From Trichocoleus desertorum ATA4-8-CV12 (lineage in GTDB: Bacteria; Cyanobacteriota; Cyanobacteriia; FACHB-46), in assembly GCA_019358975.1 (NCBI GenBank), contig JAHHIL010000039.1, positions 1 through 53,288 of the forward strand: a DNA stretch of 53,288 nucleotides, given 5' to 3'. A model generated the notes under the pieces. The model had not been told where the DNA came from. It made no database searches and worked only from the letters and a program-made list of their open reading frames with translations. Position 1 is the first letter of the stretch, and every line of letters begins with the position of its first letter. The position numbers and the translations under genes are program-made. Positions 1 to 53,288 of this stretch are shown here, piece after piece.

Positions 1-165
1 GGTTGGAATTGGATTCGTTTAGCCCTCACTCGACAATGGAACATTTCTCTTTTTCAGTTTCTATCGAGTGCCCCAGACCCGCAGCCTGCGATCGCTTCTC
101 AACGACAACAGGATCAGTGCTTTAATCATGAATTTATTGTCCTGAAACACTTTCCAGCTTTTTAG
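1..165 (+). CDS. 3' end of an unrecognised protein, possibly a transposase C-terminus
   Basis: The first forward frame is open from the window edge to a TAG at 163-165, giving 54 residues that begin GWNWIRLALTRQW and end LKHFPAF. The aromatic and basic composition and the WIRLAL start recall C-termini of IS4-like cyanobacterial transposases, but this is only a resemblance. It runs convergently into the ferritin-like gene just downstream, with 9 bp between the two stops. The start and catalytic part lie outside the window, so the identity is uncertain. Confidence 0.4.
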   Translation, partial: GWNWIRLALTRQWNISLFQFLSSAPDPQPAIASQRQQDQCFNHEFIVLKHFPAF

Positions 166-174
166 TTTTGTCAG

Positions 175-918
175 TCAAGCAGGGGTGAAACCAATATGAG
201 GTAGAGAAGACTCTGGAAATGCCCAAACGCCAAATCCCCAGAACTTGGTCATGTGATTGATCTCATCTTGGGTTAACTCTTCTAGGACTGCCTGGAGAGG
301 GCCTGTCGTATGCGCCATCAGCCAAAGATAGAGACAAGTGGCACCATATTCGGTGGCAATGCGATGCAGCCCATGTTGATATAAATCATTGCGGAGATTA
401 CCAGACGACTGATAGGAACGAACTGCCCGCTGAGTGGGTGTGACCTTTTTACCTGTGAGATGGGTATATACCTTCATGAGGGCTAGCGTATGTTGCCGTT
501 CCTCCTTTTCCCACAAAGCTGGCTCTGTCAAAGAACCATGTCCGTCTACGGTACCTCCGACAAACCGAGCCAACTGGGGATGTAATTGCTCTAGATATAG
601 CCGACTGGTTTGCGTATATTGGCGAATGGGAGCTTCTGTGTCGATCGCGCCTTTGAGAATCGCCAAAAACACATCCAGGTCAATTCCAACCACTTGCTGA
701 CGGTCAATCGCTTGCCAATCAATCGGTTGCCAAGGCCGAGTTTGCGGAGTTCTAAACTGAACCGGGAGATCTTCTAGGCGATCGCGCAAATGTTCTACAG
801 AAAGATAGCAATTGATCAGAGCATCAATTCGACGTTGAATCTGCCAGTGATTCAGGCTTGGGTGGTATTGACCTGCTAAATCTACTAGAGCCGAGTCTAA
901 TTGCAATGTTTCAACCAT
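175..918 (-). CDS. Ferritin-like diiron protein related to acyl-ACP desaturases
   Basis: 247 residues. Two diiron signatures are visible: EERQH near residue 138 and DEINH near residue 217. An upstream helix carries a further carboxylate (DTEAPIRQYTQ), which matches the spacing of the ExxH and DExxH ligands in soluble acyl-ACP desaturases. The plant enzymes are longer, about 360 residues, so this is a compact relative. A role as an oxidase or desaturase on a thioester-bound acyl chain is inferred from the ligands only. The gene stands alone, with about 190 bp to the divergent STAND gene. No signal peptide or membrane segment is seen, so it should be soluble. Confidence 0.6.
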   Translation of the reverse strand: MVETLQLDSALVDLAGQYHPSLNHWQIQRRIDALINCYLSVEHLRDRLEDLPVQFRTPQTRPWQPIDWQAIDRQQVVGIDLDVFLAILKGAIDTEAPIRQYTQTSRLYLEQLHPQLARFVGGTVDGHGSLTEPALWEKEERQHTLALMKVYTHLTGKKVTPTQRAVRSYQSSGNLRNDLYQHGLHRIATEYGATCLYLWLMAHTTGPLQAVLEELTQDEINHMTKFWGFGVWAFPESSLPHIGFTPA

Positions 919-1115
919 CTTTATCTCAACCAGCTCTTTTTCCGTAGCTTACAAAGGCGCAGCATGCTTTGTCAGTCGGCTGAAGTCGGGAGTTTTATCC
1001 GGGCAAAAAGTCGGAAAGTCGGAAAAACCGAATGAGCGATTGTAGCCAACCTTAGCCGTCAGTCAGGTTGGAACATACGGGGTAGACTAAATACAACTTT
1101 GCGATGTGGCTATCA

Positions 1116-3524
1116 ATGGACGCTGAAGCAGTATTGGCATGGGTTGACACCCTAGTTCTGACCAAAACTGGGCAACGTCTGAGTGATTTGCAGAAAACAA
1201 TCTTGCACAAAGTCTGGCAGGGACATAAGTATCTCGAAATCGCCACTGACTACGGTTGTACCGAAGGGCATGTCAAGGATGTTGGTTCGGACCTGTGGAA
1301 ATTTCTCTCCCAACAACTCGGCGAAAAGATTACTAAAACGAACTGCCGCACCGCGTTAGCCCGATATTTTCAAACTACATCAACCACGCCACAAATTTCT
1401 CGTACTCAGCCTGATTTCTCGGCTCCTCCCACATTCCATCCAGGTGTAGCCCCCACCACAGAACCTACTAACTTTATTGGACGGACAACCGCGATCGCTC
1501 ACCTCAATCGCTTAGCCACCCAAGGAACTAAGGCGATCGTCATTCAGGGAGAAGGCGGTTTAGGGAAAACTACACTGGCCCAACAATACCTGCAAACCCA
1601 GGAATTTGAGGTGGTTTTAGAACTGTTGATGGCGAAGGAAACACAAAATATCACCTCTGCTGAACGGGTCGTAGAGGAATGGCTACAGCACGACTTTGGC
1701 CAAGAACCCAGCGTAGACTTTGGCGTAAATTTAGGGCGACTCAAGCGGCAACTGCAAACGCGGCGCATTGGCATATTAATCGACAACTTGGAGCCTGCCC
1801 TGGATTTGCAAGGACGCTTGCTAGCCGCGCATCGTAACTATGTTGAGCTGTTGCGGATTTTGACCGATAGTAGAGTCCGATCGCTAACCTTAATTACTAG
1901 TCGCGATCGCCTATGTGAATCGAGCCTCAACCTACTACACTATCGGCTGCCCAGCTTAGAGCAAGAGGCTTGGCAGCAGTTCTTTCGGCATCAAGAGATG
2001 GCAATTGATGAGTCAGTGCTGCAAAAAATGCACCGAGCCTATGGCGGCAATGCTAAGGCAATGGGGATTCTTTGTGGGGCGATTCAGGAAGACTTTGCTC
2101 ATGATATGGCCGCTTACTGGCAAGAAAACGACGGCGATTTGCTAGTGACCACCGACTTAAAAGATTTAGTCGCCAGCCAAGTCAATCGTCTGCAAGCTCT
2201 AGACCCCCAAGCGTATCGATTGTTTTACCGTCTGGGCTGTTATCGCTACCAAGATGTCCCCACCATTCTTACGGCAGCACTACTCTGTTTACTTGGGGAT
2301 GTTCCACTGACTCAACAGCGACAAACGATTGCTTCACTGCGTAACCGTTCTCTGATCGAACACCATAACGGCGGCTACTGGCTGCATCCCGTCATCCGTG
2401 CCGAGGCGATCGCCCGTCTACGAGCCAGTGAAGAATGGGTCACTGTAAATCACCAAGCAGCAGAGTTTTGGACTGGCAGTGTACCTGCGATTGAAACGAC
2501 CAAAGATGCGCTACAAGCCCTAGAAGCCTACTATCACTACATCGAAGTTAATGATTTTGAGGCAGCGGGCCGAGTGATTCTCAAAAGTAGAAATAATCAG
2601 TGGCAGCAGTTTCTCCCTCTAGGTAGCACCTTATATCGCATGGGGCTCTTGCAACCACTGCTCGCTGCGATTACTCAAGTGATTTGCAATGTGCACTCCG
2701 ATCGCAACCTCAGCGAACTCTACAACATCTGGGGAGATTTGCACTGGATTACGGGCAGAATTCATCAGGCGATCGCTTGCCAAGAAACGACGATGACGCT
2801 GGCTCATCAAGCCTTGCAGTCTCTCCCTACTGCACCTCAAACTCCAGCAGAGAAACATCAGCTTTACTACTTCAAAATGCTGGAAGTCGATTCCCTCCTC
2901 AGCATTGGTCTTTATAAAATTGATCTGTGGGAATTAGCAGATGCCGCCCGTTTGTTTCAGCAAGTCATAGCGCTAGCTCAAAACACCGAACATCACCGTT
3001 GGGCCGAAAAAGCAACGGTATGTTTAGCTTTAGTTAACTCTTACTTGAATTTACCAACCGCATCCTTTGCATTGGCGGAATTAATTTACCACTCACTTCT
3101 CACCGAGCAATTGGTAGAACAAACTGGTAGGTTCGCTTACTTTATTCAAATCCTGGGTCAAACCTATGTCAACTTAGGTGATTTTGAGAAGGCAAGTGCC
3201 CTGTATCAGATGGCCTTGAACTTTTCTGAAACAGGTGGCTACACCCAAATCAAAGCCAAAACTCTCAATGGTTTAGCTGAAATTAATCGCCAACAATCTG
3301 CTTTTGACAGCGCCCTCAATCATCACGCCGAAGCGATCGCCCTATTAGAACAAATTGGGGCCAAATGTGACTTGGCTGAAGCTTATTTCCAACTAGGACT
3401 CACTCACCAAACGATGAACAATATTGTGAGTAGTCAAACCAACTTTGATCGGGCCATCCAGCTATTCACAGAAATGCAAGCGCCTCAGCAAGTGATCAAA
3501 GTGCAGCAAGCCCAGCGGTCATAG
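1116..3524 (+). CDS. vMAP-type HTH / NB-ARC ATPase / TPR protein
   Basis: About 802 residues. The N-terminal 85 or so match the HTH-like domain of vWA-MoxR associated proteins (start MDAEAVLAWVDTLVL). A linker is followed by an NB-ARC/STAND ATPase with P-loop GEGGLGKTT near residue 145 and a Walker-B-like ILIDNLEPAL. From about residue 480 the chain becomes helical TPR-like repeats to the end. STAND proteins of this type are ATP-driven switches in signalling, and some act in defence or conflict systems. No enzymatic effector domain is fused here, so any effector would be a partner. I chose the ATG at 1116 because the family starts at this Met; an in-frame ATG at 1104 adds four residues. Confidence 0.75.
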   Translation: MDAEAVLAWVDTLVLTKTGQRLSDLQKTILHKVWQGHKYLEIATDYGCTEGHVKDVGSDLWKFLSQQLGEKITKTNCRTALARYFQTTSTTPQISRTQPDFSAPPTFHPGVAPTTEPTNFIGRTTAIAHLNRLATQGTKAIVIQGEGGLGKTTLAQQYLQTQEFEVVLELLMAKETQNITSAERVVEEWLQHDFGQEPSVDFGVNLGRLKRQLQTRRIGILIDNLEPALDLQGRLLAAHRNYVELLRILTDSRVRSLTLITSRDRLCESSLNLLHYRLPSLEQEAWQQFFRHQEMAIDESVLQKMHRAYGGNAKAMGILCGAIQEDFAHDMAAYWQENDGDLLVTTDLKDLVASQVNRLQALDPQAYRLFYRLGCYRYQDVPTILTAALLCLLGDVPLTQQRQTIASLRNRSLIEHHNGGYWLHPVIRAEAIARLRASEEWVTVNHQAAEFWTGSVPAIETTKDALQALEAYYHYIEVNDFEAAGRVILKSRNNQWQQFLPLGSTLYRMGLLQPLLAAITQVICNVHSDRNLSELYNIWGDLHWITGRIHQAIACQETTMTLAHQALQSLPTAPQTPAEKHQLYYFKMLEVDSLLSIGLYKIDLWELADAARLFQQVIALAQNTEHHRWAEKATVCLALVNSYLNLPTASFALAELIYHSLLTEQLVEQTGRFAYFIQILGQTYVNLGDFEKASALYQMALNFSETGGYTQIKAKTLNGLAEINRQQSAFDSALNHHAEAIALLEQIGAKCDLAEAYFQLGLTHQTMNNIVSSQTNFDRAIQLFTEMQAPQQVIKVQQAQRS

Positions 3525-3640
3525 CGCCGCGATCGCGTCCCTGATCAGCTTAGAAAGCTAGACAGAAGGGTGCGATCGCCGACTAGACTAACAAAGGAAG
3601 CTATTTCTCACTAAGATTACAGTGATTGAAACTACAAACC

Positions 3641-4621
3641 ATGCAGAGTAACCAACCACTTTCCCTACCCCTGATGGGATGCGGCACCTGGGCCTGGGGG
3701 AATCGCTTACTGTGGGGCTACGACGAGAGCATGGATGAGCAGTTGCAAGCCGTCTTTAACTTGTGCGTCCAGCAAGGTGTGACGTTATTCGACACAGGTG
3801 ATTCCTATGGCACAGGCAAATTTAATGGACGCAGTGAGCAATTGCTCGGACAGTTCACCCAGGAGTATGTCGGCCCCAATCAAGCAGAAATCTGTATTGC
3901 GACTAAATTAGCCGCTTATCCCTGGCGCTTGACTCGTAAAGCAATGATATCGGCTGGACAAGCCTCAGCTCAACGTCTAGGGAGAAATGTGGATTTGGTG
4001 CAAATGCATTGGTCTACGGCCAATTATGCACCCTGGCAGGAATGGTCTCTCTTAGATGGTCTGGGCGATCTGTATGAGCAAGGACTTGTCAAAGCGGTAG
4101 GTCTCTCTAATTACGGCCCCAAGCGGCTGAGACAAGTGCATCAAAGATTGGCGGAGCGGGGCATCCCCATCACCACATTACAAGTGCAATACTCGCTGCT
4201 GTCTACTTACCCTGTGACAGAGCTGGGATTGAAAGATGCCTGTGATGAGCTAGGTATCAAACTGATTGCTTATAGCCCTTTGGCTCTGGGAATTTTGACG
4301 GGTAAATATTCTGAGCAAGGCCCCTTCCCCAAAGGCATTCGTGGGCTGCTCTTTAAACAACTCCTGTCAGGTAGCAAACCTTTATTAGATTGCCTACGAG
4401 CGATCGCCGCCTCTCGCAACAAAACCATGTCTCAAGTTGCACTTAATTGGTGTATCGCTAAAGGCACCATTCCCATTCCCGGCGCTAAAAATGTGGAACA
4501 AGCACAGGAGAATATAGGAGCTTTGGGATGGCAACTGGATGCAGGTGAGATTGCAGAACTCGATCAAGCAGCCGCTAACGTAGACAAGCCAATGGTACAG
4601 AATATCTTTCAAACCAAGTAA
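3641..4621 (+). CDS. Aldo/keto reductase
   Basis: 326 residues from the ATG at 3641; a TTG at 3626 would add five. The AKR fold is clear: N-terminal MGCGTWAWG, DTGDSYGTG with the catalytic Asp and Tyr, a Lys in ATKLAAYPW, and the His of QMHWS. NADPH-binding elements GLSNYGPKRL and AYSPLALGILTGKY follow, and PIPGAKN lies near the end. It should be a cytosolic NAD(P)H-dependent reductase of carbonyl compounds; the substrate cannot be read from sequence. Length is normal for the family. It appears to be a single-gene unit after a short gap from the STAND gene. Confidence 0.9.
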   Translation: MQSNQPLSLPLMGCGTWAWGNRLLWGYDESMDEQLQAVFNLCVQQGVTLFDTGDSYGTGKFNGRSEQLLGQFTQEYVGPNQAEICIATKLAAYPWRLTRKAMISAGQASAQRLGRNVDLVQMHWSTANYAPWQEWSLLDGLGDLYEQGLVKAVGLSNYGPKRLRQVHQRLAERGIPITTLQVQYSLLSTYPVTELGLKDACDELGIKLIAYSPLALGILTGKYSEQGPFPKGIRGLLFKQLLSGSKPLLDCLRAIAASRNKTMSQVALNWCIAKGTIPIPGAKNVEQAQENIGALGWQLDAGEIAELDQAAANVDKPMVQNIFQTK

Positions 4622-4734
4622 ATTCGCTATCTACTCTTTTTGTGATAACTATCACTAAAAAACTGAGCTTTAATCACTGAAAGAGAGGAACTGCATCACT
4701 GAGAAACCCTTACAAAATCACCTTTGTAGCGCGG

Positions 4735-5031
4735 GTGGCATCACTGGAAATCCTGCTTAATTGGGTGATATTGAAAGTAGGCAAAACTCCCTTTAGAAAT
4801 ATCATGTTAGTTACTGCATGTCTACTACCTTCTGCCCTCTCTGACTTGTTTGCTCAATCTCAAGACTCTGGCAAGATTACCCTCGCCGATCGCTACGGGC
4901 TGAGAGTCGCTTTGTTGGATTCTGCTTTGAGTGAAGAGGAGCTAGGCTCTATCGATCGCCTGTTACATGCCATTCGTCGAGGCCGAGTTGAGGTAGTCGA
5001 TGAACTCTCTGTCATTCTCTCGCTCAACTAG
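4735..5031 (+). CDS. Small hypothetical protein
   Basis: 98 residues from a GTG at 4735, or 75 from an in-frame ATG at 4804 (MLVTACLLPSALSDLF). The C-terminal half is acidic and helical (ALSEEELGSIDRLLHAIRRGRVEVVDELS). HIP1-like codons fit the host genome, which supports a real gene. I recognise no family and assign no function. The N-terminal hydrophobic patch is too weak to call a signal peptide. Confidence 0.45.
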   Translation: MASLEILLNWVILKVGKTPFRNIMLVTACLLPSALSDLFAQSQDSGKITLADRYGLRVALLDSALSEEELGSIDRLLHAIRRGRVEVVDELSVILSLN

Positions 5032-5219
5032 TTTTATCGACTTGTGTTTCATTTTTTGATTTAAAAAGCCAAAGTTATAGCCCATAGTTTCGGTATTATT
5101 TTCAACTACATTCAAGAAATCTTTAACTCCATCAAGATCCTGCTGTACAAGGCAAAACTCACTCAACCTGTAAAATTAAAAGCGATCGCTTCGTAGCAAG
5201 TCGGTTGGGTTCGGTAAAC

Positions 5220-6194
5220 ATGCCTGTAACAGAAACTCCTTTATTACTCGCCCTAGATTTTGGTGGCACAAAACACGCAGCAGCACTGATTGGTCAAGGT
5301 GAAACCCAATGGCGAGATTCCCGGCGTCAGCTTTCCCCTACTGAACCCACTGTCCAGACCGATTGGGAAATCATGCGATCGCTAGCTCACGAACTGCTGC
5401 AAGGTGCCAAGCCAAGTGCGATCGGAGTTAGCTTTGGTGGGCCAGTCGATGCCAAAACTGGAACAGTGCGGCTCTCTCACCACGTCCCAGGCTGGGAAAA
5501 TCTACCGCTACAGCAGCGCCTAGAGGCAGAATTTGGGGCTCCAGCTAGTGTAGACAACGATGCCAACGTTGCTGCTTTAGGCGAGCATCGTTTCGGAGCA
5601 GGTCGAGGTTGCGACAGCTTGTTCTATATCACCATCAGCACAGGCGTGGGCGGTGGTTGGGTGCTCAACGGCCAACTGTGGTCAGGAGCCGAAGGGATGG
5701 CGGGAGAAATTGGTCATGTCGTGGTTGATCCCGATGGGCCGCTGTGTCTGTGTGGCAAGCGAGGCTGTGTCGAACGTCTAGCCTCTGGGCCTTATATCGC
5801 CCAGGCTGTACGAGAACAGCTAGAAGCCCAACCGCAACGAGGCCAAATTCTGCGATCGCTGGTCAACCAAAACTTAGATGCAATCACCGCTCAAGTAGTA
5901 AGTCAAGCGACAACCCAAGGCGATGACCTAGCCTGGGAAGTTTTGGAAGTGGCAGCTTGGGCGATCGGCCTGGGGATCGGCAACGTGGCTAATTTGATGA
6001 ATCCGCAACGCTTTATCCTAGGCGGGGGGGTGACTAAAGCAGGGGCGCAATGGTGGGAAACGGTACGCCAAACCGCTCAGACTACAGCGCTACCAGAAGT
6101 TCACTTTGAAATTGTCCCTGCGGCTTTAGGTGATGATGCCCCTTTGTGGGGAGCTGTGGCCTTGGCTAGCGATCGCGTTTCCAAAGAACTTTGA
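5220..6194 (+). CDS. ROK-family sugar kinase (glucokinase-like)
   Basis: 324 residues. The phosphate-binding loop DFGGTK lies at the N-terminus, and SFGGPVD and NDANVAALGE carry the substrate and catalytic Asp region. STGVGGG and the GEIGHV zinc/substrate element follow. The ROK zinc motif is complete (CLCGKRGCVE). This combination marks ROK kinases, which phosphorylate glucose or related hexoses, rather than ROK repressors, because no N-terminal HTH is present. I start at ATG 5220; the TTG at 5205 adds only five residues. The DUF554 gene follows after about 60 bp and may be co-transcribed. Confidence 0.85.
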   Translation: MPVTETPLLLALDFGGTKHAAALIGQGETQWRDSRRQLSPTEPTVQTDWEIMRSLAHELLQGAKPSAIGVSFGGPVDAKTGTVRLSHHVPGWENLPLQQRLEAEFGAPASVDNDANVAALGEHRFGAGRGCDSLFYITISTGVGGGWVLNGQLWSGAEGMAGEIGHVVVDPDGPLCLCGKRGCVERLASGPYIAQAVREQLEAQPQRGQILRSLVNQNLDAITAQVVSQATTQGDDLAWEVLEVAAWAIGLGIGNVANLMNPQRFILGGGVTKAGAQWWETVRQTAQTTALPEVHFEIVPAALGDDAPLWGAVALASDRVSKEL

Positions 6195-6253
6195 CTCCTA
6201 TTCCCCCCAAAATTGGGGGGCTAGGGGGGCATGAACGGCTGTAGGATCACTCT

Positions 6254-6991
6254 ATGACACTTGATTTTTGGGCTAAAACCAGCGGCACCTGGATTAATAT
6301 CGGCACTGTTTTAGCAGGTACCACCTTAGGCTTAGGGTTGCAAGGTCGCTTACCCATCCGGATGCAGCGCATCATCACTCAAGGCTTAGGGCTGATCACC
6401 TTGTTCGTAGGGATTCAGATGGCGGGCAGCTTAACCAAAACTCAAGCAGGTCGTATTGATGGTGTGGTCTTAGCACTAGTAGCGATCGCTCTCGGTGGGC
6501 TTTTAGGTGAGTGGTGGCAGCTAGAAGAACGCTTGACGGCAGTGGGAGATTGGCTGAAGCAACGCTTTAAGGGAGGCGGTGGGTTCACTGATGGCTTTGT
6601 CGCCGCTAGCCTCTTGTTTTGTGTCGGACCCATGACATTGATTGGTAGCCTTAATAATGGCCTCACCGGAGATAACACCCTGCTAACCTTGAAGGCGACA
6701 ATGGATGGTTTAGCTGCGATCGCCTTCACCAGCAGTTTTGGCATTGGGGTAGGCTTCTCTAGCTTGATCATTTTGGTCTATCAAGGTGGCTTGTCCCTAG
6801 CGGCAGGTCTGCTCGCTCAGTCTCTCCCCAATCCCGCCACCGATCCCCGTGTGCTGCTAGTGACAGGAGTGGGAGGGCTGATGATCTTGGGCATCTCCTT
6901 AAACTTGTTAGAGATTGCCCAAGTTCGCGTCGCTTCATTCTTGCCAGCCCTGGCATTAGCACCCTTGATCTACTTCATCTTGGCTCGCTAG
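6254..6991 (+). CDS. DUF554 integral membrane protein
   Basis: 245 residues with about seven hydrophobic segments and the typical DUF554 start GTWINIGTVLAGTTLGLGL. The conserved FCVGPMTLIGSLNNGLTGD and the MDGLAAIAFTSSFGIGVGFS segment are intact. Members are inner-membrane proteins of unknown transport or regulatory role (YdfK-type). It follows the ROK kinase in the same direction. It converges on the next gene with only a few bases between stops, so no separate terminator fits there. Confidence 0.85.
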   Translation: MTLDFWAKTSGTWINIGTVLAGTTLGLGLQGRLPIRMQRIITQGLGLITLFVGIQMAGSLTKTQAGRIDGVVLALVAIALGGLLGEWWQLEERLTAVGDWLKQRFKGGGGFTDGFVAASLLFCVGPMTLIGSLNNGLTGDNTLLTLKATMDGLAAIAFTSSFGIGVGFSSLIILVYQGGLSLAAGLLAQSLPNPATDPRVLLVTGVGGLMILGISLNLLEIAQVRVASFLPALALAPLIYFILAR

Positions 6992-6994
6992 CCA

Positions 6995-8116
6995 CTACAG
7001 TTTTTCCACAGCCTGAATCAGGGTTTGCAGAGCTTGAGGTAAACCTTCCTTGTCAATGTCGATATATTCAAAGGTGCTACCCATTGCTTGCACAGTTGAG
7101 GTTGGGTAATCAGCGAAAGCAGCACTGGTGAAGAATCTCAAGCCATTCATGTTAGGGACTCTTTGCTGCTCTAGCACCTGTTGGAACTGGCTCAGTTGGC
7201 GTTGAGACAAACGCTTGATCACCGTGGGCCGAGAAGATGGAGAATTAAGGCCGCTAGTCTGACGGTAGAGCGTGCCATCGGCGGTGAGGTAAGTATCGGT
7301 GATGCTGCCAGTCAAGCCACCGGAAACGCTAAGACGAAATACCACATTGGCATCAATTGGCGCAGGGGGTTCGTTTCCTTCAGGAATGAAAGACGTGAAG
7401 ACTTCGCCTCGACTGCCGCTAGCTGTGGCGTTTTGGGCAATGCGGGAAGCATCTTGGCTCACATGGTAGACCCACTGTTGGCGATCGCCCGCCACAATCA
7501 CCTGCCAGCCAGAAATCGCAATTCTCGTGCAAGCGCGTCCAGGCTCGTAAATCCCCATACAGCCATCAAAGGTAGTGGCTTTAGATTCTAAAACGCGTAA
7601 GCTAGAAGCAGGAACGCGAGCTTGTTGCGCAATGGTTTCAAAGAGGCGATCGACCACTTGAGGCGGCAGAGCGGACGGATCTTGAGTTTCTAGCCTGATC
7701 ACCTGAGCCTTTAGGTCAGTGCGGTAGACCCAGTTTTCTTTACCATTGGTCATTTCGACCCGCCAGCCCTCTACGGTTGCCATCGCGCAGCGCTCGTTAG
7801 GTTGGGCCAGACCTAAGCAGCTATCTCCCCAAGTTTCTCGGCTAAAGCTAACTACTTTTAAGTCGCGCGATCGCAAGTCAAAGCGCTCAACCAAATCTTG
7901 TTTAACTCGCCGAACCACCATTTGGGGCAAACGAGTTTTAGCTTTAGCAGCTTGGGCTTGCTTCAGTTGGGCAATCAGGGGTTGGGAAGGTTGGGGCAGT
8001 GCCATCGCTGCTGATTCAGAGACAGCGCCGAACATCACAGTACCCAACAGAGCCAATGACAAAAGCTTTTGGGTTTGCTTGGCTACTGAGGAGTTGGAAG
8101 TGAAACGAATCGTCAT
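6995..8116 (-). CDS. Secreted hypothetical protein with two cysteine-containing repeats
   Basis: About 373 residues from the Met at 8116; an in-frame ATG at 8143 gives 382. The N-terminus looks like a signal peptide (LLSLALLGTVMFGAVSESAAMA). Two related units follow. Unit 1 has WGDSCLGLAQPNERC...GWRVEM...WVYRTD; unit 2 has FDGCMGIYEPGRAC...GWQVIVAG..WVYHV. Each has a C-x-G/M-x(6-8)-C pair that probably forms a disulfide. The C-terminal third begins VFRLSVSGGLTGS and is a separate domain. I know no function for this cyanobacterial type. Location is periplasm or cell surface by inference from the signal. Confidence 0.7.
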   Translation of the reverse strand: MTIRFTSNSSVAKQTQKLLSLALLGTVMFGAVSESAAMALPQPSQPLIAQLKQAQAAKAKTRLPQMVVRRVKQDLVERFDLRSRDLKVVSFSRETWGDSCLGLAQPNERCAMATVEGWRVEMTNGKENWVYRTDLKAQVIRLETQDPSALPPQVVDRLFETIAQQARVPASSLRVLESKATTFDGCMGIYEPGRACTRIAISGWQVIVAGDRQQWVYHVSQDASRIAQNATASGSRGEVFTSFIPEGNEPPAPIDANVVFRLSVSGGLTGSITDTYLTADGTLYRQTSGLNSPSSRPTVIKRLSQRQLSQFQQVLEQQRVPNMNGLRFFTSAAFADYPTSTVQAMGSTFEYIDIDKEGLPQALQTLIQAVEKL

Positions 8117-8218
8117 TGGAAGCACCAGAAGTAAGAGAGTCATTCATTACTCTCTTAAACTAGCCTTCTGAATCCAACCCCTGAGTTCGGTTACAAAATT
8201 GGTTACAGAATTAACCGA

Positions 8219-9289
8219 TTAGCCAACTGGAACCCCTTTTGTCTGCCGACTGACGGCTTCTGCCAAGATCTCTAGCATTTCAGCAGTCGTTGGTAAGTCC
8301 ACACAGGGATCTGTAATGCTTTGACCATAGGTGAGCTGAGACAAATCGTCGGGAATGGATTGATTGCCCGCCACCAAATGGCTCTCAATCATAATCCCCA
8401 TAATGTGAGGAGAGCCAGCTTTCACCTGAGCCGCAATATCCTGTGAGACCAGAGGTTGGCGGGTATAGTCTTTGTCAGAATTACCGTGACTGCAATCAAT
8501 CATGATGCGCTGATTCAGCTTGTATCGACTCAATTCCTGAGCAGATTTCTCGATGTAGGCAGCGTCATAGTTTGGCCCCTGCTTACCACCGCGTAAGACC
8601 AAGTGACCATCTGGATTACCTGTGGTGGTGACAATACTTGCTAGCCCTTGGGAACTGATCCCTAAAAAATGATGGGGAGAATTGGCTGCTAGCATGGCAT
8701 TCACGGCAGCACCCAAATTGCCATCGGTGCCATTTTTGTAACCCACAGGCATGGAAAGCCCAGAAGCCATTTCTCGGTGAGTTTGGCTTTCGGTGGTGCG
8801 AGCCCCAATTGCTGTCCAAGAAATCAGATCTGCTAAATACTGTGGGGTGATGGGATCAAGCAATTCTGTAGCAGCAGGCAAGCCCAGTTTAGCCAGCTCT
8901 AGGAGCAATTTCCGCGCCTGCCGCAACCCCGTATTGATGTCGTAACTGCCGTCTAGGTGGGGATCGTTAATCAAGCCCTTCCAGCCAATTGTGGTGCGGG
9001 GCTTCTCAAAGTAAACGCGCATGACGATCTCAAGCTGGTCTTGTAGCGCTGTCCGCAGCTTGAGCAATTTTTGGCCATACTCATAAGCAGCATCAACATC
9101 GTGGATTGAACAGGGACCCACAATCACGAGTAGGCGCTGATCCTCTCCCTGCAAAATATTACGAATGCGATCGCGGGTTTCTGCCACCAAAGTAGACACT
9201 TCTTCAGTGATCGGCAATTCGCTATGAATAAAGGCTGGACTTAATAGGGGACGCGTTTCAACGACGTGCAAATCGTAGGTTCTACGCAT
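8219..9289 (-). CDS. aroG: 3-deoxy-7-phosphoheptulonate synthase (DAHP synthase), AroG/AroF type
   Basis: 356 residues, the usual length for class I-alpha DAHP synthases. Landmarks are VGPCSIHD, YFEKPRTTIGWKGL, ARTTESQTHREMASGLS, VGYKNGTDG and IDCSHGNSDKD, which cover the metal, PEP and erythrose-4-phosphate sites. The enzyme condenses PEP and erythrose 4-phosphate as the first step of the shikimate pathway. The short N-terminal extension of this type normally carries the amino-acid feedback site. It is a single gene on the minus strand. The family call is firm; whether the Phe- or Tyr-sensitive label applies cannot be told here. Confidence 0.92.
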   Translation of the reverse strand: MRRTYDLHVVETRPLLSPAFIHSELPITEEVSTLVAETRDRIRNILQGEDQRLLVIVGPCSIHDVDAAYEYGQKLLKLRTALQDQLEIVMRVYFEKPRTTIGWKGLINDPHLDGSYDINTGLRQARKLLLELAKLGLPAATELLDPITPQYLADLISWTAIGARTTESQTHREMASGLSMPVGYKNGTDGNLGAAVNAMLAANSPHHFLGISSQGLASIVTTTGNPDGHLVLRGGKQGPNYDAAYIEKSAQELSRYKLNQRIMIDCSHGNSDKDYTRQPLVSQDIAAQVKAGSPHIMGIMIESHLVAGNQSIPDDLSQLTYGQSITDPCVDLPTTAEMLEILAEAVSRQTKGVPVG

Positions 9290-9437
9290 GGGACTTATAA
9301 ACTCTCAACAAAGAAACCCGGTCTCTCAAATTGCAGCTTAACAGTTTCCCTCTCCATCGTGACGGTTGGATAGAGAATTTAAGCCACAATACTTAAACTT
9401 AGCCCTTTCAGGTAGTCGAAAGCTAAACCGTTTACCA

Positions 9438-9998
9438 CTAGCGTCGGCGGAGCCACTCAAACACCTGCTCGACCGATAAGCTTAAAGCCATCCCCTCTAA
9501 ACTTGGCAACACATCTGCTCCAGAGAGTAAATCTGGCAAGCGATCGGGCTGATAAACCAAAACTGACCGCTCCTTGGGATCAATCAACCATCCTAATTGG
9601 CTACCATGCCTAAGGCAATGCAGAATATTACCCGTGACTCGTGTCTGACTTTGATCGGGAGACAAAATTTCAATGACCCAATTGGGGGCAAACTCAATTC
9701 CTTTACTAATGATCTCGCCGTTCTCATCTAAGGGCAATTGGCTGCTAGCAATAACGGCAACATCTGGAACGACAGAGCGATCGCCAACCGTACAGCGCAA
9801 TTCTGGAAAAGCTTCATAGGTAACACCCGCTTGGTCGATCGCAGCGACTAGACGCTTTTGTAATGTACTATGCTTACCGCCCCCCATTGGTTTCTGAATT
9901 GCCACTCCACCGATATATTCCCACGCTGGCGACTCCTCAATAGAGGAGAGTTCAAGAAACTCTTGCAGAGTTAAAGCTTGAGACGGTGCGATAGTCAT
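9438..9998 (-). CDS. Uma2-family (DUF820) putative endonuclease
   Basis: 186 residues with the Uma2 layout: N-terminal TLQEFLELS, WEYIGG, then the PD-(D/E)xK-like core with VVPDVAVIASSQLP and NWVIEILSPDQS, and GWLIDPKERSVLVYQP towards the end. These proteins are greatly expanded in cyanobacteria. They adopt a restriction-endonuclease fold, but their physiological role is not settled. It is one of three in this window (with the genes near 12.3 and 28.3 kb). No partner methylase or toxin is adjacent. Confidence 0.85.
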   Translation of the reverse strand: MTIAPSQALTLQEFLELSSIEESPAWEYIGGVAIQKPMGGGKHSTLQKRLVAAIDQAGVTYEAFPELRCTVGDRSVVPDVAVIASSQLPLDENGEIISKGIEFAPNWVIEILSPDQSQTRVTGNILHCLRHGSQLGWLIDPKERSVLVYQPDRLPDLLSGADVLPSLEGMALSLSVEQVFEWLRRR

Positions 9999-10158
9999 GG
10001 CGATCGCTTAATTACCTTTTGATGTATAGAATTAGCCTAGCAGTTACGTTCAAGGCTGATCGTTTTTTGGGGTGGTGACGCCTTAACAGAAGCGATCGCC
10101 CTCTCAATACAAAAGAGCGATCGCCTGCATCATGAAATAAAACTAGGTATGCACCTAA

Positions 10159-10743
10159 TTAACCACGATTCCGCTCCAATAAAAGCATCATCACCAGGCT
10201 TAGTAGCACTTGAGCTTCTTCGTTACCGCTAAGTTGATCGACTTGCTTGATCGTAAAAATTCGAGATAAAAACGCTGGGCGTTTCTCTAAATACATCACT
10301 GCATTTCCGTCCGCACGATTAACCACGTAAGCTGGGTTGAAGAAATACCCCGTAAACAGACCTACCACAGGTATTTCTGCAAATAGGCTATCCATGACTT
10401 TTATCCAGGGGTTTTGCTCACTAAGGGTAAAGCTGACTGTATCACCGTTATAGATGTCGTAACGAGCACGCCAAAAGGATTTCATGCCATGTCGTTTAAC
10501 AGCGCCTATCGTTTTGCCGTTGGTATCTAGGAAATTGTAACGAGCTGAAAAGTCAATAATGCGATCGGCTTTGATCTCGTACTTCAGTTGGGTACGTTCC
10601 AGGTCAGCAAAGACATTGATCACTTCCTTGAGCTTAAACAGTTTCTGACGGATACAAAAGAGGGTGTCTCCCGTTGCATCTTCTACAGAGAGCTGAGGGG
10701 CGAGCGACCAAAACTTAAAGGTGAGCGTAAGTGGATATTGCAT
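10159..10743 (-). CDS. LURP-one-related / YxjI-like protein
   Basis: 194 residues from Met at 10743 (MQYPLTLTFKFWSLAPQLSV); an upstream in-frame start gives 211. The sequence has the LURP-one/Tubby-like beta-barrel pattern: strands separated by FCIRQKLFKLKE, a DTNGKTIGAVKRHG hairpin, and a C-terminal hydrophobic helix (VLLSLVMMLLLERN) that would thread the barrel. The biochemical role of bacterial members is unknown. It lies just downstream of the DHH gene on the same strand (about 70 bp) and may be co-transcribed. Confidence 0.7.
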   Translation of the reverse strand: MQYPLTLTFKFWSLAPQLSVEDATGDTLFCIRQKLFKLKEVINVFADLERTQLKYEIKADRIIDFSARYNFLDTNGKTIGAVKRHGMKSFWRARYDIYNGDTVSFTLSEQNPWIKVMDSLFAEIPVVGLFTGYFFNPAYVVNRADGNAVMYLEKRPAFLSRIFTIKQVDQLSGNEEAQVLLSLVMMLLLERNRG

Positions 10744-10814
10744 GGGTAGTTCTGGAGGGAAATTAGAAGGGAGCGATCGTGCTAACTGCTTCACATGGCT
10801 GCTTTAGCTATTCT

Positions 10815-11753
10815 TTAGCCATCTGTGTTAATTCGAGCAATCAATTTCTTTAGAGTTATTTCAGCTTGAGCATTGTCGATTTGGCAAGTTCCCGCATTGG
10901 CATGACCGCCACCGCCATATTGCAGCATTAATTCGCCAATATTGGTTTCGGAGCTTTTGTTGAAAATCGACTTACCAACTGCGAAAACTGTGTTTTGTTG
11001 CTTTACGCCCCACATTTGATGAATGGAGATGTTGCAGTTAGGGAACAAAGCATAAATCATGAAACGGTTGCCTGCGTAGATTACATCCTCATTCCGCAGG
11101 TCTAAGACCACTAAGTTGTCATATACGGTGGCACAACGCAGAAGTTGATCTTTGAACTGAGATGATTGTTCAAAATAGAGATCAACTCGTTCCTTAACAT
11201 CCGGTAATCCTAAGATTTCAGCGATGGTGTGATTTTTGCAGTAGTCGATTAATTCCATCATCAAACTGTAGTTTGAGATGTTGAATTCCTTGAATCTTCC
11301 CAACCCTGTTCTGGCATCCATCAAAAAGTTGAGGAGTACCCAATCCTTAGGATGTAAGACTTCATCGATATTAAATTGAGCTGAATCTCCCTTATCAACG
11401 GCCTCCATCATTTCGGTGGAGATGTGGGGAAACTCCTCTAAGCCCCCAAAGTAGTTGTAAACCACTCTGGCTGCGGAAGGAGCCTCTGGGTTGTTAATAT
11501 AGCCTGCTTCAGGATTTTGATTTCGCAGGATCTCACTGTAGTGGTGATCGAACGCTAAATGAACCCCTGATACATAGGGTAGATTGGTGGTGATATCTTT
11601 ATCGGTAATTGCAATCTTGCCATCTTGCATATCTTTGGGATGGACAAATTTAATTTCGTTAATCAAATCTAATTCTTTTAATAAAACAGCGCAGACAAGG
11701 CCGTCAAAGTCGCTTCTAGTGACTAATCGGTATTGGTTGGTCATAACTACCAT
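10815..11753 (-). CDS. DHH-family phosphoesterase (exopolyphosphatase-like)
   Basis: 312 residues. The N-terminal DHH domain has SDFDG and HLAFDHHYSE. The C-terminal DHHA1 domain ends with the substrate motif GGGGHANAGTC. Family members are Mn-dependent phosphodiesterases or exopolyphosphatases such as NrnA, PPX1 and DHH c-di-NMP hydrolases. The substrate here is not determined. The ATG at 11753 is preferred because an AGAGGA lies 7 bases upstream on the minus strand; MTNQYRL at 11744 is an alternative. Confidence 0.8.
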   Translation of the reverse strand: MVVMTNQYRLVTRSDFDGLVCAVLLKELDLINEIKFVHPKDMQDGKIAITDKDITTNLPYVSGVHLAFDHHYSEILRNQNPEAGYINNPEAPSAARVVYNYFGGLEEFPHISTEMMEAVDKGDSAQFNIDEVLHPKDWVLLNFLMDARTGLGRFKEFNISNYSLMMELIDYCKNHTIAEILGLPDVKERVDLYFEQSSQFKDQLLRCATVYDNLVVLDLRNEDVIYAGNRFMIYALFPNCNISIHQMWGVKQQNTVFAVGKSIFNKSSETNIGELMLQYGGGGHANAGTCQIDNAQAEITLKKLIARINTDG

Positions 11754-11958
11754 CAATCATTCCTCTTTCAGTAAAACCCGCTACTCAATGCGACACAGCT
11801 TTTGGCATCAGCGATCGCAAGCTAAGCATTCCACCCCTAGACTTCCCAGAACTTTCGAGATGGCGACAAAGTAAGTAAAAGAGCTTAACTTAAGTGAGTA
11901 GAAACCAAATAACGTGATTGGTTCTGTCTCAGAGAAAATAGATGAACACTTAACAGAT

Positions 11959-12600
11959 TTAGGATTGAAATTGAGACAGAAGCCAAGCACTGACCTTGCC
12001 ATGATTCATTTGGCGACTGCGACGAAAGGCTTCTTCTAAGAGGGCGATCGCTAAACCAGGCAAAACTTGCGATTGATCAATCCTGCGACTCCCTCGATTT
12101 TGGATTTCAAACGCAATAATCTCAACATTTTGCACATCAACAATCCAATATTCTCGTACGCCCAGAGCTTCATAAAGTAACCGCTTTTCCCCTTTATCAT
12201 CTGCCAAGGAAGAATAAGCTACTTCCACAACTAAATCGGGAGCTGGGTAAACATCAAGATCAGTAATGGTAGCTTCCCAAGGCACCACCTCTGCGTTAGC
12301 ACCTAGGTAAAAAGAGGCATCAGGTTGGGCTTCTTCAGATCCCGTTTTGCGATAAGTGCAATTGTCGTGGACATCCAGATTGATACCCTGCAAGCCAGCG
12401 AATAAATAGAGGGCACCAATAATCGTGGCGTGGTCACGGGAATGGGGATTACCAAGCGGAGCCATTTCTAGCCTCATGCGTCCTTTGTTGTAGTAGCCTT
12501 TAGCCGTCTCATAGTCAGGATCACTAACTGCCAAAAGGTATTCATCCCAAGTGGCATTCACCCAGACATCGGTTGCTAATTTGGCTTGTAACTGGCTCAT
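11959..12600 (-). CDS. Uma2-family (DUF820) putative endonuclease
   Basis: 213 residues from ATG 12600 (MSQLQAKLATDVWV); a longer upstream reading gives 241. The core elements are present: WDEYLLAVSDPDYETAKGYYN, RLEMAPLGNPHSRDHATI, QPDASFYLG, PAPDLVVEVAYSS, and REYWIVDVQNVEIIAFEIQN. It belongs to the same superfamily as the genes near 9.7 and 28.3 kb but is clearly a different subfamily by length and N-terminus. Function in the cell is unknown. It is divergent from ilvA with about 150 bp between. Confidence 0.83.
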   Translation of the reverse strand: MSQLQAKLATDVWVNATWDEYLLAVSDPDYETAKGYYNKGRMRLEMAPLGNPHSRDHATIIGALYLFAGLQGINLDVHDNCTYRKTGSEEAQPDASFYLGANAEVVPWEATITDLDVYPAPDLVVEVAYSSLADDKGEKRLLYEALGVREYWIVDVQNVEIIAFEIQNRGSRRIDQSQVLPGLAIALLEEAFRRSRQMNHGKVSAWLLSQFQS

Positions 12601-12753
12601 GGCAGCACCATTGGCTACTGATAGCCTACATTTTAACTCGGTTGCTTCGGTAGAAAATTTAGAGCCATTAACGAGCGATCGCACACCCGCACAGCAAAGG
12701 GCGAGACTGGAGTAGAATTATCGTTTATCTGCCACTGCTCACCCCTGCATCCC

Positions 12754-14265
12754 ATGTTTTGCGACTACCTGGTACAAATCCTGACTGCTCGTGTTTATGA
12801 TGTCGCCCAAGAATCGCCGCTAGAACATGCTCCCAATTTATCGGCACGAGTCAATAATAGACTGCTGCTGAAGCGGGAAGATATGCAGTCAGTGTTTTCA
12901 TTTAAGCTCCGGGGTGCCTACAACAAAATGGTGAATCTGTCTCCAGATCAGCTAGCTCAAGGAGTCATTGCGGCCTCGGCGGGCAACCATGCTCAAGGTG
13001 TTGCTCTGGGTGCTAGTCGGCTGGGAACCCGCGCCATTATTGTCATGCCCGTCACTACGCCCCAGGTCAAGGTAGATGCCGTCAAAGCGCGCGGCGGTGA
13101 GGTAGTGCTACAGGGTGACACCTACGATGATGCCTATGCTTATGCTCGGCAACTCGAAGCTGAAAAAGGACTGACCTTTATTCACCCCTTCGATGACCCG
13201 GATGTGATCGCAGGACAAGGCACCATCGGCATGGAGATTTTGCGGCAATGCCAGCAACCGATTCATGCCATCTTTGTCGCGATCGGTGGAGGAGGTTTAA
13301 TCTCTGGAATTGCTGCTTATGTCAAGCGGTTGCGTCCCGAAATCAAGATCATTGGTGTAGAACCTGTAGATGCTGACGCCATGAACCAATCCCTTAAAGC
13401 AGGGCATCGGGTGCGCTTACCTCAGGTGGGATTATTTGCTGATGGGGTAGCGGTACGGGAAGTGGGAGAAGAAACTTTTCGTCTGTGTCAAGAATATGTA
13501 GATGACATTATTTTGGTGGATACAGATGCCACCTGTGCGGCGATCAAAGATGTCTTTGAGGATACGCGATCGATCCTTGAACCTGCCGGAGCCTTAGCGA
13601 TCGCTGGAGCCAAAGCCTATGCTGAAAGAGAACAGATTGAAGGGAAAACGCTAATTGCGATCGCTTGCGGTGCCAATATGAACTTCGATCGCCTGCGGTT
13701 TGTGGCAGAGCGGGCTGAGTTTGGCGAACGTCGAGAAGCGATCTTTGCGGTCACGATTCCAGAACAACCGGGCAGTCTACGTAAGTTTTGTGAATGCCTG
13801 GGTCGCCGCAACCTAACAGAGTTTAACTACCGCATTTCTGACCAAAAGGAAGCCCATATCTTTGTGGGTGTGCAGATCCAAAATCGCGCTGATGCCGCTA
13901 AGATGACCCAAGGCTTTGAGGGCTGTGGGTTTAGAACCATTGATCTCACAGATGATGAACTGACCAAACTACACCTACGACATATGGTGGGTGGTCACTC
14001 AGCCCTCGCTCATCATGAGTTGCTTTACCGCTTCGAGTTCCCGGAGCGTCCTGGTGCCCTGATGAAGTTTGTCACTTCCATGAGTCCCAACTGGAATATC
14101 AGCATGTTCCACTACCGTAACAACGGTGCAGACTATGGGCGGATTGTGGTGGGGATGCAAGTTCCACCCCAGGAGATGCAGGAATGGCAAGCCTTTCTGG
14201 AGACTTTGGGATATCGCTATTGGGATGAAAGCCAAAACCCTGCCTACAAGCTGTTTTTGGGATAG
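12754..14265 (+). CDS. ilvA: Threonine ammonia-lyase, biosynthetic (IlvA)
   Basis: 503 residues. The catalytic domain occupies about residues 1-320, with the PLP lysine in SFKLRGAYNKM, SAGNHAQGVALGA, and the glycine-rich phosphate loop AIGGGGLISGI. Two ACT-like regulatory domains follow (FAVTIPEQPGSLRKFCE, and RFEFPERPGALMKFV). This two-ACT form is the isoleucine-sensitive biosynthetic enzyme that converts threonine to 2-oxobutanoate as the first step to isoleucine. Length matches E. coli IlvA. Expression probably starts within the about 150 bp shared with the divergent Uma2 gene. The stop is only 13 bp from that of the convergent P450 gene. Confidence 0.95.
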   Translation: MFCDYLVQILTARVYDVAQESPLEHAPNLSARVNNRLLLKREDMQSVFSFKLRGAYNKMVNLSPDQLAQGVIAASAGNHAQGVALGASRLGTRAIIVMPVTTPQVKVDAVKARGGEVVLQGDTYDDAYAYARQLEAEKGLTFIHPFDDPDVIAGQGTIGMEILRQCQQPIHAIFVAIGGGGLISGIAAYVKRLRPEIKIIGVEPVDADAMNQSLKAGHRVRLPQVGLFADGVAVREVGEETFRLCQEYVDDIILVDTDATCAAIKDVFEDTRSILEPAGALAIAGAKAYAEREQIEGKTLIAIACGANMNFDRLRFVAERAEFGERREAIFAVTIPEQPGSLRKFCECLGRRNLTEFNYRISDQKEAHIFVGVQIQNRADAAKMTQGFEGCGFRTIDLTDDELTKLHLRHMVGGHSALAHHELLYRFEFPERPGALMKFVTSMSPNWNISMFHYRNNGADYGRIVVGMQVPPQEMQEWQAFLETLGYRYWDESQNPAYKLFLG

Positions 14266-14278
14266 CAGAAAAGCTTCT

Positions 14279-15619
14279 TCAGCGGCGCGATCGCAGCACC
14301 ATTCTGACTCCTCGCTCTGGCCCTACCAGTACACCTCGACGTTTGGGGCGTTCTGGTTTTTGGTCTGCCAACTCTAACTCATAGCGTTGTAGGATTGTTG
14401 CCAACACCAACTTCATCTCAAACAAGGCTAGAGCCTCGCCGATACAACGCCGAACCCCACCGCCAAAGGGTAAAAATTCATAGGGGGAAAATTGGCGTTC
14501 TAGGAAACGTTCGGGCCTAAATTGCTTGGAGTCTGGATAGAGATCTTCACGGTGATGAGTGAGGTAAATGGCACCAAACAGTCTGGCTCCGGGCTGTAAA
14601 GAGTAGCCTAGTAGTTCCACCGGTTCCTTGACTGCCCGTGGCACAGTGAGAATCGCAATTGGATAAATCCGGAGAGTTTCCTGACAAACGGCTGTGAGAT
14701 AGGGCAATCGAGCTACACTGACCGGATCAGAAGTGTCTTCTAAGGTGGCTAGCTCCTGAAGTATCTTTTCGCGGATCTGCGGAAATTTATGCACCCAATA
14801 GAAAGCCCAGGCGATCGCAGCAGCCGTGGTTTCATGACCTGCCAGCAGAAAAGTCATTAATTCATCTTTTAATTCGGCATCAGACATGCCTTTTCCAGCT
14901 TCATCCTCAGCCGAGAGCAGCAGGCTCAAAATGTCTGAATTGGCGGGATTATGGTGTTGCCGACGCGCTTGAATCTCTGTGTAGAGGAGTTCGTCAATTC
15001 GGCGTTGGACCTGCCGCAGGTATCCCCAAGGACTGCGAGGGCCTAAGTCTTTTTGTAAATTAGGAAAAAAGAGCGAGATTGCGAGCAACGGAGACTGAAA
15101 CAGATCCATCAGCGTGGTAATGCGTTGCTTGAGCTGAGAGAATTTCTCTCCCTCTGACAGCCCAAACACGACTCGCAAAATTACCTCCATCGAGATATCT
15201 TGCGCCAGGGTACGAGCGGTAAAGATTTGGTTGGGGGTTAAGCGAGCAAAGGCTTTATCTGCTAAATCAACAATTGATTCTCCATAAGCTCGCATCCGAT
15301 CGCCGTGAAATGGCGGCATGAGCAATTTGCGCTCCCGACGATGGCGATCGCCTTCTAATACCAATAGGGAGTATTCACCCACTAAAGGGCGCAGCAGTTG
15401 ATTGGGCGGAGCCGCAAATTGCTTAGTATCGCTAGCAAAGATTTGTTGAATTGCTTGCGGGTGACTAGTCAGCAGTAACGTCTTAAAATTACCCATCACA
15501 GGCGCATTAAAAATATCCCCATAGCGTTCTGCTGTTGTCTCCAAAAACCCTAGAGGATCTAAGGTATATTGCAGCTTCTGCAACCAAGCTGGTAGTTTTG
15601 GACCATCAGGGAGCTTCAT
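14279..15619 (-). CDS. Cytochrome P450, CYP110-like
   Basis: 446 residues. The heme loop FGGGVRRCIGEALA has its ligand Cys at about 392. The I-helix oxygen motif is AGHETT at 260-265, the K-helix ExxR is ETLR at 314-317, and PERF lies near 369. The N-terminus (LPDGPKLPAWLQKLQYTLDP) resembles the soluble cyanobacterial CYP110 group, which oxidises fatty acids or terpenoid-like molecules. No N-terminal membrane anchor is seen. No ferredoxin or terpene synthase gene is adjacent, so the substrate is open. Confidence 0.9.
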   Translation of the reverse strand: MKLPDGPKLPAWLQKLQYTLDPLGFLETTAERYGDIFNAPVMGNFKTLLLTSHPQAIQQIFASDTKQFAAPPNQLLRPLVGEYSLLVLEGDRHRRERKLLMPPFHGDRMRAYGESIVDLADKAFARLTPNQIFTARTLAQDISMEVILRVVFGLSEGEKFSQLKQRITTLMDLFQSPLLAISLFFPNLQKDLGPRSPWGYLRQVQRRIDELLYTEIQARRQHHNPANSDILSLLLSAEDEAGKGMSDAELKDELMTFLLAGHETTAAAIAWAFYWVHKFPQIREKILQELATLEDTSDPVSVARLPYLTAVCQETLRIYPIAILTVPRAVKEPVELLGYSLQPGARLFGAIYLTHHREDLYPDSKQFRPERFLERQFSPYEFLPFGGGVRRCIGEALALFEMKLVLATILQRYELELADQKPERPKRRGVLVGPERGVRMVLRSRR

Positions 15620-15669
15620 CAGGGTATTAGTGATAGTGCAATTTGCTAGCGCAGATTATAACCCATCTT

Positions 15670-16077
15670 TTACTTTGAAATAGTTTGCTGAATTCTCTCT
15701 TCAATATCTTCTAAGGTTTGAATGACTAATCGCTTGGCTTGCAGTTTCCAGCCCCACTGTTGAATTTTGAAGGCGGCAAACCCAGCAGCAGCCACGATCG
15801 CGAAATCAAAAGGTTGGGAAAAGGATATCCCTAGTAACAAGCCGAGTCCAGCAATACCCCAAAATGGTAGAGCGACGGTCTGACGCTGTTTCTCTACAAC
15901 TTGACTGAGGGCATCCGTTGGCATCTCTGCCAGCAGAGTTTCTTTAATCTGTCGCTGCTCTGCTAACGGAACAGAGATAGCAATCTTCTGGCGCAATTTC
16001 TCGATCTTGCGAGCATCAGTGCTGTATTGAGTCAGTTCGTCTTCGGCCATGAGAATTAGACGTTCTAGCTGAGCCAT
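15670..16077 (-). CDS. Small membrane protein with N-terminal coiled coil
   Basis: 135 residues. Residues 1-65 are charged and helical (LILMAEDELTQYSTDARKIE...AEQRQIKETLLAEMP). Two hydrophobic segments follow near 70-105 (LPFWGIAGLGLLLGISF, FAIVAAAGFAAFKIQ). A short helical tail (QTLEDIEERIQQTISK) closes the protein. It lies about 50 bp downstream of the P450 start on the same strand. I recognise no family and assign no function. Confidence 0.55.
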   Translation of the reverse strand: MAQLERLILMAEDELTQYSTDARKIEKLRQKIAISVPLAEQRQIKETLLAEMPTDALSQVVEKQRQTVALPFWGIAGLGLLLGISFSQPFDFAIVAAAGFAAFKIQQWGWKLQAKRLVIQTLEDIEERIQQTISK

Positions 16078-16310
16078 TGGTTAAAACAGTGATTAGATCA
16101 AGGATTGAGTAATAAAAGTTTACAACACAGTCTTCTCTTATTCTTCAGTTATAGAAAAAGGGAGTATGAGATTGCCCCTCAAATTCAGTCGTAAAGGTTT
16201 CTAGAACTCAGGAAAACGCTTTGAGACGGATGTATTTGCCATTAGCTGTCTCTTGCCACCCCTAGGAGAAGCACAGCGATCGCTACAACTCTCTCAACTT
16301 ACGTAGTTTT

Positions 16311-16922
16311 ATGAAACGTTTTGCTATTTTTGGCCTCTTCCTATCTTTGGCTGCTGGTTGCACAGCGCTACAGCCCTCTCCTCAACCTGCCCCACCCTCG
16401 ACGATTGGTAATTCCTCGCCGACTCCAACTCAGCCTTCCGCACCCTCTCCTAACCAGGAGAAAAATACTTTTCAGAGCGATCGCTTTGGCTTTAGTTTCC
16501 AATATCCGGAGGGTTTTACACCCGATAATCGCAGTGAGAATCAACCTCCAGAGGCTCAGGAAGCGCTGCTTGGACGCATAGAAGTTTGGACTCGCGAAGA
16601 TTACCAGGCGATCGCCTCGGGTCCTTGGAAGGGTGATTATCCGGCGAGCGTGACAATTTCAGTCTTTGACAATGCCCAGAAGCGTCCACTTGCAGCTTGG
16701 AAGGAAGAAGGTCTCAGCCGTGGTGAAGACAAAACCATCACGGTAGCGGGTCAAGAAGCTTTGTCCTATGCTTCCACAGGTCTATATGAAGCGGATAATG
16801 CCATCTTTGCCAGCCCTGACGGTCGTTATGTGATTCACATTCATGGTGCTTACATTAACCCAGATGATCCCATGCGTCAGGCTTATCAAAAAGTAGTATC
16901 GAGTTTCAAGTTTAAAATTTGA
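16311..16922 (+). CDS. Putative lipoprotein with Pro/Ser-rich linker
   Basis: 203 residues. The N-terminus is a lipoprotein signal with lipobox LAAGC (Cys17). A Pro/Ser/Thr linker runs from about 20 to 50, and a globular domain starts FQSDRFGFSFQYPEGF. That FGFSFQYP pattern resembles PsbP-like or related small beta-rich domains common in cyanobacterial lipoproteins, but I cannot name the family with confidence. It would be anchored to the outer face of a membrane. The gene stands alone between divergent and convergent neighbours. Confidence 0.7.
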   Translation: MKRFAIFGLFLSLAAGCTALQPSPQPAPPSTIGNSSPTPTQPSAPSPNQEKNTFQSDRFGFSFQYPEGFTPDNRSENQPPEAQEALLGRIEVWTREDYQAIASGPWKGDYPASVTISVFDNAQKRPLAAWKEEGLSRGEDKTITVAGQEALSYASTGLYEADNAIFASPDGRYVIHIHGAYINPDDPMRQAYQKVVSSFKFKI

Positions 16923-16990
16923 CTTTGAAACGAATAGTAGAGGTTTCCTCCTTTCGAGAAATCAGTTACGATGATGGCGATTTGATCCCC

Positions 16991-18505
16991 CTAGTTTGAT
17001 AGGTAGCCCACTGTCTGATCATAGGAGATGCTAATCTGGCATGAAAATTCTGGATAGACAACGGAAACAAGACCCAAAATTTTATCTATTAGTTCACAAC
17101 CGTCTGGAATAACATCTGGAAGGAGCTGTGAGGAGGTTCTTGGAATTCTGTGAAGCCTATGAAGAGGATTGCCGCACGTATCGAACACTGTATTACGCAC
17201 AGCTCCCCAATGACCATGTAAGAAAGTAGAAGTCCAGGAGTAAAAGCGATCATAAATATCTTTTACTCCAGCTACTTCACTCATTTGCCTAAGGTTAGTT
17301 TTTTCCCAATGACCAATATTAATAGGGAGAAATTCCTGCCACATATCCTCGTTTGCAAGATGCTCTAGTGCTTCAATATCAACATAACTAGGCTGTAATT
17401 CAGCTTCATTCAGCTTCAAAAAAGTAAGTTTCGCTTGACCTGCCCCAAAAACCCTATACGCTTTCCAAAGCTCAACATCATTCTTGTGAACTAGATAAGC
17501 CAGAGTGATGTAGCATTCTACAATGGTACGTAAAGCTGTACGCCCCATGATAGATTGGCTATTTCCGATACGTAGCAACTCCTCCATCAAGTCTAAACAG
17601 TAGAAAGCTAAGCCGAAAAGTGTGTCATGCCTTGCATCGACAGCACTTGTATCTGTTGTACTGTAACAGTGCTCAATCAGAAGCTCGCGGACCTGCTGTA
17701 GCCTCTCTCTAGAAGTTCCGACTACTAGATTCTCATGGGCTTTTGAGAAATTAATGGGGAAGCATGGTGTCTCACTTAAGCAGTGTTTCCAAAACTCTTG
17801 GGGCCAGTCAGTATTAGCCACTACATCCAGGCTGCTAAGAGCACCTTCTGAAGATCTAATCGATGGACGCACTTGTGCCAAATCGCCATATTCCGGATAG
17901 TAAGCAATCCCTTTTGCGGTCTCTTCCAAAGATGCCGGGAAACGGAGTTTTCCGGCAGTCATCATACACAAAACACGAACCCAACGACAATCAGTAGCCG
18001 CTTGTGATTGATGGTCGAGTGTATTTGCAACAGCATCCATTAAAGCTTCCCAGGATGGTTGAGCTTCTCCATTACTTAAAAACTCTGCCCAATGGTCATA
18101 CGCTGGGAGTGTTTTTAACAAGAGCAAGGGGCTCAAGGCCTTCTTACATGTCGGATCTGACATGAAGAATTCTAGAAAATGCTCTAGTCTATTAGGGGAT
18201 AACTTTGCTAAACCGGAATGAGTAATATTAGAAAATTTCTCTTCTTCTGGAAGTTTAAATATATAGTCAGCAATTTTTCGAAATATCTCAAGTGCATGTT
18301 CACGAGGGAGATGTGTAATAAGCAGAGTAACCCATAGCATTTCAGGTAAACGCTCAGATAACCACGAGATAAACTTAGTGTTAGGTACTTCTGCTAAAGG
18401 TGGTAGTAGGTTTTTTCCCTGAGCCTTATGCTGAGCAATCGTGGAATAATTACCCTGCTTAGTCTTCTTTGATTGATTTTTACCCTTCTGCTTCTTGCTA
18501 TTCAT
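16991..18505 (-). CDS. DUF5677-like protein
   Basis: 504 residues from ATG 18505 (MNSKKQKGKNQSKKTKQG); an upstream in-frame start adds 13. The start is strongly basic and low-complexity. The middle to C-terminal part contains ALRTIVECYITLAYLVHKND and FYSWTSTFLHGHWGAVRN, which is the helical DUF5677 pattern seen in accessory and defence-adjacent genes. Biochemical role is unknown. The 1.5 kb contains no GCGATCGC octamer, unlike nearly all neighbours, and is relatively AT-rich, so recent transfer is plausible. No obvious partner gene is present. Confidence 0.6.
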   Translation of the reverse strand: MNSKKQKGKNQSKKTKQGNYSTIAQHKAQGKNLLPPLAEVPNTKFISWLSERLPEMLWVTLLITHLPREHALEIFRKIADYIFKLPEEEKFSNITHSGLAKLSPNRLEHFLEFFMSDPTCKKALSPLLLLKTLPAYDHWAEFLSNGEAQPSWEALMDAVANTLDHQSQAATDCRWVRVLCMMTAGKLRFPASLEETAKGIAYYPEYGDLAQVRPSIRSSEGALSSLDVVANTDWPQEFWKHCLSETPCFPINFSKAHENLVVGTSRERLQQVRELLIEHCYSTTDTSAVDARHDTLFGLAFYCLDLMEELLRIGNSQSIMGRTALRTIVECYITLAYLVHKNDVELWKAYRVFGAGQAKLTFLKLNEAELQPSYVDIEALEHLANEDMWQEFLPINIGHWEKTNLRQMSEVAGVKDIYDRFYSWTSTFLHGHWGAVRNTVFDTCGNPLHRLHRIPRTSSQLLPDVIPDGCELIDKILGLVSVVYPEFSCQISISYDQTVGYLSN

Positions 18506-18725
18506 TTCAGTATTGAGACTAATTTGGCTACTTCTTCCGATCAATTAACCTTTGAAATACGATTTCCAATTAAGCAATTAATTCAGTCTTGTATTACATT
18601 GTAGTACTTACAATAAAAAACTGACTGATTAAGGGTGGATACTGTCCTTGATGAGAAGCATTCAGGTGCCGCGATGAGTAACTGCTACCGGAATAAAGCT
18701 AACAACTATCCTATATCTACTGCAT

Positions 18726-18760
18726 AAAAAACGATCGCCTTATTTGAGTAAAGCGATCGC
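18726..18760 (-). terminator. Rho-independent terminator of the RND efflux gene
   Basis: On the minus strand, downstream of the efflux pump stop, two HIP1-like arms (AGCGATCGCTTTA and TAAGGCGATCGT) form a hairpin with one mismatch. It is followed by TTTTTT. It is well placed to end the adaptor/pump transcript. Confidence 0.7.
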
Positions 18761-18783
18761 TCTCTTAATGTATGTCCCAATTC

Positions 18784-21700
18784 CTAGTGATGATCTGAAG
18801 AGCGGCTGGCAGTAGTTTCTCGGCTGTGATGACCTGTACCGTCACCATGCCCATCGACATGCCCATCTCCGTTACCATCACCGTCGCTGCCCATAGTCGT
18901 TGAGGTTACACCCACAAAGGCTGGTTGGCGCGATCGCCGGAACTGAGACTCAGCCGTCTTAATCACGATGTACAGAACAGGCACCACAAACAAACTGAGC
19001 ACTGTAGCCACACACATTCCTCCTACGACCGCTGTCCCTAAAGATTGTCTAGCAGCGGCTCCTGGCCCCGTAGCAATCACTAGCGGCACAGCCCCAATCA
19101 CGGTAGAAATTGCCGTCATCAAGATTGGGCGTAAACGCTCTCGGCAAGCTTCAGTTACCGCTTTGGTTAAAGCCAGCCCTTCATCCGAGAGTTGGTTGGC
19201 AAATTCTACAATCAAGACCGCGTTCTTACTTGCCATCCCGATTAGCATCACTAACCCGATCTGTGTATACACATCATTGGCAGTGCCACGAAGGAGGATG
19301 GCAAACAATGCCCCCAAAACAGCCAAGGGCACAGTTAGCATGATGATCAAAGGATCGGTGTAGCTTTCATACTGAGCCGCCAACGTTAGAAAGACAAAGA
19401 TAATTCCCAAAGAGAAGATAAAAACCGCTGAGCCTCCTGCCTGAATTTCCTCTAAAGAGAGGCCAGACCACTCATACCGAAAACCTTTAGGCAGAGTTTC
19501 GTTGGCTACTGCTTCCATTGCCTTAATAGCCTGTCCAGAGCTAACTCCGGGTGACCCTGAGCCATTAATTTCAACAGAACGGGAGAGATTGTAATGAGTG
19601 ATGATCGAGGGGCCGACCGTCTGATTGACCCGCACCAAATTACCGAGGGGAATCATCCTTCCAGAGCGCGATCGCACATACAGCTTCTTGATGTCTTCCG
19701 GATTAGAACGGAAGCGGCTGTCTGCCTGCACATACACCCGATAAGCTCGTTGAAATTGGTTGAAGTCATTGACATAGGCTGAGCCGAGGAAGATTTGCAG
19801 GGTATTAAAAATGTCTTCCGGCGAAACCTGAAGTTGGTTGGCTCTCACGCGATCCACTTCTACCGAGATCTGGGGAGTGTTGGCATTAAAAGTAGGCCGT
19901 AACCCAGCCAGCTGCGGTTTGTCAGGAGCGGGATAGGTAGTTGCCCGACCCATGAATTTACCTAACACTTCCCCAATCGTGGCGAAGTCACTGCCTGCAC
20001 GGTCTTGTAGGTGAAACTCAAATCCCCCAAAGTTACCAATTCCTTGAATGGCGGGTGGCGGAAACGGTACTACAATCGCTTCCTTAATGCTGACGAGTTG
20101 CGGAAACAGCCCAGACGGTTGAGGAACGAAACCACCAATAATGGCTTTGACTGATTGGTCAGATCCAGATCGTTCTTCCCAAGGTTTCAGGGTCGAGAAA
20201 ATCAAGCCGTTGTTGGGTGTGGCACCACTGAAGCTAAATCCTCCGATCGCAAAAATATTTTTGATTTCGGGGCGTTGCTTCATGATCTCCTCAGCTTTCG
20301 CCAAAACCTCTTCGGTATAGCTGAGGGAGACTCCTTCCGGTGCTTGAACCAGCGTAATAAAGTAGCCTTGGTCTTCTTCTGGTACAAACCCCGCTGGTAC
20401 GATCGTATAGATCCAGTAGGTAAGAACTAGACCTGCTGAGAATAGGGCCAGCACAATGTTCTTGCGTCGAGTGACCTTTTCTAGCGTCCGACCATAGGCT
20501 TGACGAGTCCGCTCGATCGCGCCATTGATGCCATTAAAAAACCAGTTATCTGGGGTCGTTTGTCCCTGCTTCAGCAACAGAGCCGACAAGGTAGGCGTAA
20601 AGGTAATCGCGTTGAACGTAGAAACTACAACGGAGAAAGCGATCGTGAGCGCAAATTGCTTATACAGTTGGCCCGTAGTGCCAGGAAAAAAGGCAATGGG
20701 CACAAACACCGTAATCAACACCAACGATGTAGCAATAACGGCACCAAACAAGGCATTCATGGAAGCGATCGCTGCTTCGAGAGGCCGCAGACCATCCTCG
20801 TTAATCCGTCGCGTAATATCCTCCACAATCACGATCGCGTCATCGACCACTAAACCTGTGGCTAGTGTTAAGCCGAACAAAGTCAGCGTGTTAATTGAGA
20901 AATTTAGCAGCTTGACGAAGATAAACGTGCCAATAAACGCTACCGGAATCGCGATCGAAACTACCAGCGCCGCTCGCCAGTTCTGCAAAAACAAGAAGAT
21001 CACCAAGATCACCAACGCAACCGCCTGCAAGAGCGAGATGATCACCTCTTCTGCCCCTGCTTGGATAAAAGTCGTCGTATCAAAGGCGACTTCATAGTGA
21101 AGACCAGGAGGGAAACTGGCGGTCAACCGTTGCATTTCATCTTTGACTGCTTGCGCTGTCTCTAAGGCATTACTGCCAAACTGCTGGGTGATCCCCAGCC
21201 CCACACCTCGGTGGGTGATGCGATCATCCGAGGTAAAACGCAACACCGAACCGTAGTTCTCTGCGCCTAATTCCGCTCTGCCTATATCTCTGAGTTTCAC
21301 CAACGTGCCAGCATCAGTGGTTTTGAGCACCAGCTCATTGAATTCTTCTGCATCTTTCAGTCGTCCCTGGGCAGTTACCGCATATTGGTATTGTTGCCCA
21401 GTGGCAGTAGGAGGTTGACCAATTTGCCCCGCCCCAACTTGCAGGTTTTGTTGTTGTAGGGCAACTACCACATCTTGCGGGGTTAAGTTGCGACTGGCTA
21501 GCCGTTCGGGGTCGAGCCACAGGCGCATGGCATATTTGCGCTCCCCAAAAATTTGCACCCCCCCCACACCTTCGAGCCGCTTCAGGGCATCAACCACGTA
21601 CAGGTCGGCGTAGTTGCTGAGATAAACATCGTCGTACAGGTCTTCGCCTTTACTCTCATCTCGGTCGGAGTAAAGCCCGATCGCCAGCAAAAAGTTGTTG

Positions 21701-22110
21701 TTGGCTTTGGAAACTTGCACCCCTGTCTGAGTCACAGGCCCAGGCAGACGCGAGACGACTGTCGAAACTTTGTTCTGTACGTCAACCGCAGCAATATCCT
21801 GGTTCAGACCCAAGTCAAAGGTCAGATTGACATTGCTGGTGCCATCATTAGCACTGGTGGACTTGATGTATTTCACCCCCGCAATACCGTTCAGTTCCCG
21901 CTCCAGAATGTTGGTGACGGTTGACTCTACGATCTCAGCATTCGCGCCCCTATAGTTAGATGTAACGCTGATTTGAGGAGGCGCAATGTCTGGATATTGG
22001 GCGATCGACAGGGTCGGAATGCAGGCAAGCCCTAACAAGGTCACAACGATCGAACACACCGTTGCGAACACAGGGCGTTTGATAAAGAAGTTGGAAATGG
22101 AGAGAATCAT
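18784..22110 (-). CDS. RND multidrug efflux inner-membrane transporter (AcrB/HAE1 type)
   Basis: 1108 residues with the two-fold RND layout: TM1 near 10-30, a large periplasmic loop, TM2-6, TM7, a second loop, and TM8-12. The proton relay Asp pair is present in GLVVDDAIVIVED (TM4). This marks the hydrophobe/amphiphile branch rather than the heavy-metal branch. The pump exports drugs, detergents or similar from periplasm or membrane with an adaptor and an outer-membrane channel. The last about 44 residues form an unusual tail rich in Gly, Asp and His (SDGDGNGDGHVDGHGDG) not found in AcrB. The adaptor is encoded upstream; no TolC-like gene is adjacent. Confidence 0.93.
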   Translation of the reverse strand: MILSISNFFIKRPVFATVCSIVVTLLGLACIPTLSIAQYPDIAPPQISVTSNYRGANAEIVESTVTNILERELNGIAGVKYIKSTSANDGTSNVNLTFDLGLNQDIAAVDVQNKVSTVVSRLPGPVTQTGVQVSKANNNFLLAIGLYSDRDESKGEDLYDDVYLSNYADLYVVDALKRLEGVGGVQIFGERKYAMRLWLDPERLASRNLTPQDVVVALQQQNLQVGAGQIGQPPTATGQQYQYAVTAQGRLKDAEEFNELVLKTTDAGTLVKLRDIGRAELGAENYGSVLRFTSDDRITHRGVGLGITQQFGSNALETAQAVKDEMQRLTASFPPGLHYEVAFDTTTFIQAGAEEVIISLLQAVALVILVIFLFLQNWRAALVVSIAIPVAFIGTFIFVKLLNFSINTLTLFGLTLATGLVVDDAIVIVEDITRRINEDGLRPLEAAIASMNALFGAVIATSLVLITVFVPIAFFPGTTGQLYKQFALTIAFSVVVSTFNAITFTPTLSALLLKQGQTTPDNWFFNGINGAIERTRQAYGRTLEKVTRRKNIVLALFSAGLVLTYWIYTIVPAGFVPEEDQGYFITLVQAPEGVSLSYTEEVLAKAEEIMKQRPEIKNIFAIGGFSFSGATPNNGLIFSTLKPWEERSGSDQSVKAIIGGFVPQPSGLFPQLVSIKEAIVVPFPPPAIQGIGNFGGFEFHLQDRAGSDFATIGEVLGKFMGRATTYPAPDKPQLAGLRPTFNANTPQISVEVDRVRANQLQVSPEDIFNTLQIFLGSAYVNDFNQFQRAYRVYVQADSRFRSNPEDIKKLYVRSRSGRMIPLGNLVRVNQTVGPSIITHYNLSRSVEINGSGSPGVSSGQAIKAMEAVANETLPKGFRYEWSGLSLEEIQAGGSAVFIFSLGIIFVFLTLAAQYESYTDPLIIMLTVPLAVLGALFAILLRGTANDVYTQIGLVMLIGMASKNAVLIVEFANQLSDEGLALTKAVTEACRERLRPILMTAISTVIGAVPLVIATGPGAAARQSLGTAVVGGMCVATVLSLFVVPVLYIVIKTAESQFRRSRQPAFVGVTSTTMGSDGDGNGDGHVDGHGDGTGHHSRETTASRSSDHH

Positions 22111-22265
22111 AGTGCCAACCGTTATGTGCGATGGGTCACATAATCCGCCTCAATCACTAGAACCTGTGTAGGGGCAAGTTGTGTCAATCAGTGATTGGTT
22201 CAAATCGGATTATTTGCCAAACCTACCCCTACAACCACGGAAACGACGACTAGTGGTTTTGTGCT

Positions 22266-23744
22266 TTAGGGAGAATTAGGAGATGCAGCAGTAGGAGGGG
22301 GGGTATCTTCGGCAATCGGCATACAATTTTGTAGTTGTAGGATGCCAGAAGTTACGATGCGATCGCCTGCACTCAAGCCTTCTACCACTTCTTGGTCATT
22401 GCCGATGATTTTGCCCAACTTAATGGGCTTTTGGACTGCAACTAATTGGTTAGGCTCTAGTTGAGCTGCTCCAGGCGGTGCTCCAGGGGCTGAGGCTGGT
22501 GCTTCACACGCTGAGCTTTGAAAGGGAGCCGCCACGAAAATAAAGTTTCTACCCCCCAGTCGAGAAATTACCGTAGTTGGAACCAGAACTCCAGAATGAG
22601 AGTCCCAAATCACTCTGGCTCCAATAGACTGCTCCGTGCGGAGTTGATTATTCGAGTTATCAAGTATTGCCCTCACCTGCACCAACTGCGTTGACGGATC
22701 AACATTCGGAGCAATGAACGAGATCTTACCCGTTTGCAAAACGCGGTCTTGATCACTCAACAGCCTGACAGGTAAGCCCATGCGTAGATCCGGTGCTCTG
22801 TCCAGCGGAATCTCGATTTTGACTTCCAGTTCCTGATTTTGGGTCAAGGTCAGTAGCGGTGTGGAAGGGCTGACATAATCTCCTTGTTTGATGGGAATAT
22901 TGCCTACAATCCCCGCAAAAGGCGCTGAAATGGCGTAATCCTGAAGTTGAGCTTGACCTTCAGCCACATTAGCTTGGGCTTGCTGAAAGGCTCGTTGCCC
23001 TCTCACGACTTGAGACCTGGCGCGGTTAATCGCAGATTGTTGGGCTCGGATGTCAGCCTCTGTTTGCCGTAAGTTCGCCTGAGCTGTTTGCAGGGCGTTT
23101 AGCCGCTGATCCAGAATTTGTCGGCTTTCGGCTCCTTGTCTTTGTAGTTCTTGATAGCGCTCGTATTCGCGTTGATTCAGTTGAACATTGGCTTGATCTG
23201 CCACCCGTTTTTCCTGTAGGGCTTGCAAGGTATCGATCGCGCTGGCTACATCGGCTTGGGCTGATTCAATCTCAGCGGCTGACGTTTCCACCCCAGCATT
23301 CCGACTAGCCACTTGAGCCCGCTGCTCATTCGCATTAATTTGGAGGAGTTGGTCACCCGCCTCAACGCGATCGCCTGCTTTTACATAGATCGTGGCAACT
23401 GGGCCAGAAACCCGCGATTGCAAGGTGATTGACTGCCGAGAATCAAGTCTGGCGGAGTAGTCTGAGCTATCTTCAACCATAGCCGACTTGGGGCTACCCA
23501 ACTGGACAGGGGTTGGCTGCGGTTTCATTTGCCCCATCATTAGCATCGGCATAATGACGCGACTGAACACAATCCAGCCAATGCCACCGAGAAGCAGCAG
23601 ACCGATAATGCTAGGCACTAACAACTGTCGGAAACGGTTGGGCTGAGGTGGTGGCCCAGCATGTTGAGAGTCCTGAGGAAAATTTGAACTTTCCTCCGAA
23701 ATAGCTGGGGGAGAGGAGAGGTCTTGAGTGTCGTTGCCGCTCAT
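22266..23744 (-). CDS. RND periplasmic adaptor (membrane fusion protein)
   Basis: 492 residues. A Pro-rich cytosolic start precedes one TM helix (LLVPSIIGLLLLGGIGWIVF, about 38-57). Beta-barrel and lipoyl halves flank a long alpha-hairpin of about 150 residues rich in Ala, Gln and Glu (for example QREYERYQELQRQGAESRQI). The second lipoyl half reads AISAPFAGIVGNIPIKQGDYV. This is the HlyD/AcrA adaptor fold that links the pump to an outer-membrane channel. It precedes the pump by about 155 bp on the same strand, and one operon is likely. A Cys-Pro-Ala insert near residue 420 (SSACEAPASAPGAPPGA) looks like a flexible linker. Confidence 0.92.
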   Translation of the reverse strand: MSGNDTQDLSSPPAISEESSNFPQDSQHAGPPPQPNRFRQLLVPSIIGLLLLGGIGWIVFSRVIMPMLMMGQMKPQPTPVQLGSPKSAMVEDSSDYSARLDSRQSITLQSRVSGPVATIYVKAGDRVEAGDQLLQINANEQRAQVASRNAGVETSAAEIESAQADVASAIDTLQALQEKRVADQANVQLNQREYERYQELQRQGAESRQILDQRLNALQTAQANLRQTEADIRAQQSAINRARSQVVRGQRAFQQAQANVAEGQAQLQDYAISAPFAGIVGNIPIKQGDYVSPSTPLLTLTQNQELEVKIEIPLDRAPDLRMGLPVRLLSDQDRVLQTGKISFIAPNVDPSTQLVQVRAILDNSNNQLRTEQSIGARVIWDSHSGVLVPTTVISRLGGRNFIFVAAPFQSSACEAPASAPGAPPGAAQLEPNQLVAVQKPIKLGKIIGNDQEVVEGLSAGDRIVTSGILQLQNCMPIAEDTPPPTAASPNSP

Positions 23745-24187
23745 AGGGGTGAATTGACTACGAACAAAGGTTTAGGTCACTACAAGGAGTGGAGATCAAA
23801 ATAGCAATGCTCAAGCCAGTCCAGAAAAACTAAGACAGGCTTCATGCTTTTGTTCAATCAGTTTTAAATACGGCTTTCCCTCTGAAATTAAATAATGGAA
23901 ATAGGGTTGAGCTAGAGCAGCAGAGACGGATGAGCTCAAGCTAACACAGGCGATCGCAAGTTAACTTCACTCCTCCTTGTCACCCGATTGGGTGAGGTGG
24001 ACGGCTATTTGGTTGTGGCTCGAAAAAGTTTATTGATTTTAACTTTACGTTAGATTACTTTAACATCCGATGGCTCTAAGTTCTATCCGGGCTGAGCAGA
24101 AAGGCTTGGTAACTTTTTGCTAGTCGATATTAACGATTTGCAAGTATTAATAGCAGTGCTTAAGTAAGGGGGCAGCGATCGCTTGCA
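23745..24187. other. 443-bp intergenic region, upstream of the efflux adaptor
   Basis: No convincing coding sequence, RNA gene or repeat is seen. It must contain the minus-strand promoter of the adaptor/pump unit and the 3' end of the fibrillin transcript. A short hairpin (TCACCC-GATT-GGGTGA near 23980) and AT-rich stretches (24028-24065) are the only structured parts. Confidence 0.4.
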
Positions 24188-24964
24188 TCAACCACCCTGG
24201 CAAACTCCGTCAATCAACCGCTCACAAACTAAAACAGTTCCTCGCTCCCCTCGCGTAATACGCAATTCTTCATCTAGATAAAGCAGCGTTAGTCTGCCTT
24301 TAGGCGATCGCTGCATCGTAAAGGATACTTTCCCCGTTTGATGATCCATGCCTTGCGGAGGGATAATTCCCAACAAGAGATTTGCCACCTTGCTCATCAC
24401 CTTTTCCTTGAACCTGCGCTTCTCAGATTTAGACTGGTTGCCAAACACTGCTTGCCACATTTCCATCTGATCCAGATGCTTGGGTACCAATGCTCCTCCT
24501 GTGAATTGCACACTTAGAGTTTTGTCATCTATTACCTGACAAATGCCGAAGTTATGAATGATACCCTGAAGCGGAGGAATATCTTTGGCTTGAGTTGTGA
24601 ACTCCACAATGATGTCATGAGTGCGTTGTTGACCATTATCTATGGGGACGACAGGTTGCAGTACGCGATCGATCACAACCCTAAGACTGGTCGGTTGAAA
24701 CAGGTTAAAAGCTAGACGTCCCAGCGTATAAACGTAGGTTCCGTCAGGTTGCCGTTCTCCATCAGGAAAGTTGGGAGCACTAATCAACAACCACTCTCCA
24801 TCCATCAATGCCTCGTAATCGGCAAGCGTTGCGATTGGGTTGAGGCGGTTTAAATGCTCGATCGCTGCCGCTACTGCCTGATGTTTGGGGTTTCCTTCAT
24901 AGGCCATTAGTGCTTCCCTTAGGGCTTGTTTAGCGGTTTTCTGCTCGTAAGTCTCTGCACTCAT
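24188..24964 (-). CDS. PAP/fibrillin family protein
   Basis: 258 residues from ATG 24964 (MSAETYEQKTAKQALREAL). The lipocalin-like PAP_fibrillin pattern is seen: a helical start with NRLNPIATL, then WLLISAPNFPDG, LGRLAFNLFQPTSLRVVIDRV, and a C-terminal TLLYLDEELRITRGERGTVLVCERL, which is the typical fibrillin end. Fibrillins bind lipids in plastoglobules and thylakoid membranes and aid photoprotection. Divergently, about 150 bp away, lies tocopherol cyclase. In plants both products reside in plastoglobules, so a shared promoter region makes sense. Confidence 0.85.
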   Translation of the reverse strand: MSAETYEQKTAKQALREALMAYEGNPKHQAVAAAIEHLNRLNPIATLADYEALMDGEWLLISAPNFPDGERQPDGTYVYTLGRLAFNLFQPTSLRVVIDRVLQPVVPIDNGQQRTHDIIVEFTTQAKDIPPLQGIIHNFGICQVIDDKTLSVQFTGGALVPKHLDQMEMWQAVFGNQSKSEKRRFKEKVMSKVANLLLGIIPPQGMDHQTGKVSFTMQRSPKGRLTLLYLDEELRITRGERGTVLVCERLIDGVCQGG

Positions 24965-25100
24965 CCGTAACCTCCCATAAAGTGGCAAGATGGGTCTGCT
25001 TTGCCCTGCGATCGCTAGTACTAAATTCTAGCTACAGGTGGGTTTATATGCTCTCATACATGCAGAGTTGAGGCGATCGCTCATACTGAAAAAGGTTTAG

Positions 25101-26252
<1,152 letters not shown>

Positions 26253-26323
26253 TGATCTTCTGTGATCCGGTTGGGTGATTGCGTAAAACCAGCCAACTGT
26301 TATGATCATTAATGTCTAGAATT

Positions 26324-26397
26324 GGGGCTGTAGCTCAGATGGATAGAGCGACCGCCTCCTAAGCGGTAGGTCGAGGGTTCGAATCCCGCCAGTCCCG
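26324..26397 (+). tRNA. tRNA-Arg (anticodon CCU)
   Basis: A complete cloverleaf is present. The acceptor GGGGCTG pairs with CAGTCCC, the D stem GCTC pairs with GAGC, and the anticodon stem ACCGC/GCGGT encloses the loop CTCCTAA. The T loop is TTCGAAT, with one A-G mismatch in its stem, and the discriminator is G. CCA is not encoded. It reads AGG codons. A tyrosine recombinase starts 200 bp downstream, so its 3' end is a likely integration site. Confidence 0.95.
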
Positions 26398-26428
26398 TAG
26401 CCATGAAAACCCTTGCAAATACGTCTTC

Positions 26429-26453
26429 AAGCCCTTATTTGGAGGGCTTTTTT
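26429..26453 (+). terminator. Terminator after tRNA-Arg
   Basis: AAGCCCT and AGGGCTT form a 7-bp stem around a 7-base loop, followed by a T run. It lies 32 bp past the tRNA and before the integrase gene. It would end the tRNA transcript and separate it from the element. Confidence 0.8.
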
Positions 26454-26597
26454 ATTGTCTAGTTTTTGTAGTTGACTCGTTGACTCGAAACTAGATTGGG
26501 TATTTTTTGAGTAGTTTTGAGGCAAAATTGGGGTAATGTTGGGGTAATACTTAGAACAAGTGTTCTAAAAAGGCGGCAATTTCTTAAGGGCTACCCA

Positions 26598-27788
26598 ATG
26601 CAATCTAGAGAGCAGCAGCGCAAAGCTTCCAAGGGTTCAGTTCAGATCAAGACTTCTAACAACCGTCTACAGTTGGTTTTTTCCTTCGGGGGTAAACGGC
26701 ATTATTTATCGACTGGGTTTACTGATAACCCGGTTAACCGAAAAGCTGCTGAGATGAAAGCTCGGCAGATTGAGCTAGATCTAGCTTCAGGAAACTTTGA
26801 TCCAACCCTTGAAAAGTACAAGCCCCAGTCTGTTCTCAGCACCGTTACCCCAATTACCCCAATTGCGCCACCGAAACCTTCTCTTGCTGAGTTGTGGGAG
26901 CAATTTATCGCTTATAAGCGGCCCCAGTGCTCTCCTAGCACAATGCGGTGTCAATACAGAACATTTAGTAGCTATGTTGACAAATTGCCTACGTATGACC
27001 TGGAGAAGGCCTGCGATATTCGGGATCATGCCCTACAAACAATTCCTCTGGATTCATGTAAAAGATTTCTCATCCGTTTGAACGCTTGTTGTAATTGGGC
27101 GGTGCAATCTGGCTTGATTTCTGAAAACCCGTTTGACGGTATGGCTGCGGAAATTAAGCTATCCAAGTCCCAACAGGCAGATGCTGACGAGATCGATCCG
27201 TTTTCGGCAGAAGAACGAGATGCCATCTTGGAAGCATTAAGGACTAATCAGTTCTCCAGTAAATATGCTCGTGTCAAGCACTCTCACTACTACCCATACA
27301 CTCGGTTTATGTTCATGACGGGTTGCCGTCCTTCCGAGGCGATCGCGCTCCAATGGAAACACATCTCCGAAGATTTTCGATATGTTCATTTCGTGCAGGC
27401 GGTGGTCGAGGGCGAGAGCGGTAAGGTCTGTAAGAAGGGGTTGAAGACTCAGGAGAAAAGGCGATTTCCCTGCAATGAGTCTCTTAAACAGATGCTCCAG
27501 GCTATAAAACCTGAAAAATGTGACCTAGAGGCTTTACTTTTTCCCAGCCCTGAAGATCAAACTTGGATTAATACTAATAATTTCTCTAAAAGAACTTGGA
27601 GGCCAGTCTTGGCAGGGTTAGGGATTAAATATCGCAAGCCATACCAAACGCGCCATACGTTTATTACTTTGGCGCTGGAGAATGGTTTAGATGCCAAAGA
27701 TGTAGCAAGATTGGTTGGCAATTCTCCCAAAATTATTTATGAGCATTACGCAGGCAATAAACGGGAATTAGCTGTTCCGGAGTTTTGA
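26598..27788 (+). CDS. Tyrosine recombinase / phage-type integrase
   Basis: 396 residues from ATG 26598 (MQSREQQRKASKGSVQI). The N-terminal part (about 1-70) is an arm-binding beta domain with KRHYLSTGF. A core-binding SAM-like domain follows (LAELWEQFIAYKRPQCSP). The catalytic domain shows TGCRPSEAIAL with the first Arg and YQTRHTFITLALENG with the box II Arg-His. The nucleophile region is PKIIYEHYAG. It is 200 bp downstream of tRNA-Arg and transcribed away from it, the usual arrangement of an integrative element. An upstream TTG at 26517 is an unlikely start. Confidence 0.9.
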   Translation: MQSREQQRKASKGSVQIKTSNNRLQLVFSFGGKRHYLSTGFTDNPVNRKAAEMKARQIELDLASGNFDPTLEKYKPQSVLSTVTPITPIAPPKPSLAELWEQFIAYKRPQCSPSTMRCQYRTFSSYVDKLPTYDLEKACDIRDHALQTIPLDSCKRFLIRLNACCNWAVQSGLISENPFDGMAAEIKLSKSQQADADEIDPFSAEERDAILEALRTNQFSSKYARVKHSHYYPYTRFMFMTGCRPSEAIALQWKHISEDFRYVHFVQAVVEGESGKVCKKGLKTQEKRRFPCNESLKQMLQAIKPEKCDLEALLFPSPEDQTWINTNNFSKRTWRPVLAGLGIKYRKPYQTRHTFITLALENGLDAKDVARLVGNSPKIIYEHYAGNKRELAVPEF

Positions 27789-27907
27789 CTATAAATTATT
27801 CTTCTGATATGTCACGATCGCCCGTATGTTTCGGCGACGAGCGATCGCTTAACTCTGAATTAGGGTTGATCTATCACGTTACAAAAACCCTTTTCAGTAG
27901 TTTTTAA

Positions 27908-28645
27908 CTAATCTAGTTCGTTTGGGTCTAGTCCCATTGCCTGCAATCGGGCTGCTAGTCTGTCAGCTCGTTCGGCATCGGTGGAAATCCAACGGTTCTG
28001 GGCATCGTACCAACGGAGCCACTGGCGTTGAATGCCGCTGTATTCCCCTTGCCATATTCCTATGCCAATATTCAGAGTTGGCATCCACAGCTTTGGTTCT
28101 GTGAGTTCTACTTCCTGATATTGGCCTGCAACTAGGGTAAAACAGCGGAGCAGGTTGGTGTAGCGGTTGAAGAGGATGTAGTAAGGAACACGTAGGATTT
28201 GCTCGTAGACTTCCCATTTGGTGGGAGGTTGGCCGCTGCTGCGATCGCGCTGACCGAGGTCTTCGGCTTCGGTGCCTGGGGAGAGTAGCTCGACTACAAT
28301 GCTGGGACTGATGCCTTCTTGCCAGATGACGTAGCTTAAACGCAGGTCTCGGTTTTCGTAAAGACGAGGCACGCCGACCGCAGCGAACCAGTCGGGACGC
28401 TTGTACCAGTTGGGGTGGTGAACGTCGTAATACAGGTTGAGATCGCCAGCAGTAAAGACTTGGTCGGCAGCATAGTCTGCCAAGCGAAAGGTAGCACTCA
28501 GTAGTTGGGGCTGGAGGTAGTGATATTCATCGGGCAAGCCAGGTTCCTCTAGATTTTCGCTAGGCAAATCATACATGGTGGGCAGTACTTCTTTGGGCGA
28601 TCGCGGGGGATCGGTCTGCTCAATGGAGGGTTTTGCCAGTGTCAT
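27908..28645 (-). CDS. Uma2-family (DUF820) nuclease, long form
   Basis: 245 residues starting MTLAKPSIEQTDPPRSP. The core contains VFTAGDLNLYYD, WFAAVGVPRLYENRDLRLSYVIWQE, and SPSIVVELLSPGTEAEDLG, followed by YEQILRVPYYILFNRYT. The acidic residues of the predicted active site are retained. The C-terminus is an R/A/L-rich helix (DRLAARLQAMGLDPNELD) typical of this long subgroup. It lies between the integrase and array 1. A link to CRISPR is not evident, since the family is widespread in these genomes. Confidence 0.85.
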   Translation of the reverse strand: MTLAKPSIEQTDPPRSPKEVLPTMYDLPSENLEEPGLPDEYHYLQPQLLSATFRLADYAADQVFTAGDLNLYYDVHHPNWYKRPDWFAAVGVPRLYENRDLRLSYVIWQEGISPSIVVELLSPGTEAEDLGQRDRSSGQPPTKWEVYEQILRVPYYILFNRYTNLLRCFTLVAGQYQEVELTEPKLWMPTLNIGIGIWQGEYSGIQRQWLRWYDAQNRWISTDAERADRLAARLQAMGLDPNELD

Positions 28646-28756
28646 ATGAAGCCTGCAATAGGTTGAAGAACAGGGACATGGGGCGATCGCTTTCTATTTT
28701 AAGGGTGGCAGAGACAAAGAGAGGACGGAAATTGTTTTGCTTCTGCCCTCTTGTAT

Positions 28757-30288
28757 GATGTCAACTCATCGGATTTCAATTAATCAGTGAAGTGCCGAGA
28801 CTGGCGTAGGCATTGTCATTGTGCCGTTCGGGTTTCCAACTAATCCGATTTTGGTTAATCGGTAAAGCCGCTTCCAAGTGCGAAGTCACAGTTGTTTGCG
28901 AACCTCTAGAGTTTCCAACTAATCCGATTTTGGTTAATCGGTAAAGCTTTGGTCAGCTATGCGAGAGCCTTGAGAATGAGGACTTCAAGTTTCCAACTAA
29001 TCCGATTTTGGTTAATCGGTAAAGGATCAGTCAATCACCGCAGCGGAGTTCATCAAATTGCCAGAGGTTTCCAACTAATCCGATTTTAGTTAATCGGTAA
29101 AGTCCATTGCAGAATTGAGTGGAAAGATTGCCGAGGCAATGGTAAGTTTCCAACTAATCCGATTTTGTTAATCGGTAAAGAAAGAGTTCTTCAGCATGAC
29201 TTCGTGGGGGCAAATTAAGTTTCCAACTAATCCGATTTTGGTTAATCGGTAAAGCTGTGCGCTGAGGGTGATTTAGCGGCAATCAATCAAGCGGTCAAGT
29301 TTCCAACTAATCCGATTTTGGTTAATCGGTAAAGTCGGTTTTAAGTACAGAACATTAGATGAAACCAAAAGAAGTTTCCAACTAATCCGATTTTGGTTAA
29401 TCGGTAAAGCAAGATGGTTAAGCGAAACCGGGCTGAAGCTAATGCGGGTTTCCAACTAATCCGATTTTGGTTAATCGGTAAAGCTCTGGGCCCAATAAAC
29501 TACCTCCCAACACGCAAGTTATTATCTCCCTGGGTTTCCAACTAATCCGATTTTGGTTAATCGGTAAAGCAGTACATTGCCAATGGGAGTATTGGAGCAA
29601 TCTTAAGTTTCCAACTAATCCGATTTTGGTTAATCGGTAAAGCAGCGATCGCCTCAAAGATCAACAACAAAGCGAAATATACCAGTTCCGGAGGTTATTT
29701 GTCAGTCACGTTTCCAACTAATCCGATTTTGGTTAATCGGTAAAGACTGTTGAGGGAGTAATTGATGAGTTTAATCCTCAAAGAATGTTTCCAACTAATC
29801 CGATTTTGGTTAATCGGTAAAGCTGTTGAACTGTGATGTGGCGGCATTTGGATTGTGTATCGTTTCCAACTAATCCGATTTTGGTTAATCGGTAAAGTTT
29901 AGCGCTATATCGGATGCATACTGATGTGCGTCACAAGTTTCCAACTAATCCGATTTTGGTTAATCGGTAAAGACTGTTGAAAAGAAAAGAGCTCGAAAAC
30001 AATCTGATAATTGCAGAGTTTCCAACTAATCCGATTTTGGTTAATCGGTAAAGCTGAGGTTACAATTGTATTTGTTGATTGTTAGACTTGCAGGTTTCCA
30101 ACTAATCCGATTTTGGTTAATCGGTAAAGGAGAACTTCGATGAAGAAACCTACAAGGACTACGCAGCAATCTTCTGTTTCCAACTAATCCGATTTTGGTT
30201 AATCGGTAAAGCCAAGCAAATATTGTAATGACCTGGGAAAGCTTTATGAGCAGTTTCCAACTAATCCGATTTTGGTTAATCGGTAAAG
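28757..30288 (-). CRISPR. CRISPR array 1: 19 repeats plus one degenerate terminal repeat
   Basis: The 36-bp repeat reads on the plus strand GTTTCCAACTAAT, then stem CCGATT, loop TTGGTT, stem AATCGG, then TAAAG. Perfect or near-perfect copies start at 28832, 28911, 28989, 29067 (one G-to-A), 29146 (one base short), 29219, 29299, 29374, 29448, 29534, 29607, 29710, 29787, 29862, 29937, 30018, 30094, 30176 and 30253. A decayed copy at 28757-28792 matches 26 of 36 bases and closes the left end. Spacers are mostly 37-50 bp; one is 67 bp. On the minus strand the repeat ends TTGGAAAC, like known 5' tags, so crRNA is read leftward and the newest spacers are at the right. Confidence 0.98.
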
Positions 30289-30559
30289 ACACCCTCTAGG
30301 AAGTCTGACTCAGACCTTCTTTCAGGCTGCAAAACTCCACAATAGGAATTTTGGCTTGTAGGCAGTCTAGCACAGCCTCGCTTGCAGAGGCTAGAAGCCT
30401 TGCTATACAAGGACTCTCCACAATAGAACGGCAGAATGCAAGTTTCAGCGCTTGAGTCTATTGTGGAGGTAACGAGAGTTCTTGTTAGATGATCCACCAT
30501 ACCGCTGAGGCTTTTCTATATGACAAATTACTAATGCTCAAAGCCCAAGAAGTAGCTTT
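30289..30559 (-). promoter_or_regulatory. Leader of CRISPR array 1
   Basis: This non-coding stretch lies between the newest repeat and the csx3-AAA stop. It shares blocks with the leader of array 2 at similar distance from the repeat: 17 of 21 bases around AGAATGC...TTCAGC at 30429-30449, and TAGCACAGC near 30369. It also contains CTCCACAATAG three times: direct at 30335 and 30416, inverted at 30457-30468, the last two forming a 12-bp inverted repeat. It should hold the array promoter and integration signals. Confidence 0.7.
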
Positions 30560-31495
30560 TTAAGCTGGTAGTGTCCTAGATTGATTAGCTAAACAGTAAG
30601 TTTGCACTGCTTCTAAAACAATATTTGGCATCTGTAACGCCTCTTCCGAAGTCCAAGGGCCTGCAATGATTTCTAGAAATGGTTTGGTGGTTAGTACCTG
30701 ACAGTCTCGTGGTTCCAGCACACTATGGATCACCGCTAGAGGCTGGAGATGGGTTTGGCACAAGTCATGCCATTCCTGCACGAGTTCAGGCTTTTTACTA
30801 ATGATGATGTAGTGCGTGCATTGCTCCACCAAAGGCAGTTTCTCCGGCTGCACCTTGCCCCCCACATCAACCAATACTAGATTGAGCAACTGCCGTAAGT
30901 TAGCGGTCGCCCGTGTGTGATAGTGAAAATATTCCGGTACGAGTTCAGCCGCATTTTTATGCTCATGAATGCGCCGCTCATGCTCTGCAATTAACCGCTT
31001 GGCAAAATCTCGATCGCGAGATTCGTGACTCCAATTACCCTCTCCATCCCAGTTAGCACGTTGCAAAAATATCTGCTGTTCAGGCCACTTCTGGGTCAGA
31101 CTTTGACGTAGGGCATTTGAGAAGATACTCTTACCACTTTCCGGCGGGCCACCAATTAGAATTGCAGGACGAGTGGGGCGCTGCAACGTGATGGAAATCA
31201 AATCACCGATCGCCCGTTCTGGCACTTGGCTATGAACCACGATCGCACCTCCTTCTGGGGCAGAGAAGCAAGCGATCCACGGGGCTACACGGCAATGATC
31301 CACTAAAACGCCATAGAGCCAAGTAGGCATTTGCCCAAACAAAACCACCTCTCGCTCTAGATCTAAATCAGCGGGTAGCTCAATCTCAGCGATCGCCTCT
31401 GGCTTAATCTGCTGGTTGGGAGGGATAGAAGTGATCTCTAGAACTTGGTAGTTCGCCGCTAAGGTTTTGAGGTGAATCAGGGGGTGAGTATCCAT
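30560..31495 (-). CDS. csx3: Csx3-AAA fusion (CRISPR ring nuclease-like domain plus P-loop NTPase)
   Basis: 311 residues. Residues 1-105 form a Csx3-like domain (VVLFGQMPTWLYGVLVDHC, then PWIACFSAPEGGAIVVHSQ). A P-loop NTPase follows, with Walker A GGPPESGKS at 115-123 and a Walker-B-like LNLVLVDVGG. Csx3/Crn3 degrades the second messenger cA4 in type III systems. By alignment with the adjacent standalone Csx3, the His, Asp and Arg of the active site are replaced here by Arg69, Ser78 and Pro80. The domain may therefore bind without cutting, with the ATPase as output. It is co-oriented with standalone csx3, 29 bp downstream. Confidence 0.85.
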   Translation of the reverse strand: MDTHPLIHLKTLAANYQVLEITSIPPNQQIKPEAIAEIELPADLDLEREVVLFGQMPTWLYGVLVDHCRVAPWIACFSAPEGGAIVVHSQVPERAIGDLISITLQRPTRPAILIGGPPESGKSIFSNALRQSLTQKWPEQQIFLQRANWDGEGNWSHESRDRDFAKRLIAEHERRIHEHKNAAELVPEYFHYHTRATANLRQLLNLVLVDVGGKVQPEKLPLVEQCTHYIIISKKPELVQEWHDLCQTHLQPLAVIHSVLEPRDCQVLTTKPFLEIIAGPWTSEEALQMPNIVLEAVQTYCLANQSRTLPA

Positions 31496-31524
31496 TGCAA
31501 CTTTTCAATCCGCTCCGCAGACCA

Positions 31525-31890
31525 CTACTTGCGAAAAATAGACTCAGGTAAATTGATGGGGAGAACTTGTCCAACTTGAACTGCCCGTGAATGTGCCTCT
31601 ACTACAACTGCACCACCCGATCGCGATGTGGCTGCACCTAAACGCGGGTCAAAACAAGCCACCCAAGCTGCTGCGTGACAAGCATGTACCAAAAAGCCAT
31701 AAACCCAAATGGGTGCTCTCCCTTCAATCACAACTCCTTGACTACCCACAAAATCATCTGGCAGGCTTACCCCCTGTAAATCTTGCGGTTCCACTAAGCC
31801 ATCTGGTGTCGTGATGTTGATGTGCAGAAGCTGGTAAGCAAGGCCAGTTTCGGTCTGCTGAGGGATCAGTTGTAGTTCTAGAGGTTTCAT
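31525..31890 (-). CDS. csx3: Standalone Csx3 ring nuclease (Crn3)
   Basis: 121 residues forming a single Csx3 domain: VVIEGRAPIWVYGFLVHACH, then AAWVACFDPRLG and GGAVVVEAHS. His72, Asp81 and Arg83 match in spacing the His/Asp/Arg reported for A. fulgidus Csx3. It is therefore predicted to hydrolyse cA4 and shut down the type III response. A short insert (AATSRS) sits before GGAVVV. It is the first gene of a two-gene unit with csx3-AAA and diverges from the TIGR03985 regulator (115 bp between). Confidence 0.85.
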   Translation of the reverse strand: MKPLELQLIPQQTETGLAYQLLHINITTPDGLVEPQDLQGVSLPDDFVGSQGVVIEGRAPIWVYGFLVHACHAAAWVACFDPRLGAATSRSGGAVVVEAHSRAVQVGQVLPINLPESIFRK

Positions 31891-32005
31891 AGGGGAGACA
31901 GTAAGCTAAAGAACACTTTATAAGACCTTGGAAGAGTAGCTTTCCAGACAAGGGCATACTAGAGAAACCACTCCTCTTGAGAGATTCAGCCTAGGAGACT
32001 CCACG

Positions 32006-32833
32006 ATGCCTGATTTGATTTGGCGCGATCCGCCTAGCCTGCCACTCTTGCAATGGTTAGCACGGGGTTCGCTGAAACAAAATTTGGCTCAGGCTGTACG
32101 TCTGTGGGTTTGGCTGCATCTGCTGTATGGCCCTGATCACATTCGCCTCAGTTTACCCAATCCTTTCACTTACCCGGACTGGCGTGATGCTTTCTTTAGA
32201 ACTGATCATCCCAAGGGAGACGAAAAACCTGAGTTACACGATCACCTGTGTCCTTGCGCCAAAACTACCGATGCCTGGTTATTTGGCGATCGCCTCACCT
32301 TAACTCAACCCAATTGGGAAGCTTGGCTAAGCCATCCTGATCATTGCCAATTATTAGAGCAGCGATCGCGTCAGTTTAAGCAAGCTCTCCAACAACATGA
32401 AGCTTTACCTCCACAGCTCCAGAAGTTTCTACATCAAACTCGCTTATTTGCTGTTACCCGCCGCACCCTCTTTGCGGATCTACAAGTCCTAACCAAGATT
32501 CATTGGCTAAAACGACGGGGCCAGAACTATTACCGAGTGAATGAATGGCCTGTACGTCCTGCACCCGCGATCGCTAAAGAGCATGAGTCTTACTTAAAAG
32601 CCTATGACTTGGAATTCCTAACCCAACCGGATTTGGCAGCGATCGCAGATAACTTTGCCTTGGTGCAGGGAGAGAGACGCTTTTTTGTGCATGTGGAGTA
32701 TGTGATTCCGCCAAACAAGCTCGATCAGGTGGATATCTGGCAAGAGCAATTGCGAGATCACTGGCAGCAGCTTCCGGTCAAGCCTGTCTTGTTGTCTTAT
32801 CAAGGGCAGGACAAACCGATGTCGTTTCTGTAG
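32006..32833 (+). CDS. CRISPR-associated TIGR03985-like protein, N-terminal part
   Basis: 275 residues. It contains a helical N-terminus, LYGPDHIRLSLPNPFTY, a Cys-containing LHDHLCPCAK segment, a winged-helix-like stretch (TRRTLFADLQVLTKIHWLKR) and FFVHVEYVIPP. To my knowledge TIGR03985 proteins occur only beside cyanobacterial CRISPR loci. Together with the next ORF it makes one full-length family member of about 475 residues. Its TAG at 32831-32833 overlaps the GTG of the next frame by one base. The next frame remains open upstream and reads naturally across this point. I therefore think a single frameshift near 32780-32830 splits one gene, but two coupled genes cannot be excluded. Confidence 0.7.
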   Translation: MPDLIWRDPPSLPLLQWLARGSLKQNLAQAVRLWVWLHLLYGPDHIRLSLPNPFTYPDWRDAFFRTDHPKGDEKPELHDHLCPCAKTTDAWLFGDRLTLTQPNWEAWLSHPDHCQLLEQRSRQFKQALQQHEALPPQLQKFLHQTRLFAVTRRTLFADLQVLTKIHWLKRRGQNYYRVNEWPVRPAPAIAKEHESYLKAYDLEFLTQPDLAAIADNFALVQGERRFFVHVEYVIPPNKLDQVDIWQEQLRDHWQQLPVKPVLLSYQGQDKPMSFL

Positions 32834-33435
32834 TGGTGTATCCGGTTTGCGTCTACTACTACCAACGCGGGCCTTATCTCTGTGCCTTTGGGCAAGTTCC
32901 TAGCGGCAAGGGAGGAGATATGGATTGGCGCAACTACCGCTTAGACCGAATTCTGGCGATCGCATCTCTGGAGTGGGGAGATCCGCGAGTACCGACAAAG
33001 CTCTACCAACAGTACCAGCAACGCACGCTCCCCACATCTGAGAGTATCCAGGTCAATATGTCTGATGCTTGGGGATTTGACTACTATCAACCAGCTCAAC
33101 TACTTTTGCTGCGCTTTGATCGAGAGTGGGATCAGCGCTATATCCAAGGAACTTTACGACATGCCACCTTTGAGCCAGTGGATTATCAAGAGGTAGGAAC
33201 ATTGATTCGGCAAACGCTGAAGGGGCAACCACAAAAAGCCTTGCTAAAACTCTGGCGATCGCGCTCTCGGGAGGATGCTTACTATCAGGCCCAGTATCGG
33301 CAAGATGACCCGAATGTGCGGCAACGGTTGCGAGCTTGGCGACCGCGAGTGGAGGTTTTCTTGCCTTGGAATTTACGCCAACGGATGACTCAGGAAGTGG
33401 AGCGGGAGTGGCATCTATATCATGACGAGCTTTGA
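32833..33435 (+). CDS. CRISPR-associated TIGR03985-like protein, C-terminal WYL-like part
   Basis: 200 residues starting VVYPVCVYYYQRGPYLCAFG. The YYYQRGPYLCAFGQ...WRNYRLDRI pattern resembles a WYL ligand-binding domain, as in transcription regulators of CRISPR and other defence loci. The C-terminus (WRPRVEVFLPWNLRQRM) is typical of WYL-like tails. It overlaps the HD gene by 14 bp, so translation is probably coupled. Regulation of csx3, the array or the HD gene in response to a bound nucleotide is an inference. See the preceding entry for the frame break. Confidence 0.7.
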   Translation: MVYPVCVYYYQRGPYLCAFGQVPSGKGGDMDWRNYRLDRILAIASLEWGDPRVPTKLYQQYQQRTLPTSESIQVNMSDAWGFDYYQPAQLLLLRFDREWDQRYIQGTLRHATFEPVDYQEVGTLIRQTLKGQPQKALLKLWRSRSREDAYYQAQYRQDDPNVRQRLRAWRPRVEVFLPWNLRQRMTQEVEREWHLYHDEL

Positions 33436-34054
33436 GCAGACGATCCTGACCTCTCGCTTTGAGGCTGCCTTGGTCTATGCGGTGCAGCTCCACGCTCAGC
33501 AGCGGCGCAAGGTTACAGGTACGCCTTATGTGGCCCATCTCCTGAGTGTGGCTGCTTTGGTATTAGAGGATGGGGGCACTGAAGATGAGGCGATCGCGGC
33601 GCTGCTGCATGATGCGGTGGAAGACCAAGGTGGAGCCACAACACGGGCAGAGATTTCGCGGCGATTTGGGGCGGCAGTGGTAGAGATTGTCGATGGGTGT
33701 ACAGAGCCAGATTTACAGTCAGGGCAGGGATGGCAAGAACATAAGTTGCAATATCTGGAGCAGATACGGCAGGCTGATCCAGCGGTACGGCGGGTGGCGT
33801 TGGCGGATAAGTTGCACAATGCGCGATCGCTGCTGGTGAATTTTCGGCTGGAGGGAGACGGAATCTGGAGCCAGTTTCAGGGTGGTAAGGCAGGGGTGCT
33901 TTGGTTGGCTGAGAGGCAAGTGGAGCTGTTTCGGCAAGTGAGCTACAGTGGAATGGTGACGGAACTGGAGCAGGTGGTGCAAGCGTTGGCGTGGCAGGTT
34001 GGAGTTGCCGCAACTAGCCCGGAACTGGAAGAGGATATTTCCATCGGGGATTAG
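33422..34054 (+). CDS. HD-domain hydrolase of RelA/SpoT (MESH1) type
   Basis: 210 residues. HD motifs are complete: TPYVAHLLSV (His39), ALLHDAVEDQ (His63-Asp64) and VALADKLHNAR with the second Asp. This is the single-domain ppGpp-hydrolase layout; no synthetase domain is present. It starts inside the last codons of the TIGR03985 C-terminal part, so the two are one operon. Known relatives remove the pyrophosphate of ppGpp. Whether this one acts on ppGpp or another alarmone or oligonucleotide in the CRISPR setting is unknown. No HIP1-poor signature marks it as foreign relative to its neighbours. Confidence 0.8.
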   Translation: MTSFEQTILTSRFEAALVYAVQLHAQQRRKVTGTPYVAHLLSVAALVLEDGGTEDEAIAALLHDAVEDQGGATTRAEISRRFGAAVVEIVDGCTEPDLQSGQGWQEHKLQYLEQIRQADPAVRRVALADKLHNARSLLVNFRLEGDGIWSQFQGGKAGVLWLAERQVELFRQVSYSGMVTELEQVVQALAWQVGVAATSPELEEDISIGD

Positions 34055-34103
34055 GATTTGGGCGTCTTGAGACAACTCACGTTTGTAATTCAAGAGGCGG
34101 TTC

Positions 34104-34414
34104 ATGATGAAGTTACTCAAGTTTGGCACTGCGATCGCGGTGGCTCCCGTTATCTGCTGGCTCGTGATGTGGGTGAAGCCTGGAGAAGCAGCGGTTTTGG
34201 GCGGTGGGGGTTGGCACTATGCGATCGATTCTTTTGATGACAGTATTCAGGGGAATGCGATCGGGGGAACAGGTTACGAGGGATGAGAGAAATGAAGCCT
34301 GTAGAAGAGACAAAGCTAGTGCCAGAGCCGAGGGGATGGTTGGGTTTGACGGTGATCGGTTTGGTGTTTGGGGGTAAGCAGTTGCGCGATCGCTTGAAGT
34401 CTTCTGTAGGTTAG
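34104..34414 (+). pseudogene. Remnant of a PEP-CTERM exported protein
   Basis: Residues 1-60 (34104-34286) start MKLLKFGTAIAVAPV, a signal-like stretch followed by AAVLGGGGWHYAIDSFDDS. In the +2 frame, 34292-34414 reads a 40-residue C-terminus with VPEPRGWLGLTVIGLVFGG then KQLRDRLKSS. That is the PEP-hydrophobic-basic sorting tag for exosortase. The two ends belong together but are in different frames, and the middle is far shorter than usual. I read this as a deleted and shifted gene; two tiny genes are less likely. Confidence 0.45.
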
Positions 34415-34452
34415 CGATCGGGTTGCTTTCGGTTTATGTGGATGTATTAACA

Positions 34453-34497
34453 AAAACGGAGGGATGTCCTAAGTCGCATCTCTCCGTTTTTTCTTTT
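34453..34497. terminator. Bidirectional terminator between the HD operon and array 2
   Basis: ACGGAGGGATG and CATCTCTCCGT form an 11-bp stem with one G-T wobble. On the plus strand it is followed by TTTTTTCTTTT. On the minus strand it is followed by TTTTTG. It can stop both the regulator/HD transcript and the leftward array-2 precursor. Confidence 0.8.
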
Positions 34498-34557
34498 CAA
34501 ATCGGTGCAGTCCAAGATGGATGATATTGCTGGGCTGGGTGGCGCTATAGAAATGGC

Positions 34558-37500
34558 GTTTCCAACTAATCCGATTTTGGTTAATCGGTAAAGAGCAAGA
34601 ACTAAATCTGTCTTACTCTGGCTACTCAATTGCCTATATGTACTGGTTTCCAACTAATCCGATTTTGGTTAATCGGTAAAGCGGATTAAGTTTGAAACAC
34701 TCTTTCCCTTAGTCGCAGTCGTTTCCAACTAATCCGATTTTGGTTAATCGGTAAAGCTGGCGCAACAGCAAAAGTTCGAACTGTAGAAATCAACTCGTTT
34801 CCAACTAATCCGATTTTGGTTAATCGGTAAAGGCCTTGTTCTTGAAAAACTTTTTGAGCAGAAAGCTGACAAGTTTCCAACTAATCCGATTTTGGTTAAT
34901 CGGTAAAGAGCGCAAAATGAGGAAGAGTGGCTCATTGAGTATAATAGTTTCCAACTAATCCGATTTTGGTTAATCGGTAAAGATCTAAGAGCATGTGTGG
35001 TGCAAATATGTACTAAATGTTTGAAAGTTTCCAACTAATCCGATTTTGGTTAATCGGTAAAGGTGACCGAAAAAGGCTTCGGCCTTTGGGTATACTCCCA
35101 AGAGTTTCCAACTAATCCGATTTTGGTTAATCGGTAAAGTGTGGATCTTAAGGATTTGAGCGATCGCGTCCCTCTAGTTCGTGGCGTTTCCAACTAATCC
35201 GATTTTGGTTAATCGGTAAAGCCTACCTTGGTATAAGTGTCTGATTGAGCAGGCGATCGGAGGTTTCCAACTAATCCGATTTTGGTTAATCGGTAAAGTC
35301 TGTCGCAGCTGGCTCAGGAAACGGCTACTTGAATACTTGTTTCCAACTAATCCGATTTTGGTTAATCGGTAAAGATTTCAAAGGGGGTAATGAATTCCAT
35401 CATGCAATGTGTCAAGGTTTCCAACTAATCCGATTTTGGTTAATCGGTAAAGGAGGGGAAAGTCAGAGCAGCCCTAGTCCTGAGGCAACTGGGCGAAAAC
35501 AAGTTTCCAACTAATCCGATTTTGGTTAATCGGTAAAGTACAACTTAGGGGTAAGTCCAAGTAGAAATGATAATTCTATAGTTTCCAACTAATCCGATTT
35601 TGGTTAATCGGTAAAGAAAACAGTAGATAGTGTTAAACGGGATATCCTTAGTGCTATGTTTCCAACTAATCCGATTTTGGTTAATCGGTAAAGGATAAGC
35701 AGTTCAAGGAATTACAACCTTCTGACTTAGAGTTTCCAACTAATCCGATTTTGGTTAATCGGTAAAGCTTGAAGCTGGAAACACATATAAAATCCAGAAT
35801 GAAGTTTCCAACTAATCCGATTTTGGTTAATCGGTAAAGTCAATGTCCGACGTATTCCATGAGTCGGTGCCTTTTGAGTGTTTCCAACTAATCCGATTTT
35901 GGTTAATCGATAAAGAAGTGGCCGTCTCTGCAATGTAGTTGATAAAACTGTTCTGGAAGTTTCCAACTAATCCGATTTTGGTTAATCGGTAAAGATTCAC
36001 GGGAGAATTATTTTAACACCTTTGAGATTGCAAGAGAAAGTTTCCAACTAATCCGATTTTGGTTAATCGGTAAAGGTGCAACTCAAAAAGAAAAGTTTGA
36101 TAAAGCGTTTTATCCAAGTTCCAACTAATCCGATTTTGGTTAATCGGTAAAGGATCAGCCTAAGACAGAAAACATTATTTTAGATAGGAAGTTTCCAACT
36201 AATCCGATTTTGGTTAATCGGTAAAGGACAATTGGATTTCTTGGTTTATCGGCAATCTTAATGTTTCCAACTAATCCGATTTTGGTTAATCGGTAAAGGT
36301 TGGACTTACCGTCGGTGACTCTAGCTGTAATGACGGATTTCTTTAGTTTCCAACTAATCCGATTTTGGTTAATCGGTAAAGCTAATAGTCTGGAAGAAAG
36401 CGTAAAGAGTCTAAGCTATAAAAGTTTCCAACTAATCCGATTTTGGTTAATCGGTAAAGAATTGAAAAATCGTGAAGACTGGCCAGTTGATTTAATAAGG
36501 TTTCCAACTAATCCGATTTTGGTTAATCGGTAAAGAATTGAAAAAGACCCGATTAGAAATGCATTGAGAAAGGTTTCCAACTAATCCGATTTTGGTTAAT
36601 CGGTAAAGGTCTCGGGTACCGTCCCAATTCAACCGCAAGTTTGCTATTTAAGTTTCCAACTAATCCGATTTTGGTTAATCGGTAAAGAAATGGGTCAGCT
36701 ATGAGCTATCTTTACGAATGTCCAAAGTTTCCAACTAATCCGATTTTGGTTAATCGGTAAAGGCAACGACCAGACGGGGCAGCGTTTCGAGCTACCTGTT
36801 AATGTTTCCAACTAATCCGATTTTGGTTAATCGGTAAAGCAGTTGACGATAGCGACATTGCACCTTGAGTCGCCCCTGCGTTTCCAACTAATCCGATTTT
36901 GGTTAATCGGTAAAGGCAACGACCAGACGGGGCAGCGTTTCGAGCTACCTGTTAATGTTTCCAACTAATCCGATTTTGGTTAATCGGTAAAGCAGTTGAC
37001 GATAGCGACATTGCACCTTGAGTCGCCCCTGCGTTTCCAACTAATCCGATTTTGGTTAATCGGTAAAGCTTGGTACCTTTGGTTTATGTGCCGATGCAGT
37101 AAATGCTCAGTTTCCAACTAATCCGATTTTGGTTAATCGGTAAAGTTGATATGCAGAAGGTTAATCCAAGAGTGTTTGCATTTTGTGTTTCCAACTAATC
37201 CGATTTTGGTTAATCGGTAAAGTCTGGGGCAGCAGCCTTTGTTCCTATTCCTGTGGTTAGTTTCCAACTAATCCGATTTTGGTTAATCGGTAAAGATCCA
37301 CACTTTCCGTTGCTGCTTTACTCTCTACTTCTTTAGTTTCCAACTAATCCGATTTTGGTTAATCGGTAAAGCTGAAATGAGTGGCCCCATTAGTGTCAAC
37401 GTTAACAAGTTTCCAACTAATCCGATTTTGGTTAATCGGTAAAGACTTTTCGTTTACCTTGAATGCAACAGCATATTTGGGTTTCCAACTAATCCGATTT

Positions 37501-38516
37501 TGGTTAATCGGTAAAGATGCTTTTCTAACTTACCTTCTACTCATCTAACAATGTTTCCAACTAATCCGATTTTGGTTAATCGGTAAAGACTATCATGATA
37601 GATCCTGAGTATAGAGGATATAGAGAAAGTTTCCAACTAATCCGATTTTGGTTAATCGGTAAAGCTGAGTTCAATGGGCTTACCACGGAACAGATGAGCA
37701 CCAAGTTTCCAACTAATCCGATTTTGGTTAATCGGTAAAGAGCGTTCAGTTAACGGATGCACAAGCTAGAAATTAAGTGAGTTTCCAACTAATCCGATTT
37801 TGGTTAATCGGTAAAGGTTCTCTCGGTTCTGATTCCAGGCTTAGTGCAAGCGCAAGAGGTTTCCAACTAATCCGATTTTGGTTAATCGGTAAAGGTGGAT
37901 GTCAAAAGTTTAGATGATATCGGTGATATGCCTCTGAGTTTCCAACTAATCCGATTTTGGTTAATCGGTAAAGCTATTCGCGATCGTCGTTGATCCTGTA
38001 ACAGGTCAACCTTCGTTTCCAACTAATCCGATTTTGGTTAATCGGTAAAGATGAGGCACGTATTCCCGCAGACTGGCTCACAAATTATGGCGAGTTTCCA
38101 ACTAATCCGATTTTGGTTAATCGGTAAAGATTACCTTCAACACCAGTAATAGCAAATCAGATCGAGGGTTTCCAACTAATCCGATTTTGGTTAATCGGTA
38201 AAGGTAGGTGGTGCTGTTTCCACGCAAAAGGGTGCTTACTTTGAGTTTCCAACTAATCCGATTTTGGTTAATCGGTAAAGGTTAATAAACGTGTAACTTG
38301 GGAGGGACTCAATCAAGGTTTCCAACTAATCCGATTTTGGTTAATCGGTAAAGAAGATATGAGGAGACAGGAATCCCATCTCTAATATCTATAAAAATAA
38401 AGTTTCCAACTAATCCGATTTTGGTTAATCGGTAAAGCGTTCCTGGCCATCCTGGAATTGCAGCTCTTTATATGAAAAAAGTTTCCAACTAATCCGATTT
38501 TGGTTAATCGGTAAAG
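34558..38516 (-). CRISPR. CRISPR array 2: 52 repeats, 51 spacers
   Basis: It has the same 36-bp repeat as array 1. I counted 52 copies from 34558 to the last at 38481-38516. Variants are 35880 (one G-to-A near the 3' side) and 36118 (one T missing). Spacers are mostly 36-46 bp; the leftmost is 52 bp. By repeat polarity (minus-strand end TTGGAAAC) the precursor runs leftward and the leader is at the right, next to cas2. The left end has an intact repeat with no decayed copy. A two-unit duplication lies at 36763-37068. Confidence 0.98.
36763..37068 (-). repeat. Tandem duplication of two spacer-repeat units in array 2
   Basis: The spacer at 36763-36803 is identical to that at 36916-36956, and the spacer at 36840-36879 to that at 36993-37032. 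The repeats between them share the same order. The period is 153 bp. This is best explained by unequal recombination or slippage between repeats, not by re-acquisition. Confidence 0.95.
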
Positions 38517-38722
38517 ATACCCTTCCAGAAGCCTCACCTGGCATAATTTCCAAGCATCATGGCTTCAGAGGGGGAGTCAGTCTCCAGCCTAGCACAGCTT
38601 GAGACAACACCGTAGCCTTCCTCAGCGTTTCAAACCCTTGCTACAAGAGCCACCCACAGAGGTCAACGACAGAATGCGGGCTTCAGCAACCCAGCGACCT
38701 ATGGAGCGACCTTTAATTTCTA
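38517..38722 (-). promoter_or_regulatory. Leader of CRISPR array 2
   Basis: 206 bp of non-coding DNA between the newest repeat and the cas2 stop. The 21 bases next to the repeat match the array-1 leader at 14 positions. An inner block around 38667-38687 matches at 17 of 21, and TTAGATGAT recurs near the distal end of both. It should contain the promoter and integration-guiding sequences of array 2. The CTCCACAATAG motif of leader 1 is only weakly kept. Confidence 0.7.
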
Positions 38723-38998
38723 TTAGATGATGTAAGCTTGAGGCGGCTCCTGAGGCGGAGAACTACCGATTGTTAAAACCCTAGAAACCGCCTCCTCAGA
38801 AATCCAATAAAACCGCACATTGTCCTCTGTAGACTTAACCCGTCGCCTCACCTTTTCGTGAAGCTGGCGCATTTCATCCAAATTCAAAAAACATTCAAAA
38901 ACAGAATACTGCACCCGCCGACCATACCCTTCTAGGAAAGTAGCTAACTTCACCCGTCGCCGATCATCGGGAACATCATAAACTACCAAAACCAGCAT
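38723..38998 (-). CDS. cas2: Cas2 spacer-acquisition protein
   Basis: 91 residues with the ferredoxin-like Cas2 pattern: MLVLVVYDVPDDRRR with the conserved Asp, VQYSVFECFLNLDEMRQL, and VRFYWISEEA. Cas2 dimerises and bridges Cas1 dimers to hold the prespacer. The start directly follows the RT-Cas1 stop on the minus strand. Length is normal. The gene is the last of the TM-CARF/RT-cas1/cas2 unit and reads into the array-2 leader. Confidence 0.96.
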   Translation of the reverse strand: MLVLVVYDVPDDRRRVKLATFLEGYGRRVQYSVFECFLNLDEMRQLHEKVRRRVKSTEDNVRFYWISEEAVSRVLTIGSSPPQEPPQAYII

Positions 38999-41107
38999 CT
39001 AGATCACCCGGCGAAAAGATTCATAGCTGTGGTTTCCTAACAACACCTTCGCATAGCGCTGAATCTGAAGCTGAATGACTCGACGATAAGAAACAGGCTC
39101 CTTTACATCCGGGTGAGACACCTGTTCACACATCCGCTCCTCAAAATACTTTAAGAAAATTCGTCTAGCGGGATCGGTAATATATACACCTCCGTCTTGA
39201 GTGGGCCACGTAAAGTCTGTTGGCTTCAGGATCTTCTGGTTGACCAACTTCATCACTAGAGTATCCACGATTGGCGATCGAAACTCCTCCATCAGATCAA
39301 ACGCCAAATAAGCCTTCGGACGCTCTGCCCCATGCAAATTTCCCAAATAAGGATTCAGCCCCTCAGCCAGCAACAAACTAAACACATTATTAAATAACAG
39401 CGTGTAGCCAAAACTCAGCAACGAATTCATCGGGTCAGTCGGTGGGTGAAACGCCCGTTCCGTCAAACTAAAGCCTGGATTCACAATCAATTGATTCAGT
39501 GCCGCAAAATATCGCGCTGCCCCAGCCCCCTCATACCCTCGAATCGTATCCAGCGTTGGCGTATTGCCTAGTTGACTCACTGCTTCGCGATCGCCATCTA
39601 ACTTCGCGATCACCTCCGCTACCTCTGGCAACTGTCGCTTCCGATTCAACCGTAGCAACAATTGCTTCGAGTTCCATAACTTGCCTTGCACCACTTCCCG
39701 CGCGATCGCCCGCTTAAACGATTCATCCTGCTGCCTCTGAAACTGCGCTGTTTCTACCACTAAATCCGCTGACTCAGCACTCCACAAGTGACCCTTATAC
39801 TCCCCCAGTTGGCTCAAAAACACCACCGGAATCTGCAACTCCAAACAAGTGGAAATCACAGCTGCTGTCAGCTGAATCGTGCCAAACACCAAAATCCGTT
39901 CTACTTCACGAATAGGCACCTCCGCCTCATCTTCCTTCGGCGGCTGAATCAAAAAGCGTCCCTGCTCCTTCCGAAGCGTTGTTCCCTGCTGTACCAAATA
40001 AAGCGTAGACATATCAGCCTTCCAAACCATTTCATCCGAGTCAATCGAGACAGACTTCGCTGAGCGCACCGCATACCCCAGTACCACAAACAGCGGTGGC
40101 GGAATTGGAGTGCCAGCCGTTTTCAATGCCTCCACTAATGCTTGTTGCATCACCGTCGGTTGAGTCGAAGCTTCCGCATGCACCAACCGCAACTCTTCCC
40201 GTTTCACAGGCTGCAACTTTCGCTCCGTTGGCTTCTTAATGCGAACCACTACGTCTCCCGCAAACGCATGTCCCAAAAAGCGAAACCCTTGCTCAAAATT
40301 CGTGATCCGAGTTTTGTCTGCATGCAGTTGCAACCCCATACTGCTGAGCAGTTGTTCCACCTCTGCTTGCGCCTGAACCAAGCGCGATCGCCGTCGTCCC
40401 AACAGCACAAAATCATCCGAAAACCGCACCAACCTCAGGTCACAACTAGCAAAAGCAGCATCAAAATCATCCAGATAAATATTTGCCAACAGCGGCGAAA
40501 TCACAGCCCCCTGCGGAATGCCCTTCTGTGGCAATACCAACCCTGCTTGCGTCAGCACCCCCACCGAAATCCAAGCTTCAATCAGGCTCAGAACAAACCG
40601 AATGTCCTCCTCTCCTACATAGCTGACTAAGCGCTCCTCCACTTCCGCCAACAACCGCAGATGCTGCACCTGCTCAAAATACTGCACAATATCGGCATCC
40701 AGCACCCACTCATAGCCGCGATCGCGCCAATGGGCCACCTGCCGCACCGCCATCAAATGCGATCGCCCAGGCCGATAAGCAAAACTACATCCCTCAAACT
40801 CCCGCTCCATCAATGGATGCAGCACCTGAAGCAACGCCTGCTGCACCAGGCGATCGCGCACCGTCGGCACCCCCAACTCACGCCACCCATCCTCAGCCTT
40901 AGGGATAAACAACTGCCACAACGGCAAAGGTCGATATTTCCCCTTGGCTAAAACTGCAATTAAATTCGCGATCGCAGCGTCCTTATGCAGCCCAAACTGC
41001 GCGATCGTCTCCCCATCTACGCCCGCACAGCCCTGATTCGTCGCAACCTGCTCCCACGCCAGCTCAAAATTAGTAGCAGCTAGAAATTGCTGAACTAGAT
41101 CAGCCAT
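38999..41107 (-). CDS. cas1: Reverse transcriptase-Cas1 fusion
   Basis: 702 residues. The RT half (about 1-310) has DGWRELGVPTVRDRLVQQA, CSFAYRPGRS, catalytic DADIVQYFE (Asp139), GIPQGAVISPLLANIYLDD and active site FSDD at 229-232, where YADD is usual. The Cas1 half (about 365-702) has GYEGAGAARYF (Glu526), NPYLGNLHG (His592) and AFDLMEEFR (Asp604), so the metal triad is complete. Known RT-Cas1 proteins of type III systems capture spacers from RNA as well as DNA. No Cas6 domain is fused. It lies 3 bp after TM-CARF and abuts cas2; the three genes form one unit. Confidence 0.96.
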   Translation of the reverse strand: MADLVQQFLAATNFELAWEQVATNQGCAGVDGETIAQFGLHKDAAIANLIAVLAKGKYRPLPLWQLFIPKAEDGWRELGVPTVRDRLVQQALLQVLHPLMEREFEGCSFAYRPGRSHLMAVRQVAHWRDRGYEWVLDADIVQYFEQVQHLRLLAEVEERLVSYVGEEDIRFVLSLIEAWISVGVLTQAGLVLPQKGIPQGAVISPLLANIYLDDFDAAFASCDLRLVRFSDDFVLLGRRRSRLVQAQAEVEQLLSSMGLQLHADKTRITNFEQGFRFLGHAFAGDVVVRIKKPTERKLQPVKREELRLVHAEASTQPTVMQQALVEALKTAGTPIPPPLFVVLGYAVRSAKSVSIDSDEMVWKADMSTLYLVQQGTTLRKEQGRFLIQPPKEDEAEVPIREVERILVFGTIQLTAAVISTCLELQIPVVFLSQLGEYKGHLWSAESADLVVETAQFQRQQDESFKRAIAREVVQGKLWNSKQLLLRLNRKRQLPEVAEVIAKLDGDREAVSQLGNTPTLDTIRGYEGAGAARYFAALNQLIVNPGFSLTERAFHPPTDPMNSLLSFGYTLLFNNVFSLLLAEGLNPYLGNLHGAERPKAYLAFDLMEEFRSPIVDTLVMKLVNQKILKPTDFTWPTQDGGVYITDPARRIFLKYFEERMCEQVSHPDVKEPVSYRRVIQLQIQRYAKVLLGNHSYESFRRVI

Positions 41108-41110
41108 CTC

Positions 41111-42121
41111 CTAGCCCACCAAATCAAAAGCACTATGCTGGTAGTCAATCAGAAATGGTCCAAAAGTTTGTTTAGTAGCAGGGTTAAACGAGACATACTC
41201 CAATTCTCGATGCCTAGGTAAACAAGCCATAATCATCCCCACAGACATTGGCTTAGTGCCACCCGTAAAGTCTGCAATCATGTCAGTCGCGCCATACCTG
41301 CTGCGACGAAAAATTTGATTCACGCAGTCAAACGTATCCTGTGCCTCTGCCGGTGATACCCCAGTGGCATGAATCTCAACCTCAAAATCTCGGTTATATT
41401 GCTGAGCAAGCTGCTCACATTTTTGCTGAATAGTCTTGGCATTCTCACGGCTATTAGGCCCAAACCTTTCCGCTTCCAAGTCATTAGAAGGAATGAGCCA
41501 AACCTTCTCCAGTCTGTTGTGCTGCAAGTGGTACTCAATCGTAAACAAAGCACTTGCAGGATTGCTAACTAGAATAATGAGCCCTTTCTTGCCTTCAGGC
41601 TTCCGTAACCCATCCTGAATAATTCCTGCCTTCGTTAAAGGGCGACGTAACCCATGCCATGCACTAATTACCAAAACCACTGCAAATGGAATCAAGAACA
41701 TTATCAGTGCGGGCAAGTAATCTTCTACCGTTGGTGGCTTTTCCCCAATCCTGAACCAGTAACGGGCCACTTGCTGAATTAGTATTGCTGCGTTATCAAA
41801 CCACCAGCCTGCAATCCCAATTCCAATAAACGTCCAGAAGGGCAATCCCAGTAAGCGAAAGATCCGCCCAAATTGTAGGCGTGATAGAACTGCCTGAATT
41901 AGAGCAAGAATAAATCTTCTGACCTGACCTAGCGTTATTTCCTGAGTGAGCCATTGCTCCATAGCTATCGCGATCGCACTAATTTTTTGAGCCAGCCGTT
42001 GTCTCAAAGGCGATTTCTGAATTCGTTGAGCGATCGCCTGAGCTTTACTCGTTAATCGTTTCATTAAAGCTAAATTTTGGGCTCGTTGAGCGATCGACCG
42101 ACCAGTAAAGCGACGTTTCAT
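41111..42121 (-). CDS. Transmembrane CARF-domain protein, putative cOA-gated membrane effector
   Basis: 336 residues. Residues 1-85 are basic and Gln/Ala-rich, probably amphipathic. Hydrophobic helices lie at about 89-109 and 136-156. The cytosolic C-terminal half is a CARF domain: GLIILVSNPASALFTI, VWLIPSNDLEAE, SRENAKTI and DFTGGTK at 284-290. CARF domains bind cyclic oligoadenylate made by Cas10. No nuclease domain is present, so the output is expected at the membrane, as for Cam1, a shorter one-helix CARF protein. It is the first gene of the RT-cas1/cas2 unit and diverges from cas10, a position that fits co-control. Confidence 0.8.
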   Translation of the reverse strand: MKRRFTGRSIAQRAQNLALMKRLTSKAQAIAQRIQKSPLRQRLAQKISAIAIAMEQWLTQEITLGQVRRFILALIQAVLSRLQFGRIFRLLGLPFWTFIGIGIAGWWFDNAAILIQQVARYWFRIGEKPPTVEDYLPALIMFLIPFAVVLVISAWHGLRRPLTKAGIIQDGLRKPEGKKGLIILVSNPASALFTIEYHLQHNRLEKVWLIPSNDLEAERFGPNSRENAKTIQQKCEQLAQQYNRDFEVEIHATGVSPAEAQDTFDCVNQIFRRSRYGATDMIADFTGGTKPMSVGMIMACLPRHRELEYVSFNPATKQTFGPFLIDYQHSAFDLVG

Positions 42122-42401
42122 GATTCTTCAATACAACCTTTGGAAATTTAGCAATCGACGTAGCTGGGGAACGCTGCCGTTTCTAGGGAAACCGCCACCA
42201 CAAATCCCGATAGCAACACCCCCACTAGAAAAAACTACAAAGGAACGATATTGCTCCGCTTGAGCGGGAACACTGAAGTAGCAGTTTGGAAAATCAACCC
42301 CAGTCCGTACGATTACTTCTATTGAACTGCTGTCTGGAAAACCCCTCTTCCAGAGCCGATTAGAGTATCAACTAACTGCATCCCCTACCTCCCATGAGTA
42401 G
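42122..42401. promoter_or_regulatory. Divergent control region of the adaptation and effector operons
   Basis: 280 bp without a plausible gene. It separates TM-CARF (minus) from cas10 (plus) and must carry promoters for both. I see no clean -35/-10 pair. The cas10 start also lacks a strong Shine-Dalgarno sequence. Confidence 0.5.
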
Positions 42402-44201
42402 ATGACAGATACTGACAACACGGTCTACACCGCCATCACCTTTGCTCCAGTCCAAGGCTTCATCGAAAAATCTCGCAAGTTGCGAGACTTATATGGCAGT
42501 TCCTATTTACTTTCACTGCTAGCGCAATCCATTTGCGTTGCGGTTGGAGAGGCTAATGTTGTATCACCTGCTTTGCCCAACATCACGCAGGGAATGCCGA
42601 ATCAAATCATCGTTCGAGGGCAAGTTTCACAAGTAGATGCCGAAAAATTGTTTTTCGACACTTGGAGTTGTATTACTGACACGTGTCGTCAATGGATTGA
42701 AGACAATGTGCAAGGTAATTGGCAGTACTCCTGGGATCGAGATTGGGGCCTATGGGCCAAATATGCTTGGGAGTTTTTTCATGTTGTAGGCAAACCGGGT
42801 GAAAGCATCACGCAGGTGCGACAGCGGTTGAATGAAAAGAAGCGATCGCGTGCCTGGATTGGAGTTAACTGGCAGGGCGAAAGCTCCACACTGTCAGGAA
42901 CTGATGCTGTTGCCTGGGCAGAACTGGGTAAGATTGCTAAGCCTCATGAACAGACTGTTCCCTGGGAAAAAGATCGCAGCGGCAAAAGCCCTGTTGAGCA
43001 CTTCTATGTAGAACTGAGTTGCCAACTAGGCGCAGCTTTCATAAAAAAAACGCCAGAACTAGCTCAGATATATCACAACAATCCCCAGAGGTTTTTAGAA
43101 AAGAGTATCGAGTATGGCGAAGCATTCATTGATCCCGATGAAGAACTCAGCATTCCTGAACTTATAAAGCGTTTAATTACTCACAAAGCAATTGTCGAAC
43201 AGTTAATTGAGCGCATGGGATCGTTGTACTACCTTACTGAGTTGAAAAAGCAAATTGAAAAGGATTTAAATCCTAAGCGTTTTACAGATCTCAACCGTCT
43301 CCAGCACAAATCTAGCAATAAGCCTCAATACTGGACAGGCTGGTTTCAAGGTGATGGAGACGGAGCGAGTGATTATCTCAAGTGGTTAGGTGAGCAGGGT
43401 AGCCAGCAAGAAGACAGAGGCACTACAGCATTTAGTACACAAATGCGGTGCTGGGGGCAGGAGTTTAAAGAGAATGCAACCAGGTATCTCCCCAATGATC
43501 AAAGCCGTTTGATTTATGCAGGAGGGGATGACTTTTTGGGCGTCCTCTACCAAACGGATGCTCAGTTACCAGCCAAAGACTGTCTAGATTGGTTCTCAAC
43601 GTTCAAGTCTGGAATTTGGGAGGGCATCAATCCCACTCAACCTGAAAAACAAATTACTGCCAGTGTTGGCTTTGTCTGGGTGTCACCCAAAGTGCCACAA
43701 CGAGATGTACTACAGCACTGCCGTGAAGCGGAAAAATCCGCCAAACATAACGGTAAAGACCGAATTGCCTTTCGTATTGTTTTTAGCGGTGGTAACTATC
43801 TGGAATGGGTTTGTCCCTGGCGTATTCTAGAGGACGGTTTGTTCAGACAATACCGCGATCGAAACGGCATGCAAGGTGAGAAGGCCAATTGGACTCATTT
43901 CTATAACGATGTTGCTGTGCTGGAGTCTCGTCACTCCTTTGGTTCTCAAGGTGAAGAGCATTTTGAGACTGCTGAAGCGCTCTTCAAAATCTATTTTGGT
44001 GATGCTAACAGCCTTTTACACAAAAACAACTGGTGGAACCAGACGAATGATCATAACAGAGTCATTCACGCAGGAGTTTTGGGCGACGAAAAAAACTTTA
44101 AGAAGAATGGTGCTCTAGACCCCAAGCGAGTGACTAAATCACTCAACAACTGGGTCATTAACCTTGCGAAAGTAGGATTTCATCTATGTTCCAACACCTG
44201 A
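42402..44201 (+). CDS. cas10: Cas10/Cmr2, type III-B, HD-less
   Basis: 599 residues, short for Cas10. The N-terminus starts directly with the palm-like FAPVQGFIEKSRKLRDLYGSS, so the HD nuclease domain is missing. A glycine-rich palm motif GDGDG lies at 317-321, and the catalytic AGGDDFLG (GGDD at 374-377) is intact. Helical domain D4 follows (VLQHCREAEKSAKHNGKDRI). The family makes cyclic oligoadenylates from ATP when the complex binds target RNA. Loss of HD means no ssDNA cleavage. The stop overlaps the cmr3 start by 16 bp. Confidence 0.93.
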   Translation: MTDTDNTVYTAITFAPVQGFIEKSRKLRDLYGSSYLLSLLAQSICVAVGEANVVSPALPNITQGMPNQIIVRGQVSQVDAEKLFFDTWSCITDTCRQWIEDNVQGNWQYSWDRDWGLWAKYAWEFFHVVGKPGESITQVRQRLNEKKRSRAWIGVNWQGESSTLSGTDAVAWAELGKIAKPHEQTVPWEKDRSGKSPVEHFYVELSCQLGAAFIKKTPELAQIYHNNPQRFLEKSIEYGEAFIDPDEELSIPELIKRLITHKAIVEQLIERMGSLYYLTELKKQIEKDLNPKRFTDLNRLQHKSSNKPQYWTGWFQGDGDGASDYLKWLGEQGSQQEDRGTTAFSTQMRCWGQEFKENATRYLPNDQSRLIYAGGDDFLGVLYQTDAQLPAKDCLDWFSTFKSGIWEGINPTQPEKQITASVGFVWVSPKVPQRDVLQHCREAEKSAKHNGKDRIAFRIVFSGGNYLEWVCPWRILEDGLFRQYRDRNGMQGEKANWTHFYNDVAVLESRHSFGSQGEEHFETAEALFKIYFGDANSLLHKNNWWNQTNDHNRVIHAGVLGDEKNFKKNGALDPKRVTKSLNNWVINLAKVGFHLCSNT

Positions 44202-45280
44202 TTGTGATTGAGCCTCTGGGTCTACTTTATGGCAGTTCCGGGCGTTTTCTGTCACCCGAGAACTTGGTAGGGCGATCGGGCGCTAGCTTTCCGCCTAGTG
44301 CGGCAACTGTATCAGGTTTGTTTGCTGCCTATCATGCCCAGACAACAAAAGACTCGAAAACACTGAAAGAAACGCTCAAGCCCTTACAACTGGCTGGACC
44401 GTTTTGGGCAGACAGCAATACTCCAGAAAATTTTCATGTTCCTACACCATTGCACTGCCTAGTCAAGGATCAGCGCATTCGATGCTGTATGGCTTGGCAA
44501 CAAGGGCAGTGGCTTACCTGGTCAGACGAAAAACGCCAATGGGAGACTCCACCAAACGACAAATTTGAGAAGGGAACCTGGGTAGCGATCGCAGACTGGC
44601 ATAAACTACAGCACCCAACAACAGCAAAGGAAGTTGAAGTACAGCTCGCGCCGTGGAAGTTTTTGCCTCATCTGCATCCTCATTTAATGGAAGATGAACG
44701 CCGAGTAGACAGTGATAAAGAACGCGGCAGTTTATTTCTTGAAAATGGCGTACAGATGAACCCTGATGCCTGTCTGATTTACCTCTCAAATATGCCACTA
44801 AAAGAGGGTTGGTATCGATTTGGTGGAGAGGGTCATATGGTAAACCTACGATGCATAGAAATACAAGCAGACTACATTATTAGCCAGTTACTACAAGCCC
44901 CCTTGAAACAAAGCTTTGCCCTCATTACTCCTGCCATCTGGGGATCAAACCGTCTCTCCTATCGTGAACCCGGTATTCAACGAAGTAACGGCTGGGAACC
45001 TCTTTGGAATGCAGTGTTATTGACCGAGCGGGCAATGCCCTTCCGTTACCGCTTGGGAGGTAAAGAAAGAACAAAGCTTCTATCACGTGGTCGCTATGCT
45101 GTCCCTGCCGGAACTGTCTACATCACCGAACACCCCCAACCTGCTTGGGTGGATTGGAGTGAGGATTGGTTTCCTAAAGAAGGTCCATCTCTCAAGCGGT
45201 GGGGCTGTGGTTTAGCTTTACCCTTACCGGGAGCGATCGCTGAGCCTACTGCTGAAACCCAAGGAGCGATCGCTTCCTAG
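44186..45280 (+). CDS. cmr3: Cmr3, type III-B RAMP protein
   Basis: 364 residues. The start IVIEPLGLLYGSSGRFL, FPPSAATVSGLFAAYHAQ and the C-terminal WGCGLALPLPGAIAEP are the typical Cmr3 (Cas5-like) pattern. Cmr3 holds the crRNA 5' tag at the base of the complex, next to Cas10. It overlaps cas10 by 16 bp and is followed by cmr4 after about 40 bp. The last residues (AETQGAIAS) are non-conserved. Confidence 0.9.
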   Translation: MFQHLIVIEPLGLLYGSSGRFLSPENLVGRSGASFPPSAATVSGLFAAYHAQTTKDSKTLKETLKPLQLAGPFWADSNTPENFHVPTPLHCLVKDQRIRCCMAWQQGQWLTWSDEKRQWETPPNDKFEKGTWVAIADWHKLQHPTTAKEVEVQLAPWKFLPHLHPHLMEDERRVDSDKERGSLFLENGVQMNPDACLIYLSNMPLKEGWYRFGGEGHMVNLRCIEIQADYIISQLLQAPLKQSFALITPAIWGSNRLSYREPGIQRSNGWEPLWNAVLLTERAMPFRYRLGGKERTKLLSRGRYAVPAGTVYITEHPQPAWVDWSEDWFPKEGPSLKRWGCGLALPLPGAIAEPTAETQGAIAS

Positions 45281-45318
45281 TCTTTTTTCTTAGTCAGTGC
45301 AAGCTTAAACAGAAAACC

Positions 45319-46353
45319 ATGTATCACAAAGCCTACGGCATCATCGAGACCCTGGCTCCACTTCATGTAGGAGCCAGCGCTGGAGAAGAAACTGGAAACC
45401 TCAATCTCATATTCCGCGACCAATTTACCCAAACAGGTATCATTCCTGGAAGTTCCATTCGAGGCCGCTTCCGAGCCGACATGCGACAAAAACGGCAGTG
45501 GTGGCTTGAAAAACAGTTAAAAGAGAAGCAGATAGTAATTCCTAATTCGAGAGTGCAGACCGTAGAGGTTGGAGAGGGAGAGAAGAAAAAGACCCTTTCG
45601 CGGTTGGAATGGCTAGAATTGCAGGCTAAAGAGCAAAAAATCACTGTCCCAGACTTGATCAATGAAAATTACTGGTACGGTCACTCCTCGGTTGCTGGGC
45701 AAACTGATGGTGGCACAACGGAAGCTCTTGTGAAGTTTGAATACGCCTCTCTAGTGTGGTTGCCAGTGTTTTGTCCTGGTCAGCCCATCGTATGGGTTAG
45801 CTGTCCGCGTTTACTAAAACGGTACCAACAGATTACAGATATTTCCTATCCAATACCCAAACCAGTGGATGGGCAATATCCAGTGAAACTCAACAACCAT
45901 CGCAATCGCCTCTTCTTCAACCTTGGGTTTCTAGACAATTTGAAGAGTACACCAGAGCTTAGTGCTTGGGTACCCCTTAACTCCCGTGTTAAGCCCGAAA
46001 ACCTAGTAGTTGTGGACGACAGTGATATTGCAACAATTCATGATATGGCGCTGTATCGACAAACACGGACGAAGTTAGAAGATGGAGCAAAGAAAGTGGA
46101 GAACTTCTTTGGATTCGAAGCATTGCCTGAAGATAGCATTTTGGTGTTTCCAATCGCAATTCGCCAGAGTGTTTCCAAAGTAGACATCGAGAACAAAATA
46201 GCTTGGAAACCGTTTAAGGAAACTACTACAGATTTGTACTTGGGCGGGCTGGAATCCATTGGCTGTGGGCGAACTTCAGTCATGCTATCAGGTGAGTATT
46301 TCACCGCTACATCAGGCTCAAACTATTCACAGTCGCAATCAATAGGAGCGTGA
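45319..46353 (+). CDS. cmr4: Cmr4, type III-B RAMP backbone subunit
   Basis: 344 residues. The Cas7-type fold is seen in HVGASAGEETGNLN, RDQFTQTGIIPGSSIRGRFR, and the C-terminal LGGLESIGCGRTSV. Cmr4 polymerises along the crRNA and normally cuts target RNA every six bases. Using the RD/PGSS anchor, the catalytic Asp of Csm3/Cmr4 falls on Leu28, between Asn27 and Asn29. RNase activity may therefore be lost unless Glu23/24 substitutes. Its stop overlaps the GTG upstream of the small-subunit gene. Confidence 0.88.
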   Translation: MYHKAYGIIETLAPLHVGASAGEETGNLNLIFRDQFTQTGIIPGSSIRGRFRADMRQKRQWWLEKQLKEKQIVIPNSRVQTVEVGEGEKKKTLSRLEWLELQAKEQKITVPDLINENYWYGHSSVAGQTDGGTTEALVKFEYASLVWLPVFCPGQPIVWVSCPRLLKRYQQITDISYPIPKPVDGQYPVKLNNHRNRLFFNLGFLDNLKSTPELSAWVPLNSRVKPENLVVVDDSDIATIHDMALYRQTRTKLEDGAKKVENFFGFEALPEDSILVFPIAIRQSVSKVDIENKIAWKPFKETTTDLYLGGLESIGCGRTSVMLSGEYFTATSGSNYSQSQSIGA

Positions 46354-46355
46354 AG

Positions 46356-46781
46356 ATGGCTTGGAATCCTTACGGTTTAGATCAAGTTGCCCATCGGTTA
46401 GTGCAACGTGCTCTACAAATTGATGCAGATCCGGAGATCGCAGGTGACTCTTGCTTGAGAGAAGTGTACGAAATGCGAGAATCAGTGGCTTATGGATTGG
46501 AGCGATTTTGGGGTGAGCAGCTACGGCACTACAACAAAAAACAAGACAAGAATGCTACATATTGGCAGGAAACCTGGAGAAAACTGGTCTCCATATTAGA
46601 CGGAGCTGGAGTTGTGCTACCCAATGATGAAAATGCAAACATAATGGCTCAAAAACTGTGGGGCGATATTCCATTGAATGAGACGGGAGTGAGACTTAGT
46701 CATGAAAATCGTCAAGTTGCTCTAGCTGTACTAACGCAACTGTGCGATTGCATGGTGTGGTGGACTCAGCGATACAAGTAA
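46356..46781 (+). CDS. Putative small subunit (Cmr5/Cas11-like) of the III-B complex
   Basis: 141 residues from ATG 46356 (MAWNPYGLDQVAHRLV). An AGGAG 7 bases upstream favours this start over the GTG at 46350. The sequence is almost wholly helical, with EMRESVAYGLERFWGEQ and ENRQVALAVLTQLCDCMVWW. It has no catalytic pattern. Size, fold class and place between cmr4 and the large RAMP gene fit Cmr5. I do not see a direct Cmr5 signature, so this rests mainly on context. Confidence 0.6.
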   Translation: MAWNPYGLDQVAHRLVQRALQIDADPEIAGDSCLREVYEMRESVAYGLERFWGEQLRHYNKKQDKNATYWQETWRKLVSILDGAGVVLPNDENANIMAQKLWGDIPLNETGVRLSHENRQVALAVLTQLCDCMVWWTQRYK

Positions 46782-46813
46782 TCAGGCTGAGAAAATATCG
46801 TTGAGGGATAATA

Positions 46814-48520
46814 ATGTCAAATGCAGATGATGTACCAATGATGTTCCGTGCTTCTGTGAGCGGACGTTGTCAACTTCAATATATCGATGGTAATCGTAAT
46901 CGCGACACTGAAAGCGACATTGAACGCTGGGTGTCGGAATGGACAATAGCAGAACTACCTTCTCAGCCACCCACTTTAAGCCAGCACCAGTCAGACGATA
47001 CTTGTTTCTCGTTTCAGACTATTCCCTATTGCATTACATGGCGATTTGTCTCCAATAGCGGGGCTGATCCAACGATTATTCTGCCTGTGATCGGCGCTAG
47101 AGGGTTTCCTTACTATCCTGGCAGCAGCATGAAAGGGGCATTCCGACAAGCATGTAATAAAATTTTTCCCGATCGTGTTGTCTATTACTGTGGTGATCGA
47201 GACAGCATATCTCCTGGCATTTTGCGTTTCCATGGAGGATATCCTACCAGCAATACTTGGAAGAACAATTTAATTGACTTGGCTCATCCACAGCAAGGGT
47301 GGCAGGTTAAGAATTTAGATACTCGTCAGAAAGATGGGGGGGCATTCGTTCAAATTTCTTTGCATCAACCAGAGCTGAAATTTGGTATTTCTAGTGCAAT
47401 TGACTTAATAGGAGCCGAGTGGCAGGACATTTGGCAAGTTTGGAGAGTGGCCCTCTCAAACGGGATTGGCTGTCGTGTATCCGCTGGGTATGGCAAGTCA
47501 ACAGAGCGGGCTGAATCGCCTCTTTACAAGGTAACTCTCAACGGACAGGGAGTAGCATCTACGCTGTTAGACAGTACGCCAGAATTTCGTCCCAATATTT
47601 TTCGAGCGGCATTAAGAGGTCATGCACTCAGGATTTTTGGAGGGTTGAGTGATGAGGACACGGCTGAATCCTTGGTAAAACAACTATTTGGAGGAATTCA
47701 TAACGGAACAGATTGGGGGTTGCTAAGTATAGGATTTCGGGAAACTAAACCTTTTAGGTGGGAAAAGTATGGCCGATATGAAATGCCATATTACGAAGTC
47801 AAGGGAGAATTGTCTTGGCTACTGACGCAATCTGTTGAAGATGAGAAGGAAAAAGCGTTAAAGAGTCTTGTCAACCACCTAATGCAGTTTTCGATGTTAT
47901 TAGGTGGATTCGGCAGGAGCTGGAGACGAGTTGATCACCGCAAGTTTTATCCTGACGAACAATATGAGAAGCTGATTGGCTGTCATTGGACATGGCAGAA
48001 ATCTCTTTTTTTAAGTAATGATCCAGATGATCAACTACAGGCAGTTGGACAGGTAATCGATCGTGTTCTAAATGTTGCACAGAGCTGGATGCAACGATGT
48101 CAGTTAGAGCTAGTTCACGATCATCCAGCTAAATGGCGTGAAGCATGGTGCCGCGATCGCGCACAAGTTTGGGGGAGGGTAGCAGATGACGAGGGGGATA
48201 GCCTCGCCATAAAGTGGTTTCATCAAGGTTATGATGAGGTGCTCCGGGGGAGAAAGTTTGTTCCCACAAAGCAGCTTAAGGGAACGGCTGTAGCAGGATT
48301 TACTGGAAATCAAGATAATCCGACTCGGATTGGAAGGTTATGGCATCGAATGTATCCTGTAACAGAAAGAATAGTGAGAGCCGATGGTAGACAAGGTTTC
48401 AGACAAGCGGATCAATACCTTGAACTACTAACATTTTTTCCAGATACCAAAGGTGAGGATTCTAAGCAGTTGACTGAATATCTTAACCGTCCAAAAAGCC
48501 CTTTTACTCGTCTTTGGTGA
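46814..48520 (+). CDS. Multi-RAMP protein (Cmr6-like N-terminus plus further RAMP domain)
   Basis: 568 residues. The first RAMP domain has GFPYYPGSSMKGAFRQA (GSSMKG at 103-108) and a glycine-rich loop GIGCRVSAGYGKS near 222-234, which fits Cmr6. A second domain from about 262 has EFRPNIFRAALRGHALRIFGG and LFGGIHNGTDWG, resembling Cmr1-type or Cas7-like RAMPs. Locally no separate cmr1 or cmr6 exists, so this one chain may supply both. It follows the small-subunit gene by about 30 bp. Its last codon bases overlap the next small ORF in a GTGA junction. Confidence 0.78.
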   Translation: MSNADDVPMMFRASVSGRCQLQYIDGNRNRDTESDIERWVSEWTIAELPSQPPTLSQHQSDDTCFSFQTIPYCITWRFVSNSGADPTIILPVIGARGFPYYPGSSMKGAFRQACNKIFPDRVVYYCGDRDSISPGILRFHGGYPTSNTWKNNLIDLAHPQQGWQVKNLDTRQKDGGAFVQISLHQPELKFGISSAIDLIGAEWQDIWQVWRVALSNGIGCRVSAGYGKSTERAESPLYKVTLNGQGVASTLLDSTPEFRPNIFRAALRGHALRIFGGLSDEDTAESLVKQLFGGIHNGTDWGLLSIGFRETKPFRWEKYGRYEMPYYEVKGELSWLLTQSVEDEKEKALKSLVNHLMQFSMLLGGFGRSWRRVDHRKFYPDEQYEKLIGCHWTWQKSLFLSNDPDDQLQAVGQVIDRVLNVAQSWMQRCQLELVHDHPAKWREAWCRDRAQVWGRVADDEGDSLAIKWFHQGYDEVLRGRKFVPTKQLKGTAVAGFTGNQDNPTRIGRLWHRMYPVTERIVRADGRQGFRQADQYLELLTFFPDTKGEDSKQLTEYLNRPKSPFTRLW

Positions 48521-48675
48521 GTGATGTAGCAATTGTAAGGGGCGCTCCTTGGCAGCGTGATGGTCAAGACCAGTTGAAGCCGTTCATCCAAGATTTGGAG
48601 AACAAAGGGATGGAGCTTACTTGGGGCCAAAATTCATCCTTTCAAGTAATAACTCAGAAACCGTTTAAGCGCTGA
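48517..48675 (+). CDS. 52-residue ORF translationally coupled to the RAMP gene
   Basis: It starts with a GTG whose last bases overlap the upstream stop (GTGA, 48517-48520) and ends at TGA 48673-48675. The product contains VSDVAIVRGAPWQRDGQ, LKPFIQDLENKGMELTWG and SSFQVITQKPFKR. The 4-base overlap is the usual sign of translational coupling. I know no homologue, so it could be a small complex subunit, a regulator, or the end of a decayed gene. The start is clear only if the overlap is genuine. Confidence 0.5.
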   Translation: MSDVAIVRGAPWQRDGQDQLKPFIQDLENKGMELTWGQNSSFQVITQKPFKR

Positions 48676-48717
48676 GTAGTCATTGATGATATCTTCAAGG
48701 CGATCGCTGATTTCAGA

Positions 48718-48747
48718 CTAACAGGCTCGTAAGCTAGAGCCTGTTAG
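48718..48747. terminator. Hairpin between convergent cmr operon and DUF3987 gene
   Basis: A perfect 11-bp inverted repeat (CTAACAGGCTC and GAGCCTGTTAG) encloses an 8-base loop. There is no strong T run on either side. It lies at the end of the effector operon and probably serves as a transcript end or stability element. Confidence 0.55.
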
Positions 48748-48849
48748 TGAGTTATTAACACGTACAGGTAGCAAGGAGATGGTCAAAACCATTGGAGTAT
48801 AAGCCACCCAATTGATTGCGATCGCAAATCTACCCCAAGCTACCCATAT

Positions 48850-51780
48850 TTACTTCGCTGAGCTTTGATACAGCAGCAACCATTCAATTGGAAACAGCCG
48901 ACGGCCCAAGACATCATCATAGATGGTAACTCCCTGCTCCTCAATCTTTCGAACAATCCACACGGCTTTTAGTTCGTCAGGAGGACGTTGGTTCCCCTCG
49001 CCACTCAGCACGACGCGATCGCCAACATTAAATGTAACGCCAGTAACTTGGTAACAAAAGCCTTCAACCTCTTTATTTAGAGAGCTTTCCGAAGGAGTAA
49101 CAACACTAGTAACTTCTGGTAACTGCTCGTCCCTTAAGTTGATCGGGGCGGTATAAACAGTGTTACTATATCCTGACACCATATTGAGGTGGCTTTCAAG
49201 GCTTGCAGACTTGTTTGTTACTAGCTTGTTAGCAGCTTTGTTACCAGCCTCACCCCCCGTCATATAAGGTATTACCGTCTCATTGTTACCAGCGTTAATG
49301 TCGCTGTTTTTGATACAGATCCGATAAGCTTTTCCCTTTTCTCCATTGTCAATGGCATAACCCAGATTAACAACCTGGCCCATAAAAGCTCGTGCAGCAT
49401 CAGCTTTTAGCTTTTTTCGACCAGAGGACCAGTGGGTTACTTGGCGTGCACTAATCCACCCATTACGCTTAAACCGCTCTATAAAGCGAACGATTTCAGG
49501 TGACTGGTAATGAAGCGTGATACCAGAGTCGGCATAAATAAGGCGAGCCTGACCAATCGACCATTTCGTAAATGCGATCGCTGCTTCTAAAGTTTCGCTA
49601 GAAACAATTGGCCCAGGTAGCCGATCCTCAGCAACGGCATTGACACAATGGGCGATCAGAGCGATTCTGGCTGCCCTCTCCTTTGCTTTTGGATAGATAG
49701 CTCTTAGTACCGAATTAGGTTCAGAAACCTTTTGATCCTCACATAAACAATGCCACGCTCTCCAAATTTGATGTCCCTTATGATCAAGTTGATAGGTCTT
49801 AGATGGTAGGTTTTCTAGAGCCCTATAAATTGATTGAAGCAAACCAAATAGATTATAGTTTGATCCCTCACCTGGGGGCGGCATTTTAGTCAGTGATAAC
49901 GGTACCCAGAGATAACGAGACCAATAACCATCTCCTTCCTCCGACGTTCCCATGTACTTCTGCAAAACGTCGGGCTGAATTGTCCCTGCCAAGCTTACTG
50001 AGGTCCGGGGCACAGATATTCTAGACTCTGTCTTACGGTTTACTTTGAAAGGTTTGCCATCATACATCGACAACCACTTCTGACGATCGTTCCCCTGGCC
50101 ACGAGCACGATACTGGTTGAATCCAGCTAACACACTTGTCAACTCATCAGCAGCAACGATCGTTCCTTTGCCAGGTTGTTTCCCTAAACAAGCTGCAACA
50201 GCCTCTAAGGTTACATCTTGTAAATAGTACTCCCGTTGAGCTGGCTCTTTGGGAGCATCACCTCGCTCATCCTTAGGGTTTTTCTCCCACTGAGCTAACT
50301 CCTCCTTGTACTGTGTGAAAGCAGTTTGGTAAGCAATATCAGCATCGGTCTGCAACTTCTCCAACGGATTCAGCAGAGTATTATAGATCGGCGATTTTGT
50401 GGAGCCTGAAGGGCCAACTAATCCCACCCACAGAATCGGCGGTGGTCGAAAGTCTGTATTAGGATCAATTTCAAGGCAAGTATCTATTCTTAATAGTGAA
50501 GCTGCAACGGGCAACAGAATTCCGATAAAGCACTCAAGTGGGATATTGAATTGATTGGCACGATGCTGAAGCGGAGTTGTCAAGAGAGGAGACAGTAAAG
50601 ATTGAACGGGTGCAGCCTCTTCAACTATTTTAACTAAACTTTGCACCTCTTCAGCTAGTTCTTCCAAGTTCTCTGAGTCTTCAGAAGGGAGTGGAGGTTG
50701 CTGATTAATCTTGTCTCTTCCAGCTAGGGTATGAATTTGGCGATCGCCTTCATTTTTACTAGATGGCGATCGCCAACCATTTTGCTTAGCCAATAAACCT
50801 AGCGTGCCTAACCCAACGCCTCCATTCTTCTTGAAAGATCTCCAATGTTTTGCGCAGGCGTCCGCTTGATAGTTAGCTGCTCCTTGGCTCCAGTCGTCCC
50901 AGACCTCCAATAAATCTTCGCTAACGTAGTGGAGGGCCATTCCAACCTCAATCCAACGCCCGTAATCTTCAGTTGGAGGGATTGCAGCGAGAAAAGACAA
51001 TGCCCTATCTCTTTCAATTGAGCTCTGTAATCGATTTCCATACTGTAGCTTCAACTGGCTAGGTTGCTCCTCTATCATTTGCTCAATTATCCAGTTGGGA
51101 GCTTCTGCTACACCACACTCTTCCGGAGAAAGACCTAATCGCCATCTATAAGCTCCTGTAATTGGATGATGTCCACTAACTACTGACTGACACCCGTCCC
51201 ACCGGAGTTCTAGTTGATCTGCTTTACCATCTTCTCCTATTACGCCTGTCCTTATTTTTTTCGTAGCGATCGCACCCCAAAAACGCTCGGGGATTCGATA
51301 GATAGATTGATGGCGTCCCTCTCTTCCGGATGTCACCGAAACTGTTTTAGGTAGCGCCAGTTCAAGAGATTGCCCTGATAGTTTCTGAATCAAATCGTCG
51401 CAGCTTGAGCCATCGTGATCGACGAATACTAATCCACCAGACGCAGTGCCGCAGAGAACACCAATTGCGCAAACCCAGGAAACAGGCGGATGAAATATTG
51501 TACTATCTCTTCTCTCCACAGCTAAACGTTTAAATTGTCCAGATTGAGCCGCCACCTCAAAATCTTGTTTGGTTAAAGGGGTATTTTGCCAATTCTTTCC
51601 AATTGGTGCTTTGTTATCTCCTACAGCAACAAGAGCCCAGTCTCCAGGAATAGCTTTCAAAAAGCCAAGAAGTTGTTGAGGTGTTGGTTTAGCATTTTTG
51701 CTAGAATGGATGTCAGATAACATGTTTTGTTTTTGGCGATCGCTGTTGGTAGCAGTGATCGCTTTTTCGTTATTTTGCAT
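48850..51780 (-). CDS. DUF3987 protein with primase-polymerase-like N-terminus (element replication)
   Basis: 976 residues. The N-terminal part (about 35-235) shows GLVFVDHDGSS, a DxD-type prim-pol metal site, and RHQSIYRIPERFW. From about 440 the DUF3987 ATPase-like domain has GLVGPSGSTKSPIYN and IVAADELTSVLAGFN. Proteins of this class replicate plasmids and integrative elements. It faces the cmr operon and, with the small HTH gene upstream, forms the right arm of the element. The C-terminal about 130 residues (NVGDRVVLSGEGNQRPP) look like a KOW/SH3-type accessory. Confidence 0.8.
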   Translation of the reverse strand: MQNNEKAITATNSDRQKQNMLSDIHSSKNAKPTPQQLLGFLKAIPGDWALVAVGDNKAPIGKNWQNTPLTKQDFEVAAQSGQFKRLAVERRDSTIFHPPVSWVCAIGVLCGTASGGLVFVDHDGSSCDDLIQKLSGQSLELALPKTVSVTSGREGRHQSIYRIPERFWGAIATKKIRTGVIGEDGKADQLELRWDGCQSVVSGHHPITGAYRWRLGLSPEECGVAEAPNWIIEQMIEEQPSQLKLQYGNRLQSSIERDRALSFLAAIPPTEDYGRWIEVGMALHYVSEDLLEVWDDWSQGAANYQADACAKHWRSFKKNGGVGLGTLGLLAKQNGWRSPSSKNEGDRQIHTLAGRDKINQQPPLPSEDSENLEELAEEVQSLVKIVEEAAPVQSLLSPLLTTPLQHRANQFNIPLECFIGILLPVAASLLRIDTCLEIDPNTDFRPPPILWVGLVGPSGSTKSPIYNTLLNPLEKLQTDADIAYQTAFTQYKEELAQWEKNPKDERGDAPKEPAQREYYLQDVTLEAVAACLGKQPGKGTIVAADELTSVLAGFNQYRARGQGNDRQKWLSMYDGKPFKVNRKTESRISVPRTSVSLAGTIQPDVLQKYMGTSEEGDGYWSRYLWVPLSLTKMPPPGEGSNYNLFGLLQSIYRALENLPSKTYQLDHKGHQIWRAWHCLCEDQKVSEPNSVLRAIYPKAKERAARIALIAHCVNAVAEDRLPGPIVSSETLEAAIAFTKWSIGQARLIYADSGITLHYQSPEIVRFIERFKRNGWISARQVTHWSSGRKKLKADAARAFMGQVVNLGYAIDNGEKGKAYRICIKNSDINAGNNETVIPYMTGGEAGNKAANKLVTNKSASLESHLNMVSGYSNTVYTAPINLRDEQLPEVTSVVTPSESSLNKEVEGFCYQVTGVTFNVGDRVVLSGEGNQRPPDELKAVWIVRKIEEQGVTIYDDVLGRRLFPIEWLLLYQSSAK

Positions 51781-51888
51781 CGTTTTTGAGCTTTCCTTTT
51801 GTAGTCAAAGTGGTGTTGTGAGACATCTTTTCAACTGTGTTGAGTTTGTTTTTCATGGATTAAATCTCTCCTTTTGTGCCATCTCAAA

Positions 51889-52155
51889 TCACTCTTTTGC
51901 TTTTCGCAGTTTTTCTCCCTGCAAACTCATCAAATAACGCTCAATTTCCTTACGATGCGCCTCAATATTGTGCTGGTTAGCAAGCCAATGCAGGCACAGC
52001 TCAAGGTTGTAGCGGATCACCCTCGAATTGGCGTTCGGTCTGACGTAATGTACGCCTTCAATCCAGTCACCACGTTGTCGAATCGTTTTTAGAGTGTGAT
52101 GACTGTATCCAAGTCGTTGGGCAAGAACATGTTTGTTGCAGAATGAAAAAGACAT
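51889..52155 (-). CDS. Small HTH protein, excisionase-like
   Basis: 88 residues. A helix-turn-helix is suggested by NKHVLAQRLGYSHHTLKTIR followed by GDWIEGVHYV, the pattern of Xis/AlpA-like winged HTH proteins. A second helical part (RYNLELCLHWLANQHNI) may dimerise. It is the first gene before the replication protein on the minus strand. With the integrase at the other end, excision control is the likeliest job, but it could equally regulate the primase gene. Confidence 0.6.
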   Translation of the reverse strand: MSFSFCNKHVLAQRLGYSHHTLKTIRQRGDWIEGVHYVRPNANSRVIRYNLELCLHWLANQHNIEAHRKEIERYLMSLQGEKLRKAKE

Positions 52156-52437
52156 AAACTCTTATCCCCTTTACCGACACAGTAGAAAAATTGATGTTTT
52201 TCAGGCATCTTGGGGTTTATCGTAGAGAGTGAGTTTTTAGAAAATCCAGTTTTGTGCAACCTTTTCCCAGCCGTAGAGCTTGAACGATAGGCTACCTGTC
52301 TTTAAGCAGCTGCGTCACTGCTTGATGAGTAACGCTTCTAGCAAAAACGATCCTCCATCACGTACGGCTAAAAAAGCTGCGCGAGGTAAAGTAATGTTAA
52401 GCATTCCTGGGTCTGAACCCAGTGAAGGCATTGCCCC

Positions 52438-52889
52438 ATCGCTCTAGTCCAGCATCGCTGCCAATGGCTGTATCTGTATGCTTTTGTGCATCCTCAAAGC
52501 GGGCAGACGGAATGGTTCATCTTGCCTCGAGTAAATGTGGCTTGGTTCAATGCCGCCTTGGCTGCCTTAGATCAAGCGGTGGGAGCAGGATCTCATTGAC
52601 AGATTTTGCTAGTCCTCAATGGAGCGGGCTGGCATCGCTCTGTGAAGGTGGTGGTGCCAGAAGGAACTCATCTAAAATCCTTGCCCCCTACTTACCAGAG
52701 CTACAGCCTGCGGAGCGCTTATGGCAGTTGAGTGATGAAGCGATTGTCAACCGATAGTTCGAGGGCTTGGATACCTTAGAAGCTATGCTGGCACAACGGT
52801 GCCTCACCTGGTCTAACCTGTCGCAGCTGATTCACCAACATACTCACTTTCACTGGTGCAAGGAGGCTGAAAATAGTAGGGGTTTGTGA
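52438..52889 (+). pseudogene. Decayed IS630-family transposase
   Basis: Translating across frames gives IALVQHRCQWLYLYAFVHP, then WFILPRVN, LLVLNGAGWHRSVKVVVPEG and PYLPELQPAERLWQL, which is the DDE core and the PAERLW element of IS630. A TGA at 52597-52599, a frameshift near 52690 and a TAG at 52755-52757 break it; the end is TGA 52887-52889. No terminal repeats were identified. Confidence 0.75.
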
Positions 52890-52910
52890 AGCGGTAAGCG
52901 TATCAAAAAT

Positions 52911-53147
52911 TTATTTGGAGAGGATCTTCTTGCCATGTTTTTTAAGAATGACTAGGCTTTCATCCTCCAGCAGATAGACGGCTTGGAGTGTGTTATTGCG
53001 GGACTCTCGATGGCAGCGCTTGAGAGTAGCTACGAATTCTGTGTATTTCCCCCAACGGAACTGGTTATCTTGTTGAGCGTAGGAAATGGCACAGAAATAC
53101 AGAGCTTGTGCAGGAGTTAGTAGCGTGCCCTCACTAGTAAACGGCAC
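52911..53147 (-). CDS. Small hypothetical protein
   Basis: 78 residues, MPFTSEGTLLTPAQALYFCA to GKKILSK. It is compact and mixed, with QDNQFRWGKYTEFVATLKRC in the middle and a basic C-terminus. I recognise no family. It lies 21 bp past the decayed transposase on the other strand. Length and absence of internal repeats fit a real small gene, but evidence is limited to the open frame. Confidence 0.45.
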   Translation of the reverse strand: MPFTSEGTLLTPAQALYFCAISYAQQDNQFRWGKYTEFVATLKRCHRESRNNTLQAVYLLEDESLVILKKHGKKILSK

Positions 53148-53288
53148 TTTGAAGGGATCATCCCTGCTTGACTGACAAAAGTCTGAGTGATTGAAACGAA
53201 AGGTAGGAGGGAAGAGGAGCTTGGTTTAAGCTGATCAGTTACCACACCCATTAGCAAAACCCATGACTCCTACTTCCCGTCTCTATGA

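What the first reader, a model, noticed from the sequence alone, without database searches (positions are those of the whole stretch)
30560..31890. Tandem Csx3 paralogues with split roles: catalytic residues kept in one, lost in the AAA fusion
Aligned through the shared Y-G-x-L-V and W-x-A-C-F anchors, the standalone Csx3 has His72, Asp81 and Arg83. The fusion has Arg69, Ser78 and Pro80. The spacing in the standalone form matches the known Crn3 active site as I recall it. The fusion may be a cOA sensor that drives an ATPase, with the other as the eraser.
Basis: partly seen in the sequence, partly recalled or inferred. Interest (0 to 1): 0.75.

Follow-up and report, generated by a model that had tools for sequence, protein, structure and literature searches.

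The report
Dead ring-nuclease NTPase beside live one
Next to a CRISPR immune system in a cyanobacterium, one gene encodes an intact enzyme that would erase the alarm molecule cA4, and its neighbour encodes a copy of that enzyme that has lost its catalytic and cA4-contacting residues but is attached to a well-preserved ATP-binding domain; the same pairing recurs in dozens of cyanobacteria, which points to a dedicated two-protein device rather than a duplicate.

Summary
The standalone Csx3 (31525-31890, -) has H72/D81/R83, plus H69 and H100, and so carries all five catalytic residues of AfCsx3/Crn3. The fusion (30560-31495, -) has R69/S78/P80, and also D66 and Q90.

The split is a conserved family trait. 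Of 38 non-redundant standalone-then-fusion pairs, none keeps the full H57/H60/H80 face in the fusion, against 48 of 53 lone fusions. Standalone partners keep all five residues in 35 of 38. A second, diverged group shows the same loss (complete face in 1 of 12 paired fusions). dN/dS of the dead domain is 0.11, so it is not a relic.

In paired fusions the cA4-contact positions are lost too: S44 became F/Y/W in 35 of 38, R46 is kept in 4 of 38, and D69+R71 in 12 of 38 (not in the window). A cA4 sensor in the known mode is therefore unlikely. The "AAA" domain models as a MinD/ParA-type (SIMIBI) P-loop NTPase.

Best reading: a catalytically dead Csx3 domain that docks the NTPase onto the live Crn3. 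Docking is inferred, not shown. Verdict: real, under-described new variant of a known kind.

The parts
31525..31890 (-). Standalone Csx3/Crn3 (121 aa) with all five catalytic residues: H69, H72, D81, R83, H100 (AfCsx3 H57, H60, D69, R71, H80)
   Evidence: PF09620 2.8e-29, TIGR02579 91.7 bits (cut-off 55.4); residues; the five are invariant in 21 aligned standalones
30560..31495 (-). Fusion protein (311 aa): catalytically dead Csx3 domain plus P-loop NTPase
   Evidence: AF2 model pLDDT 86.2, pTM 0.84
31175..31495 (-). Dead Csx3 domain of the fusion (aa 1-107): D66, R69, S78, P80/E81, Q90 at the catalytic positions, F53 and Q55 at cA4-contact positions
   Evidence: fold matches AfCsx3 6yud Z 15.2, 1.7 A over 99 aa; dN/dS 0.11 against congener
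30563..31174 (-). P-loop NTPase domain (aa 108-311): GGPPESGKS Walker A, RANWDGEGN, LVDVGG, CTHYIIIS, IHS motifs
   Evidence: motifs conserved in paired and lone fusions; fold closest to MinD/ParF/NifH, Z up to 13.6
32006..33435 (+). Divergently transcribed WYL-type regulator (TIGR03985), here split into two frames at 32831-32835
   Evidence: WYL is beside csx3(-NTPase) in most loci
33422..34054 (+). Small HD-domain protein related to the RelA/SpoT hydrolase domain; often next to the WYL gene
   Evidence: PF13328 1.4e-25; neighbourhoods
42402..44201 (+). Cas10/Cmr2 of the type III-B system: cyclase GGDD at aa 374, no HD motif in the first 250 aa; the only Cas10 found in the genome
41111..42121 (-). 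CARF protein with predicted transmembrane N-terminus; candidate cOA effector
   Evidence: PADLOC 'CARF, 2 TMs' 2.7e-25; only Csx1/Csm6-type CARF match in the genome
38999..41107 (-). RT-Cas1 fusion (Cas2 at 38723-38998)
44186..48520 (+). Further subunits of the type III-B effector complex (ORFs 44186-45280, 45319-46353, 46350-46781, 46814-48520)
   Evidence: ORFs; relatives lie beside Cas10 in other csx3 loci; subunit names not tested
34557..38530 (.). CRISPR array (about 52 repeats)
28831..30309 (.). Second CRISPR array with the same repeat, downstream of the fusion gene

Best explanation
A two-subunit ring-nuclease module made from a duplicated Csx3 domain. SHOWN: one subunit is a complete Crn3 by sequence; the other has lost the H57/H60/H80 metal and catalytic face and, in this lineage, the cA4-contact face too, yet keeps the predicted Csx3 fold, evolves under purifying selection and carries a fully conserved P-loop NTPase. 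INFERRED: the standalone is the cA4 eraser. The dead domain no longer handles cA4 itself but acts as a docking or pseudo-enzyme subunit that pairs or stacks with the live Crn3, so that the MinD/ParA-like NTPase is recruited to Crn3 and either reports the cA4 state of the pair to a downstream target or adjusts Crn3 assembly and activity.
For: Residue tally over 38 pairs and 53 lone fusions. Genomes G486 and G452 each carry a lone intact fusion and a pair with a dead fusion. Gene order is standalone then fusion with short or overlapping junctions, seven of them 4-bp overlaps. The dead domain has dN/dS 0.11, 0.17, 0.11 and 0.27 in four close comparisons. NTPase motifs are conserved in both classes. 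Both Csx3 copies are found in one ORF in G008 and Crocosphaera and in group-2 relatives, which suggests physical association. L139 carries a paired-clade NTPase fused directly to an intact Csx3 whose domain groups with paired standalones. Loss of the catalytic face recurs in diverged group 2. AfCsx3 is a dimer that stacks head to tail around cA4 (PMC7371418).
Against: No interaction, binding or activity has been measured, and no complex was modelled. In the two group-1 one-ORF forms (L033, L177) neither Csx3 domain keeps the catalytic histidines, so those proteins cannot be an eraser plus a dock. Some lone standalones live without any NTPase partner. L130 and L182 keep H57 and H60 (but not H80), and L119 (group 2) has both copies intact, so the loss is not universal. 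Whether the dead domain meets Crn3 as a heterodimer or as stacked dimers is unknown.
Confidence: 0.5

Rival explanations
1. One reading: the fusion's Csx3 domain still binds cA4 without cutting it and switches on the attached NTPase, while the standalone erases the signal.
For: Cat1, a TIR effector glued into filaments by cA4, has a cA4-binding domain that matches the fusion's Csx3 domain (Z 11.6, 2.1 A, 97 aa) and shows no detectable ring-nuclease activity (PMC12162218), so such a fold can sense without erasing. 12 of 38 paired fusions keep D69+R71.
Against: In the window all cA4 side-chain contacts named for AfCsx3 (S44, R46, R71, H80) are replaced; position 44 is aromatic in 35 of 38 paired fusions and R46 is kept in 4 of 38.
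Confidence: 0.15
2. Shared half-sites: the fusion supplies the D69 face and the standalone the H60 face of a composite active site, so both are needed for, or limit, cA4 cleavage.
For: AfCsx3 H60A and D69A mutants complement each other when mixed (PMC7371418). Group-2 paired fusions keep D69 and K71 in 12 of 12 while losing H57 and/or H60 in 11 of 12. Some group-1 pairs (L034, L085, L090) keep D69+R71.
Against: The window protein lost the D69 face as well (S78, P80/E81), as did most group-1 pairs; its standalone has both faces and should need no helper.
Confidence: 0.12
3. Relic: the Csx3 domain of the fusion is a decaying leftover and only the NTPase matters.
For: All catalytic residues are gone; position-specific freedom at 57, 60, 69 and 71.
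Against: dN/dS about 0.11 in the window lineage, equal to the NTPase domain; fold and G45/P48/W50 core conserved; retained in all paired fusions.
Confidence: 0.06
4. The dead Csx3-NTPase is a new effector or switch acting on something other than cA4 turnover (membrane, nucleoid or the CARF-TM protein), with Crn3 as its anchor and timer.
For: MinD/ParA-like fold; NTPase conserved even in one-ORF forms where both Csx3 domains are degenerate.
Against: No target, no amphipathic or DNA-binding element identified; fold alone shows no function.
Confidence: 0.17

Closest known systems
Crn3/Csx3 ring nuclease (AfCsx3; PF09620, TIGR02579)
   Same: The standalone has the family match, type III-B setting and all five catalytic residues; the fusion's N-domain has the fold.
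   Different: The fusion lacks H57, H60, D69, R71 and H80, although H57, H60 and H80 were described as absolutely conserved in the family (PMC7371418).
Csx3-AAA / Csx3' (PADLOC PDLC01045; Slr7080-type proteins)
   Same: Same domain order, Csx3 then P-loop NTPase (235 bits to the PADLOC model).
   Different: Described fusions are treated as putative ring nucleases with an AAA or kinase domain. Here the Csx3 domain is dead, it is paired with a live Crn3, and the NTPase fold is MinD/ParA-like. I found no report of the pair in the papers searched.
Cat1 (CRISPR-associated TIR effector)
   Same: Its cA4-binding domain matches the Csx3 fold; non-hydrolysing use of such a domain next to an effector domain.
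   Different: TIR instead of NTPase; binds cA4, for which the window's domain lacks the Csx3 contacts.
MinD/ParA/NifH-type SIMIBI P-loop NTPases
   Same: Best structural matches of the C-domain in both groups (Z 13.6 and 15.1).
   Different: Only about 8-17% identity; lacks the deviant Walker A lysine of MinD/ParA (reads GGPPxSGKS).

Membership tests
Crn3/Csx3 ring nuclease: standalone protein | Family profile match and five catalytic residues | tested here: met
   PF09620 2.8e-29, TIGR02579 91.7 bits; H69, H72, D81, R83, H100
Crn3/Csx3 ring nuclease: standalone protein | Mn-dependent cA4 cleavage | not testable with these tools
   needs assay
Crn3/Csx3 ring nuclease: fusion protein | Csx3 fold / profile | tested here: met
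   PF09620 2e-19; 6yud Z 15.2, 1.7 A, 99 aa
Crn3/Csx3 ring nuclease: fusion protein | H57/H60/H80 catalytic-metal face | tested here: not met
   D66, R69, Q90; 0 of 38 paired fusions have the complete face
Crn3/Csx3 ring nuclease: fusion protein | D69/R71 face and cA4 contacts (S44, R46) | tested here: not met
   S78, P80/E81, F53, Q55 in the window protein
AAA+ ATPase (as the fusion is named in databases and papers) | AAA+ fold of the C-terminal domain | tested here: inconclusive
   no AAA+ chain among the 50 listed structural matches; absence from that list is not exclusion; only weak sequence hits
SIMIBI P-loop NTPase | MinD/ParA/NifH-like fold with P-loop | tested here: met
   1ion Z 13.6 (4.1 A, 176 aa) for the window protein; 1g3q Z 15.1 (3.0 A, 165 aa) for group 2
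SIMIBI P-loop NTPase | Nucleotide binding, nucleotide-dependent dimerisation | not testable with these tools
   needs biochemistry
Type III CRISPR accessory module | Linked to a Cas10 with active cyclase motif | tested here: met
   Cas10 GGDD at aa 374, about 11 kb away, only Cas10 in genome

The most novel reading that the evidence does not exclude
A widespread cyanobacterial type III CRISPR device in which a catalytically dead ring-nuclease domain, remodelled into a protein-protein interface, tethers a MinD/ParA-like NTPase to a live Crn3, giving cOA signalling an ATP-driven switch that has not been described.
Probability: 0.35. Interest if true: 0.8.

Novelty: new variant of a known kind. 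Interest (0 to 1): 0.58.

Why it matters
Database annotation calls both genes ring nucleases (the dead fusion passes the TIGR02579 cut-off with 61.6 bits; Allocoleopsis is annotated crn3 twice). If the fusion is not an eraser, annotations that call it one are wrong, and a conserved NTPase of unknown job sits at the off-switch of cOA signalling. The pairs give natural mutants: residues lost together, one-ORF fusions and an apparent revertant (L139). They make the role of the Csx3-linked NTPase, open since it was first noted, directly testable.

Tried and rejected
Chance or misalignment: rejected, the pattern holds in 38 non-redundant pairs by one profile alignment. Random decay whenever a partner exists: not simply so, since paired fusions form a single clade in NTPase and Csx3-domain trees, so most of the loss is old; support is moderate and varies with the tree (0.55-0.99), one broken pair (L181) falls outside the clade, and the trees differ on whether the dead domain is nearer to standalones or to lone fusions. 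Fisher tests ignore this relatedness and are not relied on. IQ-TREE did not finish in time, so FastTree was used. Profile comparison of group-2 fusions with standalones was weak on the Csx3 part, although the NTPase parts are clearly homologous (99.8% probability); the group-2 Csx3 fold therefore rests on PF09620 matches of the small partner, motif alignment and predicted topology. AfCsx3 did not appear in the group-2 structure lists, which are filled by the NTPase domain. L099 (intact fusion upstream of a standalone) counts as lone type because the order is reversed.

Full report
OBSERVATION. Two adjacent genes on the - strand, 31525-31890 and 30560-31495, both encode Csx3 domains, 29 bp apart, and are the only Csx3 domains in the genome. 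Against AfCsx3 the standalone has H69, H72, D81, R83 and H100 for H57, H60, D69, R71 and H80. The fusion has D66, R69, S78, P80 (or E81 if a one-residue insertion is placed earlier) and Q90. In AfCsx3, H60A and D69A are inactive, R71A and H80A strongly reduced, and the active site is built from the D69 face of one dimer and the H60 face of the next (PMC7371418).

SURVEY. PF09620 was searched in 386 cyanobacterial genomes, in one cyanobacterial order (196 genomes, partly overlapping) and in the window's own order; the NTPase profile was searched in the same 386. A further 65 named loci came from the GTDB contig collection, some of them the same genomes. After removing identical NTPase domains there are 38 pairs (standalone directly upstream of fusion), 53 lone fusions and 2 one-ORF doubles. 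H60 is kept in 53/53 lone but 2/38 paired fusions; the full H57/H60/H80 set in 48/53 versus 0/38. D69 is D or E in 53/53 versus D in 17/38. Position 44, a cA4 contact, is S/T/D/N in nearly all lone fusions and F/Y/W in 35/38 paired. R46, another contact, is kept in 52/53 versus 4/38. Standalone partners keep all five residues in 35/38. No conserved replacement catalytic residues appear: the near-invariant columns of paired fusions in this domain look structural (G54, P57, W59, P72, W73 and similar).

EVOLUTION. Paired fusions form one clade in NTPase trees (one broken pair, L181, falls outside) and their Csx3 domains form one clade (0.988), so the loss is mainly ancient. Two genomes, G486 and G452, carry both a lone intact fusion and a pair. 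A diverged second group (small Csx3-like gene followed by Csx3-like-NTPase; includes Synechocystis-plasmid relatives) shows the same trend: 12 pairs, full H face in 1, D69 and K71 in 12; of 5 lone ones, 3 intact. The group-2 H60 assignment needs a one-residue gap and is less certain. The dead domain is under purifying selection: dN/dS 0.108 against the congener, equal to the NTPase domain (0.111); the standalone is 0.039.

STRUCTURE. The AF2 model of the fusion (pLDDT 86.2, pTM 0.84) has an N-domain matching AfCsx3 (6yud Z 15.2, 1.7 A, 99 aa) and a C-domain matching MinD, ParF, NifH, HypB and related SIMIBI NTPases (best 1ion, Z 13.6, 4.1 A, 176 aa). The group-2 model agrees (1g3q Z 15.1, 3.0 A, 165 aa). 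This is a fold resemblance and shows no function. The same N-domain also matches the cA4-binding domain of Cat1 (9mud, Z 11.6, 2.1 A, 97 aa), a cA4-glued filament effector without detectable ring-nuclease activity (PMC12162218). A search of that paper's main text found no mention of Csx3 or Crn3.

CONTEXT. In most loci the csx3 gene or pair is divergent from a WYL regulator (TIGR03985), often with a small HD protein. The window's Cas10 has a cyclase GGDD motif and no HD motif in its first 250 residues. It is the only Cas10 in the genome, and the only Csx1/Csm6-type CARF protein found is the TM-CARF protein at 41111-42121. So cOA signalling is plausible here and Crn3 has something to switch off (inference).

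MECHANISM. I favour a docking or pseudo-enzyme role (0.5): the dead domain meets the live Crn3 and brings the NTPase to it. Support is genetic: constant order, overlapping or near-touching genes, one-ORF fusions, conserved NTPase, selection on the dead domain, and L139, where the paired-type NTPase is joined directly to an intact standalone-type Csx3. The aromatic at position 44 would fit a former ligand pocket turned into a protein contact, but this is inference. Against it: one-ORF forms L033 and L177 lack catalytic histidines in both copies, and nothing biochemical has been measured. A shared half-site model fits group 2 and a minority of group 1, not the window.

NOVELTY. Csx3 fused to a kinase/AAA-like domain is known (PMC7371418, PMC9676260, PMC12409355). 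I found no description of the live/dead pair, of the loss of the supposedly absolutely conserved histidines, or of the MinD/ParA-like fold in the papers searched. Most subscription papers are not held and two key ones could not be read, so prior description cannot be ruled out. The 2025 ring-nuclease census used a 250-aa length limit and so would not have counted the fusions.

Noticed in passing
window 32006-33435: The WYL regulator (TIGR03985) is split into two frames meeting at TAG/GTG 32831-32835, while the same gene is one 500-aa ORF in the congener (L084 7633-9135) and a single ORF in the other loci read; a frameshift mutation or a sequencing error.
   Followed up: partly
window 33422-34054: A small RelA/SpoT-type HD protein is a frequent neighbour of the WYL-csx3 module in cyanobacteria; role unknown.
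   Followed up: partly
PDB 9mud (Cat1) versus window 31175-31495: The cA4-binding domain of the TIR effector Cat1 resembles the Csx3 fold (Z 11.6; sequence profile E 0.0034), which suggests a shared origin of a ring nuclease and a filament sensor.
   Followed up: partly
L081, L080 (Synechocystis-type, group 2); NC_005230.1: Slr7080-like proteins, called putative ring nucleases, belong to the diverged group; the relatives read here lack the H60 and H80 equivalents. The Synechocystis 6803 plasmid copy was matched but its residues were not read.
   Followed up: partly
L139 3947-4927: Filamentous cyanobacterium CCP2: an NTPase of the paired clade fused directly to an intact standalone-type Csx3, apparently a natural return to the single-protein form.
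   Followed up: partly
L033 8648-10024 and L177 3944-5173: Two Csx3 domains plus NTPase in one ORF, with catalytic histidines lost in both Csx3 domains; what such a protein does is unexplained.
   Followed up: no
L130 1807-2868 and L182 2786-3346: Paired fusions that keep H57, H60, D69 and R71 but have R at position 80; either an intermediate or gene conversion from the neighbouring standalone.
   Followed up: no
window 28831-30309 and 34557-38530: Two CRISPR arrays with the same repeat flank the csx3-WYL-HD block, as if the block had been inserted into or had grown between parts of one array.
   Followed up: no
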